A DNA stretch of 64,000 nt from Acidobacteriaceae bacterium (GTDB lineage: Bacteria; Acidobacteriota; Terriglobia; Terriglobales; Acidobacteriaceae). A program made the translations under genes and the position numbers. Each line of letters starts with the position of its first letter. Position 1 is the stretch's first letter. Of the stretch, positions 1 through 64,000 are shown in pieces. The DNA lies in assembly GCA_003131585.1 (NCBI GenBank), contig PKVW01000052.1, positions 1 to 64,000 of the forward strand, read 5' to 3'. The notes under the pieces were generated by a model. That model searched no databases and was not told where the DNA came from. It was given only the letters and a program-made list of their open reading frames with translations.

Positions 1-80
1 CGGAGGACCCCAGGGACTTAATTAGAACCTCCGAAGGCCGAGAGCTAAGAGCCAAAAGCTAACAGCTACATGGAGGATCT

Positions 81-1223
81 TTGGACTTCCAACTGAACGA
101 CGAGCAACTGCACCTGAAGAAGACGGTGCGCGAGTTTGCCGAACGCGAGATTGCACCGAACGTCATGAGGTGGGATGAAGCCGGCGAATTCCCGCTGGCC
201 ACCATCAAGGAACTCGGCAAACTCGGCCTGATGGGCATGATCTTCCCGCCTGAATACGGCGGCGCGGGCATGGGCTACGTCGAGTACGTCACCGCCATCG
301 CGGAACTGTCACGCGTGGACGGCTCAATGGGGATCATTGTAGCGGCGCACACCTCCCTTTGTTCGAACCACATTTTTCTCGCGGGCAACGAAACGCAGAA
401 GAAGAAGTATGTGTCGAAGCTGGCCACCGGCGAGTTCATCGGCGCCTGGGGACTGACCGAGCCTTCGGCGGGATCGGACGCGGGCAGCGCGCGTATGGCG
501 GCGGCGCGAGCCAAGGGCGGATGGGTGCTCAACGGCACCAAAACGTTCATCACCAATGGCCACTATGCCGACGTGTTGGTCGTGATCGCGGTGACCGATC
601 GCGCGGCGCACACGCACGGCCTTTCGGCGTTCGTGGTCGAGAAAGACACCAAGGGATTCCGCGCGGGGAAAAAAGAAAACAAACTCGGCCTTCGCGCCAG
701 CGATACAGCGGAGCTGATCTTCGAAGACTGTTTCGTGCCGGACGAAAACTTGCTGGGCAAGGAAGGCGGCGGTTTTATCGATGCCATGCGCGTTCTCGAT
801 GGCGGACGCATTTCGATTGCCGCGCTCTCTCTCGGCATGGCCGAGGGCGCATACGGAGCGGCCCTGAAATATTCGAAAGAGCGGCAGCAATTTGGCCAGG
901 CGATCTCGGAATTTCAGGCCATCCAGTGGAAGCTGGCCGACATGGCGACGGAAATCGAAGCGGCAAGACTTCTGACGTTGCGCGCCGCCGCCATGAAAGA
1001 TGCTGGCAAGAAGACTACGCTCGAATCGTCCATGGCCAAGCTCTACGCCAGCGAGGTGGCCGTGAAGTGCGCCAACGAAGGCGTGCAGATCCACGGCGGG
1101 TATGGGTTCATCAAGGACTATCCGGCCGAGAAGTTTTATCGCGACGTGAAGCTGTGCACCATCGGCGAAGGCACCAGCGAAATTCAGCGGCTGGTGATCG
1201 CGCGGCAGTTGCTCAAGGATTAG
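81..1223 (+). CDS. Acyl-CoA dehydrogenase
   Basis: FAD-dependent alpha,beta-dehydrogenation of short or medium acyl-CoA thioesters in the cytoplasm, passing electrons to ETF. The 380-residue length and full N-, middle- and C-domain order are normal for the family. Visible motifs are [13 protein letters not shown] near residue 125, the FAD/CoA region [13 protein letters not shown], and IGEGTSEIQ near the C-terminus, where E363 is the expected catalytic base. I chose the TTG start at 81 because a GGAGG sits 4 bases upstream; the nearby ATG at 70 is out of frame. Substrate cannot be told from sequence, but meaB and methylmalonyl-CoA epimerase nearby fit branched-chain or odd-chain acyl-CoA breakdown. 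Confidence 0.93.
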
Positions 1224-1231
1224 GCGAAACA

Positions 1232-1387
1232 ATGAATAACGAAGAGAAGAGGCTAGAAGAGGTTTCCGCGGCGGTTACCCGCTACTACGACTCGCTCACG
1301 GAGGAGGAAGTGGCGGAGGAACGAACGTGGGGAGAGTTCGCCAGCTCGCAGTTTCCAGACGACCGGCGCCTCGAAGGCTTAATTTAA
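1232..1387 (+). CDS. Small acidic protein of unknown function (51 aa)
   Basis: ATG 9 bases after the acyl-CoA dehydrogenase stop opens a 51-codon frame that is rich in Glu and Asp and looks helical (MNNEEKRLEEVSAAVTRYYD at the start, then SLTEEEVAEERTWGEFA). Short acidic helical proteins of this kind are often antitoxin-like or regulatory partners, but no DNA-binding motif is visible. It lies just upstream of a nuclease-like gene starting at 1427, so it could belong to that gene or simply trail the dehydrogenase transcript. Function unknown. Confidence 0.5.
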   Translation: MNNEEKRLEEVSAAVTRYYDSLTEEEVAEERTWGEFASSQFPDDRRLEGLI

Positions 1388-1426
1388 TCTCTGCAGGACA
1401 GCTTTCCGATTCGACCCAGTGCTTTC

Positions 1427-2422
1427 ATGAAGAGATATTGCGCGCGGATTTGTTGGAACTCGTACGGGTGGGTGTTTCCATCTGGGGAGGCGAAAGAGCT
1501 CGAAAAGGGCAGCTATGTTACTCGTGCGGGTTTCGGTCACGAGGAATGGCTCTTCAATTTCGCTTGGTTGATTGACGGCTACCACTATGCGTTCTTGCAG
1601 CCGGTCAATAACTCTCGCAAGAAGTTGGAAGGCGAGACGTTAGAGATCCTGCTATACGCAATCAATCAGAGCCACTATAGGGTTTACGTCGGAGAGATCA
1701 AAGGATGCGAAGTGCTGACGCCCGCCCAGGCAACTGCTGCTCTTAAGCACTACAAGAAGCTGGGTTGGCTTCGGAGCATGCGGAACCAGATCCAGAAGGT
1801 GGGTGCCAATGCGTCCGGCATTAACGATGCCTCAGTCCCGTTCAACGTGCGCTTTCGCCGAAATGATGTCCGCCTCTACCAGCCATACCGTCTCGCCCGG
1901 CGTTCCGACGTGGTTACCAGCCTTGACCGCTACAAGCTAGTGGAGGCGGACCGAAAGGCAATTGTCATGCAATGGCGACGTCGTAAGGGCGCCGAGGCGC
2001 CTCCCTCGGTCCAAACGATCACACGCTCGGGCCATCCCGGTGTCATTTACGATCCGATTCACGCCGCGCTACAGGATCGGCTCTTTCGACTGCTTAAGGC
2101 GCGCTTTGGAAGGGGCGCTGTGCTTTGCGAGGAGGACTTCGTGGACATCTCCGTAAGAGATGGCAAGCGGCGGATTCTTATCGAGATCAAGTCGGACGCC
2201 GACGCTCGGCTCGCGATTCGAAAGGGATTGGGACAAATCCTCGAATACGCGTACTTCCACCGCAAGCCGAAGGATAGGCGCGTGGATCTTCTTATAGTCG
2301 CTCCAGGGCCTCTTACCGCTGAGGTATCGACATACATGAAAATCCTGAGTTCAGGGTTCCGGATGCCGGTTACATATTGTTCTTTTTCCCTCGGCGACGA
2401 GCTGCCTATTGCGTTTGGCTAG
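1427..2422 (+). CDS. PD-(D/E)XK nuclease-like protein with uncharacterised N-terminal domain
   Basis: A 331-residue protein. The C-terminal part (about 205-300) reads as a PD-(D/E)XK nuclease core: a helix with LQDRLFRLL, then D240 in EDFVDISV, the E253-x-K255 pair in RRILIEIKSDAD, then GLGQILEYAY with Q270 on the following helix. This arrangement of D, ExK and Q/Y is typical of restriction-like nucleases. The N-terminal part (1-115) carries NSYGWVFPSG and GFGHEEWLFNFAW, an aromatic-rich domain I do not recognise with certainty; a sensor for modified DNA is one guess. No methyltransferase or helicase partner lies next to it. Codon use is more mixed than in its neighbours, so transfer is possible. 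Confidence 0.7.
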   Translation: MKRYCARICWNSYGWVFPSGEAKELEKGSYVTRAGFGHEEWLFNFAWLIDGYHYAFLQPVNNSRKKLEGETLEILLYAINQSHYRVYVGEIKGCEVLTPAQATAALKHYKKLGWLRSMRNQIQKVGANASGINDASVPFNVRFRRNDVRLYQPYRLARRSDVVTSLDRYKLVEADRKAIVMQWRRRKGAEAPPSVQTITRSGHPGVIYDPIHAALQDRLFRLLKARFGRGAVLCEEDFVDISVRDGKRRILIEIKSDADARLAIRKGLGQILEYAYFHRKPKDRRVDLLIVAPGPLTAEVSTYMKILSSGFRMPVTYCSFSLGDELPIAFG

Positions 2423-2495
2423 GTTCCAGACTAAACCTCCCGTGCGCACAACTGAGGCACTTCAGCTATAGCCGCTCCTGGTCTACACTGATCGT

Positions 2496-3470
2496 TTGAA
2501 CCCTGACATCCAAACATGGATCGACCAGCTTCGCTCCGGCGACGTGCGTACGCTGGCTCGCGCCATTTCGACCGTGGAGAATCGCGCGCCAGGATGGTCT
2601 GAACTGCTGAAGGCGTTGTTTCCGCACAGCGGGAAGGCGCGCGTGCTCGGGCTGACCGGGCCGCCGGGAGCGGGGAAGAGCACACTGGTCGATCAGCTTG
2701 CCCGCTTCTATCGTAGAGGTAATGATAATGATAACGATAAAGACAAGCGCACCGTGGGCATCATTGCGGTAGACCCGACCAGTCCATACACTGGCGGGGC
2801 GATTCTTGGCGACCGCATCCGCATGCAGGAGCATTTCTCCGATCCGGGGATTTATATTCGCAGCATGGCGACCCGCGGCTCGCTTGGCGGCCTCGCGCGC
2901 ACCACGGCCGATGTAACCACCGTACTGGACGCTTCCGGGCGCGACCTGATCATGATCGAGACCGTCGGCGTGGGCCAGGATGAAGTGGACATCGTGCGGC
3001 TGGCCGACATTACGATTTTGATTCTTGTCCCGGGCATGGGCGATGACGTACAGACCATCAAAGCCGGCATCATGGAGATTGCCGACATCTTTGCGATCAA
3101 CAAGAGCGACCGTGACGGCGCTGAGCATGTGGAGCGCGAAATCCGCACGCTGCAATCGCTGGCCATGCGCCACGATGGCTGGACGCCGCCGATCGTAAAG
3201 ACCATCGCGAGCCAAGGGGTGGGAATCGAAGAACTCGCGGATGCAATTTCGGACTATGAGGCATACCTGCAGAAGGAAAACCTGGCGCTGCACAAGAGCG
3301 TCGAGAACTGGCAGGAGCGCCTGATCGAGATGCTGCGCGACGCCCTGCTGGAGAAGGCGCGAACGCAACTCGGGGACGGCAACCTCGCTCGGCTGGCGGC
3401 GGAAGTGGCAGAACACAAACGCGATCCCTACACGCTGGTTGAAGAAATTGCCGCGAGACTGACGCGCTAG
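2496..3470 (+). CDS. meaB: Methylmalonyl-CoA mutase-associated GTPase MeaB (ArgK family)
   Basis: G3E-type GTPase that protects and reloads the adenosylcobalamin-dependent methylmalonyl-CoA mutase. The 324 residues match the family. Motifs: Walker A GLTGPPGAGKST at 52-63, the base-2 region AVDPTSP near 91-97, ETVGVGQDEVDI as the switch/Walker B segment, and NKSD for guanine specificity. Start TTG at 2496; there is no strong Shine-Dalgarno. Between Walker A and the first switch the protein carries an unusual hydrophilic insert, GNDNDNDKDKR, encoded by a run of six-base repeats. The epimerase gene lies 600 bases downstream; the mutase itself is not in the window. Confidence 0.93.
   Translation: MNPDIQTWIDQLRSGDVRTLARAISTVENRAPGWSELLKALFPHSGKARVLGLTGPPGAGKSTLVDQLARFYRRGNDNDNDKDKRTVGIIAVDPTSPYTGGAILGDRIRMQEHFSDPGIYIRSMATRGSLGGLARTTADVTTVLDASGRDLIMIETVGVGQDEVDIVRLADITILILVPGMGDDVQTIKAGIMEIADIFAINKSDRDGAEHVEREIRTLQSLAMRHDGWTPPIVKTIASQGVGIEELADAISDYEAYLQKENLALHKSVENWQERLIEMLRDALLEKARTQLGDGNLARLAAEVAEHKRDPYTLVEEIAARLTR
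2718..2748 (+). repeat. In-frame hexanucleotide repeat tract inside meaB
   Basis: About four tandem units related to AATGAT (aatgat, aatgat, aacgat, aaagac) encode alternating Asn/Asp/Lys. Units are six bases, so gain or loss stays in frame and would change only loop length. Confidence 0.7.
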
Positions 3471-3495
3471 AAGCGGCTGTCGATCGGAGGCGATT

Positions 3496-4041
3496 ATGGC
3501 CCGTCGTATCATGATTCTCGCGGCGATCTCGTCGTTACTGCCTGTTCTGGCAACGTGCCAACGGGCCGCTCCTACTGCGCCCAGCCGGCAGCCATGGGAG
3601 GAGCTTCAAAACAAGCTGGATGAATGGCAACATGCGCTTCAGTCAATCGATATCGATAGGTTACCGGGGAGCAATGAGTCCCATTCGCTGCTCCTGGGAA
3701 GACGAGACACCTGTCTGGTATGGTTGCGCACTCTTACGGAACAGGGGCTCGGTTTGCAACGCGAGCATGCCCTCTCGGACCAGGCGCGCCTTTTGCTTGA
3801 GGTCGTCAATCTCCAGAATGCGATGGCCAATTACTCGCAAGAATTGCGCCACGCGTATCAGGCCTCTGACGCACCCGACGGAAGGAACGCGAGCTTGGCG
3901 CTGAAATGGATGAATCAGACCGCCGCAATCGTGGCAGAGGTTCAAAGGTGCTATGAATCTCTGGAAGACACGGTGATGCGCAACATGGATGACGCGGACA
4001 GACGGTTCCGAGAAGGTGATTGCAAGGCAATGAAACGATAG
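3496..4041 (+). CDS. Secreted or lipid-anchored protein of unknown function
   Basis: 181 residues starting with MARRIMILAAISSLLPVLATC, a short basic n-region, hydrophobic core and a Cys that could be a lipobox (LATC), although Thr at -1 is unusual. The mature part is charged and helical with no recognised domain. ATG at 3496 is preceded by GGAGG (3486-3490). It lies between meaB and the epimerase gene without obvious functional link to them. Confidence 0.65.
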   Translation: MARRIMILAAISSLLPVLATCQRAAPTAPSRQPWEELQNKLDEWQHALQSIDIDRLPGSNESHSLLLGRRDTCLVWLRTLTEQGLGLQREHALSDQARLLLEVVNLQNAMANYSQELRHAYQASDAPDGRNASLALKWMNQTAAIVAEVQRCYESLEDTVMRNMDDADRRFREGDCKAMKR

Positions 4042-4069
4042 AGCAACTACAATCCACTCCAGGCGCAAA

Positions 4070-4462
4070 ATGGCTCAAATCGATCACATCGGCATTGCGG
4101 TGAAGTCGCTGGCGGCGGCGAAGTCGATCTACGAGAAACTGGGCTTGAGCGTTTCTCCCGAAGAAACGGTGGGGCAGGAACAGGTGCGGCTGGTGATGGT
4201 TCCGGTGGGCGAGAGCCGATTGGAACTGCTAGAGGCGACCTCGGAAGATTCGACGATCGCGAAGTTCATCGCCAAGCGGGGCGAAGGGTTGCACCACTTG
4301 TGCCTGCGCGTTCCGGATTTAACGGCGGCCGTCGAGCGGTTGAAGAAAGACGGCGTGCGCCTGGTCTCGGAGGAGATCAAGACTGGCGCTGGCGGGCACA
4401 GATACGTCTTTGTGCATCCGTCGAGCACCGGCGGAGTGCTGCTGGAACTGGTCGAAGGGTAA
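4070..4462 (+). CDS. mce: Methylmalonyl-CoA epimerase
   Basis: VOC-fold metal enzyme that interconverts (S)- and (R)-methylmalonyl-CoA in propionate, branched-chain amino acid and odd-chain fatty acid breakdown. 130 residues, the usual length. IDHIGIAVKSL at the N-terminus gives the first metal-binding His (H6); HHLCLRVPDL in the middle and STGGVLLELVE at the C-terminus provide the remaining conserved His and Glu positions. Pairing with meaB supports the assignment. Confidence 0.92.
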   Translation: MAQIDHIGIAVKSLAAAKSIYEKLGLSVSPEETVGQEQVRLVMVPVGESRLELLEATSEDSTIAKFIAKRGEGLHHLCLRVPDLTAAVERLKKDGVRLVSEEIKTGAGGHRYVFVHPSSTGGVLLELVEG

Positions 4463-4523
4463 GGCAGGCCAGACGCCGCGGATCTTCGCGGATCTCCACG
4501 GCTAAGGCAAGAACCTTTTCTTC

Positions 4524-5210
4524 ATGCTTCTTCTCGCCATCGATACATCCGGCAAGCATGGCAGCATCGCACTGGCGCGAGCGGGGGAGCGGTCTGCCGA
4601 TGACAATGACGTCGAGGTGATCGAGACTGTGCCCCTGGCCGGGGGCACTTTTTCCGCACAACTTGTTCCACAAATCGCCGCGCTGCTTTCCAGTCGCGGG
4701 GTCACCAGGCACGATATCGGCGCTTTTGTTGTGGCCTCCGGGCCGGGATCGTTCACGGGGCTTCGCATCGGCCTGGCGGCGATCAAGGCTTTGGCCGAGG
4801 TGTTGGGCAAGCCGATTGCGGCAGTGTCCCTGCTGGAAGTGTGCGTCTTCATGAGTGGCGCCCAAGGCAAGGTCATGGCTGCGCTGGATGCGGGCCGGAG
4901 CGATGTCTACGCGGGGGAGTACGAAATCCCGATCGCTGCGGGCCAGGTTCCACGAGAACATCTCTTGAGCAGGAGCGAATTCCTTGCCCAAGCGAGAGGA
5001 TGGACCGTGGTGACTCCAGATTCCGTTCTCGCCGAGGTGGCTGCCGCGGCCGGGTCGTCAGTGGCGACTCTGCCGCCGATCTCGGCCGCTGCGGTTGCCC
5101 GTTTGGGCTGGCGCAAGATTCACTCTGGCGAGACGGTAAGGCCCGAGCAGTTGGAGGCGAACTACATCCGCCGCACGGACGCCGAGATGCTTGAGAGAAT
5201 CGGGTCATAG
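4524..5210 (+). CDS. tsaB: tRNA threonylcarbamoyladenosine biosynthesis protein TsaB
   Basis: Non-catalytic ASKHA partner of TsaD in t6A37 tRNA modification. LLAIDTSGKHGSIAL at the start and GPGSFTGLRIGLAAIKALA near residues 74-92 are the family signature. 228 residues is normal. It directly precedes rimI, a widespread tsaB-rimI arrangement, and another t6A gene (tsaC) occurs at 59.2 kb in the window. Confidence 0.93.
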   Translation: MLLLAIDTSGKHGSIALARAGERSADDNDVEVIETVPLAGGTFSAQLVPQIAALLSSRGVTRHDIGAFVVASGPGSFTGLRIGLAAIKALAEVLGKPIAAVSLLEVCVFMSGAQGKVMAALDAGRSDVYAGEYEIPIAAGQVPREHLLSRSEFLAQARGWTVVTPDSVLAEVAAAAGSSVATLPPISAAAVARLGWRKIHSGETVRPEQLEANYIRRTDAEMLERIGS

Positions 5211-5211
5211 C

Positions 5212-5703
5212 GTGCGCGTCCGACGGGCAAATCTCGCCGATGTTCCCGCCATAATGGACTTGGAGCGCCAGAATCCAGCGGCCGCACACTGGTCTCGGGA
5301 GCAGTATGAGGGCTTGTTTGTGGCCACAAGCAGTCAGGAGCGGTCCGAACGCTTCGCTTTGGTTGTTGAAGATGGCGGGGCGCAGCCGGAGAAATTCTCA
5401 AGCGAAGCGCCCGCCATTCTTGCATTCCTGGTGGGCCACAGGGTTGATGCGGAGTGGGAGTTGGAGAACATCGTTGTCGCTGAAACAGCCCGACGCCGGG
5501 GCGTGGGCACGTGCCTGTTGAGTGAGTTCGTCGCGCATGCACGGGCTGAGCAAGGCAGTAGCATATTTCTGGAAGTCCGCAAGTCGAATCAAAGCGCCCG
5601 CGCCCTGTATGGGAGAATGGGCTTCGAAGAGGCGGGCCTGCGCAAGAACTACTACGCTAGCCCGGCAGAAGATGCGGTTCGTTACAGTCTTAGCTTTTGT
5701 TAG
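5212..5703 (+). CDS. rimI: GNAT acetyltransferase, RimI-like (ribosomal protein S18 alanine N-acetyltransferase)
   Basis: Acetyl-CoA-dependent N-acetyltransferase with the GNAT core: VRRANLADVPAIMDLE at the N-terminus, the beta4/acetyl-CoA loop VVAETARRRGVGTCLL, and the C-terminal NQSARALYGRMGFEEAGLRKNYY, where the Tyr-rich tail is typical of RimI. GTG at 5212 lies one base after the tsaB stop and begins exactly where homologous domains begin. A TTG at 5191 overlapping tsaB would add seven residues and is the alternative start. Confidence 0.88.
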   Translation: MRVRRANLADVPAIMDLERQNPAAAHWSREQYEGLFVATSSQERSERFALVVEDGGAQPEKFSSEAPAILAFLVGHRVDAEWELENIVVAETARRRGVGTCLLSEFVAHARAEQGSSIFLEVRKSNQSARALYGRMGFEEAGLRKNYYASPAEDAVRYSLSFC

Positions 5704-5801
5704 ATCTTTCTCACAACGAGACTGCACCAGAATTTGGCATTGAACCGATTTTGAGGCTGTGATAGCTTGAAGCCGTGAATCCCGGTTTGGAGGTCTGCTG
5801 G

Positions 5802-6032
5802 ATGCTGACTCCGAAAGACACTCTCCTGACCAGCCACGACGAATTCCGCAAGCTGGCTCAGGAGCATATGCAGTATTCCACTCGACTCGATTCTCTCACC
5901 CAAAAGCGTTATCTCAGCGAAGACGAAAAGCTGGAGGAAGTTCGGCTCAAGAAGCTGAAGCTGCGGCTCAAAGACCAGATGCAATCGATTGAGCGGCAGT
6001 TTCGGCAGCAGTTTGGAGTTCACGTAGCATAG
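5802..6032 (+). CDS. YdcH-like DUF465 small helical protein
   Basis: 76 residues of charged helix (HDEFRKLAQEHMQYSTRLDS, then LSEDEKLEEVRLKKLKLRLK), the DUF465/YdcH pattern of a short coiled-coil protein of unknown role. I chose ATG 5802 because GGAGG (5789-5793) sits 8 bases upstream; a GTG at 5775 in frame would add nine residues. Confidence 0.75.
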   Translation: MLTPKDTLLTSHDEFRKLAQEHMQYSTRLDSLTQKRYLSEDEKLEEVRLKKLKLRLKDQMQSIERQFRQQFGVHVA

Positions 6033-6090
6033 TTCTTTGGCCATTTGACCGGCGGCGGTCGCCGCTACAGGCATTTTGTATCTACCCACT

Positions 6091-6117
6091 GGCGCTTATC
6101 GGCGCCTTTCTTTATTT
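6091..6117 (+). terminator. Rho-independent terminator-like hairpin
   Basis: GGCGC, a six-base loop TTATCG, GCGCC, followed by the T-rich run TTTCTTTATTT. It lies after the DUF465 gene and before psd and so plausibly separates the two transcripts. The stem is short (5 bp). Confidence 0.45.
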
Positions 6118-6173
6118 GGACTTACACAGTTTCTAATTGAACGTAAGCCAGAGCCGCTCGCCTCTGCTCTATA

Positions 6174-6854
6174 ATGAGGCAGCCTTCCATGGTTCGTGAC
6201 GGCTATCTCTACGCGCTGGCTTTGATTGCGGCTGGGATTCTGGTGGGCTGGTTCCTACAGCCTGCCTGGGCCCTGGCGCCGCTGTCGCTCGCGTTGTTCT
6301 TCCTTTGGTTCTTTCGAGACCCAGAGCGGGCCATCCCAGATGCAGCGGGCGCCGTGGTGTCGCCGGGGGATGGGAAAGTTACGGATGTTTCAATCGTGAC
6401 CGTGGGTGGCGAAGAACAGGCGCGTATCAGCATCTTCCTGAGTGTCTTCGACGTGCACGTGAACCGTTCGCCGATTGCGGGAGTCGTACGCGAGGTTCGC
6501 TATCAGCGCGGGCAATTCCTGAATGCCATGAATCAAGCTTCCGCGGAACGGAACGAGCAGAATGTTGTCCGCGTGGAAGGCGATGGTCAGGTGGTGGTCT
6601 TCAAGCAGATTGCCGGATTGCTGGCGCGAAGAATCGTCTTCCATCCGAAGGTGGGCGATCGGCTCGAGCGCGGCCAGCGCGTGGGGCTGATCAAGTTCGG
6701 TTCTCGCGTGGACGTGTTGTTCGACGCTGCCGCCGCGCTGCAAGTGAAAGTCGGCGACCGGGTTCGTGGCGGGGCGAGCGTCCTGGCCTACCTGCAGCCT
6801 AAAGGCGAACTGGCAACTGCTGGGCGTTATTCCGCCACCGAAGGGGCGCGCTGA
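6174..6854 (+). CDS. psd: Phosphatidylserine decarboxylase proenzyme (short type)
   Basis: Makes phosphatidylethanolamine from phosphatidylserine at the inner membrane. 226 residues with an N-terminal hydrophobic hairpin (12-47). Conserved features: SPGDGKV at 63-69, [11 protein letters not shown] with H95, and LIKFGSRVD at 172-180, where cleavage before S177 would yield the pyruvoyl group. Length and GSR site fit the short PSD class. pssA follows immediately (stop and next start are adjacent at 6854), so substrate and product enzymes are co-transcribed. Confidence 0.93.
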
Positions 6855-7726
6855 TGGATCTTCCGATTCCAAGACGCAGGCAGGACGAGCGGCGCCCGCG
6901 CCGTATGAGCAAGGGAATGTACATTCTCCCTTCGCTGTTCACGACGGGGAACATGGCGGCCGGCTTCTACGCCATCCTCGAGATTGTCCACGCGAGTGCA
7001 TTAAACTTCTGGCACTTGGACAATGCCGCCAAGGCGATTGGGTTTGCCGTTTTGTTCGATGGCCTCGATGGACGCGTCGCACGCCTGACCGGGACCAGCA
7101 GCGACTTCGGTAAAGAATTCGACTCGCTGGCGGACGTGATCACGTTTGGAGTGGCGCCGGCGATGCTGGCCTGGACCTGGGGATTTCACCTGATGCCGCC
7201 GGTCGCGCTCACCGAGTGGAATATCAAGCTGACCCAATTGGGCGCGATTGCCAGCTTCTTGTTTCTGATGGCCGGAGCCAGCCGCCTGGCGCGGTTCAAC
7301 ATCGCCACGAACCCGCAGCCTTCCAATCCCGGAAGGCCGGGGAAGAAGTACTTCGTCGGCATGCCCATCCCGGCGGGCGCCGGAGTAGTTGCGGCCGTGG
7401 TTCATTTTCAGGGGGGGCTTCCCCTCGAATCATGGTATACGGCGATGACCTGGCTGGCGATGGTCGCCGCAGTGGGCTACCTGATGGTGAGCACCTGGCG
7501 CTTCTACAGCTTCAAAGACATTGACTTCGGTTCGCGCCATCCGTTCCGCTTGATCATTCTCTTTGGCGCTCTATTCGCCGGCATCTGGTTCTTCTCCCGG
7601 CCAGTGCTGTTCGGGGTTGCGTTGCTCTATACGTTCTCCGGCGTGTTCTGGCGCTTGCAGTGGATGTTCCGTCGCCGGCGCCAGCCTCCGCCACCCGCCT
7701 ATAAGGAGGCGTCGCAGACTTCATGA
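6854..7726 (+). CDS. pssA: CDP-diacylglycerol--serine O-phosphatidyltransferase
   Basis: Integral membrane CDP-alcohol phosphatidyltransferase making phosphatidylserine. The signature D-G-x2-A-R-x8-G-x3-D-x3-D is complete: D72, G73, A76, R77, G86, D90, D94. Hydrophobic segments around 20-50, 95-140 and 175-265 fit the multi-span family. ATG at 6854 overlaps the end of psd by one base; the 3' end overlaps the next gene by 4 bases (ATGA). It supplies the substrate for Psd. Confidence 0.93.
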   Translation: MDLPIPRRRQDERRPRRMSKGMYILPSLFTTGNMAAGFYAILEIVHASALNFWHLDNAAKAIGFAVLFDGLDGRVARLTGTSSDFGKEFDSLADVITFGVAPAMLAWTWGFHLMPPVALTEWNIKLTQLGAIASFLFLMAGASRLARFNIATNPQPSNPGRPGKKYFVGMPIPAGAGVVAAVVHFQGGLPLESWYTAMTWLAMVAAVGYLMVSTWRFYSFKDIDFGSRHPFRLIILFGALFAGIWFFSRPVLFGVALLYTFSGVFWRLQWMFRRRRQPPPPAYKEASQTS

Positions 7727-8802
7727 GCAGTCCGTCCAAAGTTGCTGCATCGTCCCCTTTGTCTTCCGCTCGCGGGCAACTATTCCGCGCGGCCATCGTG
7801 GGCGCCGCCACGCTCAAAGGGAAGGAAGTCGCCGAAATGCTCAACGAGCGCAACTTTCCCGCCGTGGATGTGCGCCTGCTCGACGATGACGAGTCGATCG
7901 GCCGGCTCGAAGCGACGGGCGACGAAATCAACTTTATCCAGAGCGTGCGCGCGGAGCAGTTTACCCACGTGGACTTCGCCTTTTTTGCGGCCGACGCGGA
8001 GTGTACGCATAACAACTGGAAGCGCGCTCGCGATGCCGGCAGCGCGATCATCGATCTTTCCGGCGCTTTGGATGAAGAACCCGGCGCCACAGTGCGCTCT
8101 CTTTGGGTGGAGCGCGAGCGGGGACAGATGTGGCAGCCGGAACTGCAGCCGGCTCCGTGCGTTGTGGCTCATCCTGCCGCCGTGACGCTGGCGCTGCTAT
8201 TGCTGCGGGCGCGCAAGGCTGGCGCCATCCGGAGCGCGGTGGCGATGGTTTTCGAGCCAGCGTCCGAACAAGGACAGAAAGGCATGGACGAGTTGCACCA
8301 GCAAACCATCAATCTGTTGTCGTTCCAGTCGCTACCGAAGGATATGTTCGACACGCAGGTGGCCTTCAACATGGTTGCGCGCTACGGGCAGAAATCGCAA
8401 CTGTCGCTGGAGTCGCTGGAGGCGCGCGTGCGGCGCCACTACCAAAAGATAGCCGGAGCGGACGCGCCGCAACTCGCGGTGATGCTGCTTCAGCCTCCAG
8501 TGTTTCACGGCCATGCGCTGGCCATCTTTTTGGAGATGGAGCAAGCCGCGGATCGGGAACGATTGTCGCAGGCCCTTGGCGGAGATCACGTGACGCTGGC
8601 GGGAGCGGAAGACGATTCGCAACCGAGCAACGTGAACGCGGCGGGTCAGGCCAGCATTCTGGTTTCGCTCAAGAGTGAAGCGGCCCGCCCCAACGGGATC
8701 TGGCTGTGGGCGGCCGCCGACAACCTGCGCATCGCGGCCATGACCGCGGTGGAATGCGCCGAGAGCATGATCGCAACCCGCCCGCTGGGAAAAATCCAAT
8801 GA
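7723..8802 (+). CDS. Aspartate-semialdehyde dehydrogenase-like protein lacking the catalytic Cys
   Basis: 359 residues with the ASADH fold: N-terminal Rossmann segment RAAIVGAATLKGKEVAEML, FAFFAADAE, IDLSGALDEEP, and the C-terminal dimerisation parts GQKGMDELHQQT, QPPVFHGHALAIF and LWAAADNLRIAAM. Where active enzymes have the PNC-type motif with the nucleophilic Cys, this protein reads VVAHPAAVTLAL, so it should not be a dehydrogenase. This resembles E. coli Usg-1, an ASADH relative of unknown role. It starts with a 4-base ATGA overlap with pssA and ends with another into lptE, so it is translated with envelope genes. Confidence 0.8.
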   Translation: MSSPSKVAASSPLSSARGQLFRAAIVGAATLKGKEVAEMLNERNFPAVDVRLLDDDESIGRLEATGDEINFIQSVRAEQFTHVDFAFFAADAECTHNNWKRARDAGSAIIDLSGALDEEPGATVRSLWVERERGQMWQPELQPAPCVVAHPAAVTLALLLLRARKAGAIRSAVAMVFEPASEQGQKGMDELHQQTINLLSFQSLPKDMFDTQVAFNMVARYGQKSQLSLESLEARVRRHYQKIAGADAPQLAVMLLQPPVFHGHALAIFLEMEQAADRERLSQALGGDHVTLAGAEDDSQPSNVNAAGQASILVSLKSEAARPNGIWLWAAADNLRIAAMTAVECAESMIATRPLGKIQ

Positions 8803-9329
8803 AAGCTCGGCGGCCCTGGCTGGCATTGTTCTTCCTGACATGGAGCGTGGCGAGCGCCAGTTGCGGATATCACACGGCCGGCCACGCCGTGCAGCTTCCG
8901 GAAAACGTCAGGACCATTGCTGTCCCGGCTTTCGTGAACGAGACCACCACCTACCGCATCGAACAGACTCTTACTTCGTCGGTGGTGCGCGAGTTCACGA
9001 CGCGCACGCACTATCACATTCTTAATAGTCCCGGCGAAGCCGCCGATGCCACGTTGCGCGGCACCGTGCTCTCCACCTCCGCGTCGCCCCTTACTTACAA
9101 CTCCGCGACCGGACAGGCTGCCAGCGTTTTGGTAGTAGTGAGCATGAAGGTATCGCTCACCGACCGCCAGGGCAAGGTTCTCTACCAGAATCCTTCGTAT
9201 CTGTTTCGCGAGCAGTATGAAGTCTCGCAGGACCTGGCCAGTTTTTTTGAGGAAGACTCGCCCGCATTCCGTCGGCTCTCCCAGGATTTCGCCCGCACCC
9301 TGGTCTCCAACATTCTGGAGGGCTTCTAG
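8799..9329 (+). CDS. lptE: LPS-assembly lipoprotein LptE
   Basis: Outer-membrane lipoprotein plug of the LptD translocon. ATG 8799 overlaps the previous stop (ATGA) and yields 176 residues with a signal peptide MKARRPWLALFFLTW and a lipid-anchor Cys at C22 followed by GYHTAG, the usual LptE mature start. The body has the alternating strand pattern VRTIAVPAFVNETTTYRIEQ and the DATLRG segment. Position upstream of holA is the classic lptE-holA order. Confidence 0.88.
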   Translation: MKARRPWLALFFLTWSVASASCGYHTAGHAVQLPENVRTIAVPAFVNETTTYRIEQTLTSSVVREFTTRTHYHILNSPGEAADATLRGTVLSTSASPLTYNSATGQAASVLVVVSMKVSLTDRQGKVLYQNPSYLFREQYEVSQDLASFFEEDSPAFRRLSQDFARTLVSNILEGF

Positions 9330-9373
9330 ATGCTAGAGTTTGTGGCGACGGCTTCTTCAACGGAGAACTTCTG

Positions 9374-10504
9374 ATGCGGGCTTTCGCCCAAGCCGAGCGC
9401 TTTGTCAGCGAGCTTGAATCGCGCAAGCTGCGTCCCGCCTATGTGTTCGTGGGCGACGAAGCTTTCTTCCGCAAGCGCTTCCGTGACGCCATTCTCGAGC
9501 ACATGGTTCCGGCTGATCTTCGTGACTTCAGCCTGTTCGACTTCGACCTCGCAGAAAACGACCTTGCCGAAGTCCTCGACCGCGCCCGCACGCCCTCGCT
9601 GATGGCGCCATTTCAGGTATTTTTCGTGCGCGGCGTGAAGAGTCTTTTTGGCCGCGGCTCGAACGAAGAAAAACTCGCAGCCATCGAAGAATATTGCAAG
9701 AACCCGAATCCCGACGCGCTGGTTGTATTTGTGGCCGACCATATCAGCATTCCCGCCGACGTCCGCCGGATGGAGATGCAGGATAAAGAACGTTATCAGC
9801 GCATTCGCGAAACCATGGGCCAGTACTGCGGCATCGTCGAACTGGCGCGGGTGGAGGAAGGCGAAGCGGTGCGCTGGATCTCCGAATATTGCGCCGACCG
9901 CGCCGTAGAGATAAAGATCGATCCCGATGGCGCCCGCGAACTGGTCGATGCGCTCGGCGGCGATATGATGATGATCTCGAACGAACTGGAGAAGCTCATG
10001 CTCTACGTCGGAGCGCGGAACCACATCACGCTGGGCGACGTGGAAACCATGGTGCTCGCCGCCAAGCAGCGCTCGCTGTATGAGCTGACCGACGCCATCT
10101 CCGCCAAAGACCGCGTGCGCGCGCTGGAAGTGCTGGATGCGATCCTGTCTTCGGGCGATGGTGAAGAAGCCGCAATCGGACACATCTACATGCTGGCCAA
10201 AACCTTCCGCCAGATGCTGGTGATTCTCGAACGCAACGTGCGCGACCAGCGCATGCTCTGGGCCGCGCTGTGGCAGGGCTTCCGCGTGCCTCCATTCGCC
10301 GCCGACGATATCATCAAACAGGCCCGCCGCTACAAGTCCCGCCGCGATTTGACCCGCGCGATCCGCCTGGTGGCCAAGGCCGATCTCGCTCTGCGGTCGA
10401 ATCCCGTGAGCAAGCGCATGGTGCTGGAACGGCTCGTGATGGACTTGACCACCGAGCCGAAGCTCGAAGCTCCAGGATGGATGCAGGATCAGTTGCCGGT
10501 GTGA
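9374..10504 (+). CDS. holA: DNA polymerase III subunit delta
   Basis: Clamp-loader subunit that opens the sliding clamp. 376 residues with PAYVFVGDEAFFRKRFRDAI at the N-terminus (no functional Walker A, as in the family), the middle SLMAPFQVFFVRGVKSLFG, the helical EKLMLYVGARNHITLGDVE, and a C-terminal collar domain. ATG 9374 lies 45 bases after the lptE stop. Confidence 0.9.
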   Translation: MRAFAQAERFVSELESRKLRPAYVFVGDEAFFRKRFRDAILEHMVPADLRDFSLFDFDLAENDLAEVLDRARTPSLMAPFQVFFVRGVKSLFGRGSNEEKLAAIEEYCKNPNPDALVVFVADHISIPADVRRMEMQDKERYQRIRETMGQYCGIVELARVEEGEAVRWISEYCADRAVEIKIDPDGARELVDALGGDMMMISNELEKLMLYVGARNHITLGDVETMVLAAKQRSLYELTDAISAKDRVRALEVLDAILSSGDGEEAAIGHIYMLAKTFRQMLVILERNVRDQRMLWAALWQGFRVPPFAADDIIKQARRYKSRRDLTRAIRLVAKADLALRSNPVSKRMVLERLVMDLTTEPKLEAPGWMQDQLPV

Positions 10505-10568
10505 AGAAGGTTCGTAGCTATTAACTCCTGGCTTCTGAAGGCTGTCGCGATGAGGAGGTATTGACAGC

Positions 10569-12341
10569 ATGTCGTTTCAGGCACCAATTAGTGTCTCGGA
10601 TGTAATTTCGCGTATCCGGAGTCGGAGATTACTGCTGCCCGCCATACAGCGAGAATTCGTATGGGAGCCCCATAAAGTTGAGTGGCTCTTCGATTCGCTG
10701 CTGCAAGGCTATCCGATTGGCAGCTTCTTGTTTTGGGAAGTCCGAGATCAATCCGTAAAGAGCGACTACCGCTACTATGAAGTTTTGAAGGAATTTCGCG
10801 AGCGTTATCAAACACACAATCCCGAGTTCAACACCAAGGGCCATATAGACTTCGATGCGGTCCTTGATGGGCAACAGCGATTGACAGCGCTCTTTATCGG
10901 GCTAACCGGCACCTATGCCTACAAAAAGCCGCGCGTACGGTGGGAGGATAGCGAGCGGGCGTTGCCGACCCGAAAGCTTTACCTGAACCTTAGTGGGCCG
11001 GCTTCCGAGGACGATAACGAAGCTGGGAGGAAATATGAGTTCAAATTCCTCACCGCCGATGAGTTCAGCGGAAATGCAAAACAGTGGTTCGACGTTGGTA
11101 GAATTCTGGATTTACCTCAAGCATATGAGTTCACCCAGATGCTGATCAGCGACGGCCTCCAAGACGATAAATTCGCCGCGACGGCTTTGTCAAAGCTGCA
11201 TGCTGTCGTGCATACGGAGCGAATTATAAATTATTACGTCGTGACGAAGGCGGACATGGAACAGGCACTGAACGTTTTCGTTCGTGTGAACAGCGGTGGT
11301 GAGCCCCTATCGCTTTCAGATATGCTGATGTCTACCGCCATTGCAAATTGGACGTCACGAGATGCCAAAAAAGAGATTCTCGGCCTGGTCGATCAAGTTC
11401 AGGCGAAGGGTTTTTTTATAAGTAAAGATTTGATACTTAAGGCATGTCTGTATCTCTACAACTCCGACATTCGATATAAAGTCTCGAACTTCAAAGCCGC
11501 TCATGTGAAGCCGTTTGAGGATAACTGGGACGCCGTGCACGCGAGCATACTCGCTGTGTTCGATTTGGTCGGCAACTTTGGCTACGATGAAAGATCGCTT
11601 ACATCGAAGAACGCTCTACTTCCCATCATTTATTGGGTACATCATAAAGGGATTGCAAAGGGCCTCACCTCGCAAGTGGCGTTGCGGGATGATAGGGACG
11701 CAATGCGGCGATGGTTGCACACAATGCTCCTGAAGGGCGTATTTGGCTCGTCTGCTGATACGATCCTCTCAGCTATCCGTAAGGCATTTGTGGGCGATGA
11801 CTTTGGCAATCCATTTGTACTGCCGCGCCTTGCAGTATTCCCAGCTGCAGAGATTGGGACAATACTGCGTGCGCAGGGTAAAGATCCCCACGTCACGGAC
11901 GAATTCATAGACTCCCTGCTCTATACGGAATATGAAGACAGAGAAGCCTTCACCATCTTGGCGCTTCTAGCACCGAATCTCGATTATAAAAATGGCGACT
12001 TCAACAAGGACCATCTGCACCCGGAGAGTGCTTTCAAGAATAAGGCTCTCAACGCCGCAAACATCGCGGCAGCCGACTTGGAATTCTATCGGGACCGTAG
12101 ACATTGGAACAGCATCTTGAACTTGAGACACCTTGATGCAAATGAAAACAAGTCCAAGCAGCATTCGACGCTTGTCGATTGGGCGTCCAAAGAATCGAAG
12201 CGACAGAAAGTGTCCTTAACGAAGTTCTGTGCTGATCGACAATTGCCGGACGATGCTACGCTGCTCGAATTCGCAAGATTTCGTGAATTCGTCAGTGAGC
12301 GGCGCAAAATTCTCGGCAAGCAGCTTCGCCAATTGTTGTAG
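10569..12341 (+). CDS. DUF262 protein with C-terminal HNH-like region (GmrSD-type)
   Basis: 590 residues. The N-terminal DUF262 (ParB/Srx-like) domain shows LLLPAIQREFVWEPHKVEWL, GYPIGSFLFWEV and the nucleotide-handling D100-GQQR-104 motif; the C-terminal part has DHLHPESAF (481-489) and NLRHLDANENKSKQ, matching the His-Asn-Lys pattern of DUF1524 HNH nucleases. GmrSD proteins are type IV restriction enzymes acting on modified DNA, so a defence role is likely but not shown. GAGGAGG (10552-10558) precedes the ATG. Codon use is more AT-rich than its neighbours and its 3' end abuts a decayed toxin-antitoxin pair, both signs of insertion. Confidence 0.82.
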   Translation: MSFQAPISVSDVISRIRSRRLLLPAIQREFVWEPHKVEWLFDSLLQGYPIGSFLFWEVRDQSVKSDYRYYEVLKEFRERYQTHNPEFNTKGHIDFDAVLDGQQRLTALFIGLTGTYAYKKPRVRWEDSERALPTRKLYLNLSGPASEDDNEAGRKYEFKFLTADEFSGNAKQWFDVGRILDLPQAYEFTQMLISDGLQDDKFAATALSKLHAVVHTERIINYYVVTKADMEQALNVFVRVNSGGEPLSLSDMLMSTAIANWTSRDAKKEILGLVDQVQAKGFFISKDLILKACLYLYNSDIRYKVSNFKAAHVKPFEDNWDAVHASILAVFDLVGNFGYDERSLTSKNALLPIIYWVHHKGIAKGLTSQVALRDDRDAMRRWLHTMLLKGVFGSSADTILSAIRKAFVGDDFGNPFVLPRLAVFPAAEIGTILRAQGKDPHVTDEFIDSLLYTEYEDREAFTILALLAPNLDYKNGDFNKDHLHPESAFKNKALNAANIAAADLEFYRDRRHWNSILNLRHLDANENKSKQHSTLVDWASKESKRQKVSLTKFCADRQLPDDATLLEFARFREFVSERRKILGKQLRQLL

Positions 12342-12371
12342 GCTCCACAAAGTTGGGGCAGCAGCCTCGTT

Positions 12372-12449
12372 CCTCTCCGGATTGCGAGCAATTGCCGACT
12401 TCAACTCCGCAAGCGCCTCCGGGTGAAGATCAAGCGGCATAGCGGCCAT
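12372..12449 (-). pseudogene. Truncated RelE/ParE-type toxin remnant
   Basis: On the minus strand ATG at 12449 (or 12440) opens MPLDLHPEALAELKSAI, a good match to the first helix of RelE/ParE toxins. After about 25 residues (...PERNEAAA) the similarity stops and the frame runs into the 3' region of the DUF262 gene, so the catalytic half of the toxin is missing. Confidence 0.65.
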
Positions 12450-12668
12450 TGAGGATTGCTGAAATTTGCCGGCGACCTTCGGCTCAAGGGATGGGCTTTA
12501 CCTTGCCGGAATCGAGTTCCTGAATTCGGCGGGCGATCTCTTCGTTCCATTCCTCCTCGGCGGAGGCGTCGACGGTATCGTCAAGGCTTTCGAGAAGGGA
12601 ACCAGCTAGAGCGGCGCGGGCTTCAGGCCGAGCGCTTTTTTCAGCAGTTCGGTAACTTCCTGAGTCAT
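12430..12668 (-). pseudogene. Frameshifted addiction-module antitoxin remnant
   Basis: From ATG 12668 (minus) the frame reads MTQEVTELLKKALGLKPAPL then stops; in another frame it continues AGSLLESLDDTVDASAEEEW, NEEIARRIQELDSGKVKPIP, then TGA where the family has Trp, then AEGRRQIS. The whole resembles the Unstab_antitox family that pairs with RelE/ParE toxins. The 239-base span is not a multiple of three, so there is at least one frameshift plus one nonsense change. It overlaps the toxin remnant start as in intact modules. Confidence 0.7.
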
Positions 12669-12721
12669 GCTAGCTATTCTACCTCCGCTTCGAGGCGAGA
12701 GCTAAAGGCCAGGACCTTACC

Positions 12722-12985
12722 CTACTTCATCGCTGTGACGCGGACGCCGAGGCGAGACTTGTAGCGCGCGGCGGTATTTCCGTGCAGCGTGCCCTTCTGG
12801 ATGGCCTTGTCGAGCGCGGATACGGTCTGGCGGTAGGTCTTCTCGGCGGCTGGCTTGTCGCCCTTCTCGATGGTCTCGCGCAAATTGCGCAGCGCGGTGC
12901 GCAGGCGGGAGGTGTTGGCGCGATTGGTGGCCGTGCGCTTTACGGTCTGGCGGGCGCGTTTTAGCGCCGAATGATGATTAGCCAT
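12722..12985 (-). CDS. rpsT: 30S ribosomal protein S20
   Basis: Primary 16S rRNA-binding protein of the small subunit. 87 residues, Lys/Arg-rich helices: [20 protein letters not shown], then [37 protein letters not shown] and the C-terminal [10 protein letters not shown]. All features are standard for S20. Confidence 0.95.
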
Positions 12986-13017
12986 ATTCTTATCTGACCC
13001 TTGCGTGTACAGCGAGA

Positions 13018-13037
13018 TATTCGGTGAGTGCCGAATA
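13018..13037 (-). promoter_or_regulatory. Stem-loop upstream of rpsT
   Basis: A perfect 7-bp hairpin (TATTCGG, six-base loop, CCGAATA) lies 33 bases upstream of the rpsT start. S20 synthesis is autoregulated in other bacteria; whether this hairpin takes part is unknown. Confidence 0.35.
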
Positions 13038-13049
13038 GGTTATTCTACG

Positions 13050-13338
13050 GGACTAAGTCTCGACCGGTCAAACGCTTGAGCTTCATTGAGTTAAGCGGCC
13101 ATTGACTCCCACCCCGTCGCGGGGTACGCTTTAACCAATGGTAGTGACTTGCCTCCTGGGCATGAGCATCCCGGCTGGTCCCGTCTCGAAGCATAATCCT
13201 GTTTTGTCTAAGAAGTGGCTGAGGTGTGAATTGGCTAGAGAGTACCGACACGGCTGCCTCGCTTCGCTCGGTGGACAGCCGAGGGCGGCTGTCCCCACAT
13301 GGTTCGCCCTGTCTTACATGGTTCGTCAAAGAGACTGA
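13050..13338. other. Intergenic region between rpsT and phoH with a GGACAGCC palindrome
   Basis: I see no convincing gene here. Positions 13272-13293 hold a palindrome GGACAGCCGAGGGCGGCTGTCC followed by CCACA; a related word occurs at 39961-40010 (ggggacagccgcccc...), so it looks like a dispersed intergenic repeat. The phoH promoter must also lie here but no clear -35/-10 pair stands out. Confidence 0.4.
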
Positions 13339-14388
13339 ATGAAGAAAAGCATCGGGATTAGTCCCAACATCGAGACTTTGTTCGGCACGCGCGACGAGAA
13401 CGTGCGCGTGCTGGAAGATGGCCTGAACGTCACGATTGACCTGCGATCGAACGCCATCGAACTGGAGGGCGCGGCTCGCGACGTGGCTCGCGCCGAACAG
13501 GTGTTTGCCGATTACGAGAGCCTGCGGCGCTCCGGATACAGCTTCAACAACGGCGATTTGAACAGCATGCTGCGCGTGCTGACGGCGGATTCGACCGCAA
13601 CCTTGCGCGGGCTGGCCGACGCGGGCCGCCAGCGCTCGCTGGGCCGGCGCGTGGTGCAACCGAAGAGCGTGAATCAGCGCCGCTATGTGGAAGCGATCGA
13701 GAAGCACGACATGGTCTTCGGCGTTGGCCCGGCGGGAACGGGCAAGACGTATCTCGCCGTGGCCATGGCGATTTCCGCGCTGCTCGCCAAGCGGGTGAAC
13801 CGCATCATCCTGGCGCGTCCGGCGGTGGAAGCGGGCGAGCGGCTGGGTTTTTTGCCGGGTACGTTGCAGGACAAGATCGACCCTTACCTGCGTCCGTTGT
13901 ACGACGCGCTTTATGACATGCTCGAGCCGGAAAAAGTGGACCGCTATCTGGAGAAGAATGTCATCGAGATTGCGCCGATCGCCTTCATGCGCGGGCGCAC
14001 GTTGAACGATTCGTTTGTGATTCTCGATGAGGCGCAGAACACGACTTCGGAACAGATGAAGATGTTCGTCACCCGTCTCGGATTCAACTCCAAAGCGGTG
14101 ATTACCGGGGACATCACGCAGATCGATTTGCCCAACGCGCGCCGTAGCGGGCTGCTGGAGGCGATTGACATCTTGCAGCGGGTGGAAGGCTTGACGTTCG
14201 TTCACTTCGACGAATCCGATGTGGTGCGTCACCACCTGGTGCAGCGGATTATTCGCGCCTACGACGAGCACAAAACCCACATCGCCGAGCAGCAGATGCT
14301 GCTGCTGGCCGGCGGCAAAAGCGCCGATGCGAGGAGCTCGGGGGCAGCGAATACAAACGACGGCTCCAGAGAGGCCTCGGGAGAATAG
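13339..14388 (+). CDS. phoH: PhoH-like ATPase
   Basis: Cytoplasmic P-loop ATPase (PhoL/PhoH family) usually encoded beside ybeY and linked to RNA processing or ribosome maturation. 349 residues: an N-terminal KH-like part (NVTIDLRSNAIELEG), Walker A GVGPAGTGKT at 128-137, Walker B SFVILDEAQNTT, and GDITQIDLP. The C-terminal 30 residues are low-complexity (GGKSADARSSGAANTN). The phoH-ybeY-corC order seen here is widely conserved. Confidence 0.93.
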   Translation: MKKSIGISPNIETLFGTRDENVRVLEDGLNVTIDLRSNAIELEGAARDVARAEQVFADYESLRRSGYSFNNGDLNSMLRVLTADSTATLRGLADAGRQRSLGRRVVQPKSVNQRRYVEAIEKHDMVFGVGPAGTGKTYLAVAMAISALLAKRVNRIILARPAVEAGERLGFLPGTLQDKIDPYLRPLYDALYDMLEPEKVDRYLEKNVIEIAPIAFMRGRTLNDSFVILDEAQNTTSEQMKMFVTRLGFNSKAVITGDITQIDLPNARRSGLLEAIDILQRVEGLTFVHFDESDVVRHHLVQRIIRAYDEHKTHIAEQQMLLLAGGKSADARSSGAANTNDGSREASGE

Positions 14389-14479
14389 CGCCTCAGGCAG
14401 CGCGGAAGGCTGTGCGTGGGCCCTGCTCTTCGTTTTGCGACGCGGTGGTTAGTCCGCAGAACGGGCTGTCCTCCCGAAG

Positions 14480-15028
14480 ATGCCGATGAAACTTGGGAAG
14501 CGCGCCGGGAGCAAGTTGGTTATCCTCCGAAAAAGAATCGCGGGGCTGAGCCAGTCAACGCTCGAACGTTTTGTGTCGCGGGCGAGGCGAGCGGTCCATT
14601 TGCGTGACCCGGTGAATGTGTTGGTAACCAGCAGCGCCGAGTTACGATCTCTGAACCGGCGATTCCGGGGAGCGGACAAACCCACGGACGTATTGTCGTT
14701 TCCATCGCCGCGGGTGGGGCGTCGACCGGCGAGGCGGGTTGCCGGGGATGTGGCGATTTCCGCGGACATCGCCCGGACGAATGCCACGCGCCTGGGGCAC
14801 TCGGTAGCGGATGAGGTGAAGATTCTGGTGCTGCATGGCATCCTGCATCTGGCGGGCTTCGATCACGAGCACGACAATGGCGAGATGGCGCGCAAAGAGA
14901 ACCGGTTGCGGCGGCAACTGAAGTTGGAGGTGGGCCTGATCGAAAGGACGCAGCCGAGTGTCCGCAAGGTTTTGACCCGCAAGATACGGAGAGATCGCCG
15001 CTCCGCGCCAAAGCGGAGAACTGCATGA
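14480..15028 (+). CDS. ybeY: Endoribonuclease/rRNA maturation factor YbeY
   Basis: Zn-dependent enzyme for 16S rRNA 3'-end maturation and ribosome quality control. Metal motif HGILHLAGFDH with H119, H123 and H129; NRRFRGADKPTDVLSFP precedes it as usual. 182 residues, longer than average because of a basic C-terminal tail (VLTRKIRRDRRSAPKRR). The stop overlaps the next start by 4 bases. Confidence 0.93.
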   Translation: MPMKLGKRAGSKLVILRKRIAGLSQSTLERFVSRARRAVHLRDPVNVLVTSSAELRSLNRRFRGADKPTDVLSFPSPRVGRRPARRVAGDVAISADIARTNATRLGHSVADEVKILVLHGILHLAGFDHEHDNGEMARKENRLRRQLKLEVGLIERTQPSVRKVLTRKIRRDRRSAPKRRTA

Positions 15029-16290
15029 ATTGGGCCGTGGCGCTCGCGCTGATCCCGCTGCTGGGCCTGCTGGCGTTAGCCTCCTACGTGGATCGCGTCT
15101 ACCAGGAGATCGGCAAGTTTCTTTCGAGGGAATTCCAGGACAACATTGACGTCTTCGAGCAGAAGGTTGAGCCCAATCTGCACGTGAGCCGCGCCCGGGC
15201 ATCGCTCTCCATGGCAGTGCTCAAGCAGTTGACCATGGCGTCAATTGCGTTGCTCGTAGGCTTCGTGGTCTTCGGGGACCAGCGGTGGAGTATCTACGAG
15301 ATTCTGCAGGCCGCCATCAGCCTGATTTTGATCATCATCGTGTTCAACCAATTTCTGCCGTTCGTCTTCTTCTCGCGCACCGACGGCGCCTGGCTCATCC
15401 GCTGGACGTGGCTTCTCCGCATGCTGATTTACCTGGTGCTGCCTGTGACCATCGTTCTGGGTTTCCTGCAATCGGTGGCGTCGCTCACTCACCAAAACAC
15501 ACGCGAGCAGCCGGAAAGCGCAGCCGAGGCGGTGGATGCGTTGATAGAAGCGGGCCAGGAAGAAGGAATTATCCAGGAAGGGGACCGCGACCTGATTCAG
15601 TCCGTGGTGGAATTCAGCGGCAAGACGGTGCGCGAAGCCATGAAGCCGCGTCCGGAGATGTTTGCCGTACCGGTGGAAACCACGGTCGAGCGATTCATCG
15701 AGATGCTGCGCGCGAAGCACTACTCGCGCGTGCCGGTGTACGCGCAAAGCATCCACAACATCAAAGGCATCGTCTACGCCCAGGACGTGTTGCAAGTGCC
15801 TGACAGTGAGGCCTCCAAGCGCACTCTCGAAACGCTGATGCGGCGCGACGTCTATTTCGTGCCGGAGAGCAAACTGGGCAGCGACTTGCTTCGGGAGATG
15901 CAGAAAAACAACATTCGCATGACGATCGTGGTCGATGAATATGGCGGCGTGGCCGGCCTGGTGACGATCGAAGATCTGGTGGAAGAGATCGTGGGTGAAA
16001 TCCGGGACGAGCACGAGAAGCCCGAAATCGTCAGGGAGAATGATCAGTCCTACATCGTTTCCGGAGGAATGGACGTGGACCGCCTCGACGAACTATTCGG
16101 GACAAAACCGGAGGGAAGGGAATCGGCCACCGTGGCGGGCCTGGTCAGCGAGTTGGCGGGGCACATCCCGCAACGCGGCGAAACGGTCGATGACGACGGC
16201 CTGCGGTTCGAAGTTCTGGAGTCGACGGACCGCAAGGTGGAGCGCGTGAGGATTACCGCAGTGCAGCCGCGACAGTTGAAGCTGATATGA
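15025..16290 (+). CDS. CNNM/CBS-domain transporter-associated protein (CorC/HlyC family)
   Basis: 421 residues. N-terminal hydrophobic segments (1-25, 73-95, 100-120, 135-155) resemble a divergent CNNM membrane domain; then paired CBS domains (VREAMKPRPEMFAV to RRDVYFVPESKLGSDLLREM, with IVVDEYGGVAGLVTIEDLVE) and a C-terminal CorC_HlyC domain (SYIVSGGMDVDRLDELFG). Family members take part in Mg2+/Co2+ efflux or homeostasis. ATGA overlap with ybeY shows translational coupling. Confidence 0.88.
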   Translation: MNWAVALALIPLLGLLALASYVDRVYQEIGKFLSREFQDNIDVFEQKVEPNLHVSRARASLSMAVLKQLTMASIALLVGFVVFGDQRWSIYEILQAAISLILIIIVFNQFLPFVFFSRTDGAWLIRWTWLLRMLIYLVLPVTIVLGFLQSVASLTHQNTREQPESAAEAVDALIEAGQEEGIIQEGDRDLIQSVVEFSGKTVREAMKPRPEMFAVPVETTVERFIEMLRAKHYSRVPVYAQSIHNIKGIVYAQDVLQVPDSEASKRTLETLMRRDVYFVPESKLGSDLLREMQKNNIRMTIVVDEYGGVAGLVTIEDLVEEIVGEIRDEHEKPEIVRENDQSYIVSGGMDVDRLDELFGTKPEGRESATVAGLVSELAGHIPQRGETVDDDGLRFEVLESTDRKVERVRITAVQPRQLKLI

Positions 16291-16291
16291 G

Positions 16292-16454
16292 GCGGGCTTC
16301 GGGCTTCGGCTTTCGGGCTTCGGCAAAACCCGTCCGGTCAGGTTAGCAAGCCGGCAGCCTGATATAGTCAGAAATACACCTTCAACCTTCGAATTTCAAT
16401 AAAGTATCGAGGCCTCAAGAGCCGAAGCCCGATAGCTGAAGCCCGAAGCCCGAT
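16292..16454. repeat. Inverted-repeat element filling the corC-era gap
   Basis: The left arm 16292-16324 is made of repeated GGGCTTCGG words; the right arm 16421-16454 is its near-exact reverse complement (about 30 of 33 positions). The arms enclose about 96 bases. The element begins 2 bases after the corC stop and ends 4 bases before the era start. Similar elements lie at 36866-36993 and 60511-60655. Confidence 0.85.
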
Positions 16455-16457
16455 CTT

Positions 16458-17462
16458 ATGCCATTCCGCTCCGGTTTTGTCTGCATTCTCGGCCGCCCCA
16501 ACGCCGGCAAGTCCACGCTGCTCAATGTCCTCGTGGGCGAAAAGCTCGCGATCATCTCGCCCAAACCGCAGACCACACGCAACCGAATCCAAGGCATCGT
16601 CAACCTGCCTAAAAGCAAAGGCCAGAGCGGGGCGCAGATCGTCTTGATCGATACTCCGGGCGTACACAAACCGGACAGTTCCCTGGGCCGCAAGATGATG
16701 ATCGAGGTGCGGGAGGCTCTGGAAGGCTGCGATCTTATTCTCCTGATCATGGACGCAACCCGGAAGCTGGATCGGCGTGATGAGTTCGCCATACAGATGC
16801 TGAAGCACTCGACGACGAAAGTGTGCCTTGTCCTTAACAAAATCGACTTGCTGAGAGGAGGAAAGGGCCAGCTACTGCCGTTGATCGAGGAGTACAAAAA
16901 GCTGCATCCATTCCACGAAATCATCCCAATTTCCGCGTTGAAACGGGATGGACTCGACATACTGTTGAAGCAAGTAACGGCCGCCTTACCGGTTGGGCCT
17001 CCTTATTTTCCAGAAGACCAGGTCACCGACCAGCCGGCGCGCTTCATGGCTGCGGAAATCGTTCGCGAACGGGTGCTGGTCGAAACCGAGGAAGAGCTCC
17101 CTTACGCAACCACCGTGATTGTTGAGAGCTTCGAGGAGGGCGCCAGGCTGACGCGCGTCTCCGCTACGATCTACTGCGAGCGCGAAGGCCAGAAGGGCAT
17201 CCTGATCGGCAAAAAGGGACAGATGCTGAAACGGATCGGCACTTCGGCGCGCCTGCAGCTCGAGCGCATGAAGGGGACGAAAGTTTTTCTGGAGCTTTAC
17301 GTCAAGGTGCAGCCCAACTGGCGCGAATCGTGCGGTTTTGTGGAAGAACTCGACTGGAGAAGGCAGTTGGAGCATCTGACGGACGGGCGGATTGAGCGGC
17401 CAAAAGACCCGCCAAAAGCGCCGACGAAACCAAATACCGCCAAGAGAAACGAGGAACGATGA
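16458..17462 (+). CDS. era: GTPase Era
   Basis: Essential GTPase binding the 3' end of 16S rRNA during 30S assembly. G1 GRPNAGKST (12-20), G2 around KPQTTRNRIQG, G3 DTPGVHKP, G4 NKID, and the C-terminal KH domain with GQKGILIGKKGQMLKRIG. 334 residues, about 30 more than E. coli Era owing to a Pro/Lys-rich C-terminal tail after residue 310. The start sits at the edge of a palindromic element with no good Shine-Dalgarno, so translation may depend on folding of the upstream repeat. Confidence 0.95.
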   Translation: MPFRSGFVCILGRPNAGKSTLLNVLVGEKLAIISPKPQTTRNRIQGIVNLPKSKGQSGAQIVLIDTPGVHKPDSSLGRKMMIEVREALEGCDLILLIMDATRKLDRRDEFAIQMLKHSTTKVCLVLNKIDLLRGGKGQLLPLIEEYKKLHPFHEIIPISALKRDGLDILLKQVTAALPVGPPYFPEDQVTDQPARFMAAEIVRERVLVETEEELPYATTVIVESFEEGARLTRVSATIYCEREGQKGILIGKKGQMLKRIGTSARLQLERMKGTKVFLELYVKVQPNWRESCGFVEELDWRRQLEHLTDGRIERPKDPPKAPTKPNTAKRNEER

Positions 17463-17540
17463 ACGCGACGATATCCCGGATAAGCGCTGTCCGTGCCCGT
17501 TTCGCGGCTTAGCTGCGGTCGCAGTTTATGCCTCCCGAGA

Positions 17541-17570
17541 TTGTGTTAACGAGGGTTGGGCAGCTAGAAT
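17541..17570 (+). promoter_or_regulatory. Candidate sigma-70 promoter for the HATPase gene
   Basis: TTGTGT, 18-base spacer, TAGAAT, ending 28 bases before the ATG at 17599. Match to consensus is moderate. Confidence 0.35.
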
Positions 17571-17598
17571 CGACTAAGACCAGTTCCGAACCACAACG

Positions 17599-18069
17599 AT
17601 GAGCCCAAACACGCCCCCGGCGGATTTTTCCGAGCCTCTCCCCGAAAAAGACTTTGATCCAGATAAGTTGACGTTATTCCTGCGGGTAACGCTGGCCGCC
17701 GACCGCAAAGCAGTGGATCCGGTTGTCCAGGAGGTGATGGCTGTGGTCCGTCAGATGAAGGGCGTGGACGGCAAGGAAGATGCCATCGAGTTAGCGCTGC
17801 AAGAGGCGCTGGCCAATGCCGTGATTCACGGCGCAAAGGAAGACCCCACCAAGACGGTAGAGTGCCTGGTGAGCAGCGACGAAGAGCGCGGTGTACTGAT
17901 CGTGGTAAGAGATCCAGGCACTGGCTTTAGTCCCGAGTCCATTCCCGGTTGCACGATCGGAGAAAACGTTTATTCCAATCATGGCCGCGGGATTTTTCTC
18001 ATCAACCAACTCATGGACAAAGTGGAGTTCCGAAAGAACGGCACGGAAATCCAGATGATCAAGCGGTAG
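17599..18069 (+). CDS. Serine kinase/anti-sigma-type ATP-binding protein (RsbW-like HATPase)
   Basis: 156 residues with a GHKL ATPase fold of the HATPase_c_2 type: N-box IELALQEALANAVIHGAK, G1 box VVRDPGTGFSPESIP and the late GRGIFLINQLMDKVEF. Family members phosphorylate anti-sigma antagonists and bind sigma factors. No partner antagonist (STAS) or sigma gene lies next to it. It converges on ntrX. Confidence 0.85.
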   Translation: MSPNTPPADFSEPLPEKDFDPDKLTLFLRVTLAADRKAVDPVVQEVMAVVRQMKGVDGKEDAIELALQEALANAVIHGAKEDPTKTVECLVSSDEERGVLIVVRDPGTGFSPESIPGCTIGENVYSNHGRGIFLINQLMDKVEFRKNGTEIQMIKR

Positions 18070-18099
18070 CGCTTCGATCCCTCCCTGCGAGCGGCAATC

Positions 18100-19458
18100 C
18101 TATTCTTTTGCCGCAATCCCCAATGTTTTCATCTTGCGGTAGAGGTGGCTGCGCTCCAGGCCCAGCACCTCGGCGGCGCGGGTGACGTTGCCGTGGTTCT
18201 CGTCGAGCTTCTTGAGAATAAAATCCCGCTCATAAGCGTCCCGTGCCTGGTGCAAGGTGGAGAACTCGCTGCGGGCCGCGCGTCGATGGCCATCGCGGTA
18301 GACCAGCGTAGGCAGATGCTTGCGGTCGAATCGTGTGGTCATGGGATTCATGATCACAATCCGCTCGATCACATTGCGCAGTTCGCGCACGTTGCCCGGC
18401 CACGAATAGCGCATCAGAGCCTCGACGGCGTCGTCGGTGATCTCGCGTGGGCGTCTTCCGTAGGTCACGGCCAGGTCTTTCAGAAAGTGCCGCGCAAACA
18501 GCGGAATGTCCTCCTTCCGGTCGCGCAACGGCGGCACGAAGAAGGGGATCACGTTCAGCCGGTAAAACAGGTCTTCGCGAAAGTTTCCCTTGGAGATCTC
18601 CTCGTCCAGATCTTTGTTCGTCGAGGCGATGATGCGCGCATCCACGACAATGGTTTCGTCGCTGCCGAGCGGAGTCACTCGCTGCTCCTCGAGCGTGCGC
18701 AGCACCTTCGATTGCGTTTTCAGGCTCATGTCGCCCACTTCATCGAGAAACAGCGTTCCTCCGTTTGCCTTTTGAAACTTGCCCTCCTTGTCGGCGGTCG
18801 CTCCCGGGAACGATCCTTTGTAATGGCCGAACAGTTCGCTTTCGATGAGGTCTTCGGGAATGGCCGCACAGTTGACCTCGACAAAAGTCTCGTCTTTACG
18901 CAGGCTTTGCGCATGGATCGCGTGGGCGACCAGTTCCTTCCCCGTGCCGGACTCGCCGTAGATCAAAACGCGGCCGTTGGTGGGCGCCATGAGGCTAATC
19001 TGCTGGCGCAGCGCTTTCATGGGAATGCTGTCGCCAACGATCGCGCTTTTGGCGTGAAGCTGTTTCTTCAGATCCACATTCTCGTGCCGCAGTTTCTTGG
19101 ATTCCATCGCGTTCTTGATCAGGATCAGCGTCTTGTCGATGGAGAGCGGCTTTTCCAGGAAGTCATACGCGCCGAGTTTGGTGGCACGCACGGCGGTTTC
19201 GATGCTGCCGTGGCCCGAGATCATGATCACTTCGGGCGGGTTGTCCATCTCGCGGATTTTTTCCAGCGTCTCCAGGCCATCGATGCCGGGCAGCCAGACA
19301 TCCAGCAGCACCACTTCGCAGCGGTGCTCGCGCCGTAGCAGTTTGAGGCATTCTTCGCCGCTTTCGACCGTTGCGGTTTCGTAGCCCTCATCTGCCAGCA
19401 CGCCCTGCAGCGATTGGCGAATGCCGGTTTCGTCGTCAACAATGAGAATTTTATGCAT
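18100..19458 (-). CDS. ntrX: NtrX-like sigma-54-dependent response regulator
   Basis: 452 residues: receiver domain (ILIVDDE, phosphoacceptor D53 in VVLLDVWLPG), AAA+ domain with Walker A GESGTGKELVAHAIH and Walker B GGTLFLDEVGDM, and a Fis-type HTH (NVTRAAEVLGLERSHLYRKM). The sigma-54 contact loop, normally GAFTGA, reads GSFPGA. The start ATG 19458 begins the receiver and overlaps the kinase stop by 8 bases; longer upstream frames add only unlikely sequence. Confidence 0.9.
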   Translation of the reverse strand: MHKILIVDDETGIRQSLQGVLADEGYETATVESGEECLKLLRREHRCEVVLLDVWLPGIDGLETLEKIREMDNPPEVIMISGHGSIETAVRATKLGAYDFLEKPLSIDKTLILIKNAMESKKLRHENVDLKKQLHAKSAIVGDSIPMKALRQQISLMAPTNGRVLIYGESGTGKELVAHAIHAQSLRKDETFVEVNCAAIPEDLIESELFGHYKGSFPGATADKEGKFQKANGGTLFLDEVGDMSLKTQSKVLRTLEEQRVTPLGSDETIVVDARIIASTNKDLDEEISKGNFREDLFYRLNVIPFFVPPLRDRKEDIPLFARHFLKDLAVTYGRRPREITDDAVEALMRYSWPGNVRELRNVIERIVIMNPMTTRFDRKHLPTLVYRDGHRRAARSEFSTLHQARDAYERDFILKKLDENHGNVTRAAEVLGLERSHLYRKMKTLGIAAKE

Positions 19459-21727
19459 GTGGGGCCGCGGCGGTGGCAAACGCGGGCTCGGGGACGACGA
19501 CCGGCAATTCCACGATGAAGCGTGCTCCCACCGGCTGGTTCTCCTCCACGCGAATGGATCCATGATGCTCTTCGATGACACGGCTCACGATCGCCAGCCC
19601 GAGGCCAGTGCCACGTTTTCTGGTGGAGAAATACGGCAGGAAAAGCTTTTCCTTTAGCTCGCTGGTCACGCCATGGCCGGTATCTGCGACGGTGATTTCG
19701 ACCGCGTCGCGGCTGGCCACCAGCGAGGTTGAAATCTGGATCTCGCGCACCATCGAACCTTGCATCGCTTCGGCGGCATTATCCACGAGGTTGGCGACCG
19801 CCCGCTTAATGGCCTCCGCGTCGGCCATGACTTTGGGCAGGTCTGGAGCGAGCGACTTGTGCAGACCGATGCCGTCCAGTCTCCCATTGAACATGGAGAG
19901 TGCGTTCTCGATGACTTCGTTGACATCGGCCGGATGCAGGTTGGATGCGGGAAAGCGGGCCAGCGTGGAGAACTCGTCCACCAGCAGGCGAACGGTTTCG
20001 ACTGCGCCGGCAATGGTTTCGGCGCAGGAACGAACGATATCCAAGGATGCCTTGTCGGGAGGCGTGGCGCGCTCCAGATGACGCTGAATGCGTTCCGCGG
20101 AAAGTGCGATGGGCGTAAGCGGATTCTTGATCTCGTGCGCGACGCGGCGCGCCACCTCGCGCCAGGCAGCCTGTTTCTGAGCCTTCAGAAGATCGGAGAG
20201 ATCCTCGAACACGATCACGTATCCCGATCGCTCGTCCTGATGGCGCAGGGTCGCCACCGTGACCGCAACGTTCAGGGAGGCGCGCTGCAGCGGCATCTCC
20301 ATTTGGCTGGTGGTCATGCCCATGCGATCGGCGCGGCGCAGCAGCGGTTCCAGATCCTGCAGCACTTCGGGCGGAAATACGTCCGCCAGGCGCGCCCCGC
20401 GCAGCATGTGCTGACCGTCCGCGTAGCCTTCGGGGTGGAACATCCGCAGCAGGGCCTGGTTAGCGTGAGTCACGCGGCGGAGGGCATCGAGCGACAGAAC
20501 TCCGGTTGGGATGCTCTCGAGGATGGTCTCCATCTGGCGGCGGCGCTGGTCGAGTTCGGCGCTGGCAGCACTCGCATCGCGGCTGGAAGCTTCGATCTGC
20601 CGCCGGCTGGTTTCGAGTTCCTCCGCCATACGGTTGAAGGAGCGGACCAGGTCGCCAATTTCATCGGCGGCGGTCACATCGATCCGATAGTCAAGACGCC
20701 CGCGAGAGATCTCCTGCGTCGCCTCGGCCAATGCGGACAGCGGACGCGTTACCAGCTTCGAGAGAAATAGCGCCAGCCATGTGGTCACAAACAGCACCAT
20801 CATGGTCAGCAACAGGAGCAGGCCCATGTAGGTGCGGCGTACAAGTCTGCGTTCATGGGCCAATTCGACATAGCGTTGCTGGCTGCCCTCCACCTGCTTG
20901 ACGGTCTGGGAAAATTCCCTGGGAAGCGGGATCGCCACCAGGATCGCGCCATCGTTTCCAACCCGGGCGCTGCCCAGGGTGTATTCCGTCCGCTCCCAGG
21001 TGAAATGTGCGGGCCGCGCCGCAGCCGCTTCCGCCAGCGGGAGTCTCGGTTTCAAGAGCGGCCAGGGCGCAGGCGCATTGAAGCTGGCCTCGGCGTTGCC
21101 ATCCTGCACGGCCACGGCGAATCCGCCTTGCAGAGTAATCTCATGATTTTGGAATTCGCTTACCACCGGCGAGAATCCATGTCCGGAAAAACCTCGCTGG
21201 GTATCGGCCGAGGCGGCAATCGCCGAAGCTTCGGCACGCGCATTCTGTGCGGCGTATTCGTCCAGGAGTGACGCCATGGCGTGAGTGTCGGCGCGAACCT
21301 CCTCCACCGGGGTAGAGAACCACTTGTCGATGGAACGGTTCATCAGCCCGTAAGAGAACCAGTACATCACCATGACAGGTACAAAGGACAGCAGCAGCGC
21401 GCCCGCAACCATGCGCGTGCGAAACTTCGAGCCCAACACTCCCAGGCGGCGTTCGGCAAACAACTTGAGGAGGTTGCGAAACAGGACGAAGGTCAAGGCC
21501 ACGAACAGGAGGAAGATCAGCGCGGAAAGAGCGGCGAACACCACGATCTGCTGATTATTTCCGGGGCGCAGAAAAGTGAGATCAAACGCGGTCTGGGAAA
21601 CCAGGACCGCCAGCAGCAGAAAAACCGACATCGCGAGCAGGATAATGACCCGCTTGCGGTTGGAAGTTTTAGGAGGTCGAGTTGGAACGGTCTGCACCAC
21701 GCGAATCCAGCGGTCCAGCCGCCGCAA
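19451..21727 (-). CDS. ntrY: NtrY-like membrane sensor histidine kinase
   Basis: 758 residues. Hydrophobic segments near 28-46, 60-85, 107-127 and about 305-330 with an extracytoplasmic part between; then HAMP (LSKLVTRPLSALAEATQ), PAS (RRQMETILESIPTGVLSLDA), HisKA with HEIKNPLTPIALSAERIQRH and HATPase_c (NLVDNAAEAM, GTGLGLAIVSRVIEEH). The layout matches NtrY, which partners NtrX in nitrogen- or redox-linked control. The overlapping stop/start with ntrX indicates one transcript. Confidence 0.9.
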   Translation of the reverse strand: MRRLDRWIRVVQTVPTRPPKTSNRKRVIILLAMSVFLLLAVLVSQTAFDLTFLRPGNNQQIVVFAALSALIFLLFVALTFVLFRNLLKLFAERRLGVLGSKFRTRMVAGALLLSFVPVMVMYWFSYGLMNRSIDKWFSTPVEEVRADTHAMASLLDEYAAQNARAEASAIAASADTQRGFSGHGFSPVVSEFQNHEITLQGGFAVAVQDGNAEASFNAPAPWPLLKPRLPLAEAAAARPAHFTWERTEYTLGSARVGNDGAILVAIPLPREFSQTVKQVEGSQQRYVELAHERRLVRRTYMGLLLLLTMMVLFVTTWLALFLSKLVTRPLSALAEATQEISRGRLDYRIDVTAADEIGDLVRSFNRMAEELETSRRQIEASSRDASAASAELDQRRRQMETILESIPTGVLSLDALRRVTHANQALLRMFHPEGYADGQHMLRGARLADVFPPEVLQDLEPLLRRADRMGMTTSQMEMPLQRASLNVAVTVATLRHQDERSGYVIVFEDLSDLLKAQKQAAWREVARRVAHEIKNPLTPIALSAERIQRHLERATPPDKASLDIVRSCAETIAGAVETVRLLVDEFSTLARFPASNLHPADVNEVIENALSMFNGRLDGIGLHKSLAPDLPKVMADAEAIKRAVANLVDNAAEAMQGSMVREIQISTSLVASRDAVEITVADTGHGVTSELKEKLFLPYFSTRKRGTGLGLAIVSRVIEEHHGSIRVEENQPVGARFIVELPVVVPEPAFATAAAPHA

Positions 21728-21825
21728 GTCAGGCGCGGTCTGCCAGCGGTGAATGGACCGGAAGTCATTATAGATGCAGACGCGGCCGCTGGAGAGGATT
21801 CAATCGCCGCGCTCCATCGCGGCCG

Positions 21826-22935
21826 TCAATGAGCCGCAGGGCGTCCCGCCGAGAGCTCTTCCCACACCGCGCGATAGGCGGACTTGGGCTGGTACCCTCG
21901 ATCAAAGGGCAGCGCCTGCCCGCGGGTGCCGTGCGAATGCGATCCGATCCAGGAGTATTTGTCGGTGAACCCCCAGGTCTGGATCGCGGTGCAGCCCGGA
22001 CTTTTTAAGCATGCCCTTACGATGCCGCGATAGACATCGGCCTGGCGAGTCAAGTCGTCGGGCCGCGGCGTGCCCCTCGAATCCACCGGCAGCGAAACGT
22101 CAAGCTCGGTGATGTGAACTTGCAGACCAAGTGCCGTGAGCCGGGCGATGTTCGCAAAGACGCTGGCCGTGATCGCCGGGATGTCCACATCGAGCGTGGG
22201 TATGTGCATCTGCAGTCCCACGCCATGAATGGGAACGCCCCGGCGCTTAAAATCCTTGACCATGGCGTAGACCGCGTCCGACTTGCGGTTCAGTCCTTCG
22301 CCCTCCGCTTCGTTGTAAAACAGCAACGCCTGCGGATCCGCCTTATGCGCCCAGCGGAACACCTGCTCGATGTAAGCTGTTCCTTTCCCCGACCATCCGA
22401 TACCGGGCTGGTTGTACCAGAGGGAATCGCGCACCTCCCCGTTCTCATCCAGAGCTTCGTTGACCACATCCCAAGCGAAAACCTGGCCCGCGTAGTGCTT
22501 CATCACCCGGTTGAAGTGTTCGTGAAGAAGGCGCGAGAGATGCCGGGTGGTGTAGTGGCCTTGCGTAAGCCAATCCGGGTTGTAGCGGCCCCAGACCAGG
22601 CAATGGCCGCGGATCTTCATTTGATGGGCCTGCGCGAAGCGAACCACTTCGTCGCCCTGGCGAAAGTCGTATGTCGCCGGGTCCGGCCGCAGCACCCACC
22701 ACTTCATCGCATCCTCGGCTTCCACCATGCTGAACTCGCGAGCCAGCGTGGAGGAATAGGCGGTCTCCGAAAGTTGTGAAGGGCGGACGGCCGTGCCGAT
22801 GAGAACTCCGTCGTGCTCTGCTTCCTGTCGCAATGATTGAGCGCAGCAGACAGAAGCCATCACTGCCGCGAAAACTACAGACCGCCAAAGGTATTCAAAC
22901 AATGAGTTTTCCTGGGGATGCTTTCTTGTAATCAT
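21826..22935 (-). CDS. Endo-1,4-beta-xylanase, glycoside hydrolase family 10
   Basis: Secreted enzyme hydrolysing internal xylan bonds. GH10 hallmarks: substrate cleft KIRGHCLVWGRYNPDWL, acid/base Glu in WDVVNEALDENG, ALLFYNEAEGEG, and nucleophile Glu in QVHITELDVS, followed by TIM-barrel end AIQTWGFTDKYSWI. An N-terminal hydrophobic stretch (LWRSVVFAAVMASVCCAQS) is a signal peptide. I used ATG 22935; a TTG at 22953 adds six residues and a TTG inside the signal region is also possible. Confidence 0.92.
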   Translation of the reverse strand: MITRKHPQENSLFEYLWRSVVFAAVMASVCCAQSLRQEAEHDGVLIGTAVRPSQLSETAYSSTLAREFSMVEAEDAMKWWVLRPDPATYDFRQGDEVVRFAQAHQMKIRGHCLVWGRYNPDWLTQGHYTTRHLSRLLHEHFNRVMKHYAGQVFAWDVVNEALDENGEVRDSLWYNQPGIGWSGKGTAYIEQVFRWAHKADPQALLFYNEAEGEGLNRKSDAVYAMVKDFKRRGVPIHGVGLQMHIPTLDVDIPAITASVFANIARLTALGLQVHITELDVSLPVDSRGTPRPDDLTRQADVYRGIVRACLKSPGCTAIQTWGFTDKYSWIGSHSHGTRGQALPFDRGYQPKSAYRAVWEELSAGRPAAH

Positions 22936-22961
22936 TTCGCGGCCTGGGCCCAAGCCCTTGT

Positions 22962-23831
22962 CTAGTTAGACCGAGGCAGGAACTTCTGTAAAGGGCATTC
23001 GTCACACCGCGCCTGTGATTTTCTGCAGAAGTTCTTTCCCACTCCCACGATGAGGCCGTGCATCTCGTTGTAGACCTGCGCCAGAGGCGTGCGCTTCGCC
23101 GTGCTCATCGCCGACGGGGGATGCGCGGCGCCGGCAAAGCCCGCTGCTAACCGTCGATTCCCAGTTCTGCCGGAGTCGTCTACGGACTGTGCCAGGGGCG
23201 CCAGCGCTCGCTCAAACAGTTCCCGAATCTCCTCATAAGCGGATTTTTCTGGCAGGATCTCATGGCGAAGAAAAATTCGCCGAGTATAGGCGTCCACCAC
23301 GAAGGCCGGATGATTGCCGGCGTAGAGCAGGATGGAATCGGCAGTTTCGGGGCCGATACCATGCAGATTGAGGAGTTCTTCCCGCAGCTTTTGCGTGGGA
23401 CGCGCCAACAATTTTGCCAGAGAGCCTTCGTATCGATGGTCCAGAAACGCGACGAAAACTTTCAACCGCCTGGCTTTCTGACGGAAATAGCCGGCAGGGC
23501 GAATCAGGCGCTCGAGTTCAGCCAGCGATGCCCGGCGGATCCCTCTTACGCTAAGCAGACGGGCCGCGCGAAGATTCGCCAAAGCTTTTTCCACATTCGT
23601 CCATGCGGTGTTCTGCGTCAGATACGCGCCCACGATGACCTCAAACCGCGACTGCGCCGGCCACCAATGCTGCGGTCCCCACGTGCGAAATAGAGCGCGG
23701 TAGTAGGTTCGAATTTGATGCTTTCTTGTGTCAACCCGCAAAGCTAGGAAGTCCTTCTCTTGAGTGTACGCCGGCCGCAAGTAACGCCACATTGACGGCG
23801 GCAAAGTTTGGCGACGCTTACCGAAGTGCAT
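22962..23831 (-). CDS. Endonuclease III-family DNA glycosylase
   Basis: HhH-GPD base-excision repair protein: RFEVIVGAYLTQNTAWTNVE, the helix-hairpin-helix LLNLHGIGPETADSILLYA, and the catalytic Asp in AFVVDAYTRRIF. The EndoIII Lys of the HhH is Glu here, suggesting a monofunctional glycosylase like the MagIII type. The C-terminal FeS region has C-x6-C-x2-C but Leu at the fourth Cys position. An insert rich in Gly/Ala/Arg (GRTGNRRLAAGFAGAAHPP) is unusual. The start is uncertain: ATG 23831 is used, ATG 23792 is an alternative; the frame is open further upstream but runs into the pilB leader. Confidence 0.82.
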   Translation of the reverse strand: MHFGKRRQTLPPSMWRYLRPAYTQEKDFLALRVDTRKHQIRTYYRALFRTWGPQHWWPAQSRFEVIVGAYLTQNTAWTNVEKALANLRAARLLSVRGIRRASLAELERLIRPAGYFRQKARRLKVFVAFLDHRYEGSLAKLLARPTQKLREELLNLHGIGPETADSILLYAGNHPAFVVDAYTRRIFLRHEILPEKSAYEEIRELFERALAPLAQSVDDSGRTGNRRLAAGFAGAAHPPSAMSTAKRTPLAQVYNEMHGLIVGVGKNFCRKSQARCDECPLQKFLPRSN

Positions 23832-24084
23832 GTACCTGAGCCTGAGACTTCGGTTCTCCCGCGAAAAAAGTCCATCTGGCGTGGGTTCGGGGTGCGCACA
23901 CCGCAACCAGGTCAGGCTAGCGGCGAGTCCAAGTACTACGGTAACTGGTACGGTAATCGACTTGCGGTGACAATTTATGTCAACACAAAGACACTGCTCT
24001 TCTCCCACAGTAAAAGCGGCGCTTCGTGTAAATGCCGGTGACGTTGCCGGGCATCGTTCCACTACGCGGACAGGAGATCGACGT

Positions 24085-25800
24085 ATGTCTCAACGGCTGG
24101 GTGACCTTCTCGTCAAAGAGAAGATCATAACCCCAGAGCAGTTGGAACAAGCGACTAAAGCCCAGAAGGAGCAGAACAGCCGCCTGGGGTCTGCCTTGGT
24201 GAAGCTCGGCTTCCTCACGGATGAGGACGTCACGAATTTTCTTTCCCGGCAGTATGGCGTTCCCGCCATCAATCTTTCGTACTTTGAAATTGACCCGGCC
24301 GTGGTCAAGCTGATTCCGTTTGAAACCGCCAAGCGGTACCAGATTCTTCCGCTCAGCCGCGTGGGCGCGTCGCTCACCATCGCGATGGTCGATCCCACCA
24401 ACGTCTTCGCCATGGACGATATTAAGTTCATGACCGGTTTTAACATTGAGCCGGTCGTTGCCTCCGAAAGTTCCATCCTGGCGGGCATCGATAAAGCCTA
24501 TGGGGGCAAGACAGAAGAAGATCTCGAAACCGTGATGCAGTCGATGTCGGAGATGAACGAAAGCGACATCGAAGTGCAGGCGGAAGAGCAGCAGATGGAG
24601 CTGTCGCAGCTGGAGAAGGCGGCGGACGAAGCTCCGGTCGTCAAGCTGGTGAATCTGGTGCTCACGGATGCGGTGAAGCGCGGCGCCAGCGACATTCACA
24701 TCGAGCCCTACGAAAAAGAGTTCCGCGTGCGGTTCCGTATTGACGGCGTGTTGCAGGCGATTATGTCGCCGCCGATGAAGTTGAAGGATGCGATTACTTC
24801 CCGCCTGAAAATCATGGCGAAGCTCGACATCAGCGAGAAGCGGCTTCCACAGGACGGCCGCATCATGCTGAAGATGAATATCGGCGGCCGCAAGAAACAG
24901 CTCGACTTCCGTGTCAGCACGCTGCCCACGCTGTGGGGCGAAAAAATCGTGCTGCGGTTGCTGGACAAGGAAAACCTGCGGCTCGACATGACCAAGCTGG
25001 GCTTCGAGCCGGAGTCTCTGGTCAAGTTCGAGAAGGCCATTCTCAAGCCCTACGGCATGGTGCTGGTCACCGGTCCCACGGGATCGGGCAAGACCAACAC
25101 ACTCTATTCGTCCATCTCGCGCCTCAACCAGCCCGACACCAACATCATGACGGCCGAGGATCCCGTCGAATTTCAGTTGGGCGGCGTCAACCAGGTGCAG
25201 ATGAAGGAGCAGATCGGATTGAATTTTGCCGCGGCCCTGCGTTCTTTCCTGCGGCAGGATCCGAACATTATCCTGGTGGGCGAAATCCGCGACTTCGAAA
25301 CCGCGGAAATCGCCATCAAGGCCGCTCTCACCGGCCACCTCGTTCTGTCCACTCTGCATACCAACGGCGCGCCCGAAACCATCACGCGGTTGATGAACAT
25401 GGGAATTGAGCCGTTCCTGGTGGCGACTTCGGTTCACCTGATCTGCGCGCAGCGCCTGATCCGACGCATCTGCAAGGAGTGCTCGGAGACCGTGGAGGTT
25501 CCGGTTCAAACCTTGATCGAAGAAGGATTCACGCCCGAAGAGGCCAAGACGATCAAGATCCAGAAAGGCAAGGGCTGCGGCATCTGCAATAACACGGGAT
25601 ACAAGGGCCGCTGCGGTTTGTATGAGGTCATGGAAGTGGACGATGAAATCAGGGAACTGGTGCTGGTGGGCGCTTCGGCGGTCGAATTGAAAAAGAAAGC
25701 CATTGAGCGCGGCATGATCACGCTCCGGCGCAGCGGTCTGATCAAAGTGGCGGCGGGCATCACCACGTTGGAAGAAGTTGCCCGCGAAACCATTCACTAG
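24085..25800 (+). CDS. pilB: Type IV pilus extension ATPase PilB
   Basis: Hexameric motor for pilus assembly. 571 residues from ATG 24085, with AGGAG (24072-24076) 8 bases upstream; an in-frame ATG at 23977 is less likely. N-terminal GspE/PilB N domain (RLGDLLVKEKIITPEQLEQA), Walker A GPTGSGKTNT, Asp box and Walker B ILVGEIRDFETAE, and the tetra-Cys zinc site CKEC...CGICNNTGYKGRCG. pilT and pilC follow on the same strand. Confidence 0.95.
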   Translation: MSQRLGDLLVKEKIITPEQLEQATKAQKEQNSRLGSALVKLGFLTDEDVTNFLSRQYGVPAINLSYFEIDPAVVKLIPFETAKRYQILPLSRVGASLTIAMVDPTNVFAMDDIKFMTGFNIEPVVASESSILAGIDKAYGGKTEEDLETVMQSMSEMNESDIEVQAEEQQMELSQLEKAADEAPVVKLVNLVLTDAVKRGASDIHIEPYEKEFRVRFRIDGVLQAIMSPPMKLKDAITSRLKIMAKLDISEKRLPQDGRIMLKMNIGGRKKQLDFRVSTLPTLWGEKIVLRLLDKENLRLDMTKLGFEPESLVKFEKAILKPYGMVLVTGPTGSGKTNTLYSSISRLNQPDTNIMTAEDPVEFQLGGVNQVQMKEQIGLNFAAALRSFLRQDPNIILVGEIRDFETAEIAIKAALTGHLVLSTLHTNGAPETITRLMNMGIEPFLVATSVHLICAQRLIRRICKECSETVEVPVQTLIEEGFTPEEAKTIKIQKGKGCGICNNTGYKGRCGLYEVMEVDDEIRELVLVGASAVELKKKAIERGMITLRRSGLIKVAAGITTLEEVARETIH

Positions 25801-25837
25801 TTGATTAAGAGTTAAGACGCAAGGAAGGATCACGATT

Positions 25838-26974
25838 ATGGGCCTGTCGTTGAGTGATTTGCTGAAAAGAATGCTGGAGATGAGCGGCAGCGATCTCCAC
25901 ATCACCACGAATTCGCCGCCCCAAATCCGCGTTCACGGGCACCTGGTGCCGCTGGATCTTCCGCAGATGACGCCTGCCGAGACCAAGCAACTGGCCTACA
26001 GCGTCATGACCGACTCCCAGAAGCACCGCTTCGAGGAAAGCCTCGAACTGGACTTCTCTTTCGGATTGAAAGGGCTGGCCCGCTTCCGCGCCAACGTGTT
26101 CAACCAGCGTGGCGCCACGGCTGCTGTGTTCCGTCTGATTCCGTTCGAAATCAAGTCTTTCAACCAGCTCGGCTTGCCGGCGGTGGTGAGCAAGCTCTGC
26201 GACAAGCCACGCGGCCTGGTGCTGGTGACGGGACCAACCGGTTCCGGCAAATCCACCACGCTGGCGGCCATGATCGACAAGATCAACAGCGAGCGGCACG
26301 AGCACATCCTGACCATCGAGGACCCCATCGAATTTGTGCACATGAACAAGAACTGCGTGGTCAACCAGCGCGAGCTGCACGCCGACACCAAGAGCTTTTC
26401 CGATGCGTTGCGGGCCGCTCTTCGTGAAGACCCGGACGTTGTGCTGATCGGCGAAATGCGCGACCTGGAAACCATCGAGTCGGCCCTGCGCATCGCCGAG
26501 ACCGGTCACTTGACCTTCGGCACGCTGCACACCAATTCGGCAACTTCCACCATCAACCGCATCATCGACGTGTTTCCCGCGCACCAGCAACCGCAGATCC
26601 GCGCGCAGCTTTCGCTGGTGTTGGAAGGCATCATGTGCCAAAGCCTGGTGCAGACCATAAGCGGCAAGGGCCGGGCCATGATTATGGAAATTCTTATACC
26701 CAACCCCGCCGTGCGCAACCTGATCCGTGAAGACAAGATTCACCAGGTTTATTCGTCGATGCAGTCCGGACAAGACAAATTCGGCATGCAAACGTTCAAT
26801 CAGGCGCTCGCCACGGCGTACTTCCAGAAGCAGGTTTCGCTGGAAACCGCCCTGGCGCGCTCCAGCAATCAGGATGAGCTTCAGGAAATGATTAACCGCG
26901 GCGCCGGCTTGTCGAATCGGGGCGGGACGCCGGGATCGACCATGGCGCGAGGGGCGGCGCCGTCGAAAGGCTAG
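25838..26974 (+). CDS. pilT: Type IV pilus retraction ATPase PilT
   Basis: 378 residues. N-terminal PAS-like part (LLKRMLEMSGSDLHITTNSP), Walker A GPTGSGKSTTLA, Walker B VLIGEMRDLETIESAL, His box TGHLTFGTLHTNSA, and the PilT-type C-terminus. No tetra-Cys zinc site, which separates it from PilB. It ends with a low-complexity tail (NRGGTPGSTMARGAAPSKG). It drives depolymerisation for twitching. Confidence 0.95.
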   Translation: MGLSLSDLLKRMLEMSGSDLHITTNSPPQIRVHGHLVPLDLPQMTPAETKQLAYSVMTDSQKHRFEESLELDFSFGLKGLARFRANVFNQRGATAAVFRLIPFEIKSFNQLGLPAVVSKLCDKPRGLVLVTGPTGSGKSTTLAAMIDKINSERHEHILTIEDPIEFVHMNKNCVVNQRELHADTKSFSDALRAALREDPDVVLIGEMRDLETIESALRIAETGHLTFGTLHTNSATSTINRIIDVFPAHQQPQIRAQLSLVLEGIMCQSLVQTISGKGRAMIMEILIPNPAVRNLIREDKIHQVYSSMQSGQDKFGMQTFNQALATAYFQKQVSLETALARSSNQDELQEMINRGAGLSNRGGTPGSTMARGAAPSKG

Positions 26975-27086
26975 AGCGTTTGAGTTGTCTATCGCGCTGG
27001 GCGGCTGGCGCGACGGGCAAGGCAGGACAAGTTTAAGCCGCAAAGGACTTAGGAATCAGCGACGACACTGAGGAGAATCTAAAACC

Positions 27087-28295
27087 ATGCCAGTCTTCAC
27101 ATTTTCGGGCAAGGATGCCACCGGACAGAAGGTTTCCGGGGAGCGCGTGTCAGCCAACAAGCAGGCGCTGGGGCAGCAACTGCGGCGCGAGCGCATTACG
27201 CCGGGGGCCATCCGGGAAAAGGGCAAGGAATTTTCGATGCCCACTTTCGGATCGGGCAAGGTCAAGACCAAGGACATCGCAATTTTCTTCCGCCAGTTCT
27301 CGGTCATGATCGATGCCGGGTTGCCGCTGGTGCAGTGTCTGGAAATCCTGGCTGCCAACCAGGAGAACCAGTCGTTCCAAAAGACGCTGACCGGCGTCCG
27401 CACCACAGTGGAAGGCGGCGCCACGCTGGCCAATGCGATGCGGCAGTATCCGGTGGTGTTCGACGACCTTACCACCAACATGATTGAAGCCGGCGAAACC
27501 GGCGGTATTCTGGACATCATCTTGCAGCGGCTGGCGGTCTACGTGGAGAAGGCGGTTCGCCTGCGATCCGCCGTGAAATCGGCGTTGATCTATCCCGTCG
27601 CCGTCGTGAGCATCGCCACGCTGATTGTCGGCGCCTTGCTCAAGTGGGTGGTGCCAATCTTCGCCAACCTGTTTGCCGGTTTGGGCGTCAACCTGCCTCT
27701 TCCCACCCGCATCGTGATGGGGCTGAGCGGCTTCGTGCAGAGTTTCTGGTGGGTCGTCATCGCGGGCACGGTTGGTGTGGTGTTCGGCCTTAAGCAAATC
27801 CGCAAGCACCCGCGAGGGCGTTACTACTTCGACAAAGTCCTGCTCAAACTGCCGATCGTCGGCTCGCTGTTGCGCAAGATCGCGGTGGGCCGGTTTACGC
27901 GCACGCTGGGCACTCTGATCACCTCGGGCGTGCCCATCCTGGAAGGTTTGGCCATTACCGCCAGGACCTCCGGCAACGCCGTGCTGGAAGAAGCGCTGAT
28001 GAAAGTGCGGAAGGCCATCGAAGAAGGCCGCACCATCGTGGATCCGCTGAAGGAATGTGGAGTGTTTCCCAACATGGTGACGCAGATGATTGGCGTCGGC
28101 GAAGCCACCGGCGCCATGGACAACATGTTGCAGAAGATCGCCGACTTCTACGAAGAAGAAGTAGACGCAGCCACCAAGGACATGCTGGCCATGCTGGAGC
28201 CGGCCATCATCGGCGTGCTCGGCATCACCATCGGCGGCATCGTGATTTCGCTCTACATGCCCCTGTTCGCCATGATCGCGAAGCTGGCCGGGTAA
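27087..28295 (+). CDS. pilC: Type IV pilus inner-membrane platform protein PilC
   Basis: 402 residues with two T2SSF domains: FFRQFSVMIDAGLPLVQCLE in the first and FTRTLGTLITSGVPILEGLA in the second, with hydrophobic segments near 170-190, 215-240 and 375-395. It couples PilB/PilT to pilin at the inner membrane. The gene is followed by a short GC-rich spacer and pilS. Confidence 0.94.
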   Translation: MPVFTFSGKDATGQKVSGERVSANKQALGQQLRRERITPGAIREKGKEFSMPTFGSGKVKTKDIAIFFRQFSVMIDAGLPLVQCLEILAANQENQSFQKTLTGVRTTVEGGATLANAMRQYPVVFDDLTTNMIEAGETGGILDIILQRLAVYVEKAVRLRSAVKSALIYPVAVVSIATLIVGALLKWVVPIFANLFAGLGVNLPLPTRIVMGLSGFVQSFWWVVIAGTVGVVFGLKQIRKHPRGRYYFDKVLLKLPIVGSLLRKIAVGRFTRTLGTLITSGVPILEGLAITARTSGNAVLEEALMKVRKAIEEGRTIVDPLKECGVFPNMVTQMIGVGEATGAMDNMLQKIADFYEEEVDAATKDMLAMLEPAIIGVLGITIGGIVISLYMPLFAMIAKLAG

Positions 28296-28529
28296 GCCGG
28301 CCGGGTAAAGCTGGCTTAGTAATGGATAAGCTGGCTTGCTAAGAAGACGATTCGGGTAGTCGGACGGCATGGTTTGGGCCGGCCTGCCGGCCTTCGCGAA
28401 AGGCCGCCGGTTGCGGGCAGGCGGAGATTCGGTCCGGCGGACCGGGGATCGCGCCGGAGGTTTCGTCTAGAAATGTTTCCTCGAGAGATGTTTCTTCGAA
28501 CGAGTTTCTTCGAAACCATTGGAACCTCA

Positions 28530-30242
28530 ATGCAATCGACATTTGACGAGCGGAGTTGGCTGGCTTGGCTGGTCAAAGTACGAATCCTAATCCTTACCTT
28601 CCTGCTCGGAATCCAGTTGGCGGTCGCGGAGCTGACGCCCACCCGTGTGCCGCTGCGCCTGTTCCTCGGCACGATCCTTCTGTGGTACACCGTCTCGCTC
28701 CTCTATGTCGTCCTGCTGTCCTTCTGGCACGAGCACCGGTTGCAGGCATCGCTGCAAGTCCTGACCGATCTGATCATGGTCAGCCTGGTGGTGCATGAGA
28801 CGGGAGGCTGGGACAGTTCGTGGAACTTTCTCTACCCTCTGGTCATCATCGTGGCCGGCATCCTGCTTCCGCGGGTGTGGGCGCATCTGGTCGCGGCCCT
28901 CGCCTTCATTCTTTATGGCACGGTCCTCGAACTCAACTACTACGGATTGGTGCGGTCTTACTGCACGACCCATCCTGAACTGAAGGCGCTGCAGGGAATC
29001 ATTTTCGTGAACCTGTTTGCCTTCCTGGCCGTCGCCTATCTGGCCGGCCAGCTAGTCGCCAAGTTGCGCCAGGCGCGGGTGCAGCTAAAAGACGCCAGCG
29101 GGGCGCTGGAGGATCTCCAGATCCTGCACGAAAACATTATTCAGTCCATCGGCAGTGGATTGATCACCACCGGCCTCGACGGGCGCATTACGCTGGTCAA
29201 CAGCGCGGCGCAGAAACTTCTGGAGCGCGCGCCGGACCAGTTGCTGGGAAAATCCGTCGCGGGATTATTTCTCGACGTGCTGCCGAATGCCGAGTCGCAG
29301 ACTCATGCGGAAGTTCGTTTCGACACGGCGAGAGGATTCCGCAAAACGGTTCGAGTAAGAGTAGCCGCCTTGAGGGGGCCGGAGCGCGGCGCGCTGGGCT
29401 ATGTCTATGCGTTGGATGACCTCACCGAGATCCGGCGGCTGGAGCGCGAGGTCCGCATGCAGGACCGCCTGGCAGCCGTGGGCCGGCTGGCGGCGGCCAT
29501 CGCCCACGAAATCCGCAATCCGCTTACCTCCATCGCCGGTTCGGTCAGCATGCTTTCCGGCATACCCGAACTGAACGAGGAGCACCGGCGCCTGCTCGAG
29601 ATCGTGACCCGGGAATCGCAGCGCCTGAATGGGATTATCACCGATTTTCTGGCTTACTCCCGCGGCAAACAGTATCACTTCGAAAAGGCCGACTTGGTGC
29701 TGTTATTGGAAGATACGCTCACTCTCATGCGACACCGCATGACGGCGGAAAATACCGGCATCACGATTGAGAGCCGGTTTGCCGTTCCGGAGGCGTGGGT
29801 GCTCGCCGACGGGGACAAAATCAAACAGGTCTTCTGGAACTTCGGCGAAAACGCCATCCGGGCGATGCGGGAGGGCGGCACGCTGAGGGTCTCCATCGAA
29901 CGCCTGGGAGACGACTGGCAGGTTAGTTTTGCGGATACGGGGACAGGCATGACCCCGCAACAGACGGAGAAGATTTTCGAGCCCTTCCAATCGAACTTTG
30001 AAGGCGGCACGGGCCTGGGCTTGGCGGTGGTCTACCAGATCGTACAGGCGCACGAAGGCAAAGTATGGGCACGGTCGAAGCCAGGGCAGGGAACCACTTT
30101 CGTTCTGAGGCTGCGGCGGTTCGACGCAGAAAGACCGGCTGCCCGTGCGCGCTCAGCTAAAACCTTCGCCGCATCTGCCTTGCCGGCGGCTTCGGCCGGG
30201 CAACTTGCAGCTTCGGCGGCGGAAGGGAGGCTGCGTGGCTAA
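28530..30242 (+). CDS. pilS: PilS-like membrane sensor histidine kinase
   Basis: 570 residues. About six N-terminal hydrophobic segments (residues 15-180), PAS domain (LHENIIQSIGSGLITTGLDG), HisKA with H326 in AIAHEIRNPLTSIAGSVS, and HATPase_c (FWNFGENAIRAM, GGTGLGLAVVYQI). PilS senses pilin levels in the membrane and phosphorylates PilR. ATG 28530 was chosen because the membrane region begins directly after it; earlier starts add Arg-rich sequence encoded by a GC-rich spacer. The end overlaps pilR by 8 bases. Confidence 0.88.
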   Translation: MQSTFDERSWLAWLVKVRILILTFLLGIQLAVAELTPTRVPLRLFLGTILLWYTVSLLYVVLLSFWHEHRLQASLQVLTDLIMVSLVVHETGGWDSSWNFLYPLVIIVAGILLPRVWAHLVAALAFILYGTVLELNYYGLVRSYCTTHPELKALQGIIFVNLFAFLAVAYLAGQLVAKLRQARVQLKDASGALEDLQILHENIIQSIGSGLITTGLDGRITLVNSAAQKLLERAPDQLLGKSVAGLFLDVLPNAESQTHAEVRFDTARGFRKTVRVRVAALRGPERGALGYVYALDDLTEIRRLEREVRMQDRLAAVGRLAAAIAHEIRNPLTSIAGSVSMLSGIPELNEEHRRLLEIVTRESQRLNGIITDFLAYSRGKQYHFEKADLVLLLEDTLTLMRHRMTAENTGITIESRFAVPEAWVLADGDKIKQVFWNFGENAIRAMREGGTLRVSIERLGDDWQVSFADTGTGMTPQQTEKIFEPFQSNFEGGTGLGLAVVYQIVQAHEGKVWARSKPGQGTTFVLRLRRFDAERPAARARSAKTFAASALPAASAGQLAASAAEGRLRG

Positions 30243-31626
30243 CATTCTGGTTTGTGACGATGAGCGCTCGATCTGCGAAATGCTCGACATCGCCCTGCGC
30301 CGCGACGGACACCGCGTCGAGACCGTGCAATCCGGCCAGGCGGCCAAGAATAAGATTGACGGCGCTCTTTACGATCTGATCATCACCGATATCAAGATGC
30401 CGAACATCGATGGCATCGAAGTGCTGCGTCATGCGCACCGCGTTTCGCCCGATTCCCCGGTCATCCTCATCACCGCTGTGGACGACTACGAAGCCGCGGT
30501 GGAGGCGGTAAAAGCCGGAGGAGCGTCGGATTACATTCGCAAGAGCCCGGGCCTGGTGGACGAAATCAAGCTCGCCATCGACCGCGTGCTGGAAAAACTG
30601 GCTCTGAGCAAGCAGAACTTCGCCCTGCGCCGGGACGCCGCCTCCCACAACTCGCTCGACAATATCGTCGGCTCCAGCGCGGCCATGGAGAAGCTGAAAC
30701 ACACGGTGCGCACCGTCGCTTCCACGGCGAGCACGGTCCTGATTCACGGCGAGAGCGGTACCGGCAAAGAACTGGTGGCCCGCGCCGTTCACATCTGTTC
30801 GCCGCGCGCCACTGAACCGTTCGTATCGGTGAACTGCGGAGCCTTCCCCGAGACTCTGCTGGAGAGCGAACTCTTCGGCTATCTCAAGGGAGCTTTTACC
30901 GGGGCCACTCAGAACAAGCGGGGACTGTTTGAAGTGGCCGGCGGCGGCACTATCTTTCTCGACGAAATCAGCGAAATGACGCTGGCCATGCAGGTGAAAC
31001 TGCTGCGCGTGTTGCAGGAGCGCACGGTGCGGCCGGTCGGCGGCACCAGCGAAATCTCCATTGACGTGCGGGTCATCGCGGCCACCAACCGCGATCTCGA
31101 CAAGGCCGTTGCCGAAAACTTGTTCCGCGAAGACCTCTACTACCGCCTCAACGTCATTCCCATCCGCGTGCCGAACTTGCGCGAACGCCGCGAAGATATT
31201 CCTCTGCTGGCCAACCACTTCTTGAAGAAATATGCGGCGGCCGCCAACCGAAGCATCCTGCGCGTCAACAAAAATTCGCTCGACGCCCTCTGCGGTTACG
31301 AGTGGCCGGGCAACGTCCGCCAGTTGGAGAACACAGTCGAGCGCGCGGTTGCCCTGGAGATGACCGATGAGTTGCACGTCGAATTGCCCGCGGAACGGCC
31401 CAAAGCTCGCGCCGCCGCAGCGGGCGTTTCTGGAGATATGTCCGAGGTAGCGCCGGGGTCAGTGCTTCCTCAGGGCGTAAATATGGAGGGCTACGTGGCC
31501 AGCATCGAGCGCACGCTGCTGCAAAACGCTCTGGACCGCTCGAACGGTGTGCAGACCAAGGCCGCCGACCTGCTCGGCATCTCCTACCGCTCGTTCCGGC
31601 ATTTGATGAAGAAGTACGAACTATAG
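30235..31626 (+). CDS. pilR: PilR-like sigma-54-dependent response regulator
   Basis: 463 residues from GTG 30235, preceded by GGGAGG about 4 bases upstream. Receiver ANILVCDDERS with phosphoacceptor Asp in LIITDIKMPNIDG, AAA+ domain with GESGTGKELVARAVH, canonical sigma-54 loop GAFTGA, GGTIFLDEISEM, and a Fis-type HTH (NGVQTKAADLLGISYRSFRH). In other bacteria PilR activates pilA; no pilin gene lies in the window. Overlap with pilS indicates one operon. Confidence 0.9.
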   Translation: MANILVCDDERSICEMLDIALRRDGHRVETVQSGQAAKNKIDGALYDLIITDIKMPNIDGIEVLRHAHRVSPDSPVILITAVDDYEAAVEAVKAGGASDYIRKSPGLVDEIKLAIDRVLEKLALSKQNFALRRDAASHNSLDNIVGSSAAMEKLKHTVRTVASTASTVLIHGESGTGKELVARAVHICSPRATEPFVSVNCGAFPETLLESELFGYLKGAFTGATQNKRGLFEVAGGGTIFLDEISEMTLAMQVKLLRVLQERTVRPVGGTSEISIDVRVIAATNRDLDKAVAENLFREDLYYRLNVIPIRVPNLRERREDIPLLANHFLKKYAAAANRSILRVNKNSLDALCGYEWPGNVRQLENTVERAVALEMTDELHVELPAERPKARAAAAGVSGDMSEVAPGSVLPQGVNMEGYVASIERTLLQNALDRSNGVQTKAADLLGISYRSFRHLMKKYEL

Positions 31627-31654
31627 GAAGGCCGCCAAGTAGGAGGACCGGCAG

Positions 31655-32005
31655 CTAGCTTTTCTTCAACTGCTGCTTCCACCCCAACACCCGCGCCTTG
31701 GCTCCTTCGGCCTCAGCCTCCGGAATCATTCCTTTCTTTTGATACAGCACCGACAAGCTGGTGTGGGCGAGCACGTCATCGGGATCCAATTCCGTAATCT
31801 GCCGCGCCACCTCGATCGCCTCATCGTAGCGCTGCAGATCCTGCAGGGCGCGCGCCAGCCCGTGCATGGCTTCGGTGAATGAACCATCCACCGCGAGCGA
31901 TTCCCGGTAGGCCGCGACCGCCTCTTCCAACTTTCCATCCGCCATCAAATCGAGCGCGGCATAGTAGTGGTCTTCGGCTTTTTTTCGGGAGTCTGCGTCG
32001 GACAT
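31655..32005 (-). CDS. Tetratricopeptide repeat protein
   Basis: 116 residues from ATG 32005 with about three TPR helical pairs: AEDHYYAALDLMADGKLEEA, FTEAMHGLARALQDLQRYDE and VLAHTSLSVLYQKKGMIPEA. No signal peptide. TPRs mediate protein contacts; a role near pilus genes is possible but unproven. It converges on pilR. Confidence 0.78.
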   Translation of the reverse strand: MSDADSRKKAEDHYYAALDLMADGKLEEAVAAYRESLAVDGSFTEAMHGLARALQDLQRYDEAIEVARQITELDPDDVLAHTSLSVLYQKKGMIPEAEAEGAKARVLGWKQQLKKS

Positions 32006-32120
32006 GGAAAGAAGTTCCTGGCGGAGACAGGATTCTAACATGGGGACGCCGGTTATCTTGGTGCAGATGAATCCTCCCAAAACGTAGCCGAAGTCCTCTC
32101 CCTGTGGTTATCATGCTTCC

Positions 32121-32354
32121 ATGCGCTATCCGCTCCGCTTTCTCTGGAATGCCACCAAAGGCCATCGTCTGGCTCCGTGGCGGAGCCCCTACCTGCTGTG
32201 GCGCATTGAGACCTACTGCGGCGTCAAGATGACGCAGATCGGTTTTCTTGAATTTTGGGAATTTCTTTGGCGGGAGCGCACCAGTCTCTGGCGCTTTCTT
32301 AAATGGACGGCCGAGATGGAGCGCTACGCCCACCCCAAGCCAAAAAGCCTGTAA
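32121..32354 (+). CDS. Small aromatic/basic protein of unknown function
   Basis: 77 residues unusually rich in Trp, Arg and Tyr (MRYPLRFLWNATKGHRLAPW, then WEFLWRERTSLWRFLKW). No signal or membrane segment. The even amino-acid pattern and good codon use suggest a real gene, but no strong ribosome site is visible and function is unknown. Confidence 0.5.
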   Translation: MRYPLRFLWNATKGHRLAPWRSPYLLWRIETYCGVKMTQIGFLEFWEFLWRERTSLWRFLKWTAEMERYAHPKPKSL

Positions 32355-32361
32355 GAGCGCC

Positions 32362-33192
32362 CTACGCTCCCTTGCCCGCGGCCGCAGCCTCGCCGAGGAC
32401 GATGGTCACGTCGCTTCCCTTGCCGGCTCCAGTCAACTGGGCCGCGGCTCCGCGGTTTGCGGCAATCTCCAGGAAACCCATACTTCCGAGAATGCCGAAA
32501 ACCTCTCCTGGAGCGCCCTCGGCGTAGGCATTGTGGACTTCGGTAATCTCGCGGGTGCCAATGACGATCTTGAATGCCTTGGTTTCGGCTCCCAAGAGCA
32601 GGGGAGCGTCCTGCGGAGTGATGTTGGTGATGAGGTTCCCGAACCGGTCGACTTTCAGCACGACCCCGCGCAGGCGGTTTTCATCGACGGCTTTTGGCTT
32701 CGGCGCCGAAAAACGCACGTAGTCTTCAACCTCTTCCCCAAACTTCAGCGAGTCGACCTCTTTGGCCAGGTAGGCGGCCACGGGAGAAAAAATGTCGCGC
32801 GCATGGAACGTATTGCTCACCGGCTGCAGAAAATAATGCTCGGAAGTGATGTGCCGCACATGCATCCGCGGTTCGCGCGCGTAGACCAGCGAAAGCACTC
32901 CGTTGTCGGGCGCAACGAAATGATATTTGTCACAGGAGGCTACGATCGGCCGCCGCGCCGTACCCACGCCGGGATCCACGATCACCATGTGTATCGTCCG
33001 GGTAGGGAAGTAGGAATAGGCCTGCGAAATGGTGAGCGCGCCATCCAGCACGTCGAAGGCCTGCACGGAGTGGCAGATATCGATGACTTGCGCTTCCGGC
33101 ACGATATCCAGGATGACGCCCTTCATGACGCCTACAAAATGGTCGTTGCTGCCGAAATCGGTGGTTAGCGTGATGATCGGACGGTGCGCCAA
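32362..33192 (-). CDS. S-adenosyl-L-methionine hydroxide adenosyltransferase (DUF62)
   Basis: 276 residues. The family hydrolyses SAM to adenosine and methionine and is related to fluorinase. Signature blocks: ITLTTDFGSNDHFVGVMKG, IDICHSVQAFDVLDGA, TIHMVIVDPGVGTARRPI and FVAPDNGVLSLVY. The C-terminal beta domain has VLKVDRFGNLITNI. Normal length. Biological role unclear. Confidence 0.9.
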   Translation of the reverse strand: MAHRPIITLTTDFGSNDHFVGVMKGVILDIVPEAQVIDICHSVQAFDVLDGALTISQAYSYFPTRTIHMVIVDPGVGTARRPIVASCDKYHFVAPDNGVLSLVYAREPRMHVRHITSEHYFLQPVSNTFHARDIFSPVAAYLAKEVDSLKFGEEVEDYVRFSAPKPKAVDENRLRGVVLKVDRFGNLITNITPQDAPLLLGAETKAFKIVIGTREITEVHNAYAEGAPGEVFGILGSMGFLEIAANRGAAAQLTGAGKGSDVTIVLGEAAAAGKGA

Positions 33193-33288
33193 GGTTTCCT
33201 TTCGGATGGAAGACGCAATGCTCCCAGAAACTCGAAAGTAATTGCTGGTAACCGCGGCGTCAAGGCACGGAGGTAATAAAATGCGCCG

Positions 33289-34545
33289 TCACTCGTATCG
33301 CAGGGCTTCAATCGGGCTCATGCGCGACGCTTTCAGCGCCGGATAGAATCCTGAGCATACTCCCACCACGGAAAGAATGACGAACGAGACCATCATCACG
33401 CTCATCGAAGCGTGCAGGAAGATCGCGCCCTCGTGGTTGGCGGTCTTATAGAACTCGTCATACAGCGGCATGGGCGGGATGATCCAGGTAAGGATCACGG
33501 CCACCGCCATTCCCACAGCTCCGCCCACGAAAGTGAGGACCAGCGCTTCCAGCAGGAACTGCACCAAGATGTGCCGCGGGCGCGCCCCGATCGCCTTCCG
33601 CAGGCCGATCTCCCGCGTTCGCTCCGTAACGGACACCAGCATGATGTTCATCACGCCAATTCCGCCCACCGCCAGGGTGATGACGCCGATTAGTCCCAGA
33701 ACCGCCTGCAGTCCGAGCGAAAAAGCGTTGACCATGGCCCGGTCTTCGATGGTGTCCCACGCGGGCGTGGCCTTGTCGTCTTTGGGATCGAAGTGATGCC
33801 GCCGCCCAATGACTTCCCGTACCGCAGCCAGGGCCTTCTTGTTCAGTTCCGCGGCCGTCGGCTCAAAGATGATCTCGTCGGGATCTTTCAGGTTCTTCAG
33901 ATCCCGCATCAGCCCGAACGGAATGAAGCCATTGTTGTTGTCCGGGCCGTTATAATTGGCGTCCTGAATTTTGTTGCGCAGCGTACCAATGACCTCAAAA
34001 TCAAGTCCCCCAATGCTGACGTGCTCACCAACCGCGGGCGCGCCTTGAAAGACTTTCTTCGCCGCATCGTAGCCCAGAATCACCACCCGGCGATGGTCGG
34101 AAAAATCTCCTTCTTCGAAATAACGGCCGTCTTCGAGATTGAGCTTGCGCATCTGCCCGTAGGGCATTTCGACGCCGCGCACCTGGAGGGTCACGACCCG
34201 AGTGCCCAGTTTGAATCCAAAATCCCGGTCAATCTCGGCGCTCACCGCGCGGACGATCGGCACTTCGTCGCGAATCGCTTCCACGTCCTCATATTCGTAA
34301 TTGACCTTCTTGCCCGCGCGCTGGCCACCGGCCTGCATGCTCGTCTGTCCCGGCCAAAGAACGATGACGTCATTGCCCATGTTGAGGAAAGCGTGCAGCA
34401 CGCTGCCGCCCAGACCCTGGCCGTAGGCCAGCAGCAGCACCACCGAGGCCAATCCCCACACGATGCCCAGCATGGTGAGCAGCGAGCGCATGCGATCGCG
34501 CATGAGCGCCTGCCAGCCCTGCAAAATGAGTTCCTTCAGAAACAT
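33289..34545 (-). CDS. ABC transporter permease, MacB/FtsX type
   Basis: 418 residues with the MacB architecture: N-terminal transmembrane helix (RMRSLLTMLGIVWGLASVV), a large periplasmic MacB_PCD domain (50-270), and three C-terminal helices (GLIGVITLAVGGIGVMNIML, LVLTFVGGAVGMAVAVIL, SVMMVSFVILSVVGVCSGFY) ending ASRMSPIEALRYE. No nucleotide-binding domain is fused. A second permease (35594-36853) and a MacA-like adaptor lie upstream on the same strand. Confidence 0.88.
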   Translation of the reverse strand: MFLKELILQGWQALMRDRMRSLLTMLGIVWGLASVVLLLAYGQGLGGSVLHAFLNMGNDVIVLWPGQTSMQAGGQRAGKKVNYEYEDVEAIRDEVPIVRAVSAEIDRDFGFKLGTRVVTLQVRGVEMPYGQMRKLNLEDGRYFEEGDFSDHRRVVILGYDAAKKVFQGAPAVGEHVSIGGLDFEVIGTLRNKIQDANYNGPDNNNGFIPFGLMRDLKNLKDPDEIIFEPTAAELNKKALAAVREVIGRRHHFDPKDDKATPAWDTIEDRAMVNAFSLGLQAVLGLIGVITLAVGGIGVMNIMLVSVTERTREIGLRKAIGARPRHILVQFLLEALVLTFVGGAVGMAVAVILTWIIPPMPLYDEFYKTANHEGAIFLHASMSVMMVSFVILSVVGVCSGFYPALKASRMSPIEALRYE

Positions 34546-34564
34546 GGTTCGAGAAGCAGTGCCA

Positions 34565-34640
34565 AGTGGCCAGTGATCAGTGGCATCAGTGGCATGTAGC
34601 CAGTAAAATCAAGTGCTAGCCACTGACCACTGGCCACTGT
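34565..34640. repeat. Inverted-repeat element built from CAGTGGC words
   Basis: The left arm 34565-34593 contains AGTGGCCAGTGATCAGTGG; the right arm 34615-34640 contains CCACTGACCACTGGCCACTG. The arms can pair around a 20-base loop. It has the same design as the GGGCTTCGG elements but different words. It sits between the permease start and the end of the DUF4097 gene. Confidence 0.8.
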
Positions 34641-34644
34641 GCTC

Positions 34645-35601
34645 TTATTCGATGTGAATGTCGCCCGATGCTGTACGCAGGGTGAGCAACGGCCCCCCGC
34701 CGCGCACTTTGCCCATGATCGACTTGCGCGTCTCCTGCACCCGCCCCTACACCGTCATCGTGATCGGCGCATCCACGCTTAGCGTGCCCGAACTGGTGGA
34801 AATATTTGCGTCGAAAGCGGCATTCGCGGGTAACCGGACGTGCACATTGCCCGATCCCGTGCGGATCTCCCACGCGCCCGTCTGCGTGCCCTCGGCGGTG
34901 ATGTCGCCACTGCCCGCATCGGCGCGAAACGCCCCTCGAATGCCGCGAGCCGTAATGTTGCCGGAACCGGTGTGCAGATCGATATCACCCGATCCGGTTT
35001 CTTCCACCTCGATGTCGCCGCTGCCCGCGCCTCCGCGCACCGGACCTGAGATCTCTCGCGCCCGCACATCGCCCGAGCCGGTCTGCAGGCGAATCTCTCC
35101 CGTAAGCCGCGAGAGCTTCATGTCTCCAGATCCGCTCTGCAGGTCGGCATTGCCATGAATGTCTTCAATGGTCTGATCTCCCGATCCGGTGTGCGAGCGA
35201 ATGGTTGTGTCGGCGGGCACGGTGATTTCGTAGTCCACCGAGATGTCGCGAGCGTTCACGTAATCGATGTGAATGCTGTTGCCGTCTTGTCGAATGGGAG
35301 GATGCTGTTCAATGTCGGATACGTCGGCATGCCGGTTTCCGAACAGCCAGTGATCCCCCACATAGATCTTGCCGCGAATGGAGACGGATCCCGCCGGGCC
35401 GCTACGCACCAGGATGTCGCCGGAGTGGGTTTGTACTTCCAGATTCACTGGCCCGCTAACCTGCAAGGTTTTCTCGAATGTTCCTTGCGGTGTGGAAGCG
35501 GCCGCAAACGTGGAAGCCAGCAGCACGGCCAGCGCGATCGCCAGGAATGCGGATCGGGCCGGAATGGAAACCGGAATGCGGGGGATGCGTTGGTTATTCA
35601 T
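34645..35601 (-). pseudogene. DUF4097 beta-repeat envelope protein with in-frame amber stop
   Basis: The main frame (34747-35601) encodes 284 residues: signal peptide around SAFLAIALAVLLASTFAAAS, then repeated short strands each carrying SGSGD/TGSGD (HTGSGDQTIED, QSGSGDMKLSRL, QTGSGDVRARE, GAGSGDIEVEE), the DUF4097 adhesin-like fold. It stops at TAG 34747-34749. Beyond the stop the same frame continues GRVQETRKSIMGKVRGGG, then LLTLRTASGDIHIE and a natural TAA at 34645, so 34 family-like C-terminal residues follow a single Gln-to-stop (CAG to TAG) change. The gene may still make a nearly full-length protein. It overlaps the permease upstream by 8 bases. Confidence 0.75.
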
Positions 35602-36853
35602 GTCGTAGGGACTCCACAGGCGTCATTTCCGCGGCGCGCTGGGCAGGATACATGCCTGCGGTCACGGTGATTAAAGAAAGTGTCAGAATCGAAGCGATAA
35701 TCGAGATCGGAGAAACTATCGGATGAGGAACGAAATCCGGCAGTGGCAGCGCGCCCATCGCCATGCACATTCCCACACCGAAGCCAAGGCCGAGAATTCC
35801 GCTGACCACCGTCAGCATGGCCGACTCGGCAAAGAACTGCCGCAAGATATTGCGTTTGGTCGCGCCCAGGGCTTTCCGCGTGCCAATCTCGCGGGTGCGC
35901 TCCGTCACCGAAACCAGCATGATATTCATCACACCGATCCCGCCCAGGCAGAGCGTTACGATGGCGACACACCCAAAGAAGATGGTAACCACGCCGAAGA
36001 TTTTATCCAGCAGCTTGGCGCCTTCCATCGTGTCCCAAATGAACACCGCATCTTTGTCGAGAGGATCGAAATGGTGCACCCGGCCCAGCGCCTTCCGCAC
36101 CTGCAAGACCGCCGCGTCGTGTTCCTCGGGATCGGCCACCTCGAAAACGATGTCATCGAGCCAGCCTCGAGTAATGCCGGCGCCTTTCTTTTCCGGCGGC
36201 GGAAAATCTCGAGCTACCGCCGCATACGGCGCAAACAGGTAGTCGTTATCCGGACCGTCGTAATTGGAATTCTGCTTCTTTTCCGCCAGCACGCCAATCG
36301 CGGTGTAAGGCATGCCCTTAATCAGCAGGGCGGCGCCAATCGAAGGCTCGCCGGGAAACAGTTGGCGGTTTGCCGCGAATCCCAGCACCACCACACGCCG
36401 GGCGTCGTGCTCGTCTTCTTCCGTGATCAACCGGCCTTCGCTCAGGTTCAGAGAGCGAAAATCCTGATACGACGGCCACACTCCCACCACACCTCGATTG
36501 GCCGAGTTAAACTGGCTCACCTCGGGTATGGTGCGCCGCAGTTCGGGGCTCACATTCCTCACCGAGTAGCACTCCTCGTGGATCAGCCGTGCGTCATCCA
36601 CATTCAGTTGGATTTCGCGTCCCGCCGCCCGTCCCCCGACCTGCGAACTGGTGCGGCCACCCCACGCGATGACCAGGTCTTTGCCCAGGGTCTGCATGTG
36701 TTTCTTCTGGTCGACACTGAACCCGCGGCCCAGCCCCACCAGCAGGATCACCGACGCGATGCCCCACACAATTCCAAACATCGTGAGGAAAGTCCGCATC
36801 TTGTGGGCGCGGAATGTGGCCAAAGCCTGGCGCAGGATTTCGAGAAGAGTCAT
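35594..36853 (-). CDS. ABC transporter permease, MacB/FtsX type
   Basis: 419 residues, paralogous to the permease at 33289-34545: N-terminal helix (MRTFLTMFGIVWGIASVILL), periplasmic MacB_PCD domain, and three C-terminal helices with VTLCLGGIGVMNIMLVSVTE and a final EMTPVESLRHE. The same-strand order is adaptor, permease, DUF4097, permease. No ATP-binding subunit is encoded with them. The upstream gap is filled by an inverted-repeat element. Confidence 0.88.
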   Translation of the reverse strand: MTLLEILRQALATFRAHKMRTFLTMFGIVWGIASVILLVGLGRGFSVDQKKHMQTLGKDLVIAWGGRTSSQVGGRAAGREIQLNVDDARLIHEECYSVRNVSPELRRTIPEVSQFNSANRGVVGVWPSYQDFRSLNLSEGRLITEEDEHDARRVVVLGFAANRQLFPGEPSIGAALLIKGMPYTAIGVLAEKKQNSNYDGPDNDYLFAPYAAVARDFPPPEKKGAGITRGWLDDIVFEVADPEEHDAAVLQVRKALGRVHHFDPLDKDAVFIWDTMEGAKLLDKIFGVVTIFFGCVAIVTLCLGGIGVMNIMLVSVTERTREIGTRKALGATKRNILRQFFAESAMLTVVSGILGLGFGVGMCMAMGALPLPDFVPHPIVSPISIIASILTLSLITVTAGMYPAQRAAEMTPVESLRHE

Positions 36854-36865
36854 AAAGCCAGCCCT

Positions 36866-36993
36866 CGGGCTTCAGCTTTCGGGCTTCGGCCACCGGGCAC
36901 CCGCCAGAACTCATAAAGTCGAAGCCCGTCAGCCGAACCCGAAGCCCGCTCTTAAAGTCGAAGCCCGTCAGCCGCAGCCCGAAGCCCGCTCTT
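36866..36993. repeat. Inverted-repeat element with duplicated right arm
   Basis: Left arm 36866-36890 (GGGCTTCAGCTTTCGGGCTT). The right arm occurs twice in tandem at 36920-36952 and 36960-36993, each with GAAGCCCGTCAGCCG and GAAGCCCGCTCTT. The last copy runs into the stop codon of the adaptor gene at 36992. Same family as 16292-16454 and 60511-60655. Confidence 0.82.
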
Positions 36994-38206
36994 ACTGCAG
37001 CACCACCTGATCGCCTTCCTTCAACCCGCTGAGTACTTCCGTCTTCGCGCCGTTTGAGATTCCGATGTTGACCGCGACCTTGTTCTTGCCTTCCTTACCC
37101 TTCGGATCGGGGATCTCCACCGAGGCTTTCTTGTCCTTGTCGTAAAGGATCGCGCCTTCCGGAATCTGCAGCACGTTCTTGTGTTCTTCGAGGATGATTT
37201 CCGCGTTGGCGGTCATCTCAGCCTTCAACTCGCCGCCCGGATTCTGGATCGAAACCCGCACTTCGAACGTGGTGACGTTATCCTTCTCCACGCCCATCGG
37301 CGAAATCTTGGTGACCTTGCCGGTGAAGGTCTTGTCCTTAAACGATTCCACCTTGATGCGCGCCGGCTGGCCCAGATAGACCTTGCCGATATCGCTCTCG
37401 TCCACCTTGCCTTTCACATAGACTTCGCTGGTATCGCCCAGCGTCATCACCAGCGTGGCCGAGGAGCCCAGCACGAGGATCGAGCTCACCGCGTCGCCCA
37501 TTTCCACGTCGCGCGAGAGCACAATGCCATCGATCGGAGAAATAATATCGGTATAGCTGAGCTGCTCGTCCAGTTGCTTTAGGTTGGCTTGATCTTGCGC
37601 GACCTGCGCCCGGGACTGCGCGATCTTCGCCTTCAGCACCGTCACTTGCGCCTTGGATACGTTCTGTTTATTCAATGACATCTCGTAGTTCTTCTCGGCA
37701 TCGTCGAGCGCCGAGGCGGAAACCACGCCGTCCTTCGCCATGCCCACGGCCCGGTCATAGGCGCGCTTCAGCAGGGGCACGTCCGGGCCTTCCGCGTCCA
37801 CTTTGGAACGCTCGTAGTCGGCCTGCGAACTCGTCAGATTGGCCTCGGCCGCGTCCATGGCCGCACGCGACTGCGCCACCTGCGCCTCAATCTCGACCTT
37901 GTCGAGTTGCGCCAGCAACTGCCCTTTCTTGACGTTGTCGCCGTAATCCACCAGCAGCTTCTTCACGATGCCGCTGGCCTTGGACTTCACCTCGACCTTG
38001 GTGATGGGCGTCACCTTGCCGGTCGCCACCACGCTCTTGGCCAAGTCGCCCTTTTCCACCTTCGCCAGCTTCGAGGGATCAATCTTGGTGCTGCCGCGAG
38101 TCGCTGCGATCACTCCCCCAGCGATCAGCAGAACGATCACCAGCACGATACCGCCATAGATAAACAGTCTGCGACGCTTTTTCTTATGATTGCCGTTTCC
38201 GTTCAC
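36992..38206 (-). CDS. Periplasmic adaptor (HlyD/MacA family) of an ABC exporter
   Basis: 404 residues with an N-terminal membrane anchor (RRRLFIYGGIVLVIVLLIAG), lipoyl/barrel-sandwich halves (VEVKSKASGIVKKLLVDYGD and TDIISPIDGIVLSRDVEMGD) flanking a coiled-coil hairpin (residues about 105-210), a beta-barrel and a membrane-proximal domain ending SGLKEGDQVVLQ. It would join the MacB-type permeases downstream to an outer-membrane TolC-like protein, which is not in the window. The substrate is unknown. Confidence 0.88.
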   Translation of the reverse strand: MNGNGNHKKKRRRLFIYGGIVLVIVLLIAGGVIAATRGSTKIDPSKLAKVEKGDLAKSVVATGKVTPITKVEVKSKASGIVKKLLVDYGDNVKKGQLLAQLDKVEIEAQVAQSRAAMDAAEANLTSSQADYERSKVDAEGPDVPLLKRAYDRAVGMAKDGVVSASALDDAEKNYEMSLNKQNVSKAQVTVLKAKIAQSRAQVAQDQANLKQLDEQLSYTDIISPIDGIVLSRDVEMGDAVSSILVLGSSATLVMTLGDTSEVYVKGKVDESDIGKVYLGQPARIKVESFKDKTFTGKVTKISPMGVEKDNVTTFEVRVSIQNPGGELKAEMTANAEIILEEHKNVLQIPEGAILYDKDKKASVEIPDPKGKEGKNKVAVNIGISNGAKTEVLSGLKEGDQVVLQ

Positions 38207-38548
38207 AACCCCCTCCTAAGTGCATGCTGGAAATGCTTGCCGAACTGCCGGCTGAAATAGAGCCGTCCCGCGCTCTCATTCCTCTTGTACGAAGCCTGAG
38301 TTGCCTTTGTTCCGCAGATTTCGAGTCGACCCAGAATGACCTGCGGCAGCCTAAATCCTTGCTGCCCGCCAGTTAGACCGTCCTCATGGGAAAAAGATAG
38401 CCCGAAAGAATCGAATTTTCCCAACCCGTCCGCCGGATGATAATTCCTTCACGAAGTCCGGCTCGGAGAGCGGACTGCTCCTTCCAGTTTCACCACCAGA
38501 TGCCAGCCCCTGTGCAATGCTAGAATTACCCATCGGAATTACTCCTAA
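38207..38548. other. Divergent intergenic region, adaptor gene versus CNNM gene
   Basis: 342 bases upstream of both the minus-strand adaptor and the plus-strand CNNM gene. I see no gene with convincing coding character. AGGAGG on the minus strand, just upstream of the ATG at 38206, is the adaptor's ribosome site. Promoters for both directions should be here but no strong consensus pair stands out. Confidence 0.4.
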
Positions 38549-39937
38549 ATGATCGCCTTTGTGCTGCTCCGCGTGCTCCTGATCCTTCTCCTGGTGGCAG
38601 CCAATGCGTTTTTTGCGGCTGCGGAATTCTCCCTGGTCAGCATTCGCGACACCCGCATTCAGCAGCTCATCGATTCCGGCCGCACGGGCGCACGCCTCGT
38701 CCAGCGCCTCCATCAGCATCTCGACGAAGTCGTCAACGGCGTTCAACTCGGGATCACGATCGTCAGTCTCACCTTGGGCTGGATCGGCGAACCCATGGTG
38801 GCACGCCTCGTCGAATCTCTTCGCTTCGTGCACGAAGTGCCGCACGCGGCGGTTTATGCTCACGGCATCGCCATGGTGATCGCTTTCAGTCTGATCACTT
38901 ACCTGCACGTGCTGCTGGGTGAACTTGTGCCGAAAACCCTGGCCCTGCAGCGCGCCGAGCAGATCGCCCTGGCCGTGGCCGCTCCCATGGAAGCGTTCCT
39001 TACGCTTACCCGTCCCGCGCTTTTTGTCATGCGCCGGTCCGGCGGCCTGGTGTTGCGGCTTTTCGGCGCGCCCGCCGCCCGCCGTGGCGGCGCCGTCCAT
39101 TCGCCCGACGAACTCAAGCTCATCGTCACCGCCAGCCGCCAGTTCGGCCAGATTCCCGAGTCGCAGGAAGAGATGATCCACAACGCCATCGAACTCGACA
39201 GCATCACCGTCCGCGAGATCATGGTCGCCCGCCCCGATATCTTTTCTCTGCCCTCCGATCTCACGCTCGACGACGCCTTGAACCGCGTGATCGAAGGCAG
39301 GCACTCCCGCATCCCCGTCTACGACCCACAACGCGGCCCCGAGCACATCGTGGGCGTCCTTTACTATAAAGAGCTCGTCCGCTGGGTGCGGCTTCGGCTC
39401 GTCAATCTTGGCCAGCCCGTAGCTTCGCGCATCGCCCGTACCCATATCGGCCAGATCATGCACGACGTCCTGGTGGTTCCGGAAACCAAAGTCCTGGCCG
39501 AACTGCTGGCCGAATTCAAACAGCGCCGCCGTCACCTCGCCGTCGTGGTCGACGAGTTCGGCTCGACGGCGGGCGTCATCACCGTGGAGGACATTCTGGA
39601 GCAGCTTGTCGGCGACATCGAAGATGAATTCGATCTCTCCCCGCCGCACTCGGCCTTCGCCGACGAGTCTGTTTTGGTGCTCGAAGGCGCGGTGAATATC
39701 CTCGACCTCGAGACCCAGCACGGCTTGCTCCTGCCCCGCGACGCCGGGTTCGAAACTCTCGCCGGATTCGTGCTGGCCCGCCTGCAACAGATCCCGCACA
39801 TCGGCGAATCCTTCGAATACGAAGGCCACCGCTACACGGTCGAAGAGATGGAAGCTCACCGCATCGCCAAGGTGAAGATCGAAAAGCTAGAAAACATCGA
39901 GGGCAAAGCGGAGAGCGCGAAGCACACCGGAGACTGA
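38549..39937 (+). CDS. CNNM/CBS-domain protein (hemolysin C/CorB-like)
   Basis: 462 residues with a full CNNM (DUF21) domain: ILLLVAANAFFAAAEFSLVS, LGITIVSLTLGWIGEPMVAR, and helices to about residue 150 (VPKTLALQRAEQIAL), followed by two CBS domains (ITVREIMVARPDIFSLPSDL to VVVDEFGSTAGVITVEDILE) and a CorC_HlyC domain. It is a more canonical member than the corC gene at 15025 and is a likely Mg2+ transport or efflux protein. Confidence 0.9.
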   Translation: MIAFVLLRVLLILLLVAANAFFAAAEFSLVSIRDTRIQQLIDSGRTGARLVQRLHQHLDEVVNGVQLGITIVSLTLGWIGEPMVARLVESLRFVHEVPHAAVYAHGIAMVIAFSLITYLHVLLGELVPKTLALQRAEQIALAVAAPMEAFLTLTRPALFVMRRSGGLVLRLFGAPAARRGGAVHSPDELKLIVTASRQFGQIPESQEEMIHNAIELDSITVREIMVARPDIFSLPSDLTLDDALNRVIEGRHSRIPVYDPQRGPEHIVGVLYYKELVRWVRLRLVNLGQPVASRIARTHIGQIMHDVLVVPETKVLAELLAEFKQRRRHLAVVVDEFGSTAGVITVEDILEQLVGDIEDEFDLSPPHSAFADESVLVLEGAVNILDLETQHGLLLPRDAGFETLAGFVLARLQQIPHIGESFEYEGHRYTVEEMEAHRIAKVKIEKLENIEGKAESAKHTGD

Positions 39938-39956
39938 GCGCTTGGGATGCTGTACT

Positions 39957-40153
39957 GTGTGGGGACAGCCGCCCCTTCGACTTCGCTCAGGGCGGGCTCT
40001 CGTCTGTCCATTCGAGCGAAGCTCGATGTGCTTTTGTTCAGAGCGTTTTCACGGTTGCTGTACCCTGTTGGGAATTGTCGTTTCTAGAAATTGTCATCCC
40101 GACCGGAGCCTTTCATTCCCGAAGGGAATGAGAGGCGGAGTGGAGGGACCTGC
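39957..40153 (+). repeat. Palindromic repeats upstream of dppB
   Basis: Two units. 39961-40010: a GGGGACAGCC...GGGCGGGCTC imperfect palindrome, related to 13272-13293. 40091-40153: starts TCATCCCGACCGGAGC, has a core hairpin CATTCCC-gaa-GGGAATG, and ends GGAGTGGAGGGACCTGCT; this is the same repeat that surrounds the GIY-YIG genes at 41.2-42.4 kb. Confidence 0.8.
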
Positions 40154-40178
40154 TGTTTCTGCACCGGCAACTGAATTC

Positions 40179-41093
40179 ATGCGCCTGCTTTTCCAACGCG
40201 TCCTCTATACCCTCCCAGTAATCTGGCTGGTCGTCTCGCTCGTCTTCCTGCTAATCCACCTCGTCCCCGGGGACCCCATCCAGCAGATGCTCGGCGAAGG
40301 CACGCCGCCCGCCGACATCGCGGCCACCCGCCACGCCTACGGACTCGACGCGCCGCTCGGCGAGCAGTACATTCACTACTGGAGAGGCGTTCTCCACGGC
40401 GACCTCGGCCCCTCGTTCCGCTACAACCAAAGCGTGACGCGCCTGCTCACCCAGCGCTATCCCTACACGCTGCAACTCACGCTGGCATCGCTGTTCGTCG
40501 CCATCATCCTGTCCATCCCCGCCGGCGTGCGCTCCGCCCAGCGCCGCAATCGCTGGGACGACCGCCTGCTCTCGGTCGTCAGCCTCTTCGGCCTCTCGTT
40601 CCCCAACTTCGCGCTCGGCCCCATCCTGATTCTTCTCTTCGCAATAAAACTCGGATGGCTCCCCGTCTCCGGCGCCGGCTCCTTCGCCAATATCATTCTT
40701 CCCGCCGTCACCATGGGCGGAGCGCTCGCCGCCATCCTCACCCGCATGGTCCGCACGTCGATGCTCGAAGAGCTCAGCCAGGACTACATCCGCACCGCCC
40801 GCGCCAAAGGCCTTCCCGAGCGCACCGTAGTCTACCGCCACGCCCTGCGCAACGCCATGATCCCCATCATCACCGTCCTCGGCCTGCAATTCGGCGCGTT
40901 GCTCGCAGGCGCAATCGTGACCGAGACGATCTTCTCCTGGCCCGGCATCGGCCGCCTCACCATCCAAGCCATCTCGAATCGCGACTACTATCTGGTCCAA
41001 GGCTGCATCCTGGCAATTGGATTGACGTATGTCGCCGTGAATTTTCTGACCGACGTGCTGTACTCGGTGGCGAACCCTAGGATAAGACAGTGA
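40179..41093 (+). CDS. dppB: Dipeptide/oligopeptide ABC transporter permease DppB
   Basis: 304 residues, six transmembrane helices. The N-terminus MRLLFQRVLYTLPVIWLVVS and LIHLVPGDPIQQMLGEG are typical of DppB/OppB; the EAA loop is ARAKGLPERTVVYRHALRNA. ATG 40179 begins exactly there; earlier frames run through a repeat. The 3' end has a second diverged copy at 42431. The usual partner permease dppC starts only at 48060, separated by accessory DNA. No binding protein or ATPase is in the window. Confidence 0.9.
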   Translation: MRLLFQRVLYTLPVIWLVVSLVFLLIHLVPGDPIQQMLGEGTPPADIAATRHAYGLDAPLGEQYIHYWRGVLHGDLGPSFRYNQSVTRLLTQRYPYTLQLTLASLFVAIILSIPAGVRSAQRRNRWDDRLLSVVSLFGLSFPNFALGPILILLFAIKLGWLPVSGAGSFANIILPAVTMGGALAAILTRMVRTSMLEELSQDYIRTARAKGLPERTVVYRHALRNAMIPIITVLGLQFGALLAGAIVTETIFSWPGIGRLTIQAISNRDYYLVQGCILAIGLTYVAVNFLTDVLYSVANPRIRQ

Positions 41094-41212
41094 TCGGCTC
41101 CGTTCATCGCGATCCCAAAACGGTCACGGCTACGCAGAATGTTTTTCGGATACATCGAGCAGTCCGCCAGGCCGAGCGTAGCATTGGGATTGGAATTATC
41201 GTCCCAAAATAA

Positions 41213-41332
41213 ATCTGTCATCCCGACCGGAGCATTGCGATTGGGGTTATCAATCCCGAAACAAATCTGTCATCCCGACCGGAGCATTGCGATTGGTTCC
41301 TCCAATCGCAATGCGGAGTGGAGGGACCTGCT
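41213..41332 (+). repeat. TCATCCCGACCGGAGC repeat units upstream of GIY-YIG gene 1
   Basis: A half unit (41213-41262) and a full unit (41266-41332). The full unit carries a strong hairpin ATTGCGATTGG-ttcct-CCAATCGCAAT and ends GTGGAGGGACCTGCT, 14 bases before the GIY-YIG start codon. Confidence 0.85.
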
Positions 41333-41345
41333 TTTCGCATCCGCC

Positions 41346-41684
41346 ATGAAATCCCACTGCTACAGCGTCTACATCATCGCCAGCAAATCGCGTGTCCTCT
41401 ACATCGGCATGACGAACGACCTAAGCCGCCGAGTTTACGAACACAAGAACGATTTAACGGAAGGTTTTAGCAAGCAGTACCGCTGCCATCGCCTGGTCTA
41501 CTACGAATCCTTCGACGACGTGAACAAAGCAATCGACCGCGAGAAGCAACTCAACCGCTGGAACAAAACAAAGAAGGTATGGCTGATCGAGCGCCGAAAT
41601 CCCACATGGGAAGACCTCGCGGCGGAATGGTTTACCCGTCACAGGTACCAGCCAGACAAGCAGGTCCCTCCACTCGCCAGTTGA
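41346..41684 (+). CDS. GIY-YIG endonuclease domain protein, copy 1
   Basis: 112 residues. Single GIY-YIG domain: YSVYIIASKSRVLYIGMTND supplies the two motif strands (VYII, and YIG after a short turn), with SRRVYEHKN following, where the Arg and the Glu-bearing helix are expected, and AIDREKQLNRWNKTKKVWLI as the later helix. Related small proteins (COG2827/UPF0213) are presumed nucleases. The last eight codons (KQVPPLAS) are encoded by an inverted palindromic repeat. The gene is almost identical to copy 2 at 41918. Confidence 0.85.
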   Translation: MKSHCYSVYIIASKSRVLYIGMTNDLSRRVYEHKNDLTEGFSKQYRCHRLVYYESFDDVNKAIDREKQLNRWNKTKKVWLIERRNPTWEDLAAEWFTRHRYQPDKQVPPLAS

Positions 41685-41721
41685 CTGCTTCGCAGATCAA
41701 CTGACTCGGTCGGGATGACAG
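41660..41721 (-). repeat. Inverted repeat unit downstream of GIY-YIG gene 1
   Basis: Read on the minus strand it begins CTGTCATCCCGACCGAGTCA and ends GCGAGTGGAGGGACCTGC, with a central hairpin GTTGACTGC-ttc-GCAGATCAAC (imperfect). It is the same repeat as 41266-41332 in opposite orientation, so the nuclease gene is bracketed by an inverted pair. Confidence 0.82.
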
Positions 41722-41837
41722 TGTTTTGCAATCTCCTTGATGTTTGAATAACAAACTGAAATCTGTCCTCCGAGCGCACCATTGCGATCAGCCCTACCAA
41801 TCGCAAAAACAAAACCTGTCATCCGACAAGAATAAAA

Positions 41838-41904
41838 TCTGTCATCCCGACCGGAGCATTGCGATTGGTTCCTCCAATCGCAGTGCGTAGTGGAAGGACC
41901 TGCT
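41838..41904 (+). repeat. TCATCCCGACCGGAGC repeat unit upstream of GIY-YIG gene 2
   Basis: Nearly identical to 41266-41332, including the ATTGCGATTGG hairpin and the terminal GGAAGGACCTGCT, again 14 bases before the start codon. A half unit with CCATTGCGATCAGCCCTACC lies at about 41764-41812. Confidence 0.85.
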
Positions 41905-41917
41905 TTTCGCATCCGCC

Positions 41918-42223
41918 ATGAAAGCCCACTGCTATAGCGTCTACATCATCGCCAGCAAATCGCGCGCCCTCTACATCGGCATGACGAACGACCTAAGCCG
42001 CCGAGTTTACGAACACAAGAACGATTTAACGGAAGGTTTTAGCAAGAAGTACCGCTGCCATCGCCTGGTCTACTACGAATCGTTCGACGACGTGAGCAAA
42101 GCAATCGACCGCGAGAAGCAACTCAAGCGCTGGAGCAGAACGAAGAAAGTCTGGCTGATCGAGCGCCGAAATCCCACATGGGAGGACTTAGCGGCCGAAC
42201 GGTTCACGCGTCATATGTTCTAA
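41918..42223 (+). CDS. GIY-YIG endonuclease domain protein, copy 2
   Basis: 101 residues, over 90% identical to copy 1 through residue 100 (e.g. SKSRALYIGMTND, EGFSKKYRCHRLVYYESFDD), ending at RFTRHMF instead of extending into the downstream repeat. Start, spacing to the upstream repeat and leader sequence are the same as in copy 1; the two starts are 572 bases apart, consistent with tandem duplication of a whole repeat-gene unit. Confidence 0.85.
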   Translation: MKAHCYSVYIIASKSRALYIGMTNDLSRRVYEHKNDLTEGFSKKYRCHRLVYYESFDDVSKAIDREKQLKRWSRTKKVWLIERRNPTWEDLAAERFTRHMF

Positions 42224-42225
42224 CC

Positions 42226-42404
42226 GGACAAGCACTCGCCTCCACTCGTCAGTTGATTGGTTCCATCAATCACCCTCCTAAAATCTGTCATCCGAAACGA
42301 AACATTGCAGTTAGTTTTATCAATCGCACCTCAAAATCTGTCATCCCGACCGGAGCATTGCGATTGGCTCCTCCAATCGCAATGCGTAGTGGAGGGACCT
42401 GCTG
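42226..42404. repeat. Repeat cluster downstream of GIY-YIG gene 2
   Basis: 42230-42275 holds a degenerate inverted unit (CCTCCACTCGTCAGTTGATT with CATCAATCA). 42286-42318 is a decayed forward half unit. 42338-42402 is a full forward unit with ATTGCGATTGG-ctcct-CCAATCGCAAT and GTGGAGGGACCTGCT. The last unit runs directly into the dppB-tail copy. Confidence 0.8.
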
Positions 42405-42430
42405 GTTGCTGCGTGGGGATTGCGCTCGAC

Positions 42431-42497
42431 ATACGTCGCCGTGAATTTTCTGACGGATGTGCTGTATTCGGTGGCGAACCCGAGGATCAGGCAGTAA
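42431..42497 (+). pseudogene. Diverged copy of the dppB 3' end
   Basis: Encodes TYVAVNFLTDVLYSVANPRI-RQ-stop, identical in protein to the last 22 residues of DppB (41028-41093), but with many synonymous changes (acg/aca, acc/acg, gac/gat, cct/ccg, aga/agg) and TAA instead of TGA. No start or upstream coding part survives: a palindromic repeat precedes it. Confidence 0.88.
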
Positions 42498-42658
42498 GCC
42501 TAGGACGGAAGATTCTCAATCGCAATTGACTCCGCCACTCCCGCATTATCTCGATGAAAACAGGCAGGAACCGTTAGGCCACGTTAGGCGGTATTTGGAC
42601 CGTTTGGTGAAACTCTTGGTAAAACTTTTTCACTGCTGGCGCGGCCCGGCGCGCTTTC
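42498..42658. other. Spacer without recognised gene
   Basis: Between the dppB-tail copy and the small-gene cluster. It contains GTTAGGCCACGTTAGGCGG (direct repeat GTTAGG) and TTGGTGAAACTCTTGGTAAA (TTGGT-AAAC/A twice). No coding frame is convincing. Confidence 0.35.
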
Positions 42659-42916
42659 TTACGGGACTATCACCAAGCGAAACTCACCCGGCAGTTCTTC
42701 CAATTCGTCGCCCTTGAAAACGGCGGACTCCCTCGCACCGTACTCGACCCACGGCGACTGATGAACCGCCGAACCCTCAAGCAGGTGACCCCAATAGAAC
42801 TTTGAATTGTCCAGCGGCGGATGCGGGTCGCGAAAGTCCTTGCCGTCGACGCCTTGGTCGATTGACGCCATGAAAAATCTGCCGTCAGCCTTCACTTTCG
42901 TGGTGATGAAACCCAT
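42659..42916 (-). CDS. Small protein of unknown function (85 aa)
   Basis: MGFITTKVKADGRFFMASID, then a central FYWGHLLEGSAVHQSPWVEY. No signal peptide or membrane segment. It is last in a run of five small minus-strand genes (42659-43889). Mixed hydrophobic/charged composition is plausible for a folded protein; function not recognised. Confidence 0.55.
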   Translation of the reverse strand: MGFITTKVKADGRFFMASIDQGVDGKDFRDPHPPLDNSKFYWGHLLEGSAVHQSPWVEYGARESAVFKGDELEELPGEFRLVIVP

Positions 42917-42934
42917 GACGTGGATTGTAGCGCA

Positions 42935-43201
42935 TCACTTCCCGGCGCGATTGTTCATCTCAACGACAACGACTCTCGGTTTTTTCAGAAGGACGGCGTT
43001 GTACAGCAGTGTTGGTGACTCGTGTGGGTCCCAGATGCAGGTATAAGGACCGTGGTCGCTTCCGCCTCTGGGTATCACGAACGAAACCTCTAGCAGTCCG
43101 TTCTCGAGAGGTAAGGCTTCAACCAAACGTCCACCCGCCTGCGTGACTGCTTCCTCGGCTTTATCCAGTTCTGCTGGTTGGTTCTTCTTCTCGTCCGCCA
43201 T
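42935..43201 (-). CDS. Small soluble protein of unknown function (88 aa)
   Basis: AGGAGG (43208-43213 on the minus strand) lies 6 bases before ATG 43201; an adjacent ATG at 43204 overlaps the previous gene's stop. The product starts MADEKKNQPAELDKAEEAV and has a beta-rich C-terminus (GLLEVSFVIPRGG, YTCIWDPHESPTLLYNAVLL, KPRVVVVEMNNR). Coupled to the upstream 61-residue membrane protein gene. Not recognised. Confidence 0.6.
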   Translation of the reverse strand: MADEKKNQPAELDKAEEAVTQAGGRLVEALPLENGLLEVSFVIPRGGSDHGPYTCIWDPHESPTLLYNAVLLKKPRVVVVEMNNRAGK

Positions 43202-43386
43202 CATTGACCTCCTGCTTGCGCGGTCGTCGCCTTCTTTTTCCGAACACACAGAATTACGCCCGGTATCCACAATAGAAGGGCCAGCGGCGAAGTCATATTA
43301 GCGAGGAATTCGAACAGTGACCCGTGCGAGTGAAGCATGGGCATCACAGTGGAAAGGATGAGCAATGCGATTCCTAACTTTTTCAT
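43201..43386 (-). CDS. Small membrane protein of unknown function (61 aa)
   Basis: Start ATG 43386 has AAAGGAGA upstream. The product MKKLGIALLILSTVMPMLHS followed by MTSPLALLLWIPGVILCVRK has two hydrophobic segments and a Lys-rich C-terminus (RKKKATTAQAGGQ), suggesting a two-span membrane protein or a signal peptide plus one span. Its stop overlaps the next start. Confidence 0.6.
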   Translation of the reverse strand: MKKLGIALLILSTVMPMLHSHGSLFEFLANMTSPLALLLWIPGVILCVRKKKATTAQAGGQ

Positions 43387-43458
43387 TTGATAGTCTCCTT
43401 TCGCGGCTCTTCCTTTTTCGCCAAGGTTCACTTCCCGACGCGGGCGGCCTCGGTGCTC

Positions 43459-43671
43459 TTATTCCACCCGAGCCACGAAACAGGTGTCGTTGGTTTCATA
43501 CACGCGAAGCACTCGACGGCGGTCGACGGCAGCCCCTACTATCCCCATCCAACGAACTCGGTAGACGGCCGCGTCGTGCTCAATGCATTCATCCTTCTGA
43601 ATCTCGCGGGCGAACTCTAATTCTCCAAGGTGACGGTTGCTGGTTTCTTCGATGACTTGGTGTGTGAACAT
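43459..43671 (-). CDS. Small protein of unknown function (70 aa)
   Basis: ATG 43671 shares its A with the stop of the upstream gene (TAATG), a sign of translational coupling. MFTHQVIEETSNRHLGELEF, then EHDAAVYRVRWMGIVGAAVD. Soluble, mixed charge. Not recognised. Confidence 0.5.
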   Translation of the reverse strand: MFTHQVIEETSNRHLGELEFAREIQKDECIEHDAAVYRVRWMGIVGAAVDRRRVLRVYETNDTCFVARVE

Positions 43672-43889
43672 TACGTGGTGCCATCGCACACTTGTGTGAA
43701 GCTGTGCATCTTCCAGCTATTGCTCTGGGCATCCCAGTACTGATGCTCATATGTACAGGTTGCCGTTAGCCCTTGGTTAACTTTGTTAACGAGACGGGAC
43801 GGGACCCCATCCACCGGGCAGTTCGCTGTGGCCTGTGCCCAAACTGCGATGGCCGCCAATAGGAATGCCCCGAACACGAGTTTCTTCAT
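43671..43889 (-). CDS. Small secreted Cys-containing protein (72 aa)
   Basis: Clear signal peptide MKKLVFGAFLLAAIAVWAQA, then a mature part of about 50 residues with three Cys (ANCPVDG, TATCTYEHQYWD, FTQVCDGTT). GAGGG lies upstream of ATG 43889. It is the first gene of the small minus-strand cluster. Confidence 0.65.
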   Translation of the reverse strand: MKKLVFGAFLLAAIAVWAQATANCPVDGVPSRLVNKVNQGLTATCTYEHQYWDAQSNSWKMHSFTQVCDGTT

Positions 43890-44113
43890 GGCATTCCCTC
43901 TACCTCATTTTTACGTCAGCGGACGAGGGCGCGAAAGTTACCGTGGTTTGGCCCCTGCTCGGGTTCGTATTTCGTCTTCTTGACCATTGCGGGAAGACAT
44001 TCCCCGGACTTGACACTGGTGCCCAACGTAACACCTCTTAGGAGCCGTGGAGATTCAGCCAGGCCGGGTGCCCGATCCTTCGCGTTCTTTGCGAAGGGTG
44101 GGCGGCGGCGCCA
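43890..44113. other. Intergenic stretch with a palindrome
   Basis: No convincing gene. 44070-44100 has an imperfect palindrome CCTTCGCGTTCTTTGCGAAGG, a word also seen near 45675. The promoter for the small minus-strand cluster is probably near 43910-43960. Confidence 0.35.
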
Positions 44114-44224
44114 TCAGACCAACTCAATCGCCACCCGCCGCCCCAGCAAAGCCGCAGCCCGCTGCAAACTCGACAGCGTGATGTCGCGTTTCGGGTCGAG
44201 AATGCGATCCACCTGCTACCGGCC
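44114..44224 (-). pseudogene. Remnant of an XRE/HigA-like antitoxin C-terminus
   Basis: The minus-strand frame ending at TGA 44114 reads QVDRILDPKRDITLSSLQRA then AALLGRRVAIELV, resembling the C-terminal part of XRE-type antitoxins (QVDRLLDP... TLQRAAALVGRR). A TAG immediately precedes it and no N-terminal HTH half survives. Confidence 0.6.
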
Positions 44225-44377
44225 ACTCGGCAAGATCTTGATTTTCTCTGTGCCTCTGTGGTGAATTCGATTTTCTTACACGCTCTTTTTCTCTTCTTAT
44301 GGTCCCGGCGCCACTAACGTCAGAAATCGGAGCCTTCAAACCAGCCTGCCCCACCAAAAGCACTGCACATTTAGCGC

Positions 44378-44414
44378 TTGACGTGTATATACCATTATCC
44401 TATCCTGTATATAC
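44378..44414 (+). promoter_or_regulatory. vapBC promoter and paired operator
   Basis: TTGACG (44378-44383), 17-base spacer, TATCCT (44401-44406). The palindrome GTATATAC occurs twice, at 44385-44392 (within the spacer) and 44407-44414 (just after -10), 22 bases apart, as expected for a cooperative repressor such as a VapBC complex. Confidence 0.6.
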
Positions 44415-44434
44415 AATAAGCGAGGAAGAGTGCA

Positions 44435-44623
44435 ATGGCCGTAACCATGACATCAATCCGCTTGGACACTCAACTGGCCGACGAAGCCGTGAAAGTCCTC
44501 GGCGCGAAATCCCGCACAGACGCCGTGCACATCGCCCTGCGCGAGATCGTCGCGCTCAAGCGCTTCAAGAAGTTGATGAAGAAGTATGAAGGCAAGGCCA
44601 CGTTCGAAGGATACATTGATTGA
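44435..44623 (+). CDS. vapB: VapB-type antitoxin
   Basis: 62 residues: an N-terminal ribbon-helix-helix-like part (MTSIRLDTQLADEAVKVLGA, SRTDAVHIALREIVALKRFK) and a C-terminal toxin-binding tail (KYEGKATFEGYID). Family resembles VapB/DUF2191. AGGAAGAG precedes the ATG. The stop overlaps the toxin start by 4 bases. Confidence 0.85.
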   Translation: MAVTMTSIRLDTQLADEAVKVLGAKSRTDAVHIALREIVALKRFKKLMKKYEGKATFEGYID

Positions 44624-45021
44624 TCGTCGTTTTCGACTCGTCCGTCATCATTGACGATCTCCGGACACTACGTCATCGAGAGAGGATCCAATCCCTCATC
44701 GGTGTTATCCGGACATCTTCCGTAGTTTTGGCGGAGTTATGGCGGGGCGCGGCAAAGCCTTCAGATCGCGAGTTTCTAAGGGCTTTGGCGAGAAGTCACC
44801 CAATCCTGACTCCGACGGAAAAAAACTGGCTGGAATCGGGTGAAATACTGGCCCGCATGCGTGCCGATCACGGCTTCGCGCCGGCCAAATTGCGCGACCT
44901 GCATTTCGACGTTCTCATCGCTCTCACCGTCCGCTCCCACGGCGCTCGATTGATCACCACAGATCGCACAGACTTTGAGCTCATCAATCGTTATTGTGAG
45001 GTCAAACTGGAAGTGTGGTGA
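44620..45021 (+). CDS. vapC: VapC-type PIN-domain toxin
   Basis: 133 residues from TTG 44620. PIN nuclease acidic residues: D6 in VVFDSSVIID, Glu in VVLAELWRG, Asp in LHFDVLIALT and Asp in LITTDRTDFELI. VapC toxins cleave tRNA or rRNA; the co-encoded VapB neutralises it. The active-site set looks complete, so this module appears intact. Confidence 0.88.
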   Translation: MIVVFDSSVIIDDLRTLRHRERIQSLIGVIRTSSVVLAELWRGAAKPSDREFLRALARSHPILTPTEKNWLESGEILARMRADHGFAPAKLRDLHFDVLIALTVRSHGARLITTDRTDFELINRYCEVKLEVW

Positions 45022-45068
45022 GGGCGGTGTAGGCAAATCGAGAAATGCTAGAGGCGAGGCAAATCAAA

Positions 45069-45542
45069 CTAGGCTGCTGGCGCTAGCTTCTTCATCCGTT
45101 CTTTCATGTCCTCGGGCGACACATCCTCTACATGCGTGGCAATGCCCCAAAAATGTCCGAACGGATCTTGAATGAAGCCCGAGCGGTCTCCATAAAACTG
45201 ATCCTGAACGGGCTTCAGGATTTTGGCGCCCTCGGCAACCGCGAGCTCGACCACTTGATCGACGTCGGGAAGGTATACATACAGGCTCACGGGACTCCCG
45301 CCCATGGTGGCCGCGCTGCTATGCCCCTGCCCCATGCTGGGATTTTCGTCGGCCAGCATGATGCGTGAGTTACCGATCTTCAACTCGGCGTGACCGACCT
45401 TGCCGTCCGGACCGTTCATGCGAACGGTTTCCGTCGCTCCGAAAACCTTCTTGTAGTACTCGATGGCTTGGGCAGCGCCCTTGATGATTAGGTAGGGAGT
45501 GATGGAGTTGTAATCCTTGGGAATATACGAGACTTTACTCAT
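45069..45542 (-). CDS. VOC superfamily protein, PhnB/glyoxalase-like
   Basis: 157 residues from ATG 45542 with GAGGAGA upstream. SITPYLIIKGAAQAIEYYKK, HAELKIGNSRIMLADENPSM and DQFYGDRSGFIQDPFGHFWG are typical of the PhnB-like subgroup. Metal ligands H and E are at the expected strand positions, but substrate is unknown; such proteins range from lyases to resistance factors. Confidence 0.85.
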   Translation of the reverse strand: MSKVSYIPKDYNSITPYLIIKGAAQAIEYYKKVFGATETVRMNGPDGKVGHAELKIGNSRIMLADENPSMGQGHSSAATMGGSPVSLYVYLPDVDQVVELAVAEGAKILKPVQDQFYGDRSGFIQDPFGHFWGIATHVEDVSPEDMKERMKKLAPAA

Positions 45543-45912
45543 GATTTTTCTCCTCAGAATGCAGGCTGAAGGCGCAGGGTTACGGCGCGCATGCCGACCG
45601 AAGATGCGGTCCCGGCATTCCTTATGAAAGCACAATTTGTGAGCGATCTCAAGGCCGGTTCGGCACCCTTCGCGTTCTGTGCGAAAGACGAGCTGTGGCG
45701 GACTGCACCGTGACTCAGCGGTGAAGTGAAGCCGATTCTTTCCACAGCTCCGTTGTGACATCTAACCTTGCGATCGATTTTGAATTAGCCCATTATGGTC
45801 AAGGCGGAGGCGGTACGGGCGGCTGAAAGCAAGCCGTACGTAAGTCCTTTGTTCTCCGGATTTTGACTCTAAGTCTTTTGACGTCCGGATTTTGCGGGGA
45901 ATTTCCTGCTAA
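45543..45912. other. Spacer before the IS1595-type element
   Basis: No convincing gene. Notable: palindrome GTACGGGCGGCTGAAAGCAA-GCCGTAC at about 45812-45838, and a direct repeat TCCGGATTTTG at about 45856 and 45885. A REP-like CACCCTTCGCGTTCTGTGCG lies near 45668. Confidence 0.4.
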
Positions 45913-45926
45913 CGGTAATAAATCAC

Positions 45927-45955
45927 TTGGCACATATGTGCCCTTAGTATAGTAT
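45927..45955 (+). promoter_or_regulatory. Transposase promoter starting inside the left terminal repeat
   Basis: TTGGCA (45927-45932, within the repeat), 17-base spacer, TAGTAT (45950-45955). The ATG at 45962 lies only 6 bases after the -10, so the message would be leaderless or nearly so. Confidence 0.5.
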
Positions 45956-45961
45956 TTGTGC

Positions 45962-46969
45962 ATGGCGCTCAAGACTCCCAAAACCCTCCAAGAAGCAATC
46001 ATCTACTTCTCCGATCCTGACCGGGCCTTCGAGTATGCCGTTTCGTTGCGCTGGCCGGATGGGAAAGTGTTCTGTCCGCGTTGCAACGGCTTTAAGCACT
46101 CGTTCATCAAGACGCGGAAAATCTGGTACTGCTACGACTGCAAGAAGCAGTTCACCGTCAAGGTCAAGACAGTTTTCGAGGACTCGGCTATCGGTCTCGA
46201 TAAATGGATGATTGCCGTTTGGATGCTGGTTAGCTGCAAGAATGGAATCAGCAGTTATGAACTTGGGAAGGCCATTGGAGTTACTCAGCGCACGGCATGG
46301 TTTATGAATCAGCGCATCCGCAAAGCCCTGCATCGCGGCTCGTTTAGCAACACGACGAAGATGGGCGGACCTGACAGCGAGGTCGAAGCGGACGAAACTT
46401 TCGTCGGCGGACTCACGAAGAACATGCACAAGGACCGCAAACTGAAACTCGTTCACAAGGGCGGAATCCACGGCGGGAAAACCGTCGTGCAGGGCATCCT
46501 TGACCGGAACCTGCGAGAGGTCCGCGCTACCGTTGTACCGGATGTAAAGCGCGAGACTTTGCAAAATCAGATTCTCAAGAATGTGAAGTATGGAACGAAA
46601 GTCTATACGGATGACGCCGTAGCCTATGAACAGGGAATGCAATGGCGCTTCATCCATGACGTGATTAACCACTCTGAGCAATACGTCAAGGGGCGTGTCC
46701 ACACGAACGGCCTTGAGAATTTCTGGTCGCTGCTCAAGCGCGGCCTTCGCGGTACTTACGTTGCTGTCGAGCCTTTTCATTTGTTCCGCTACGTTGACGA
46801 ACAAGTGTTCCGTTACAACAATCGCAACGGCCTGACCGATGCACAGCGCTTCGCTCTAGCAATGTCTCAGATCGGCGGCAAGCGTCTTACCTATGCCGAA
46901 CTGACCGGGAAGGACGCCGACGCGCTACACCCGTCCACGACAGGGACGGGGCAAGCGACGCAAGCCTAG
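45962..46969 (+). CDS. IS1595-family transposase (ISXO2-like DDE)
   Basis: 335 residues. N-terminal zinc ribbon (VFCPRCNGFKHSF, IWYCYDCKKQF) and the ISXO2-like DDE domain: EVEADETFVGG (first Asp), KVYTDDAVAYE (second Asp) and HTNGLENFWSLLKRGLRGTY (final Asn/Glu region). ATG 45962 chosen; GTG 45956 is possible. All catalytic positions look intact. The 3' end overlaps the convergent passenger gene by 4 bases. Confidence 0.92.
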   Translation: MALKTPKTLQEAIIYFSDPDRAFEYAVSLRWPDGKVFCPRCNGFKHSFIKTRKIWYCYDCKKQFTVKVKTVFEDSAIGLDKWMIAVWMLVSCKNGISSYELGKAIGVTQRTAWFMNQRIRKALHRGSFSNTTKMGGPDSEVEADETFVGGLTKNMHKDRKLKLVHKGGIHGGKTVVQGILDRNLREVRATVVPDVKRETLQNQILKNVKYGTKVYTDDAVAYEQGMQWRFIHDVINHSEQYVKGRVHTNGLENFWSLLKRGLRGTYVAVEPFHLFRYVDEQVFRYNNRNGLTDAQRFALAMSQIGGKRLTYAELTGKDADALHPSTTGTGQATQA

Positions 46970-47115
46970 TCCTTGTCGGAGTTTTTCGACTTGCGCGAAG
47001 TAGCAGCTTTCGGTTGCTTCTTCTCAACCTCGGGCTTGGGAGTGCGGAATAGGAGCTTCATGGCTTCCTCGAACTTCTCCGTGACTTCCGGCCCTTCTCT
47101 GTATTCTGGTTTCAT
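46966..47115 (-). CDS. Small Lys-rich IS1595 passenger protein (49 aa)
   Basis: The minus-strand ATG 47115 overlaps the stop of the 244-residue gene (ATGA), giving MKPEYREGPEVTEKFEEAMK followed by LLFRTPKPEVEKKQPKAATS and a Lys/Ser-rich tail. From memory, similar short proteins (MKP-x-Y-x-EGPEA..., FRVPKSE...) sit beside other IS1595-type transposases. It lies inside the terminal repeats. Function unknown; a transposition accessory factor is one idea. Confidence 0.7.
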   Translation of the reverse strand: MKPEYREGPEVTEKFEEAMKLLFRTPKPEVEKKQPKAATSRKSKNSDKD

Positions 47116-47837
47116 GGTTGTTCTAATTGTTTCATGCCAAATGGGAGTTCTCCAACTGATCCCTTTTCGCCACGCATCGCTGTTGACATCGGCACAGTTT
47201 CAACTGAGATTGCCCCCGCCGCATCCTCAATTTTCATCTGCAATGTGGTGCCGGGGTCTGCAAACATCGCTTGGCTTACGCCGTGAAATTCCACCACAAT
47301 GAAACCTGGAATTATTGCCCCGGTTGGAATCGGGATAACAACAACCTTTGCTGTCAGCAAGTCCTCCTTGTAAAAAGTGCGGGATGGTTTTCCGGGGCAG
47401 TGAACGACATATCGCTCTGGAGGAAACACTATGACGGATTCATACTTCTCGCCGTGTACGTCGGCGCTTACCCAAATTCGGCTCACAGCACTAGGAGAAC
47501 CACTGTTGCCTATGCGAGCAACTAGAACGACTGCCAACGTATCTGGTTCTGTGACTGGTGTAGTGTAAATCTCCATTATCTCCGGCTTGAGTTTTGGTGC
47601 ATACTGCGCGGCAGAAACCGTCACATTAGCCTTGTGGTATTGTTCCTGCCACGCCCTAAATACCGCCATACACAAGAACCCCACAGCCAACACGATACCA
47701 AACCGGCGACCAATCGGTTTTTTTCGGAACGTATGCCAAAAGGCTACAACGGCCACGATGATACCTCCGGTACAGTAGCCAGCCCAACCGTTAAGCACAG
47801 CCCACAGAAAAGCGCCGATCTCTTTGAGTAGCTCCAT
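47112..47837 (-). CDS. Membrane protein of unknown function, IS passenger
   Basis: 241 residues from ATG 47837 (GAGG about 7 bases upstream). Two N-terminal hydrophobic segments (LNGWAGYCTGGIIVAVVAFW and FGIVLAVGFLCMAVF) followed by a soluble beta-rich domain (TLAVVLVARIGNSGSPSAVS, AKVVVIPIPTGAIIPGFIVV). Not recognised. It lies between the transposase and the right terminal repeat, and shares a 4-base overlap with the 49-residue gene, so both are probably cargo of the element. Confidence 0.68.
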   Translation of the reverse strand: MELLKEIGAFLWAVLNGWAGYCTGGIIVAVVAFWHTFRKKPIGRRFGIVLAVGFLCMAVFRAWQEQYHKANVTVSAAQYAPKLKPEIMEIYTTPVTEPDTLAVVLVARIGNSGSPSAVSRIWVSADVHGEKYESVIVFPPERYVVHCPGKPSRTFYKEDLLTAKVVVIPIPTGAIIPGFIVVEFHGVSQAMFADPGTTLQMKIEDAAGAISVETVPMSTAMRGEKGSVGELPFGMKQLEQP

Positions 47838-48059
47838 GTCGCACACCTCTGCCGCGCTCGGATTCTAGTCCAAGTCGTTGAATCAGCGAGGTTAAACCAT
47901 TTAGGCATGTGTGTCTAGTGATTTAGTACCCTACTCGATGATTCCAATAGACCCCAGGGGGGAGGGGGCTATCGAGAGAACCAAAAGTTTCATAGCCCCA
48001 GCATTCGCCCGAATCAATGTCGCGCACAATTATTAACGGATAGAATTCCACAAGCCAAC

Positions 48060-48929
48060 TTGTCCACCACAGCCATCTCGTTACGTCGCCGCGTCACCGG
48101 AAACGCCCGCCACAACCCGCTGGCTGCTACCGGCGTTGGGTTGGTCATTATCTTCGTGATCTTCGCCCTGTTCGCTCCCTGGATCGCGCCGCAAGATCCC
48201 GCATTCATCAACCTTCCCGCGCGTCTTGGTCTTCCATCCCACGCTCACTGGTTCGGCACCGACGAACTTGGCCGCGACATCCTCTCGCGCATCGTCTACG
48301 GCGCGCGCATCTCCATGCTGGTGGGAAGCTGCGTGGTGCTTGCCTCGCTCACACTCGGCCTCATCATCGGCTCCATCGCCGGCTACTACGGCGGAGGCAT
48401 CGATCGCTTCGTCAACGTCGTCCTGATGAACGCGTTCCTCTCGTTCCCGGGAATCCTTCTTGCCATTGCCTTCGTCGCCTTCCGCGGTCCCGGCGTCTTC
48501 AATCTCATTCTCGCGCTCTCGCTCGGCGGGTGGGTCGGCTATGCTCGTCTGGTTCGAGGACAAGTCCTCGCCGCCCGCGAGCGCGAGTTCGTCGAAGCCG
48601 CCCGCGCCCTCGGCGCCAGCGACGTGCGCATCGTCGTCCGCCACATTCTGCCCAACATCATTCAGCCGGTGATTGTGCAGGCCGCCATCGGCATGGCTGG
48701 AGCAATCCTCGCCGAAGCTACGATGAGCTTTCTCGGGCTTGGCGTTCCTCCGCCCACGGCCAGTTGGGGCACCATGCTCAACGATGGCCGTGCCCACCTG
48801 TTCGACGCGCCGCACCTCGTGCTCTTTCCCGCGCTGGCCGTGATGCTCGCCGTGCTGTCGTTCAACTTCATCGGCGACGCCCTGCGCGACTACCTCGATC
48901 CCCGCTCCCGCATCGAGGCGGGACTCTAG
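48060..48929 (+). CDS. dppC: Dipeptide/oligopeptide ABC transporter permease DppC
   Basis: 289 residues from TTG 48060. N-terminal OppC_N segment (NARHNPLAATGVGLVIIFVI, LFAPWIAPQDP), HWFGTDELGRDILSRIVYGA and the EAA loop AARALGASDVRIVVRHILPN. It is the usual partner of dppB (40179) in a heterodimeric permease. The weak TTG start and lack of a ribosome site fit a gene that once followed dppB by translational coupling. Confidence 0.9.
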   Translation: MSTTAISLRRRVTGNARHNPLAATGVGLVIIFVIFALFAPWIAPQDPAFINLPARLGLPSHAHWFGTDELGRDILSRIVYGARISMLVGSCVVLASLTLGLIIGSIAGYYGGGIDRFVNVVLMNAFLSFPGILLAIAFVAFRGPGVFNLILALSLGGWVGYARLVRGQVLAAREREFVEAARALGASDVRIVVRHILPNIIQPVIVQAAIGMAGAILAEATMSFLGLGVPPPTASWGTMLNDGRAHLFDAPHLVLFPALAVMLAVLSFNFIGDALRDYLDPRSRIEAGL

Positions 48930-49089
48930 TGCCGGCGTTTCGAAACACCGCCCCAGAAAGCGCGAAAGGATGGAGCAGGCGCACAATGGAAAATCGTGTT
49001 CCGCTTTACATCCATTGACCGGCCCGCCCGCATCTCTGTAATCTTGCATCTAGAAGTCTTGGAGCACATTCCAAGCGCAAGGAAAATTC

Positions 49090-49569
49090 ATGAAAGAAGT
49101 CGCAATCCTGCTGCTGGTCGCGCTCATGCTCAACGGTTGTAGCAGCAGCACCACGGCGGTGCAGGCGGCTGCGGGCGGGACCTGGCAAGCCCAGATGCTC
49201 GGGGGCGACGGCCCGGGGTTCAGCTTTAACACGCAGTTCACGGTGGGCAGCAATGGGTCGCTAAGCGTCTCATACTTTCAATTTCTTAATGCTAACGTGG
49301 AGTCCTGTTTCCCACTTTCTGGAGGAACAGTGAGCGGGACAATGATCTTGACCGTCAATACAACCACCAACGCAGTGACGGGCACTTTCAATTACGTTGT
49401 GCAGTCGGGCGGCAACACCCTTACCCTCGACGGAACGGTGACCGGAACTGAGACCGGGACTACGCTCACCGGCACCTCAATCATCGGTAGTTGGACGCTG
49501 ACCGGTGGCGACGGATGCAACGACACGATCCCCGGCAGTTTCACAATGAGCCAGAACCCTCCATCCTAA
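49090..49569 (+). CDS. Predicted lipoprotein of unknown function
   Basis: 159 residues with a lipoprotein signal MKEVAILLLVALMLNGC (lipobox LNGC) and a Thr/Gly/Ser-rich beta-type mature domain (GTMILTVNTTTNAVTGTFNY, GNTLTLDGTVTGTETGTTLT). No enzymatic motif. Likely surface or periplasmic. Confidence 0.75.
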   Translation: MKEVAILLLVALMLNGCSSSTTAVQAAAGGTWQAQMLGGDGPGFSFNTQFTVGSNGSLSVSYFQFLNANVESCFPLSGGTVSGTMILTVNTTTNAVTGTFNYVVQSGGNTLTLDGTVTGTETGTTLTGTSIIGSWTLTGGDGCNDTIPGSFTMSQNPPS

Positions 49570-49582
49570 AGAGTTGCTGAGG

Positions 49583-49726
49583 TCAGAACCAATCGCTGCG
49601 GTAGGCGACCCACCAGGCGATGAAGAGAATGGGAACGGTCGCGGCCAGGCCCCACCAAATCGGCAGCAGAAAATCCGCTAGCAGGCCGAGCACCGTGAAG
49701 GTGATCCAGAAGATTTTCCGTTCCAT
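49583..49726 (-). CDS. Small membrane protein (47 aa)
   Basis: A minus-strand frame MERKIFWITFTVLGLLADFL then LPIWWGLAATVPILFIAWWV and AYRSDWF: two hydrophobic segments separated by a Pro turn, Trp-rich, with charged ends. The regular composition argues for a real gene despite its size. Between a lipoprotein gene and lpxD; function unknown. Confidence 0.55.
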   Translation of the reverse strand: MERKIFWITFTVLGLLADFLLPIWWGLAATVPILFIAWWVAYRSDWF

Positions 49727-49817
49727 AGAGTCATTGTAGGTTAACGGCTGGCGGAGGACAGCGTGCTGTTAGACCAGCACTTTCGTCACGTCCGTGCTCT
49801 GCTATAGAGTGAGAGCC

Positions 49818-50816
49818 ATGAAGCGCTCACTGCGACAGATTGCCGAGGCAGTTGGAGCCCGTCTCGAAGGGGATGGAAGTATCGAGGTCAGCAGCGTCGC
49901 AAGCATCGCATCGGCTGCGCAGCACGATCTGGTGTTTGTCGAAGAGGAAAAATATCTTTCGCAGGCGATGCAGTCTCGGGCGGGCGCAGTGATCGCGGGG
50001 GAGTTCGCGGCGGCTGCGTCCGGTAAACCGCTGCTGATCAGCCATCATCCCAAGCTAGCCTTCGCGCGGGCGGCGCGCTTTCTACAAGATGGGAATTGCG
50101 AGGGCCGCGACGCTGGCGTACACGCGACCGCCGTGGTACATCCTTCAGCTCGTCTGGCGCGAGATGTGGTGGTGGAGGAGTACGGGGTGATAGCGGAGGA
50201 TGCCGAAATCGGCGAGGGCACGCGGATTGGGGCCGGTTGCGCGATTGGACGCGGAGTGAAGATTGGGCGGAATTGCGAAATTTATTCGCATGTCACGATT
50301 TATGCGGGGACAACGTTGGGCGAGCGCGTGATTGTGCATGCGGGCGCGGTTCTGGGAAGCGACGGCTTCGGATATGTGCGCGACGCAAAGAGCGGGCGCT
50401 ACGAGAAATTCCCCCAGGTTGGCCAGTTGGCGATCGAAGATGATGTGGAGATTGGAGCTAACACAACCATCGACCGCGGGGCGCTCGACGAAACGCGCAT
50501 CGGGCGGGGAACGAAGATCGACAACCTGGTCCACATCGGCCACAATTGCCGGCTCGGGGAGAATGTGGTGATCGCGGCGCAGGCCGGACTTTCCGGCAGC
50601 ATTGTGATCGAGAACGACGTGGTGCTCGGAGGACAGGTCGGCATTGGCGAACATGCGCGCATCGAAGAAGGAGTGATGCTGGGCGGGCAAGGCGGTGTGC
50701 TGCCGAACAAAGTTCTGCGCGGCAAGGGCGTGGCATTCTGGGGAACTCCGGCGCAGCCGGTGCGGCAGTATCTGAAGCAGTTGGCGGCGCTGGCGCGCCT
50801 GGGGAAAAAGAGGTAG
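49818..50816 (+). CDS. lpxD: UDP-3-O-acylglucosamine N-acyltransferase LpxD
   Basis: Adds the second acyl chain in lipid A synthesis. 332 residues: N-terminal uridine-binding domain (RSLRQIAEAVGARLEGDGSI, AGAVIAGEFAAAASGKPLLI), then a left-handed beta helix of hexapeptides (VVVEEYGVIAEDAEIGEGTR, ANTTIDRGALDETRIGRG) with the catalytic His in NLVHIGHNCRLGENVVIAAQ. ATG 49818 is at the conserved start. Confirms a lipid A-containing outer membrane. Confidence 0.93.
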   Translation: MKRSLRQIAEAVGARLEGDGSIEVSSVASIASAAQHDLVFVEEEKYLSQAMQSRAGAVIAGEFAAAASGKPLLISHHPKLAFARAARFLQDGNCEGRDAGVHATAVVHPSARLARDVVVEEYGVIAEDAEIGEGTRIGAGCAIGRGVKIGRNCEIYSHVTIYAGTTLGERVIVHAGAVLGSDGFGYVRDAKSGRYEKFPQVGQLAIEDDVEIGANTTIDRGALDETRIGRGTKIDNLVHIGHNCRLGENVVIAAQAGLSGSIVIENDVVLGGQVGIGEHARIEEGVMLGGQGGVLPNKVLRGKGVAFWGTPAQPVRQYLKQLAALARLGKKR

Positions 50817-50817
50817 G

Positions 50818-51465
50818 GTGGCGATTGTGGTGATTGGCGGGCATTCGCGAAGCGTGGGGAAGACCAGCGTGGTTGCCGGGCTGATCTCCGCCTTGCGCGA
50901 GTACGATTGGACTGCCGTGAAGATTACGCAATATGGACATGGAGTTTGCTCCGCCATCGGAGTGCCGTGCGATTGCGCGACTGCCGATCACGCCTGGGCG
51001 ATTTCAGAGGAGAAAGATCGCGGGAGAGAGTCGGACACGTCACGCTTTCTGGCAGCCGGCGCGGTGCGAGCGTTGTGGGTGCGCACGGAGCAGGGCAGGC
51101 TGGCTGAAGCCATGCCGGCCTTGCGCCAGCGGCTCGAACGGTCGCAGCATGTAATAGTGGAATCGAACAGCGTGTTGAAGTTTATGCGGCCGGACTTATA
51201 CCTGACGGTGCTCGATCCTAGCACGGAAGACTTCAAGAGTTCGGCGCGGGAATTTATGGACCGGGCGGACGCAGTGATTCTTCACGATGATTCGAAAGCT
51301 GTGGGATCGGCCTGGCAAGGCGTTTCGCTGAAGCCGGTGGGCGAGCGGCCGATATTCCGGATCGCGCCGCCGCCCTATGTGACGCCAGAGATTGTCGAGT
51401 TCGTGCGGAGTTCTGTAGCGACTGCAAGGAAAGCAGATTCCTCGCGGGAAGCCCGCTCGGAATGA
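50818..51465 (+). CDS. P-loop NTPase-like protein of unknown function
   Basis: 215 residues from GTG 50818, one base after the lpxD stop. AIVVIGGHSRSVGKTSVVAG is a clear Walker A, like the MobB/dethiobiotin synthetase group of small P-loop proteins; RSQHVIVESNSVLKFMRPDL may hold the acidic switch residue. Three Cys lie in HGVCSAIGVPCDCATADH. The last residues (SREARSE) are encoded by a repeat unit. Position between lpxD and lnt suggests co-expression with envelope genes. Confidence 0.7.
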   Translation: MAIVVIGGHSRSVGKTSVVAGLISALREYDWTAVKITQYGHGVCSAIGVPCDCATADHAWAISEEKDRGRESDTSRFLAAGAVRALWVRTEQGRLAEAMPALRQRLERSQHVIVESNSVLKFMRPDLYLTVLDPSTEDFKSSAREFMDRADAVILHDDSKAVGSAWQGVSLKPVGERPIFRIAPPPYVTPEIVEFVRSSVATARKADSSREARSE

Positions 51466-51539
51466 CAAGCGGGAAAGCGGATTCCCTTTGCCCCGTTCAG
51501 GGCGAGCTCTCGCGGGAAGCCCGCTCGGAATGACAAGCG
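51441..51539 (+). repeat. 31-bp direct repeat downstream of the P-loop gene
   Basis: CTCGCGGGAAGCCCGCTCGG plus AATGACAAGCG occurs identically at 51441-51471 and 51509-51539; GCGGG-aag-CCCGC forms a hairpin in each. The first copy encodes the C-terminus of the P-loop protein; the second ends 4 bases before the lnt start. The words resemble the GGAATGACA repeats seen elsewhere in this window. Confidence 0.85.
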
Positions 51540-51543
51540 TGTT

Positions 51544-53187
51544 TTGTTATCCTTCCCCGTGCGGCAAATTCATTTCAGCGCCTGGTTGTTGGTAGTTCTG
51601 TCATCGCTCCTGCAGGTACTCATTTTTCCTCTTGCCGGGCTGTACGTCCTGTCGTGGGTGGCGTTTGCTCCGCTGATCGTGGCCCTGTTGCGGGCGCGGC
51701 CGGCGGGGGCGCTGGAGATCGACGGCTCCGTCAACCTTCAGGCTGCGAAGCCCGGGCAGGCTTTTCTGCTGGCGTACATTTCCGGAATCCTCTGGTATGC
51801 GGGCACGTGTTACTGGATTTATAACACCATGCACGAACACGGCGGCCTGAGCGCGCCGGTGGCCCTGCTGGCGCTCTTTCTCTTCTGTCTTTATCTGGGG
51901 CTTTATCACGGCCTGTTCGGTTTGCTTTTGAGCTTGTCGGTTGGTCCGGGCAGCGACAACCGCCGCGCTCTGTTGGCCGCGCCATTTCTGTGGGTCGCGG
52001 TGGAGTTGGCGCGGACGCGCATCACCGGTTTCCCCTGGGACCTGCTGGGCACCGCGCAGGTGGACAACATATCCCTCAGCCGCATCACCACCTGGACCGG
52101 CGTTTACGGAGTGTCGTTCGAGATCGTGCTGGTGAATGTCGCGGTAGCCGCGGCTTTCCTGGTGCACCGAAAAAAGCGCAGCACCTTGCTGATCGCCTCG
52201 TTGGCGGCGGCGGCCGTGCTGCAGGCTGGCCGGCTGGTCGATCCGCCCGCGCTGCCGGCGGATCGCGCCGCGTTGCTGGTGCAGGAGAACGTTCCGGTGG
52301 ACGCAACCTGGACGCGCGATGCTTTCGAGCGCACGCTGCGCGAACTGGCCGATCTCAGCGTGAAGGCTGCGGCTGCCGACTTGTCCGCTCCGCCCGACTC
52401 GAAGCCGGGCAAGGTCGATTTGATCGTATGGCCTGAATCCCCTGCGCCTTTTTTTGCGAGCGATCCGCTATTTCGCGAGCCGGTGAGCCGGATGGCTCGC
52501 GCAGCGCAGAGCTGGGTGGTGACGGGCGCCATCGGTAGCGCTCCGGCCATGCAGAGCGGCAGATCGGCTTCCGAGGTGTTCAATTCAGCCGCGCTGATCA
52601 GTCCTTCCGGAGATTGGACCGCGCGATACGACAAAGTGCATCTTGTGCCTTTCGGAGAATACTTGCCGTTCCCCCGGCTGTTTGCATTTGCCGGAGGCTT
52701 GACCAAGGAGGTGGGAGAGTTTGAGGCGGGAGCGTCGCGAGCGCCGCTGGAGGCCGGAAACACGCGGCTCGGAATTTTTATCTGCTACGAGTCCGTGTTT
52801 CCCGACGAAGTACGGCAGTTTGCGGACCAGGGTGCGCAAGTTTTGGTGAATCTATCGAACGACGGCTGGTATGGTGACAGTGGCGCCTACGCGCAGCACT
52901 TGAATCAGACGCGCATGCGCGCCATCGAGAACCACCGCTGGCTCTTGAGCGCCACCAACACCGGAGTGACGGCTTCGATCGATCCTTACGGCCGAACCGT
53001 GGCGCGGCTTCCCCGCAAAGAGCGTGGCGCGCTGGTTGCCCCCTATGCCCTCACCTCCGTAACCACGTTCTACACGCGCCACGGCGACTGGTTCGGTTAT
53101 CTGTGTGCGATAATTTCAGCTGGGGCGCTGCTCACGCGCTTCGCACTTCGTATGAAAGCGGGTATGAAAGCGGCGGCATCCTCATGA
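51544..53187 (+). CDS. lnt: Apolipoprotein N-acyltransferase
   Basis: Inner-membrane enzyme that adds the third acyl chain to lipoproteins. 547 residues: about six N-terminal hydrophobic segments and a nitrilase-like domain with the triad Glu in LIVWPESPAP, Lys in YDKVHLVPFGEYLPFPR and Cys in IFICYESVFPDEVRQ. TTG 51544 used; GTG 51559 is an alternative start. The stop overlaps prfB (ATGA). The predicted lipoproteins in the window (lptE, 49090) would be substrates. Confidence 0.92.
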   Translation: MLSFPVRQIHFSAWLLVVLSSLLQVLIFPLAGLYVLSWVAFAPLIVALLRARPAGALEIDGSVNLQAAKPGQAFLLAYISGILWYAGTCYWIYNTMHEHGGLSAPVALLALFLFCLYLGLYHGLFGLLLSLSVGPGSDNRRALLAAPFLWVAVELARTRITGFPWDLLGTAQVDNISLSRITTWTGVYGVSFEIVLVNVAVAAAFLVHRKKRSTLLIASLAAAAVLQAGRLVDPPALPADRAALLVQENVPVDATWTRDAFERTLRELADLSVKAAAADLSAPPDSKPGKVDLIVWPESPAPFFASDPLFREPVSRMARAAQSWVVTGAIGSAPAMQSGRSASEVFNSAALISPSGDWTARYDKVHLVPFGEYLPFPRLFAFAGGLTKEVGEFEAGASRAPLEAGNTRLGIFICYESVFPDEVRQFADQGAQVLVNLSNDGWYGDSGAYAQHLNQTRMRAIENHRWLLSATNTGVTASIDPYGRTVARLPRKERGALVAPYALTSVTTFYTRHGDWFGYLCAIISAGALLTRFALRMKAGMKAAASS

Positions 53188-54285
53188 ATCAAGAGTTCGA
53201 GCAGGAATACGGGTCACTGAGCAAGAAGGTGCGCGAGCTCCGGGAGTATCTTTGACGCGGCGAAGCTCCGTCCGCAATTAGCCGAAATCGAGAAGCAGTC
53301 CGCCGAACCGAATCTGTGGTCAAACCCGCAACGCTCCCAGCAGGTGATGCGCGAGAAGAAGCGCCTGGAGCACTTGCTGGCTACTGACGCCGATCTGGGT
53401 CGCCGCGGCGACGATATTGCCGCCTACTTCGAGCTGGCGAAAGAAGGCGAAAGCGTCGATGCTGAACTGCGGCGCGAGCTCGACGCGCTGCGCGACCTGG
53501 TCGACAAGATCGAGACCGAGACGCTGCTTTCCGGCGCAAACGACGCACTCAATGCGATCGTCACCATTCATCCGGGTGCGGGCGGCACGGAATCGCAGGA
53601 CTGGGCCGACATGCTGCTGCGCATGTATCTGCGGTGGGCGGAGCGGCAGAGATTCGAGACCGTTCTCTACGACTACCAGGCCGGCGAAGAAGCGGGACTG
53701 AAATCGGCCACCTTCGCGGTGAACGGCGAGTATGCCTTTGGGCTGCTGAGCGGCGAAATCGGAGTGCACCGGCTGGTGCGAATTTCGCCGTTCGATCAAG
53801 CCAAGCGGCGGCATACGTCGTTTGCCAGCGTTTATGTTTCCCCGGAAATTGACGATAGCATTGAAGTGGTCATCAAGCCGGAAGACATTCGCACCGACAC
53901 CTACCGCTCGAGCGGCAAGGGCGGGCAACACGTCAATACGACAGATTCGGCGGTGCGCATTACGCACCTTGCCACCGGGTTGGTGTCCAGTTGCCAGAAT
54001 GAGCGCTCGCAGCATAAGAATCGCGAGCGGGCCATGAGCATGCTGCGCTCCAAGCTCTACGAATTCGAGATGGAGAAAAAGCGCGCGGCCACGAAGAAAA
54101 TCGAAGACTCAAAACTCGACAACGACTTCGGGTCGCAGATTCGTTCCTACGTGCTGCAGCCCTACCGCATGATCAAGGATCACCGCACGAAGACCGAGGT
54201 GGGCGACGTGGATCGCGTGATTGACGGCGACTTGCAGCCCTTCATTCGGGCGTATTTGCTGGCGCGGCGCGCGGAGAAACAATAA
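53184..54285 (+). CDS. prfB: Peptide chain release factor 2 with programmed +1 frameshift
   Basis: Recognises UGA and UAA. Frame 0 from ATG 53184 gives 23 codons and stops at TGA 53253-53255 in the classic context CGGGAGTATCTTTGAC (Shine-Dalgarno-like GGGAG, slippery CTT-T). A +1 shift resumes at GAC 53254, giving 366 residues in total: join 53184-53252 and 53254-54285. The shifted part has the SPF anticodon-mimic (RISPFDQAKRRHTSF) and the GGQ catalytic loop (SSGKGGQHVNTTDSA). Autoregulated by RF2 level. Confidence 0.95.
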
Positions 54286-54923
54286 TGAGCGCGAAACGGG
54301 CAAAAGGATCGGCGGCGAAGCGGAAGTCGGTGAAACTTGGTCCGCAGTTTCTGCGCGCATTTGTTTTTGCGGCCGAAAAGCATGCCGGGCAGGCGCGTAA
54401 GGCCTCGACCATTCCTTATATCGCGCACTTAATGGGGGTTGCGTCGCTGGCGCTGGAGTTCGGCGGGGACGAAGATCTGGCGATCGGAGCGCTGCTGCAC
54501 GATGTGGTCGAAGACTGCGGCGGGGCGCCGATGTCGAAAGAAATCCGGCGGCGGTTCGGGAGCCGTGTGGCGAAGATTGTGGACGGCTGCACGGACTCCG
54601 ACGCGGATCCCAAACCGCCGTGGCGGGAACGCAAAGAAACTTATATCCGGCATCTGAAAAGCGCCGATGGGGAAACGAGGCTGGTTTCCGCCGCGGACAA
54701 ACTGCACAATGTGCGGTCCATTCTTTCCGACTACCGGGAAGTTGGAGAATCGGTGTGGTCCCGGTTCCATGGTGGGCGCGAGGGAACTCTTTGGTACTAT
54801 CGGGCTTTATTGGAGGAGTTTCTGCGGCGCAAGCCGAACCGCCTGATTCGAGAGTTGGAACTTGCGGTGCAAGAACTCGAAGCCAGGGCGAAGCAGGCCC
54901 GGTCTCGTAGTTCCAAGAGATGA
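54285..54923 (+). CDS. HD-domain (p)ppGpp hydrolase-like protein
   Basis: 212 residues. HD_4/RSH-hydrolase-type motifs: PYIAHLMGVASLALEFGGDE, GALLHDVVEDCGG (HD pair) and LVSAADKLHNVRSILSDY. No synthetase, TGS or ACT domain, so it resembles stand-alone small alarmone hydrolases or metazoan Mesh1-like enzymes. The start overlaps the prfB stop by one base. Substrate is inferred only. Confidence 0.82.
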   Translation: MSAKRAKGSAAKRKSVKLGPQFLRAFVFAAEKHAGQARKASTIPYIAHLMGVASLALEFGGDEDLAIGALLHDVVEDCGGAPMSKEIRRRFGSRVAKIVDGCTDSDADPKPPWRERKETYIRHLKSADGETRLVSAADKLHNVRSILSDYREVGESVWSRFHGGREGTLWYYRALLEEFLRRKPNRLIRELELAVQELEARAKQARSRSSKR

Positions 54924-54927
54924 ACTC

Positions 54928-56205
54928 ATGCCGCGCCAGATCGACCTAATTCGTGCCTCCAAGCTGCCGTCGAACATGATGCAGTTTGCGGCAAAGGGGG
55001 CGCTGCAAGTCCCGCCCGACGAAAGCATTGAGATCCTGGTTTATCTCGCCAAACACAATAAGATTTTTGGCGACCTCGCCCGCATGACTTTGGCAGGCTG
55101 GGACGAGAAGGCTTCGCTGGCCGCGGCCTCCGATCCGAAGACTCCTCGCGAAGTGCTCGATTACCTGGTTGCGCCGGAGACTCTTCGTCCCAGGCTGCTG
55201 CCTGCGCTGCTGGAGAATCCGTCGGTTCCCGACAGTGCGTTGGCGAAGTTCGCCGTCTCCGCATCGGGGGAATCGATCCAGGCCATGCTGCAAAGTCCGC
55301 GCGCGCGGACTTCGGCGCGGGTTCTGGATTCGCTCCGATCGAATCCATACTTGAAGGCCAACGAAGCATCCGCTGTCGCCGAACTGCTAAGCGCGGGCAA
55401 GACGCAGCCACCACCAATTCCTGTTGCAGGCATCGGGCCACCAGTGGAGGAAGCAATTCGTGCGACGGCCGGCGAAGCGGTTGAAGAACCGGCGTCGGTC
55501 GCGAGCGACGAAGCGGAAGTGCCTGACGAAGCCGTTTCCGCTTATCTTGCCGAGCACGCGACGGAGATTGCCGCGGACCAGAATAAGCCGTTCCAACCAA
55601 TCGGCGGCATCGTGGAGCTGCTGGGATCCGACTATTTCCCAGTGTCGCAAATGAAAGAGATGGCAGAGATCGGCGGCAGCGGAGAGGAGGCTGGGACAGG
55701 GTCTGGCAGCCCGGCCTCCGCGGCTGTGGCGCGTTCCAGGCCCGCCGCTAGCGGGATCTCGCCCCAGGGCGGAGCTCAGCGTGACAACGCAGTGCAGAAG
55801 ATCAACCGCCTTGACGTGAAAGGGCGCATCCAGTTGGCGATGAAGGGCAATAAGGAAGAGCGGTCCATTCTGATTCGCGACGGTACAAAGGTGGTGGCGT
55901 TGGCGGTGCTCGATGCACCCAAGCTTTCCGACGGGGAAGTCGAAAAGTTTGCTCTACAGAAGAATGTGCTGGAAGCGGTGCTGCGGCACATTCCACTGAA
56001 ACGCCGCTTCATGAAGAATTACATCGTGGTGCGGAACCTGGTGGCGAACCCACGCACGCCGCTCGATCTTGGACTAGGGTTGATGAAACACCTGCTCACA
56101 CAGGATTTGAAGAATATCTCCGCCAACAAGGAAATCTCCGAAACCGTCCGTAAGCTGGCTCTGAAGATGTACAAGCAGAAGCTGGACTCGGCGAACAAGA
56201 AATAG
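54928..56205 (+). CDS. Helical-repeat protein of unknown function
   Basis: 425 residues from ATG 54928, 4 bases after the previous stop. Two helical-repeat parts (residues 1-165: DPKTPREVLDYLVAPETLRP, LLENPSVPDSALAKFAVSAS; and 300-425: AMKGNKEERSILIRDGTKVV, FMKNYIVVRNLVANPRTPLD) flank an acidic, Pro/Ala-rich linker of about 130 residues. The second part resembles a repeat seen in acidobacterial and deltaproteobacterial proteins, without known function. No signal peptide. Confidence 0.75.
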   Translation: MPRQIDLIRASKLPSNMMQFAAKGALQVPPDESIEILVYLAKHNKIFGDLARMTLAGWDEKASLAAASDPKTPREVLDYLVAPETLRPRLLPALLENPSVPDSALAKFAVSASGESIQAMLQSPRARTSARVLDSLRSNPYLKANEASAVAELLSAGKTQPPPIPVAGIGPPVEEAIRATAGEAVEEPASVASDEAEVPDEAVSAYLAEHATEIAADQNKPFQPIGGIVELLGSDYFPVSQMKEMAEIGGSGEEAGTGSGSPASAAVARSRPAASGISPQGGAQRDNAVQKINRLDVKGRIQLAMKGNKEERSILIRDGTKVVALAVLDAPKLSDGEVEKFALQKNVLEAVLRHIPLKRRFMKNYIVVRNLVANPRTPLDLGLGLMKHLLTQDLKNISANKEISETVRKLALKMYKQKLDSANKK

Positions 56206-56229
56206 AGGAAGCGAGCCAAATGCGCGATA

Positions 56230-56341
56230 ATGCGTCGCACAGAACGCGATCCTTCGGCGCGCTTCGCTTGTTCAGGGCAGGCAGCTCCGCGCGGCCCGCC
56301 TAGATCCTTCGCTGCGCAAAGAACGCTTGCTCAGGATGACA
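56230..56341 (-). repeat. Palindromic repeat of the GATCCTTCGC/AGGATGACA type
   Basis: 56302-56341 reads AGATCCTTCGCTGCGCAAAG then CTTGCTCAGGATGACA, and 56249-56280 has a second GATCCTTCGGCGCGCTTCGC. This is a dispersed palindrome common between genes here; on the minus strand it begins TGTCATCCTGAGC, close to the TCATCCCGACCGGAGC units at 40-42 kb. Confidence 0.7.
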
Positions 56342-56347
56342 ATTAAA

Positions 56348-56761
56348 ATGGCTCCTTCCCCGCAAGCCGATCCGGTTACTGAAATATTGCGCCGCGCGAA
56401 AACCATCGCGGTGGTCGGACTCTCCGACGATCCGCTGCGTGCCAGCCACGGCGTCGCGGCCTACATGCAGAGCCAGGGATACCGCATCATTCCAGTGAAT
56501 CCGCATATCAAATCCTGTCTGGGCGAGAAGGCGTATGCTTCGTTGCTCGAGGCGCCGGAGAAGATCGACATCGTGAACATTTTCCGGCGGCCGGAGTTTG
56601 TGTCAGAAGTCGTGGATCAGGCCATTCAGTTAAAAGTTCCGGCGATCTGGATGCAGGAAGGCGTGATCCACGAAAAGGCTGCCGAGAAGGCGCGCCGGGC
56701 GGGCATGTTCGTGGTGATGGACTGCTGCATTCTGAAAGCGCACCGGGCGCGATTCCGATGA
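56348..56761 (+). CDS. CoA-binding domain protein (YccU-like)
   Basis: 137 residues from ATG 56348. Rossmann-type CoA-binding domain: AKTIAVVGLSDDPLRASHGV, GYRIIPVNPHIKSCLGEKAY, DIVNIFRRPEFVSEVVDQAI and KVPAIWMQEGVIHEKAAEKA, then VVMDCCILKAH. Related to the N-terminal part of succinyl-CoA synthetase alpha; biological role unknown. Confidence 0.88.
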   Translation: MAPSPQADPVTEILRRAKTIAVVGLSDDPLRASHGVAAYMQSQGYRIIPVNPHIKSCLGEKAYASLLEAPEKIDIVNIFRRPEFVSEVVDQAIQLKVPAIWMQEGVIHEKAAEKARRAGMFVVMDCCILKAHRARFR

Positions 56762-56773
56762 ACCGCGGAAGGG

Positions 56774-58138
56774 CTAAGTTGAACCTTGCGGGCTTTTCTG
56801 AGGGCTCTTCTGCGGGCGCAGGCGCTTGATCTCTTCCATGCGCTCGCGGATGCGCTTCTCGATGCCCTCATTTGTGGGCCGGTAGTAGACTCGGTCCCGC
56901 AAATTGTCCGGCAGGCATTGCATGTTCGCGACTTTGCCTTCGACATCGTGCGCGTATTGATAATCCTTACCATAGCCCAATCCCTTCATGAGTCCGGTGG
57001 GCGCGTTGCGCAGATGCAGCGGCACGGGTTCGGCGGCGGTTTGTTCGATATCCTGCCGCACGGCGGAGTATGCGGTGTAAAGCGCATTCGACTTGGGCGC
57101 GGCCGAGAGGTAAACGACGGCTTGCGCAAGGGCGAGGTTGCCCTCCGGCATGCCGATAAAATCCACGGCATCGCGCGCGGCCATGCAGAGCGAAAGCGCG
57201 TTGGGATCGGCCAGGCCGATATCTTCGATCGCCATGCGCACGACGCGGCGCGCGATGTAGAGCGGATCTTCGCCCGCTTCAATCATGCGGCCTAGCCAGT
57301 AGAGGGCGGCGTCGGGATCGCTGTTGCGCACGGACTTGTGCAGGGCTGAGATCAGGTTGTAATGTTCTTCGCCGGCCTTGTCGTAGAGTAGGGTGCGCTT
57401 CTGCAGCGCGTTGCGAACGATCTCGTCCGTGATTTCCGCCCTCTGATCTCCGGCCTGCTGCGCCAATCCGGCCGCCACTTCCAGCACGTTGTAGGCGCTG
57501 CGCGCGTCGCCGCTGGTATAGCTGGCAATTCTCTTGAGGACATCGCCGGATGCGCGCAACTTCATTGCGCCAAGGCCGCGCTCTTCGTCTGTCAGGGCTC
57601 GCTTTAGCAGCTGCACGATCTGGTCTTCGGTCAGCGGCTGCAATACATAGACGCGGCAGCGCGAGAGCAATGCGGAGTTGATCTCGAAGGAAGGATTCTC
57701 GGTGGTGGCGCCGATCAGGCGGATGTTTCCTTTTTCCACGTGGGGCAGGAAGGCATCCTGCTGGGCCTTGTTAAAGCGGTGAATCTCGTCGATGAAGACG
57801 ATGGTGCGCGTGCCATATTGGCGCGCGCGCTCGGCATCGGCCATGACCTGCTTGATCTCTTTGATCCCGACCAGCACGGCGGAGAATTCAATAAACTCCG
57901 CCTTGGTCATGCGGGCGATGATCTGCGCCAGCGTGGTCTTGCCCGTGCCCGGCGGTCCCCAGAAGATGAGCGATCCGGTATCGTCGCGTTCGATCTGCGC
58001 GCGCAAGGGCTTGCCGGGACCGATCAGGTGCTCCTGGCCGACGTACTCTTCGAGCGTGCGCGGACGCATGCGATCCGCCAGCGGCCGCGTGCGGTCAGTG
58101 GCGCTAGAGGCGTTCGGGGTGGGTTGGAAGAGTCCCAT
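56774..58138 (-). CDS. rarA: Replication-associated recombination protein A (RarA/MgsA)
   Basis: Clamp-loader-like AAA+ ATPase acting at stalled forks. 454 residues: Walker [17 protein letters not shown], Walker [21 protein letters not shown], sensor 1 [20 protein letters not shown], and the C-terminal MgsA tetramerisation part ([20 protein letters not shown]-like and [20 protein letters not shown]). Normal length and full domain order. Confidence 0.93.
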
Positions 58139-58154
58139 GAGAATTCATTTCACT

Positions 58155-58222
58155 GAAGAGGCACCCTTGGACTTCGCTCAGGGCGGGCTCCCACACGGAG
58201 AATAATAAAAGGGTTCTCCGTG
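58155..58222. repeat. Hairpin region upstream of rarA
   Basis: 58161-58192 holds GGCACCCTTGGACTTCGCTC-AGGGCGGGCTCC, an imperfect palindrome. 58194-58222 is a perfect 9-bp stem CACGGAGAA/TTCTCCGTG with an 11-base loop. The latter is followed by TGCCTCGGTGGTTAAA; a similar TTCTCTGTGCCTCTGTGGTG occurs at 44247, so it is probably another dispersed repeat. Confidence 0.6.
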
Positions 58223-58240
58223 CCTCGGTGGTTAAATCGT

Positions 58241-59104
58241 TCACCGTCTTTGCCTTGCCGCTTCGTACAGTACGATGCTCGCGGCGACGCCCGCATTGAG
58301 AGACTCCACCTGCGGAGTATGCGGAATGGCGACGACTTCATCCATCTTGGCCATCAGTTCGCGCGGCAGGCCGGCCCCCTCGTTGCCGAAGAAGATCGCC
58401 GCTGCGCCCTTCAAATCTGCTTGATCCAAGGCCGTCCCCTGGTGCGAGGAAGTCGCGATCAGGCGCACGCCTTGACCTCGCAGCTTCTCTGAAACCTCCT
58501 CGAGGTCTCCTGTCGCTGATTTTCCGTGCCCATGAATCTGTCCATGAACGATGGGAAGGCGGAACACCGATCCTGCCGAGGCGCGAACAACTTTCGAGTT
58601 GAAGGGGCTGACCGTGCCTTCGCCGAGCACCACGCCCGCGCTTCCAAACGCCTCGGACGAGCGCAGAATCGTGCCCAGATTGCCCGGGTCCTGCAGCCCG
58701 GCGAGTACGACTATCGGACCTACCTGCACCCGTTCCATGACATCGTCGAGCGAGAATTTCTTGAGGCGCACCAGCGCGGCCACGCCCTGAGGGGATTCAC
58801 TGGGCACGAGGCTGTCGAATAACTTGTCAGGTAGCAGCAAGATTTCGACCTGGGCGCCAATCTGCGGGAGCAGACGCTCGGCCCGGTCTTGCGCCGATTC
58901 GCGAAAGAACACCGCGCTGAAGCGCAGGCCGCTGCGGATGGCCTCTTCCAGGATGCGCAAGCCCTCGACGGCACAGTCCCCGCTTTCGGTGAGTTCCGCC
59001 CGTGAGAATGCCTGACGCAGTTGCTTGACCAGCGGGTTGTGGCGTCCCTCGATGCGGCGGAGCCTGTGCTGAACGCTAGGAGCGGGTGCTGAGACTCTTT
59101 TCAT
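58241..59104 (-). CDS. TrmH-family RNA 2'-O-methyltransferase
   Basis: SpoU-type knotted SAM enzyme. 287 residues: N-terminal substrate-binding domain (RRIEGRHNPLVKQLRQAFSR, GDCAVEGLRILEEAIRSGLR) and the knot with LAGLQDPGNLGTILRSSEAF, SKVVRASAGSVFRLP and FGNEGAGLPRELM. Target is most likely rRNA, but the exact nucleotide is not predictable. Confidence 0.9.
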   Translation of the reverse strand: MKRVSAPAPSVQHRLRRIEGRHNPLVKQLRQAFSRAELTESGDCAVEGLRILEEAIRSGLRFSAVFFRESAQDRAERLLPQIGAQVEILLLPDKLFDSLVPSESPQGVAALVRLKKFSLDDVMERVQVGPIVVLAGLQDPGNLGTILRSSEAFGSAGVVLGEGTVSPFNSKVVRASAGSVFRLPIVHGQIHGHGKSATGDLEEVSEKLRGQGVRLIATSSHQGTALDQADLKGAAAIFFGNEGAGLPRELMAKMDEVVAIPHTPQVESLNAGVAASIVLYEAARQRR

Positions 59105-59234
59105 GAGTGAAATTGTGACTGGGAGATCGTGACTGCATGATACGCCGCCCCACCCGCGTTGCCGTTCTTTGCCGTATTATGGTAGGCTCCACGGACAAAA
59201 TACTCCGAGCGATAGCATGCAGGAAGGGAGCGCC

Positions 59235-59882
59235 GTGCGCGCCGAAATCCTAAAAATCAGTAGTGAGACCCCTGAGACTTCACTGATCAAGTACGCCGCC
59301 GACCAGATTCGCGCGGGCGAAGTGCTGGGCATGCCGACGGACACGTTCTATGGGCTGGCGGCCGATCCTTTCAACCTGCGCGCGGTTGACCGCGTGTATG
59401 ACATTAAGACCCGCTCGCGTCACAAACCCCTGTCGCTGCTCATCGAAAGCGTGGATCAGGCGGAAGAACTGGCCAAATCGCTGTCCGAGGAGTTTTACGC
59501 GTTGGCGCGGCAATACTGGCCGGGACCGCTCACCATCATCGTGAAAGCCGGGTCGCGTCTGCCCCTGAAAGTGACCGCCAATACCGGAAACGTGGCCCTG
59601 CGCGTGCCGAACGCAAAGATTCCGCTGGCGGTGGTGGTGGCGGCGGCAATTCCAATCACGGCCACATCGGCTAATCTGAGCGGGGCTTCGGAATGCACCA
59701 GCGCCGAGCAAGTGCGCGACCAGCTCGATGGCCGGATCAGCATCATCGTGGACGGCGGAATTTCCCCGCGCGACATCCCTTCCACCATAATTGATCTGAC
59801 CGACGAAGGGGCGCGCTGGCGAGTCATCCGCGAAGGCGCGATTCCCGCCCAAGAGATTTCCACCTTCTTTGCCAAAGGATGA
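59235..59882 (+). CDS. tsaC: L-threonylcarbamoyladenylate synthase
   Basis: Sua5/YciO/YrdC-family enzyme making the TC-AMP intermediate for tRNA t6A. 215 residues: IRAGEVLGMPTDTFYGLAAD, VYDIKTRSRHKPLSLLIESV, YWPGPLTIIVKAGSRLPLKV and ITATSANLSGASECTSAEQV. GTG 59235 is chosen for the GGAAGGGAG at 59222-59230; ATG 59217 is possible. It pairs functionally with tsaB at 4524. It overlaps the next gene by 4 bases. Confidence 0.9.
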   Translation: MRAEILKISSETPETSLIKYAADQIRAGEVLGMPTDTFYGLAADPFNLRAVDRVYDIKTRSRHKPLSLLIESVDQAEELAKSLSEEFYALARQYWPGPLTIIVKAGSRLPLKVTANTGNVALRVPNAKIPLAVVVAAAIPITATSANLSGASECTSAEQVRDQLDGRISIIVDGGISPRDIPSTIIDLTDEGARWRVIREGAIPAQEISTFFAKG

Positions 59883-60508
59883 GCGACGATTCTGTTCACC
59901 GGCATCCGCGACGCCGCTGGCTGCCGCGGATCGAGGCGCTGGCGCTGGCCGCGTTGGCTTCGTTGGCTTCGTTCCTTGCGCTGACCGGGGTTCGCATTGT
60001 GCGTGAGGGGGCGCTGCAGGAGCCGCATCCGGCGGATGCCATCGTCGTGTTCGGCGCGGCGGAATATGCCGGCCATCCCTCGCCCGTGTTGCGCGCGCGA
60101 CTCGATCACGCATTCGATCTTTTCCATCGGGGTATCGCTCCGGTCGTGATCACTACCGGCGGCGCTGCGTCCGATCCCAGCTTCAGCGAAGGCGGCGTGG
60201 GCCGCGATTACTTGATGCGCCGCGGAATTCCCGAGCGCAATCTGATCGCCGAGACCCAGGGTTCAGACACGGCTCAATCGGCGGTGCGGGTGGCTGTGAT
60301 CATGCGCGCCAACGGACTGCACAGTTGCGTGGCGGTCAGTGACGCCTATCATGTGTTCCGCATCAAGAGGTTGCTGGAGCACGAGGGCATCAGCCCAGTG
60401 TATGTCGCGCCCCGGCCCGACTCGCGTCCGCACAGCGTCGTGCAGCGCCTATATGCGGTATTGCGGGAAGCGAGCAGCTACTTGCTGTGGAAACTGGGCA
60501 TGACGTAG
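59879..60508 (+). CDS. YdcF/SanA-like DUF218 membrane-associated protein
   Basis: 209 residues with one N-terminal hydrophobic segment (IEALALAALASLASFLALTG) and the DUF218 fold: PADAIVVFGAAEYAGHPSPV, LFHRGIAPVVITTGGAAS, DYLMRRGIPERNLIAETQGS and SDAYHVFRIKRLLEHEG. SanA relatives affect envelope permeability; no catalytic role is settled. ATGA overlap with tsaC. Confidence 0.85.
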   Translation: MSDDSVHRHPRRRWLPRIEALALAALASLASFLALTGVRIVREGALQEPHPADAIVVFGAAEYAGHPSPVLRARLDHAFDLFHRGIAPVVITTGGAASDPSFSEGGVGRDYLMRRGIPERNLIAETQGSDTAQSAVRVAVIMRANGLHSCVAVSDAYHVFRIKRLLEHEGISPVYVAPRPDSRPHSVVQRLYAVLREASSYLLWKLGMT

Positions 60509-60510
60509 GA

Positions 60511-60655
60511 GCGGGCTTCGGGCTTCGGCGATTCGGGCTTCGCTGGTTCAGGCTACATTAGATTCGCGGGTTCTTTCGCGAGTAACGATACGGATGTTGG
60601 AAATCTTGGTTGTGAGGGCAGAACAGCCGAAGCTCGACAGCCGAAGCCCGAAGCC
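60511..60655. repeat. Inverted-repeat element filling a convergent gap
   Basis: Left arm 60511-60546 (GCGGGCTTCGGGCTTCGGCG then ATTCGGGCTTCGC), right arm 60624-60655 (CAGCCGAAGCTCGACAGCCG then AAGCCCGAAGCC), enclosing about 77 bases that contain their own palindrome GCGGGTTCTTTCGC. It starts 2 bases after one stop codon and ends 2 bases before the opposing stop codon. Confidence 0.85.
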
Positions 60656-60657
60656 TT

Positions 60658-61182
60658 CTACCAGCCGCTTCTCTCCCGCAGCGACGTGATGTGGGCCACG
60701 TGATGGCGTCCGTGCCAGGCGTACAGCGCGAGGGTCTTTTCCAGATTCATCACGCCCATCTCGGGATGATGGAAGGTGCGCTTCCAGTCTTCTGGATTAA
60801 GTGAGTGCAGAAGACGCACCCACCGATCGTGCAAAGAATCCAGCAACGCCAGCGAGACTTCCACGGGAGTGGCCTGCGTATCAGCTAGTCGCGCCCAGCG
60901 GTCTTCGGCGTAGGGCTTGATCGTCGGTTCGTCTTCGGTGAGGGCCAGTTTGAAGCGCACGTATGCGTTGAGATGGCTGTCCGGGACGTGGTGCGCGACC
61001 TGGCGTACGGTCCAGCCATCGGGACGGTAGGGCGTGTCCAGTTGCCGCTCCGACAGTCCTTTCACGGCGGCGCGCAGGTTGGTGGGGGCGCCGGCGATAT
61101 CGTCCAGAAATTTCTGCTTCTGATCTTCGGCGAGGGAGCCGTCGTAGGTAAACTTGCCGATGGGGTAGCGCAGGTCGGTCAT
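60658..61182 (-). CDS. DinB/YfiT-like metal-dependent protein
   Basis: 174 residues, four-helix DinB_2 fold. Metal-binding His triad: His in GWTVRQVAHHVPDSHLNAYV and two in LYAWHGRHHVAHITSLRER. The N-terminal DLRYPIGKFTYDGSL block resembles YfiT-type bacillithiol/thiol transferases, but the substrate is unknown here. Confidence 0.85.
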   Translation of the reverse strand: MTDLRYPIGKFTYDGSLAEDQKQKFLDDIAGAPTNLRAAVKGLSERQLDTPYRPDGWTVRQVAHHVPDSHLNAYVRFKLALTEDEPTIKPYAEDRWARLADTQATPVEVSLALLDSLHDRWVRLLHSLNPEDWKRTFHHPEMGVMNLEKTLALYAWHGRHHVAHITSLRERSGW

Positions 61183-61376
61183 TCGTGTCTCCGGTCAAAG
61201 TATTTCTCCACAGATGATCGGCAACACCGGAAGGGTTCAAGAAAGCGGCGTTGGGCACCTGGAGCCGGATGCCAGTTGAGATCGCTCGAATCCTGGATGA
61301 CGGGCAGCGCAAGCACCCTAAGCCGACTCGCAACCTGTGCTAACCTTACGCCTGCCCTCCGTCTGTGGTTCCGCGC

Positions 61377-62396
61377 ATGGAATCCTCGGCCCCAGTCCGC
61401 TTGCCCCAGGTTCTACCGAGGGAGGTCCACTCGAATGATATCCGCGTCGGCACGGCCGGCTGGTCTTATAAAGACTGGGATGGCGTTTTCTATCCTTCGG
61501 GCATGCGGCGCCGCAAGCAACATCCGTTGGAATATCTGGCGCGCTTCTTCGACACCACCGAAATCAACACGTCGTTTTACGGACCTCTGAAGCCCGAGTG
61601 GGGCAAGCTCTGGTGCCGCAAAGTAGCGGCCGTGAACAAGAGCTTCCTCTTCACGGCGAAACTCTACCGCGCCTTCACGCACTCGCCCATCGCGGTAATG
61701 GAGCCCACTTCCGCCGCGACCATCCGACCCACTGACGAAGACGAAGTGCGCACTCGCGAAGGCCTCGACGCCATTGCCGGCGAAGGGCGCCTGGGCGCGC
61801 TCCTCATTCAGTTTCCGGTATCGTTCAAAAACACTTCGCTCAACCGCGATTATCTGGATCGCCTGCTACGCCAGTTCATCGAATATCCCCGCGTAGTCGA
61901 AGTGCGCCACTCCAGTTGGAACGACGCCGCCACGCTGGCTGCCTTTACGGAGAAAGCAGTCGGCTTCTGCAACATCGACCAGCCCGTGCTCGGGCGATCG
62001 CTGGCCCCCACCGAACACGTGACCTCGGCCGTCGGTTACGTTCGCCTGCATGGCCGCAACTACGAGCACTGGTTTGCCGATCAAAGTTCTGCCGATCAAG
62101 GTTCCGACTCCGACCGTCGCAACGACCGCTACAACTATCTCTACAACGAGCGCGAACTCGCGGGCTGGAAAGAAAGAATCGAGAGCGTCGCCGAGCGGGC
62201 GCAAACCACTTTCGTGATCACCAACAATCACTTCGAGAGCAAAGCCGGCGTGAACGCACTGGAATTGAAGGCCATGGTGAGCGGCAAGCGCGTGCTCGCT
62301 CCGCCGACGCTGATCCAGAAGTATCCAGAACTGAGAAACATCGCGGACGCGGCGGAAGACTCGGGAGTAACCAGCACAACAACGCTGTTCTCTTAA
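61377..62396 (+). CDS. DUF72 family TIM-barrel protein
   Basis: 339 residues from ATG 61377 (GTG 61365 possible). DUF72 marks: IRVGTAGWSYKDWDGVFYPS, YLARFFDTTEINTSFYGP, LLIQFPVSFKNTSLNRDYLD, RVVEVRHSSWND and TFVITNNHFESKAGVNALEL. The family is widespread (YecE) and may be nuclease-related, but biochemistry is unclear. Residues 235-250 form a Ser/Asp-rich insert (DQSSADQGSDSD). A REP unit begins 13 bases after its stop. Confidence 0.88.
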   Translation: MESSAPVRLPQVLPREVHSNDIRVGTAGWSYKDWDGVFYPSGMRRRKQHPLEYLARFFDTTEINTSFYGPLKPEWGKLWCRKVAAVNKSFLFTAKLYRAFTHSPIAVMEPTSAATIRPTDEDEVRTREGLDAIAGEGRLGALLIQFPVSFKNTSLNRDYLDRLLRQFIEYPRVVEVRHSSWNDAATLAAFTEKAVGFCNIDQPVLGRSLAPTEHVTSAVGYVRLHGRNYEHWFADQSSADQGSDSDRRNDRYNYLYNERELAGWKERIESVAERAQTTFVITNNHFESKAGVNALELKAMVSGKRVLAPPTLIQKYPELRNIADAAEDSGVTSTTTLFS

Positions 62397-62408
62397 AAGA
62401 CGGGGGCT

Positions 62409-62476
62409 GGCCTAGCCCAACCCGCGCCACTGGTCCCGAGGGTGCCCCGTCCAAGCTCCGCTTGGGCGGGGCTTTT
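62409..62476 (+). repeat. REP unit, left copy
   Basis: 68 bases whose core GCCCCGTCCAAGCTCCGCTT-GGGCGGGGC folds into an imperfect hairpin and ends in GCTTTT. The copy at 63149-63216 is its reverse complement at about 55 of 68 positions, without gaps. It ends 4 bases from the transposase stop. Confidence 0.9.
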
Positions 62477-62480
62477 CCGC

Positions 62481-63011
62481 TTACGATCGCATCTTCAGCG
62501 TGGGAAAAATCCCAGCTCGCTCGCGTATCCGCGCAGTCCACTGCGACTCAATCTCTACCACGCCAGCCTCGCCGTTCGCATAGTGGCGAAAGCTGCTCCA
62601 CGTCCAATCCTCGGGCCGCTCAACCAGCCCGCGCTTCACGGGGTTCCGATGAATGTACCGCAACTTCTCCACAAATTTCCGTTCGCTCCAAACGTTGAAA
62701 TCGTAGTAGCGAGCCTGCCAGAATGAATCCTCCGCGCGCAAAGCGAGACGCCGCGCCACTCCCTGCTTCAGCGACTTGATCGCCTGCGCGAACGTGCTCC
62801 GCTCCGGCTCGTTCAACAGAAGATGAACGTGCTCCGGCATCACGACGTAGCCGTATACGCACAGCCCGTAATCCCCGCGAACCCGCTCAAGCGCGGCGGC
62901 GAACGTGGCGCAAGCCCCCTCTCGTTTCAAATTCGGGCGCCGGCGGTAGCAACTGAAAGTGATGTAGTGAACTTGCCCGGTTTCCTGAAAGCGCCTCAAT
63001 CCCCACGGCAT
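62481..63011 (-). CDS. REP-associated tyrosine transposase (RAYT, TnpA_REP)
   Basis: 176 residues of the Y1/HUH family. HUH motif in GYVVMPEHVHLLLNEP, catalytic Tyr most likely in FWQARYYDFNVWSERKFVEK, and the family ending LRYIHRNPVKRGLVERPEDW. N-terminus QVHYITFSCYRRRP is typical. All motifs look intact. The gene is bracketed by inverted REP copies (62409-62476, 63149-63216). RAYTs bind and cleave REP hairpins as single strands. Confidence 0.93.
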   Translation of the reverse strand: MPWGLRRFQETGQVHYITFSCYRRRPNLKREGACATFAAALERVRGDYGLCVYGYVVMPEHVHLLLNEPERSTFAQAIKSLKQGVARRLALRAEDSFWQARYYDFNVWSERKFVEKLRYIHRNPVKRGLVERPEDWTWSSFRHYANGEAGVVEIESQWTARIRERAGIFPTLKMRS

Positions 63012-63148
63012 TCCGAAATGCTATTTCGCAGGGGCCCGCGTGTCTGTGACCACTGAACATTGACCGGGGACATTGCAGGAATATTTATCCTAATTCTGGA
63101 ATTTCCGGACGCAGCATGACGCACTCGTTTCTCGACTTGGGGCGACAG

Positions 63149-63216
63149 AAAAGCCCCGCCCAAGCAAAGCTTGGACGGGGCACCCTCGGGGATTGAGGAG
63201 TGGGTTAGAGTGGGCC
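63149..63216 (-). repeat. REP unit, right copy (inverted)
   Basis: Reverse-complement partner of 62409-62476, core GCCCCGCCCAAGCAAAGCTT-GGACGGGGC. It lies 138 bases upstream of the RAYT start and is followed after one base by the 196-nt foldable element. Confidence 0.9.
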
Positions 63217-63217
63217 A

Positions 63218-63413
63218 GCTGTGATCTTTCAGGACGTTGTACCTTCGCAGAGAACTGACAAATCAGCCGTAGCCGGGGCGGTGCGAAAGTGCAAATCGGC
63301 TGTAACGATTTGCAAGGCGCGGACTTATCGCGCCGTCTTTTGCACGGCCCGGTAGCCAACGGGAATCAAAATTGCCACGTTGTGATCGGTACAACGTCTT
63401 GAGGGATCACAGC
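63218..63413. ncRNA. Structured 196-nt element: candidate non-coding RNA or MITE
   Basis: Ends pair over 26 bases with about 4 mismatches (GCTGTGATCTTTCAGGACGT at 63218 and its partner GGTACAACGTCTTGAGGGAT-CACAGC ending 63413). Inside are several tight hairpins: CTGA-caaa-TCAG (63255-63266), GCAAATCG/CGATTTGC (63291-63313) with a 7-base loop, GGCGCG/CGCGCC (63316-63334) with a 7-base loop, and GTGCAAA/TTTGCAC which could enclose the last two. No coding frame is convincing. Strand is undetermined, since perfect stems fold on both. Confidence 0.55.
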
Positions 63414-63508
63414 CAGCCCCTACACTCCCGTACTACCATTGGATTGCGCGGCTCCCGCACAACCCGATAGTTCTAAAGCAGCCTGATCCTACTCAGGGCG
63501 TTTTAGTC

Positions 63509-63536
63509 TTGGAGTGATTTTCCCGCCCATTATACG
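63509..63536 (+). promoter_or_regulatory. Candidate sigma-70 promoter for the small basic genes
   Basis: TTGGAG, 16-base spacer, TATACG, about 70 bases upstream of the ATG at 63609. A plausible but unproven match. The rest of 63414-63608 shows no gene. Confidence 0.4.
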
Positions 63537-63608
63537 ACTCGCTGTGAGATAATTCCCGCCTTCCCTTGGCGCTGGTTCCTAATAAAATCTTTTAGGAGAA
63601 ACTACGCA

Positions 63609-63824
63609 ATGGCAGATCAAATCTTCACAAACAAAACCCTCGAAGATCTAATTAGGTTCTTCAAAGACCTAGCCCATGAGCCTAAAGGTAAACCTGTCCC
63701 TGCTGGAGTCGCACGTTCGTATCAGACGCTGCTGGAGAATGCTCGCAAGAAGTGGAAAGCACAGGCAGCGGCAAACAAAAGGGCGAAGCGGAAAAGAAAG
63801 GTTAACCCGAAGGCTTTGCTTTGA
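63609..63824 (+). CDS. Small basic protein of unknown function (71 aa)
   Basis: TTTTAGGAG (ending 63598) precedes the ATG. MADQIFTNKTLEDLIRFFKD, then a strongly basic C-terminal half (ENARKKWKAQAAANKRAKRK-RKVNPKALL). Helical N-part plus Lys/Arg tail suggests nucleic-acid binding. Not recognised. Confidence 0.6.
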   Translation: MADQIFTNKTLEDLIRFFKDLAHEPKGKPVPAGVARSYQTLLENARKKWKAQAAANKRAKRKRKVNPKALL

Positions 63825-63841
63825 CATTGGGAGCGTTTCTT

Positions 63842-63958
63842 ATGAATCGTTTGTTTCGTGCTCTTCGTGCAGCCTACAAAGCGTTCATTACTGAGTGGTC
63901 CCGAAAGCCTTTGGATAAATTTCGATTGCCTGAGCGTAAAGGGCGCAAATTCAGGTAA
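63842..63958 (+). CDS. Very small basic protein (38 aa)
   Basis: ATG 63842 with GGGAG upstream (63828-63832) opens MNRLFRALRAAYKAFITEWS then RKPLDKFRLPERKGRKFR: an amphipathic helix followed by a Lys/Arg tail. It starts 17 bases after the preceding gene and shares its basic character. Plausible small gene; function unknown. Confidence 0.45.
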   Translation: MNRLFRALRAAYKAFITEWSRKPLDKFRLPERKGRKFR

Positions 63959-64000
63959 CCGCCTTCAGCGCACATTTCGGCCGCCACTAGATTGCCTATT

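Follow-up and report, generated by a model that had tools for sequence, protein, structure and literature searches.

Small GIY-YIG nuclease genes of Acidobacteriaceae and other bacteria are mostly bracketed by TGTCAT-tagged hairpin repeats

Small GIY-YIG nuclease genes of an Acidobacteriaceae bacterium, and their relatives in many other taxa, mostly lie between copies of a hairpin repeat that carries a TGTCAT tag. This association of gene and hairpin is real, strong and general. We consider it probable (roughly 0.7) that these are Ssn-type GIY-YIG nucleases bracketed by their own recognition hairpin, and that gene and hairpins form a unit which is gained and lost like a RAYT/REP module.

The gene pair lies in the window, a 64-kb stretch of DNA, downstream of an ABC transporter permease gene which we take to be dppB. 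Behind the permease follow part of a repeat, a complete repeat, gene 1, an inverted repeat, fragments, another complete repeat, gene 2, a decayed inverted repeat, a degenerate copy and a last complete repeat (Table 1). The original prediction for this array was largely right, and the phenomenon is wider than first noted; corrections concern the region downstream of gene 2 and the element near 56.3 kb. It had described two near-identical small GIY-YIG genes, and the two proteins indeed share 90% identity over 101 residues, their DNA showing 23 differences over 303 positions, with 12 synonymous and 10 changed codons. Both genes are preceded, as anticipated, by the same repeat at a fixed distance, the ATG lying 13 nt past the last base of the complete repeat in each case, and the inverted repeat behind gene 1 does supply the last codons of this gene together with its stop. 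A nearly identical inverted copy is also found 3' of the ortholog at locus L118. The inverted copy claimed behind gene 2 has decayed and lost its tag end, and it is followed by a degenerate and an intact forward copy. The gene-less copy ahead of the permease was confirmed. Near 56.3 kb, a related repeat had been reported; the element is present (56302-56345), inverted and directly ahead of another gene, but it belongs to a different subtype, TGTCATCCTGAGC. Elsewhere in the window, at 44435-45021, two small adjoining frames have translations that look to us like a VapBC-type toxin-antitoxin pair.

Table 1. Features of the GIY-YIG array and its surroundings in the window
Feature	Position	Strand	Basis
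Solo repeat; ends as in the others, inner palindrome different (CATTCCC...GGGAATG)	40092..40154	+	Sequence reading
dppB-like ABC transporter permease gene, upstream of array	40179..41093	+	Open reading frame; matches in 37/45 genomes of the genus
Permease gene 3' end, copy A	41024..41093	+	Repeat family D6
Repeat copy, 5' part only (head and one arm)	41216..41250	+	Sequence reading
Complete hairpin repeat 5' of gene 1	41268..41332	+	Sequence reading, folding
Gene 1, GIY-YIG nuclease, 112 aa	41346..41684	+	Open frame; PF01541 54.3 bits
Inverted repeat copy with another inner palindrome; covers last codons and stop of gene 1	41658..41722	-	Fold z -0.8
Degenerate repeat fragments between gene 1 and gene 2	41766..41834	+	Repeat families D3, D7
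Complete hairpin repeat 5' of gene 2	41840..41904	+	Sequence reading, folding
Gene 2, GIY-YIG nuclease, 101 aa	41918..42223	+	Open reading frame; PF01541 61.0 bits
Inverted repeat 3' of gene 2, decayed and missing its tag end	42227..42275	-	21 nt, 76% complementary; fold z +0.5
Degenerate forward repeat copy	42286..42330	+	Repeat families D2, D3
Complete forward repeat, end of array	42339..42403	+	Sequence reading, folding
Permease gene 3' end, copy B; encoded residues as in copy A	42428..42497	+	tblastn 100% over 22 residues

Complete copies of the repeat start with TGTCATCCCGACCGGAGC, continue with an inner palindrome and end in GCGGAGTGGAGGGACCTGCT or close variants. The 16-nt head has five exact occurrences within the 64-kb window; with up to 3 mismatches it is found at 8 sites, compared with 0.96 expected, and none of 100 shuffles reached 8. 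The tail occurs at 5 sites in the window against an expectation of 0.04. Four complete forward copies fold better than their shuffles (z of -4.4, -3.4, -4.5 and -2.9; for the last of these, 3 of 200 shuffles fold equally well). Folding of the inverted copy after gene 1 and of the decayed one after gene 2 did not rise above that of shuffles.

The repeat is dispersed in its own genome (3.93 Mb searched, on 75 contigs). We found 36 sites for TCATCCCGACCGGAGC with up to 2 mismatches and 5 for the pattern read backwards, and the broader TGTCATNCYGANCG gave 58 sites with none in the reversed control. Most of the copies listed retain both ends while the inner palindromes vary, and many copies are intergenic stem-loops. 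At L029 and other places in this genome, ends and inner palindromes seem to have been reassorted, with an inner palindrome much like the one in the window repeats occurring between other ends as well. The genome has six PF01541 matches, one in a uvrC-like frame of 650 aa, one weak and partial, and four in small stand-alone genes. All four small genes are tagged on both sides, the downstream tag of gene 2 being part of a forward copy. Outside the window, L004 and L003 carry other subtypes, TCATTCCGAAGCGCG with GAGGAACCTGCT and TCATGCTGAGC with GCATCCCTA, respectively.

Both window proteins match PF01541 (54.3 and 61.0 bits, cut-off 22.6), and the Pfam scan returned no second domain. All 26 relatives compared share Y9, Y19, R29, H33, E66 and N85; the catalytic residues among these are, we assume, the Tyr, Tyr, Arg, Glu and Asn (Y9, Y19, R29, E66, N85). 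An AlphaFold2 model (mean pLDDT 86.5) has the UPF0213 protein 1zg2 as its nearest structure (E 1e-4), followed weakly by Slx1 (E 5e-3), a GIY-YIG nuclease of branched DNA. The nearest solved structures are the UPF0213 proteins 1zg2 and 1ywl; E. coli yhbQ, unlike the genes studied here, stands in a tight gene order without a bracket, and no such repeat was found at its locus. When the window genes are compared with their L118 ortholog, most codon changes turn out to be synonymous (32-33 vs 17), which points to selection on the protein. A defence system was rejected, as PADLOC gave no match. A phage origin was rejected too, since PHROG gave only weak matches and, among 11 phage records, 10 belonged to Rhizobium phages with 34-36% identity.

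The bracket is widely conserved. We analyzed the best 80 of 194 confirmed related loci, which come from Acidobacteria, Flavobacteria and other Bacteroidia, Gemmatimonadetes, Thermomicrobiales, Armatimonadota, Calditrichia, Patescibacteria, Bradyrhizobium, Eggerthellaceae, Clostridia, Planctomycetes and others. When hexamers were counted in the 150-nt flanks without a prior motif, TGTCAT/ATGACA came out on top both in the 41 Acidobacteriota loci of this set (95%, control 9.6%) and in the 39 other loci (95%, control 10.3%). With YGTCAT taken as the tag, 68 of the best 80 loci are tagged on both sides and 78 on at least one side; both-sided tagging was seen in 1.7% of 484 and 1.2% of 488 slid controls. 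The two untagged loci are L069, which has the variant CTGTCACC, and L109. L105 and L122, short proteins with frame problems, were retained in the tag counts. The stop codon TGA lies inside ATGAC plus one base in 12 of the same 80 loci, and in 11 of them this hexamer is ATGACA, the tag itself. Upstream and downstream flanks resemble each other with a score of at least 34 in inverted orientation at 47 and in direct orientation at 45 of the best 80 loci, whereas 2 of 1881 slid controls reached this score in inverted orientation. Among 124 other open frames of at least 150 aa at the same loci, an upstream tag was found in 18, a downstream one in 25 and a tag on each side in 1.

Further samples from the family gave a similar picture. 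A PF01541 survey of 40 genomes provided 20 small genes, chosen more or less by score rank while passing over places already sampled, and 20 genes of 608-663 aa that were taken as uvrC. Both sides were tagged in 15/20 small genes versus 0/20 uvrC-like genes, at least one side in 18/20 versus 2/20, and the flanks were similar to each other in 18/20 versus 0/20. Two of these small genes had been sampled before (L230, L239); if they are left out, 13/18 are tagged on both sides and 16/18 on at least one. Another 49 family loci, obtained after merging 12 identical proteins (146 to 134) and removing 5 already among the 80, showed both-sided tags in 37 and at least one tag in 48; among these loci are the own genome's four genes, as well as 11 loci picked from repeat-rich genomes or for a nearby repeat. 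Bracket orientation varies, the nearest tags pointing outward in 45/79 and 26/48 loci when proteins shorter than 80 aa are excluded. In Sinorhizobium and Sphingobium, inspection by eye shows CCTCATCCC and CGTCACCCC repeats beside the genes. The slid, gene and uvrC-like controls rule out chance or composition as the source of the bracketing. Relatives that lack the repeat, which would speak against the proposed link, are single exceptions, and the predicted RAYT/REP-like layout around a different nuclease fold is strongly supported.

On a Planktothrix plasmid (L207), a small GIY-YIG gene stands among TGTCATTCTGAG repeats between an MmeI-like restriction gene and DISARM drmA. The small GIY-YIG relative on a Rhizobium tumorigenes plasmid (L208) has no visible YGTCAT bracket, and other Rhizobium replicons contain parts of the ~0.9 kb that follow this gene.

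Genes and repeat subtypes are paired. In a comparison of 24 small genes from 7 genomes, the upstream flank matched the downstream flank of the same gene with a median score of 63.5, compared with 25.5 for 66 pairs between paralogs (p = 1.5e-4). The tandem pair of the window counts against this difference, the two flanks of several single genes match no better than chance, and the test retains L194 (a 393-aa frame with uncertain start) and L189 (chance-level scores). Protein identity also correlated with repeat-arm similarity at exact-tag loci with proteins of 85-169 aa, with r = 0.31 for 84 Acidobacteriota loci (0 of 1000 permutations) and r = 0.17 for 39 other loci (6 of 1000 permutations). 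The within-genome test weighs more, because host relatedness may contribute to the correlation.

Across 250 genomes of the family the link between repeat subtype and gene is only moderate. TCATYCCGACCGGAGC was found in 67 genomes, with none in the reversed control, and a GIY match at E <= 1e-10 in 154; 51 genomes had repeat and gene, 16 the repeat only, 103 the gene only and 80 neither. The gene was thus present in 51/67 genomes with the repeat subtype and in 103/183 without it (p = 0.005, odds ratio 2.5). Genomes with the gene only are expected where the genes carry other subtypes. All five genomes with at least 20 copies have a GIY gene. Two of the 13 genomes with at least 10 copies are without a GIY match, namely G079 (76% complete) and G141 (99% complete, 13 copies). 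In G066, G137 and G240 (81, 98 and 42 copies), the flanks of the four genes examined carry GACCGGAGC, GACCGAAGC or closely similar forms. The four genes examined in G107 and G233 (68 and 28 copies; two genes per genome) have CCTGAGC- or other subtypes instead, apart from one with masked and unclear flanks. The idea that copy number follows the gene is therefore only weakly answered, with the frequency difference in its favour and two of the five most repeat-rich genomes carrying another subtype at the genes examined. Other flank repeats are dispersed to different degrees. The L097 genome contains 52 copies of its flank repeat, the L101 and L106 genomes (Bradyrhizobium) 37 and 8, and the L099 genome 10, half of these within 1.4 kb of one another on the contig expected to hold the gene. 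All copies found in two Arenibacter genomes are around the gene.

Alternatively, the repeats could be older and have spread by other means, and a homing-type GIY-YIG gene would insert in or beside the REP pairs that it cuts. GIY-YIG homing endonucleases of the I-TevI type have the same catalytic fold and spread by cutting their target, and the nucleases described here share the fold and possibly this way of spreading. Many flanking copies are complete, hairpin pairs that enclose no gene occur (L118, 241-405, by eye), and some genomes have repeats and no gene match, all as such homing would have it; the match to TIGR01453 is weak and below cut-off. The window proteins differ from I-TevI-type enzymes by having no second domain in the Pfam scan and by their hairpin bracket. 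Own flanks match better than those of paralogs in the same genome, and protein and repeat vary together; both observations disfavour homing, because insertion into any hairpin at hand would produce them only if the specificity differed too. The Arenibacter repeat, found only around the gene, also argues against it. We regard homing into pre-existing hairpins as unlikely.

Congeners differ in the presence of GIY-YIG units at two loci, dppB and guaA. For dppB, which has 37 matches in the genus, 21 loci were examined, the window included, and five of them have GIY genes downstream of the permease. The window and L118 hold a window-type gene, and L166, L167 and L169 a second type with 45-49% identity to gene 2. 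At L169 the start codon adjoins the repeat (GCGAAGGACCCATG), and a solo window-type repeat is also retained. The remaining congeners include L179, where dppB is followed by a relic of two tags and the first codons of a second-type gene, which is then truncated; a similar truncated copy lies beside the full gene of L167. At 15 of the 21 loci, neither a GIY gene nor a TGTCAT tag was found in the stretch examined (26 to 1497 nt). dppC directly adjoins dppB at only 4 of these 15; downstream order differs elsewhere, and the other 11 may have been rearranged. Compared by eye, the spacers do not align between loci, so they define no insertion ends.

At the second locus, a repeat-GIY-repeat unit of G066 sits between a conserved gene and a gene that, judging by its sequence, is presumably guaA. 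Seven of nine genomes searched match this locus, and the other six have both genes adjacent; the upstream gene is 56-63% identical between G066 and these six, which are not close strains. The ends of the inserted unit (L217) show a rough match, GACAAAGCAAAACTG and GACAAAGTAAACTG, which could be a target duplication. The pattern of presence and absence at the two loci looks like gain or loss of a compact unit, whatever the route. Occupied and empty sites in congeners thus support the self-propagating unit of the original prediction, although movement itself is inferred.

The last ~70 nt of the permease gene are present twice, flanking the window array, and encode no amino-acid difference; the original prediction had overlooked this duplication. 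A plain target-site duplication is disfavoured as their source, because the two copies, whose differences are confined to synonymous or stop positions, look like two coding ends that once evolved apart. The doubled permease end may record recombination with related DNA.

We compared the arrangement with known systems. Ssn nucleases, reportedly described in Nature Communications in 2025, are said to be GIY-YIG enzymes with many homologs that cut single-stranded DNA at the Neisseria repeat NTS, and Neisseria Ssn reportedly regulates DNA uptake or recombination. An open frame of N. gonorrhoeae, which we take to be Ssn, has 47.7% identity to gene 2 over 84% of it and lies among six CGTCATTCCCGC...GGGAATC (CGTCATTCCCGC...GCGGGAATC) copies in 3.3 kb. 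The systems have in common a small stand-alone GIY-YIG protein and a short many-copy repeat, and the work may already mention flanking repeats; the present array differs in repeat sequence, in its long and variable inner palindromes, in the tandem duplicated gene and in the phyla concerned. The window genes are accompanied by a many-copy repeat, which may be the target of their nuclease. The original prediction knew of no described system of this kind, which is probably too strong a statement given that the Ssn family reportedly combines a nuclease of this fold with a repeat from the superfamily found here. Titles and the beginnings of abstracts, with most subscription papers out of reach, did not join GIY-YIG genes with bacterial palindromic repeats, and COG2827 and YhbQ are absent from the accessible part of the text of PMC1564403.

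The tag fits the published superfamily of CGTC/TGTC-tagged REPs. These end in CGTC, in many cases TGTC or CCTC, with stems whose first letters are A and T, 8-9 bp in length with loops of 4-5 nt and a CCA tail; they occur mostly as head-to-head pairs in five phyla and include Neisseria dRS3 and Rickettsia RPE (PMC3733652). They 'apparently lack a dedicated transposase', and no associated enzyme gene was reported as of 2013 (PMC3733652). The TGTCAT tag shares the terminal CGTC/TGTC followed by a stem starting with AT, whereas many Acidobacteriota copies are longer and composite and have other tails than the form given there. By eye, the copies in Flavobacteria, Bradyrhizobium and Neisseria come close to the form with 8-9 bp stem, 4-5 nt loop and CCA tail.

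The layout itself resembles that of RAYT/REP elements (REPtrons, REPINs), in which a single nuclease gene is bracketed by hairpins that are also dispersed in the genome, as found here. RAYTs are HUH tyrosine transposases of the IS200/IS605 group with GTAG repeats; here a GIY-YIG nuclease goes with YGTCAT repeats instead. Membership in the RAYT/REP group is ruled out by the fold (PF01541 as sole match, GIY-YIG-like model) and by the YGTCAT tag, and RAYT/REP stands as a working analogy.

The Neisseria system raises a second alternative, according to which the nuclease serves the host by cutting its own single-stranded repeats to regulate DNA uptake or recombination, and the bracket is an element of control or protection rather than of spread. 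Selection on the protein, seen in the comparison with L118, and the position of the gonococcal homolog among CGTC repeats are in line with such a function. Paralogs with unlike repeats in one genome, the relic, the tandem duplicate and the unoccupied sites fit a selfish or mobile unit better, and we hold a host function in place of spread to be quite improbable; a host function and a mobile unit do not exclude each other. It is hardly credible that the repeats are terminators or markers of insertion-tolerant intergenic DNA in which small genes tend to sit, since, although many copies are intergenic stem-loops, both-sided tags mark 68 of the best 80 of 194 loci and 15/20 small family genes versus 1/124 control genes and 0/20 uvrC-like genes, and own flanks pair specifically within genomes.

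The reading we prefer is therefore a mobile unit of nuclease gene and recognition hairpin. The bracketing is suggestive of an enzyme that recognises the hairpin and of a joint spread of gene and hairpins. The recognition site of each nuclease would be the TGTCAT-tagged hairpin, a CGTC/TGTC-type REP, around its gene; gene and hairpins, with tags mostly outward, would together make up a compact element of about 0.5-0.6 kb, subject to gain and loss at intergenic sites, and dispersed solo hairpins and hairpin pairs may be non-autonomous copies or relics of it. We infer binding, single-strand cleavage, a copying step and transposition. The enzyme would bind tag and stem of its own hairpin in single-stranded DNA, on the lagging strand or in DNA that has been taken up, and then nick the single-stranded hairpin; copying or repair from the nick would spread the hairpin or the whole unit. 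Two findings slightly lower our confidence in this reading: the genes examined in two repeat-rich genomes lack the expected subtype, and of the 15 unoccupied dppB loci no more than 4 are clean.

There is perhaps an even chance that, across bacterial phyla, the CGTC/TGTC-tagged REP superfamily has its missing dedicated enzymes in small GIY-YIG nucleases. They would then be a second, unrelated class of REPtron-founding enzymes, each evolving jointly with the hairpin that belongs to it and promoting the spread of gene unit and solo hairpins alike. Should the bracketing nuclease prove to be the enzyme of CGTC-tagged REPs, a large class of bacterial intergenic repeats would gain an origin and a testable way of spreading. 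As each gene carries a candidate target at its own ends, the targets of many site-specific nucleases may be predicted from their flanks.
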